DNA of 5,691 nt from Candidatus Alcyoniella australis (GTDB lineage: Bacteria; Lernaellota; Lernaellaia; JAVCCG01; Alcyoniellaceae). The position numbers and the translations under genes were made by a program. Of the stretch, positions 1-5,691 are shown in pieces (the stretch's first letter is position 1; each line of letters opens with the position of its first letter). Under the pieces are notes generated by a model that was given only the letters and a program-made list of their open reading frames with translations, made no database searches and had not been told where the DNA came from. The stretch covers positions 1-5,691 of the forward strand of contig JAVCCG010000137.1 of assembly GCA_030765605.1 (NCBI GenBank), read 5' to 3'.

Positions 1-271
1 CGAACTTGCCGCCCACGCTGGATTCGCCGAGCACGCCGGTCAACGGCGAGCGGAACAGCAGCGAGGTCTTGCACGCCGTGGGCACGGGAAAACCGGTGAG
101 CAGGCCGTTGGCGATCACCAGCGCCTCGTCGTCGTTGCCGTCGATGAACAGCTTGGCGCCGATACCGCCACCGCCTAGATAGAGTTTAAGATCAGCCGGG
201 TCGACGTCGAAACGTTCGACGCCGCCCGAGCTCAGATCGATGCTGATAAACCGACCGTAGCGACTTGGCAT
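1..271 (-). CDS. Aldehyde:ferredoxin oxidoreductase (AOR family), N-terminal 90 residues, truncated by window edge
   Basis: Family members are cytoplasmic tungsten (or molybdenum) bis-pterin enzymes with a [4Fe-4S] cluster that oxidise aldehydes to acids and reduce ferredoxin. Visible in the translation: the opening beta-strand YGRFISIDLSSG (residues 5-16), the glycine turn GGGGIGAK (33-40), LVIANGLLTG (51-60), VPT (63-65), and SPLTG (75-79) followed by GESSVGG. These match the AOR N-terminal pterin-binding domain in order and spacing. The cluster Cys and most of the catalytic domain lie outside the window. The start is ATG at 269-271, preceded by AGAGAGG (280-286 on the complement) with an 8-nt spacer. 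It is the third gene of the minus-strand operon, 42 nt after the ThDP lyase-like gene. Oddities: the usual GxRG turn is GGGG, the loop at residues 42-50 is about 8 residues shorter than in Pyrococcus AOR, and the pterin-contacting Arg is Lys68. It is therefore a divergent AOR of unknown substrate. Confidence 0.85.
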   Translation of the reverse strand, partial: MPSRYGRFISIDLSSGGVERFDVDPADLKLYLGGGGIGAKLFIDGNDDEALVIANGLLTGFPVPTACKTSLLFRSPLTGVLGESSVGGKF

Positions 272-313
272 AGCCGCAACCTCTCTTAAAAAAGGGTCAG
301 CAAGTCGTAATGA

Positions 314-2008
314 CTAGGCCTTCATGTTGCCCAGGTTGGCCAGGGCCACGGAGCCGGGGCTGATCGGCTCGGGATCGGCCATCACGTTGATGCAGGCGGT
401 CTTGCCCGAGGCGAATGCCTCTTCCAGCGCGGGCCGGATGCCGTCGGGCTGATCCACGTACAGCCCCTTGCCGCCCAGCGCCTCGACCATCTTGTGGTAG
501 TCCACCGGGCCGATGTGCGTGCCCGCGTCAATGGCGTGACCGATACGCAGCACCTGGCTGTGACGGATCATGCCCCAGCCCAGATCGTTGTTGATCACGA
601 CCACAGTGGGCAATCCCTTGCGGATCGCGGTCTCAAACTCCATGAAGTTGAAACCCACCGATCCGTCGCCGATCACCAGGCAGACGCGCTTCTCCGGATA
701 GAGGTACTTGGCCGCGTTGGCGAACGGAAGGCCCACGCCCAAGCAACCGTATAAACCCGAATCCATGTAGTGCGCCGGTTTGCGGGTGGTGCGCGTCATG
801 CCCATCCAGACCTGGGTGTCGCCGCCGTCGGCGATCACGATGTCGTCATCGCGGTCCATGAAGTCGTTGATCTCGCGCATCACGCGTAACGGATGGATCG
901 GCACATCGTCGCTTTCCCAGTTGGGCTGGGCCTGCTCCTTCATGTCGGTGTGCATTTCGCGCAGCTCAGAAACCCAACCCGCGAACTTGGCCGTAAGCTC
1001 GTTGCCCACGCCCGATTCGTCGAGCTGACGATTGCACTCGGCCAGCAGGCCGCGCACGTCGCTGACGATTCCCAGATCGATCGAACGGTTGCGGCCGATC
1101 TCCTCGGGCTCGATGTCGACCTGGACAAACTTGGCGTCTTGCGGAAACACATCGCCGAACACGTAGTAGAGGCTGATCCGCGTACCCAGCAAGATCACCA
1201 AATCGGTTGATGTGTTGGCGACCATCGCCGCGCCGGGACGGATCGCCAGCGAGCTCTCAAAACACAGCGGATGGGTATCGGAGATCGTTCCGCGACCCAT
1301 ACCCGAGGTCATGGTCGGCACTCCGACCTTCTCGACGAACTCGGTCAGCTCCTTGGCCGCGTCGGCGTACCAGGCGCCGCTGCCCGCGATCACGATCGGA
1401 TGCTGGGCCTGGCGGATCATCTCGATCATCTTCGCCGCGTTGCCCGCGTCGGCGTAGCACGAGCAGACGTCGGTCCGGGGGCGCTTGGCGCAACCTTCGT
1501 CGACCTCCGCATTGAGCACGTCCACCGGCAGTTCGAGGTAGACCGGGCCGGGGCGGCCGCTGGCTGCCGTGCGGTAGGCCATGTCCACGAACTCGCAAAC
1601 GCGCTCGGGACGCTGGCAGACAAAGGCGCGTTTGACCATCGACTCGATCACCGGCGCCTGACGGATGTCCTGCAGGTCGAGGCGCTCGGAACTCTCGATG
1701 CCCACCGCGCCGGAGATCAGCACCAGCGGAGTGTTGGACATCCGCGCGTTGGCAATCGCGCTCAGCGTATTGGTGAAGCCCGGTCCGGCCGTGACCATCG
1801 CGGTTCCGGGTTTGCGCGTCAGCCGGCCGTAGGCCTCGGCCATGAACACCGCGGACTGCTCGTGCCGTGTATCGAACAGCGTGACATTCGAGTTTTCGAG
1901 GTGTTGGTAGATCGGAGTGATATGACCGCCGCTGAGGGTGAAGATCGTATCGATCCCGCGATTGATCAGGGCCTCGGCCACGAGTTGCGCGCTGCTGACT
2001 TTGGACAT
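314..2008 (-). CDS. ThDP-dependent enzyme, 2-hydroxyacyl-CoA lyase (HACL2/ILVBL)-like, acetolactate synthase superfamily
   Basis: This 564-residue protein has the full three-domain layout: PYR domain (about 4-170), central Rossmann-like domain (about 190-335) and PP domain (about 372-545). The ThDP-activating Glu is E50 in DTRHEQSAVF. TAGPG is at 73-77 and SGRPGPVYLELPVDV at 150-164. The Mg/ThDP motif starts at GDGS (447-450) and ends at N473-N474. From memory, SGGHI, DTRHE, the TAGPGFTNT stretch, GCLGVG (421-426), DYHK (503-506) and the C-terminal PGSVAL fit HACL2/ILVBL-type proteins better than biosynthetic IlvB. No IlvN-like small subunit is adjacent. Expected chemistry is C-C cleavage next to a carbonyl, for example 2-hydroxyacyl-CoA to formyl-CoA plus aldehyde; a 2-oxoacid decarboxylase or carboligase remains possible. 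The start is well supported: AGGAGA (2015-2020 on the complement) lies 6 nt upstream of ATG. The next gene, an aldehyde oxidoreductase, could take the released aldehyde (inference). Confidence 0.85.
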   Translation of the reverse strand: MSKVSSAQLVAEALINRGIDTIFTLSGGHITPIYQHLENSNVTLFDTRHEQSAVFMAEAYGRLTRKPGTAMVTAGPGFTNTLSAIANARMSNTPLVLISGAVGIESSERLDLQDIRQAPVIESMVKRAFVCQRPERVCEFVDMAYRTAASGRPGPVYLELPVDVLNAEVDEGCAKRPRTDVCSCYADAGNAAKMIEMIRQAQHPIVIAGSGAWYADAAKELTEFVEKVGVPTMTSGMGRGTISDTHPLCFESSLAIRPGAAMVANTSTDLVILLGTRISLYYVFGDVFPQDAKFVQVDIEPEEIGRNRSIDLGIVSDVRGLLAECNRQLDESGVGNELTAKFAGWVSELREMHTDMKEQAQPNWESDDVPIHPLRVMREINDFMDRDDDIVIADGGDTQVWMGMTRTTRKPAHYMDSGLYGCLGVGLPFANAAKYLYPEKRVCLVIGDGSVGFNFMEFETAIRKGLPTVVVINNDLGWGMIRHSQVLRIGHAIDAGTHIGPVDYHKMVEALGGKGLYVDQPDGIRPALEEAFASGKTACINVMADPEPISPGSVALANLGNMKA

Positions 2009-2045
2009 CTGAACTCTCCTGTGAATTCTGGATTTGCTATTTCAT

Positions 2046-2061
2046 GACGCGAGATCGCGCC
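2046..2061 (-). repeat. Short GC-rich inverted repeat between the SDR and lyase genes
   Basis: In the minus-strand transcript, 6-nt arms GGCGCG and CGCGUC flank a 4-nt loop (AUCU) and pair with one G-U wobble. It sits in the 71-nt gap, about 18 nt after the SDR stop and about 25 nt before the Shine-Dalgarno sequence of the lyase gene. No U-run follows, so it is not an intrinsic terminator. An intercistronic processing or stability hairpin is possible, as is chance in GC-rich DNA. Confidence 0.35.
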
Positions 2062-2079
2062 GTGTTTTCTAGTTTGCGG

Positions 2080-2916
2080 CTATAGCTCCATCAACTGGCC
2101 GCCGGTGATGTTGATCGCCTGGCCGGTGAGATAGGATGAAGCCTGCGAGGCCAGGAACGCAACCAGGTTGCCCACGTCGCCCGGATTGCCGATGCGCCCC
2201 AGGGGAATCGTGCCGATCATCTCCTGCTCGCGCTGCTCCACGCTCTCGCCGGTAAAGTCGGCCTCGAGGCCGAAGCGCCACTTCTCCAGGTCGGTCATGA
2301 TCTGTCCGGGACAAATCGCGTTGACGCGCAAACCCGCGGGCGCCAGCTCTTTGGCCATCACCTTGGTGAGCATGATCACCCCGGCCTTGGCCACGGCGTA
2401 GGCGCTGTTGAGCAGCGGCGGGACCTTGCCCGCGCGCGACGCGGTGTTGACGATGCTTCCGCCGTTTTCCAGCATCAGCGGCAACAGGGCACGCGACACG
2501 CGGAACACGCCGTGCAGGTTGACGTCGACGGTCTTCATCCAAGCGGCCTCGTCGTAAGAGACCACCGAATTGGGCACGCCGAACGATGCGCCGGCGTTGT
2601 TGCACAGCACGTCGAGCTGATCGAAGTTCTCACTGATCTGCTCGACCATCTTGGCGATGCTCTGCGCGTTGGTCACGTCGAGGTCCACGGCCAGACCCTT
2701 GACGCCGTAGCGCTGCGCAAGGTCGGCGGCGATCGATTCCATCTCCTCGCGCGAGCCGGTGCGCACCGCAAAGTCGCCGCCCGCGATTGCGCCGATGTCG
2801 GCGATGATTACGTTGGCGCCGTTGGCAGCGAGCTTCTCGGCAATGGCATAGCCGATGCCCGTGCGTTTTCCGGCTCCGCTGATCAGTGCCGTTTTTCCCT
2901 TTAGATCTTCGTACAT
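2080..2916 (-). CDS. Short-chain dehydrogenase/reductase (classical SDR, probably NAD-dependent)
   Basis: A 278-residue cytoplasmic oxidoreductase of the classical SDR family, with all key motifs intact: the glycine-rich cofactor loop SGAGKRTGIG (13-22), Asp40 at the end of the second strand (favours NAD over NADP), NNAG (106-109), and the tetrad Asn133, Ser160, Tyr173 and Lys177. PG follows at 203-204 and the C-terminal ITGGQ at 270-274. It resembles FabG/glucose-1-dehydrogenase-like SDRs; the substrate cannot be read from sequence. The distance from Asp40 to the next conserved Asp-Val (80-81) is about 14 residues longer than in typical FabG. The start chosen is ATG at 2914-2916 because a perfect AGGAGG (2921-2926) lies 4 nt upstream. 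An in-frame ATG 15 nt further upstream (2929-2931) has no Shine-Dalgarno sequence and would place AGGAGG inside the coding region. It is the first gene of the operon with the ThDP lyase-like and AOR genes, likely interconverting a hydroxyl and a carbonyl on a pathway intermediate (inference). Confidence 0.9.
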   Translation of the reverse strand: MYEDLKGKTALISGAGKRTGIGYAIAEKLAANGANVIIADIGAIAGGDFAVRTGSREEMESIAADLAQRYGVKGLAVDLDVTNAQSIAKMVEQISENFDQLDVLCNNAGASFGVPNSVVSYDEAAWMKTVDVNLHGVFRVSRALLPLMLENGGSIVNTASRAGKVPPLLNSAYAVAKAGVIMLTKVMAKELAPAGLRVNAICPGQIMTDLEKWRFGLEADFTGESVEQREQEMIGTIPLGRIGNPGDVGNLVAFLASQASSYLTGQAINITGGQLMEL

Positions 2917-2960
2917 CGCGCCTCCTGGCATTAATAATTGAGGTTGGCGTTTGAGCTTAA

Positions 2961-2982
2961 TTCATATACTGAACGCTATTCA
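2961..2982. promoter_or_regulatory. Candidate operator: TTCA-N5-TGAA-N5-TTCA
   Basis: Three four-base half-sites alternate in orientation at exact 9-bp steps: TTCA 2961-2964, TGAA 2970-2973, TTCA 2979-2982. They form two overlapping inverted repeats. One covers the -10 of the leftward promoter, the middle half-site sits in its spacer, and the third abuts the -35. The outer two extend to the direct repeat ATGAAT on the complement. The arrangement suits a dimeric repressor, for example TetR or MarR type, but no regulator gene is in the window and the half-sites are short. Confidence 0.4.
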
Positions 2983-2989
2983 TTGTCAA
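2961..2989 (-). promoter_or_regulatory. Sigma70-type promoter for the SDR-lyase-AOR operon
   Basis: Reading the complement, a perfect -35 TTGACA (2984-2989) is followed by a 17-nt spacer and TATGAA (2961-2966), which matches 4 of 6 positions of the -10 consensus. Transcription would begin near 2954, giving a leader of about 38 nt to the SDR ATG with AGGAGG just before it. The surrounding AT-richness contrasts with the GC-rich genes. TTCA/TGAA half-sites lie across it, suggesting repression. Confidence 0.65.
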
Positions 2990-3018
2990 CCCCGATCTAT
3001 GTTCGCTTTTGCCTTTTC

Positions 3019-3047
3019 TTGACCCCCTTGTACCGCTGTCTCACAAT
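3019..3047 (+). promoter_or_regulatory. Candidate promoter for the ceramidase-like gene
   Basis: TTGACC (3019-3024, 5 of 6 matches) and CACAAT (3042-3047, 4 of 6) are separated by 17 nt. Initiation near 3054 would leave a short leader containing the GGAGG at 3059-3063. It is back to back with the leftward promoter, about 30 nt away, so one regulator could affect both directions. Confidence 0.4.
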
Positions 3048-3072
3048 ACCGACCGCACGGAGGTTGCACAAC

Positions 3073-4365
3073 ATGGTTTCACAGCTCAGGGGCAAGTCCA
3101 AGGCCCGCAGACTGCGCATTGGTTTTGCCAAACGCGAGATCACTCCGCCGCTGCCCTTCCCGTTGGCCGGGATGGGCGATCGCCACGAGCGCCTGGCCTC
3201 GCAGATCCGCGATCCGCTCTACTCCCGGGCGCTGGCCGTATCCGACGGTCGCAACGCCGCGCTGGTGATCTCGACCGACCTCCTGCTGATCACCGACCAA
3301 CTGCGCCTTGCGGTTGAACAGCGTCTGCAACAGTCCGGCAAAAGTTATATCGGTCTGATGCTCAGCGCCACGCACACCCATTCGGCCTGCGGTGGATATT
3401 GGTCTGCGCCTTCGGCCAAACTGTTCATGGGAACTTACCGTCAAGCGATCTTCGACCTGCTGGTGGAACGGATCGCCGAGTCGGCCGCCGCCGCGCTGGA
3501 CGATCTGAAGCCCGCGCAGCTGAGCCTGGGGCAGGTGCAGACCGAGGGGCTGAGCTACAACCGCCGTCACGCGGATGGTCCCATCGACCGCACCCTTGGC
3601 GTGCTCACCGCGCGCCGCGCCCGCGGCCGCGACGTGCGCCTGGTTTGTTTCGGCGCGCATCCGGTTGCTGTCGGGTTTCGCAGCTACAACACAGCCTCGG
3701 CCGATTATCCCGGCGCGCTTATCGAGCTGATCGAACGTCAGGGATTTGACGCGATGTTCATCGTCGGCCCGGTGGGCGGAGTCAACGCGCTGTTTCCCGA
3801 GGGCCCGATGGAGATGGACGTGCATCTGCGTATGCTCTCCTCGCTGCTGCACGAGCAGGTCGAGACGGCCGCTGCCGACGAGCGGCCGATCAAGGGTAAC
3901 GACGTGGCTTTCGCCGCGGGCGAGGCCAAAATCGTACTGCATACGCCGCGGCTGTTTCCCGACGATCGGCGCTGGGCCGAGCGCCTGGCGCTACCGCTAC
4001 GGCTCTATCTGCGGCGCTTCGGCCACGGCGGCATGGGCAACGTACACGCCACGCGCGTGCCCGTGCTGCGTGCCGGAGAGCTGGTGTTCACCGGCTTTCC
4101 CGCGGACCTGGGTCATACCGTGGGGATCGCCGCGCGGCAGATGATCGAACAGGCCGGATTGCAGACCATCGGCGTGGCCTCGCAGACCGACGACTACGTG
4201 GGCTACGTGCACCTCGACGAGCAGTACGACCAGTTCGAGTCCAAGGACCGCTCAGCGCTGTGGATGACGATCTACGAAAACGGCCTGGGATTCGGCGGCC
4301 GCAGCGTGGGACCGGATTTGCTCGAGGCGTTCCGCGGCGCGCTGTTCAGCGTGCTCCCAAGCTAG
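3073..4365 (+). CDS. Neutral/alkaline ceramidase-like protein (N-terminal-domain fold), probably cytoplasmic, atypical active site
   Basis: A 430-residue protein. Numbering from the chosen start: IGFAKREITPPL (16-27) is the family opening; D47-P48-L49 precedes YSRALAV; ATHTHS (99-104) carries the metal-ligand His pair region; NRR is at 163-165; GAHPVAVG (195-202) supplies another likely ligand His; DDYVGYV (373-379) matches the conserved Asn/Asp-Asp-Tyr-x-Gly-Tyr motif with its metal-binding Tyr. Neutral ceramidases are zinc amidases that release sphingosine and fatty acid from ceramide. Here the nucleophile motif (GDxSPN in ceramidases) reads GGVNA (235-239), with neither Asp nor Ser, and the PGE segment reads PAD (343-345). 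No signal peptide is seen, unlike secreted ceramidases. It may be a different metal-dependent hydrolase on the same fold. Start: ATG at 3073 with GGAGG (3059-3063) 9 nt upstream; an ATG at 2938 would add 45 residues but lacks a Shine-Dalgarno sequence and overlaps both promoters. It is divergent from the SDR operon. Confidence 0.8.
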   Translation: MVSQLRGKSKARRLRIGFAKREITPPLPFPLAGMGDRHERLASQIRDPLYSRALAVSDGRNAALVISTDLLLITDQLRLAVEQRLQQSGKSYIGLMLSATHTHSACGGYWSAPSAKLFMGTYRQAIFDLLVERIAESAAAALDDLKPAQLSLGQVQTEGLSYNRRHADGPIDRTLGVLTARRARGRDVRLVCFGAHPVAVGFRSYNTASADYPGALIELIERQGFDAMFIVGPVGGVNALFPEGPMEMDVHLRMLSSLLHEQVETAAADERPIKGNDVAFAAGEAKIVLHTPRLFPDDRRWAERLALPLRLYLRRFGHGGMGNVHATRVPVLRAGELVFTGFPADLGHTVGIAARQMIEQAGLQTIGVASQTDDYVGYVHLDEQYDQFESKDRSALWMTIYENGLGFGGRSVGPDLLEAFRGALFSVLPS

Positions 4366-4391
4366 CCCGCAGCCGCAGCTCGCGCGGCCTG

Positions 4392-4400
4392 TGTTATAAT
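4392..4400 (+). promoter_or_regulatory. Extended -10 promoter for the exported poly-Asp protein gene
   Basis: A perfect TATAAT (4395-4400) is preceded by TG plus one base (4392-4394), the extended -10 element. At 17-nt spacing the -35 position (4372-4377) shows no match to the consensus, which extended -10 promoters tolerate. Predicted initiation near 4407 gives a leader of about 23 nt containing AGGA (4419-4422). It lies 27 nt after the ceramidase-like stop, implying independent expression of the downstream gene, although readthrough is possible because no terminator is visible between them. Confidence 0.55.
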
Positions 4401-4429
4401 AATTTTACCAACTTCATCAGGAAGGCTCT

Positions 4430-5691
<1,262 letters not shown>

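Follow-up and report, generated by a model that had tools for sequence, protein, structure and literature searches.

The window, i.e., the complete stretch of 5,691 nucleotides analyzed here, is one entire contig from Candidatus Alcyoniella australis that carries genes for a short-chain dehydrogenase (SDR1), a thiamine diphosphate (ThDP)-dependent enzyme, and an aldehyde:ferredoxin oxidoreductase (AOR), along with a divergent ceramidase-like gene (Table 1). A preliminary description of this DNA had noted three co-directional genes with gaps of 71 and 42 nt, and the ORF coordinates (all on the minus strand) and Pfam domains (adh_short_C2, three TPP_enzyme domains, and AFOR_N) bear out that arrangement. 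The promoter that had been placed before the operon also stands, as a promoter-like TTGACA-17-TATGAA site upstream of the SDR gene (1 match compared to 0.01 expected). The SDR1 ORF reaches 2931 (2080-2931, minus strand), with a likelier start at 2916 according to alignment with relatives (MYEDLKGKT).

Table 1. Positions of genes and other features in the window
Feature	Position	Strand	Evidence and remarks
AOR	2..271	-	N-terminal 90/608 aa; AFOR_N 63.5 bits; remainder C126:61160-62842
ThDP-dependent C-C lyase/decarboxylase, putative	314..2008	-	Single chain, 564 aa; TPP_enzyme_N/M/C
SDR1 short-chain dehydrogenase	2080..2916	-	278 aa; adh_short_C2 194 bits (Pfam)
Promoter-like site, operon	2961..2989	-	TTGACA-17-TATGAA, consensus match only
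Ceramidase_alk-like gene, divergent	3073..4365	+	66.5 bits vs cut-off 32.1, N-terminal part only

The AOR reading frame is broken by the contig end, and a 127-base exact overlap joins the window to contig C126, where the operon goes on to encode an MFS carrier, an anion symporter of the DASS type, and a regulator of the TetR family. The preliminary description had mentioned neither these transporters nor the link, described below, to xsc, the gene for sulfoacetaldehyde acetyltransferase (Xsc). The joined AOR ORF (608 residues) possesses both AFOR_N and AFOR_C (374.8 bits for the C126 part), the motif CFACPIAC (CxxCxxxC), and a fourth Cys in LGLC. For the AOR orthologue of genome G002, 1AOR was nearest; an identity as formaldehyde oxidoreductase was ruled out, the AORs being closer to 1AOR than to 1B25. 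A literature search found no report linking AOR to sulfoacetaldehyde, HACL, or benzaldehyde lyase (BAL). In SDR1, the residues S165-Y178-K182 (283-residue numbering) are conserved in 73 orthologues.

The ThDP enzyme, a single 564-residue chain with all three TPP domains (Pfam), is thereby not of the ComD/ComE-type family, and the ComE-type model TIGR03846 was absent among the 25 best NCBIfam matches listed for it. In a phylogenetic tree that left out human HACL2 and AcHACL, the enzyme and its orthologues formed their own clade, apart from HACL, HACS, and OXC, which came together in a 100/100 clade excluding the enzyme of the window; a forced grouping of HACL/HACS with the window clade was rejected (p-AU 2e-60). 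The clade joined BAL and the GGH enzymes in a 96/92 set, away from the CoA and acetolactate enzymes, although BAL entered this set as a long branch within a polytomy. Acetolactate synthase was ruled out as the identity of the enzyme, IlvB and IlvI sitting on a separate 100/100 branch. The residues His29, Glu50, and Gln113 of BAL were kept in 85 orthologues (H29, 100%; E50, 100%; Q113, 98%). The ARS motif common to HACL, HACS, and Oxc, a CoA contact that probably equals R273/S274 of AcHACL if the inferred numbering equivalence holds (PMC8760513), is missing from the ThDP enzyme, and its loop has the length found in BAL, IlvI, and Xsc. HACS, BAL, OXC, Gcl, and AHAS tied in a fold comparison (Z about 42-44).

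The gene order SDR-ThDP-AOR-MFS-DASS-TetR was identical in genome G002 (54-74% identity), and genome G004 retains SDR-ThDP-MFS-TetR. In 57 of 71 loci, SDR1 is the gene immediately upstream of that for the ThDP enzyme, making the two a conserved pair in anaerobes, and the ThDP gene ranges from Desulfobacterota to Spirochaetes as well as the class of the window. TauE/SafE and acetate kinase recur near ThDP genes, an MfnA-like PLP decarboxylase joins some operons, and PanS-like BASS carriers are found in the operons of relatives. The CoA ligase and formyl-CoA transferase anticipated as partners did not materialize: ThDP loci contained no conserved CoA ligase (AMP-ligase homologues were sporadic, with 27-39% identity), and no CoA-transferase was among their recurrent neighbors.

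The proposed set of four families held up in part, as homologous sets containing the ThDP gene recur elsewhere but a ceramidase homologue was near the ThDP gene in none of 78 loci. Such homologues occur in 7/7 genomes of the host class, away from the operon, and the orthologues of relatives lie on other contigs. The divergent gene is present as described and matches the N-terminal part of the neutral ceramidase family (PF04734), but it is unlinked to the operon and falls far below the cut-off of the NCBIfam ceramidase equivalog (49.2 bits vs 1200). Because the back-to-back arrangement is not conserved, this gene is left out of the module, and the claimed connection to lipid or ceramide breakdown is not supported; the operon is probably not a lipid pathway.

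In relatives, the neighboring ThDP2 genes encode true Xsc (TIGR03457, 760-845 bits vs 676.4). Among 241 genomes of Desulfobacteria, Xsc occurred in 28 of 37 carriers of the ThDP gene compared to 18 of 204 others (Fisher, 5e-17), and 15 ThDP-xsc pairs were no more than 4 kb apart. The canonical order in this group is SDR1-ThDP-BASS-SDR2-Xsc, often with acetate kinase and TetR; an alternative order is SDR1-TetR-Xsc-ThDP-BASS-SDR2-AckA. The known sulfopyruvate decarboxylase beta subunit exceeded its cut-off in just three of the 241 genomes, one of them a ThDP carrier, and another source of sulfoacetaldehyde is therefore needed. ComDE and HpsN were not recognized in the operons, and plasmid searches for HpsO, HpsP, and HpsU gave generic SDR/MDR matches only. 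HpsG and HpsH, enzymes of 2,3-dihydroxypropanesulfonate (DHPS) metabolism, are encoded divergently beside ThDP and Xsc in locus L049, and an HpsG with 91% identity to that protein adjoins the ThDP gene in L050. HpsG was dropped as a regular partner, since it accompanied the ThDP gene in these two loci and in 0/37 Desulfobacteria carriers.

Loci with AOR differed from the remainder. Xsc was encoded genome-wide in 0/10 AOR-type genomes compared to 23/43 others (p 0.003), DsrA in 0/10 compared to 31/43 (p 3e-5), and a DASS gene was present in 8/10 AOR loci compared to 1/60 (p 4e-8), although these contrasts are tied to ancestry and many of the AOR-type genomes are MAGs of small size that may be incomplete. 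A phylogenetically paired test comprised only six pairs (0 same, about 2-3 opposite) and was not significant. Xsc and dsrA are both absent from the genome of the window (98% complete) and from its class; a sulfonate substrate is consequently unproven from the window's genome.

Sulfonates are sulfur-containing organic acids common in nature, and among them DHPS and sulfolactate are plentiful as currencies of organic sulfur. We favor, by a little, the interpretation that the operon is an AOR-using variant of an anaerobe catabolic module for a hydroxylated C3 organosulfonate, the likeliest being sulfolactate or DHPS. We infer the substrates, the reaction directions, the AOR product, and the sharing of one aldehyde by AOR and Xsc from gene families and gene context. 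The sulfonate would be imported by MFS, BASS, or DASS carriers (assigned by family), and its hydroxyl group would be oxidized by SDR1, joined in relatives by SDR2 or a Zn-dependent MDR. The ThDP enzyme would then split an alpha-oxo or alpha-hydroxy carbonyl sulfonate into sulfoacetaldehyde and a one-carbon piece, namely CO2 from sulfopyruvate or formaldehyde from either sulfolactaldehyde or the ketone of DHPS. Where the host has a dissimilatory sulfite reductase, sulfoacetaldehyde would be converted to acetyl phosphate and sulfite by Xsc, along with acetate kinase; in hosts lacking that reductase, such as that of the window, AOR would oxidize the aldehyde, presumably to sulfoacetate, and thereby reduce ferredoxin, and the dianion would be dealt with by the DASS protein. 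The conserved gene set also supports the earlier proposal of an aldehyde-making ThDP enzyme (a C-C lyase or decarboxylase) with AOR as the likely aldehyde oxidizer. A more specific version can be put forward only tentatively: a BAL-type ThDP lyase may cleave the oxidized C3 sulfonate to sulfoacetaldehyde and, where sulfite is not respired, a tungsten AOR may oxidize this aldehyde to sulfoacetate, passing the electrons to ferredoxin; one front end would then feed either sulfite respiration (Xsc) or a fermentative ending of AOR plus DASS export.

Within the favored interpretation, two detailed chemistries for the ThDP enzyme can be weighed. It may be a sulfopyruvate decarboxylase analogous to ComDE, with SDR1 oxidizing sulfolactate to the sulfopyruvate that is split into sulfoacetaldehyde and CO2, which we judge possible but not probable. 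A route from sulfolactate by way of sulfopyruvate, ComDE, and Xsc has been described (PMC11382572), and the Desulfobacteria genomes almost lack ComDE; furthermore, a malate-like dianion or a 2-hydroxy acid would fit the DASS and PanS-like BASS carriers, the scheme calls for no gene to handle formaldehyde, and the MfnA-like decarboxylase could hint at cysteate. The retained His29, a residue of the C-C lyases that act on hydroxy carbonyls, and the HpsG genes pointing to DHPS speak against this chemistry. Those two features agree better with a sulfo-acyloin lyase, in which SDR1 and MDR/SDR2 would oxidize DHPS to 3-hydroxy-2-oxopropanesulfonate (or sulfolactaldehyde) for retro-benzoin cleavage to sulfoacetaldehyde and formaldehyde, a scheme that we also hold to be doubtful. 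The conserved Glu50 and Gln113, the grouping with BAL and GGH, and the adjacent HpsH in L049 are consistent with it, as are the families that HpsO shares with SDR1 (PF13561) and HpsP with MDR (PF00107/PF08240) and the MFS carrier HpsU (PMC11382572). These families are very large, however, BAL is a long branch, and the Xsc operons have no conserved formaldehyde-processing gene. In addition, HpsO and HpsP were reported to oxidize C3 rather than C2 (PMC11131964), and Gln147, the HpsO determinant for R-DHPS two residues past the catalytic Ser (PMC11131964), is replaced by Ala167 in SDR1, as judged from the published HpsO motif.

The AOR-type operons, including that of the window, could instead use an unsulfonated 2-hydroxy acid or acyloin, which SDR would oxidize, the ThDP enzyme cleave or decarboxylate, and AOR turn into an acid, the Xsc-linked relatives being a specialized sulfonate branch. 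We regard this as unlikely. That AOR-type genomes encode neither Xsc nor DsrA, that DASS carriers usually transport dicarboxylates, and that pocket positions 399 and 417 lean differently in the two types are points in its favor, but AOR types are scattered over the ThDP tree (8 changes) and interspersed with Xsc types rather than forming one clade, and no inspected pocket position fully separates the types. Very improbable is the original reading of a HACL2-like 2-hydroxyacyl-CoA lyase yielding formyl-CoA and a fatty aldehyde for lipid breakdown with the ceramidase-like enzyme (or its sulfolactyl-CoA variant), for although the best PDB sequence score belonged to a HACS (tied with BAL), the NCBIfam HACL model gave 348 bits, and I481 matches the Ile554 position of human HACL2 (PMC13327070), that score is below the cut-off of 600, the clade is separate, the ARS motif and conserved CoA partners are missing, the ceramidase homologue is unlinked, and the operon has anion transporters.

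In most sulfate reducers that have both Xsc and the ThDP gene, the search did not find the sulfopyruvate decarboxylase known to make sulfoacetaldehyde, and the operon offers a single-chain candidate for this step. The sulfonate module predicts that hosts switch its ending, Xsc or AOR, according to their ability to respire sulfite; Desulfosarcina widdelii is a cultured host of the operon, making the proposal testable.

Compared to known systems, the ThDP enzyme resembles benzaldehyde lyase (PDB 2AG0) and formolase in full-length similarity, His29/Glu50/Gln113, a similar C-terminus, and a TM of about 0.9, whereas it shares only ~31% identity with 2AG0 and differs in its pocket (A480 to M, F484 to S, and the H415 region to S/Y). 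With HACL/HACS and oxalyl-CoA decarboxylase it shares the superfamily, the fold, and the Gln113 equivalent, but not the clade or the ARS CoA motif, and HACL1, HACS, and OXC carry Pro at the His29 position. The proposed module parallels the Xsc pathway for sulfolactate and DHPS (HpsNOP, SlcD, ComDE, Xsc; PMC11382572) in leading from a C3 sulfonate through sulfoacetaldehyde to acetyl phosphate and sulfite, in its recurring SDR, MDR, and MFS families, and in the true Xsc of relatives' operons; it would differ by a single-chain BAL-like ThDP enzyme in place of ComDE and, in the branch of the window, by AOR in place of Xsc. The sulfo-TK variant, where SqwD and SqwKL take sulfoacetaldehyde to sulfoacetate (PMC12890257), likewise performs an anaerobic oxidation with energy gain such as is proposed for the operon, but it uses a CoA-acylating dehydrogenase and an ADP-forming ligase where the operon would use AOR and ferredoxin.

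The gene set that begins in this window is conserved and probably represents a variant of organosulfonate catabolism that is undescribed in the literature searched. Contig C137 is completely covered by the window (5691 b) and derives from a host genome of 4.29 Mb that is 98% complete. Its start is identical over 127 bases to the end of the adjoining contig C126, so the aldehyde:ferredoxin oxidoreductase (AOR) gene that is cut at position 2 runs on in C126, which supplies three further genes of the operon. The preliminary description had placed short-chain dehydrogenase (SDR), thiamine diphosphate (ThDP) enzyme, and AOR genes on one strand behind a promoter; the gene coordinates bore out this arrangement, with gaps of 71 nt (SDR-ThDP) and 42 nt (ThDP-AOR), and a promoter-like TTGACA-17-TATGAA was found upstream of the SDR gene.

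Features of the operon, its surroundings, and related loci
Feature	Contig or locus	Position	Strand	Remark
SDR (SDR1)	C137	2080-2931	-	start at 2916 suggested by relatives
ThDP enzyme	C137	314-2008	-	
AOR	C137/C126	271-2, remainder in C126	-	608 aa once joined
MFS carrier	C126	downstream of AOR	same	start overlaps AOR stop
DASS sodium-coupled anion symporter	C126	downstream	same	TIGR00785, 242.8 bits vs cut-off 198.6
TetR regulator	C126	downstream	same	
Short ceramidase-N-like protein	C137	3073-4365	+	
Secreted-looking Cys-rich protein	C137	4430-5691	+	C-terminal poly-Asp tract (GAC/GAT repeats)
HpsG and HpsH	L049	5631-9173	-	divergent beside ThDP-Xsc
MfnA-like PLP decarboxylase; 449-aa protein	L082	6240-9073		inside Xsc-ThDP operon
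MfnA-like PLP decarboxylase; 449-aa protein	L142	8262-11095		inside Xsc-ThDP operon

A genome scan using three close orthologues of the ThDP enzyme as queries yielded 76 named loci, mostly from Desulfobacterota, Syntrophales, Spirochaetes, and SAR324 metagenome-assembled genomes, plus Desulfosarcina widdelii. In 57 of the 71 loci with sufficient flank, the gene immediately upstream of the ThDP gene is a co-directional SDR1. The third genes differ among loci: BASS, MFS, or DASS carriers, SDR2 or a Zn-dependent MDR, TetR, sulfoacetaldehyde acetyltransferase (Xsc), acetate kinase, TauE/SafE, and AOR. Within the class, genome G002 has a gene order identical to that of the window operon, and G004 carries SDR-ThDP-MFS-TetR without an adjacent AOR or DASS gene. 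Three other members (G001, G003, and G005; loci L016, L019, and L020), which belong to a sister family of the class without the window operon, encode a different, PRK05858-like ThDP enzyme of the GGH type. These data fix the roles at the family level as import, alcohol oxidation, ThDP-dependent cleavage, and aldehyde handling.

The link to sulfonates comes from a second ThDP gene adjoining many of these operons, which exceeded the curated cut-off for Xsc. Among 241 genomes of Desulfobacteria, Xsc was present in 28 of the 37 carriers of the ThDP gene vs 18 of the 204 non-carriers (Fisher 5e-17), and fifteen ThDP-Xsc pairs lay ≤4 kb apart. The fetched regions repeatedly showed the operons SDR1-ThDP-BASS-SDR2-Xsc and SDR1-TetR-Xsc-ThDP-BASS-SDR2-AckA, and the usual sulfopyruvate decarboxylase was nearly missing (over the cut-off in 3/241 genomes). 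For the Xsc operons, the data point to sulfoacetaldehyde as the predicted product. The scores of the Xsc matches clustered either at about 740-775 bits or at about 900-940 bits, and most of the matches adjoining the ThDP gene belonged to the lower cluster. Two Xsc-ThDP operons additionally encode a PLP decarboxylase resembling MfnA, together with a protein of 449 aa that matched no Pfam or NCBIfam model.

The operons that contain AOR occur in different hosts. Neither Xsc nor dissimilatory sulfite reductase (DsrA) was found in the ten AOR-operon genomes, that of Alcyoniella included, vs 23/43 and 31/43, respectively, of the others, and the DASS symporter was present at 8/10 AOR-type loci vs 1/60 others. 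AOR-type ThDP sequences are interspersed among the others, with eight changes on the tree, and none of the pocket positions inspected fully separates the two sets. Once ancestry was controlled for, the AOR contrasts came down to just six pairs; none of these ran the opposite way, but the result was not significant. The contrast of AOR with Xsc and DsrA is therefore suggestive. In our reading of the gene content, sulfite-respiring hosts would desulfonate the aldehyde via Xsc, and other hosts would oxidize it via AOR. The earlier proposal that the ThDP enzyme passes an aldehyde to AOR was judged right.

Two substrates may be considered for the ThDP step. The enzyme may cleave sulfopyruvate with release of CO2, a possibility favored by the dianion carriers. 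Alternatively, the ketone of 2,3-dihydroxypropanesulfonate (DHPS) or sulfolactaldehyde may be cleaved with release of formaldehyde, as favored by dehydrogenases of the HpsO/HpsP families, by HpsG neighbors, and by residues shared with benzaldehyde lyase (BAL). HpsG and its activase HpsH (the DHPS glycyl radical enzyme system) are encoded beside ThDP-Xsc at locus L049, and an HpsG homologue 91% identical to that protein is encoded divergently beside the ThDP gene at L050. Both loci are without SDR1 beside the ThDP gene. The Gln147 residue of HpsO is not conserved in SDR1.

The ceramidase-like gene, previously linked to the module, is a neighbor of the operon and not a member. No ceramidase homologue was present at any of the 78 ThDP loci examined, and in G002 and G004 the orthologues and the operon lie on different contigs. 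Orthologues occur at 55-59% in G002, G004, and G006 and matches at 33% in the remaining three genomes of the class, giving homologues in all seven, with several paralogues per genome. Beyond this gene, contig C137 stops inside the poly-Asp tract, which has about 40 matching places in the genome; this is presumably an assembly break.

As far as it is testable, the lipid reading, in which a HACL2-like lyase would act beside a ceramidase, is wrong: besides the unlinked ceramidase, the ThDP orthologues form one well-supported clade that is separate from the CoA-type HACL/HACS/OXC enzymes and from IlvB/IlvI/Gcl/Xsc, and they lack the ARS motif of the CoA-type enzymes. The AlphaFold model of the ThDP enzyme is confident (pLDDT 90.5), and in fold comparison all superfamily members tie. 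AcHACL also has a Gly-His pair that contacts the substrate (PMC13327070), so the His residue of the ThDP enzyme alone is insufficient to exclude CoA. The larger tree set that holds the ThDP clade includes BAL and enzymes with a GGH motif (support 96/92), and the catalytic residues of BAL are matched in the ThDP enzyme by His29 and Glu50 (100%) and Gln113 (98%).
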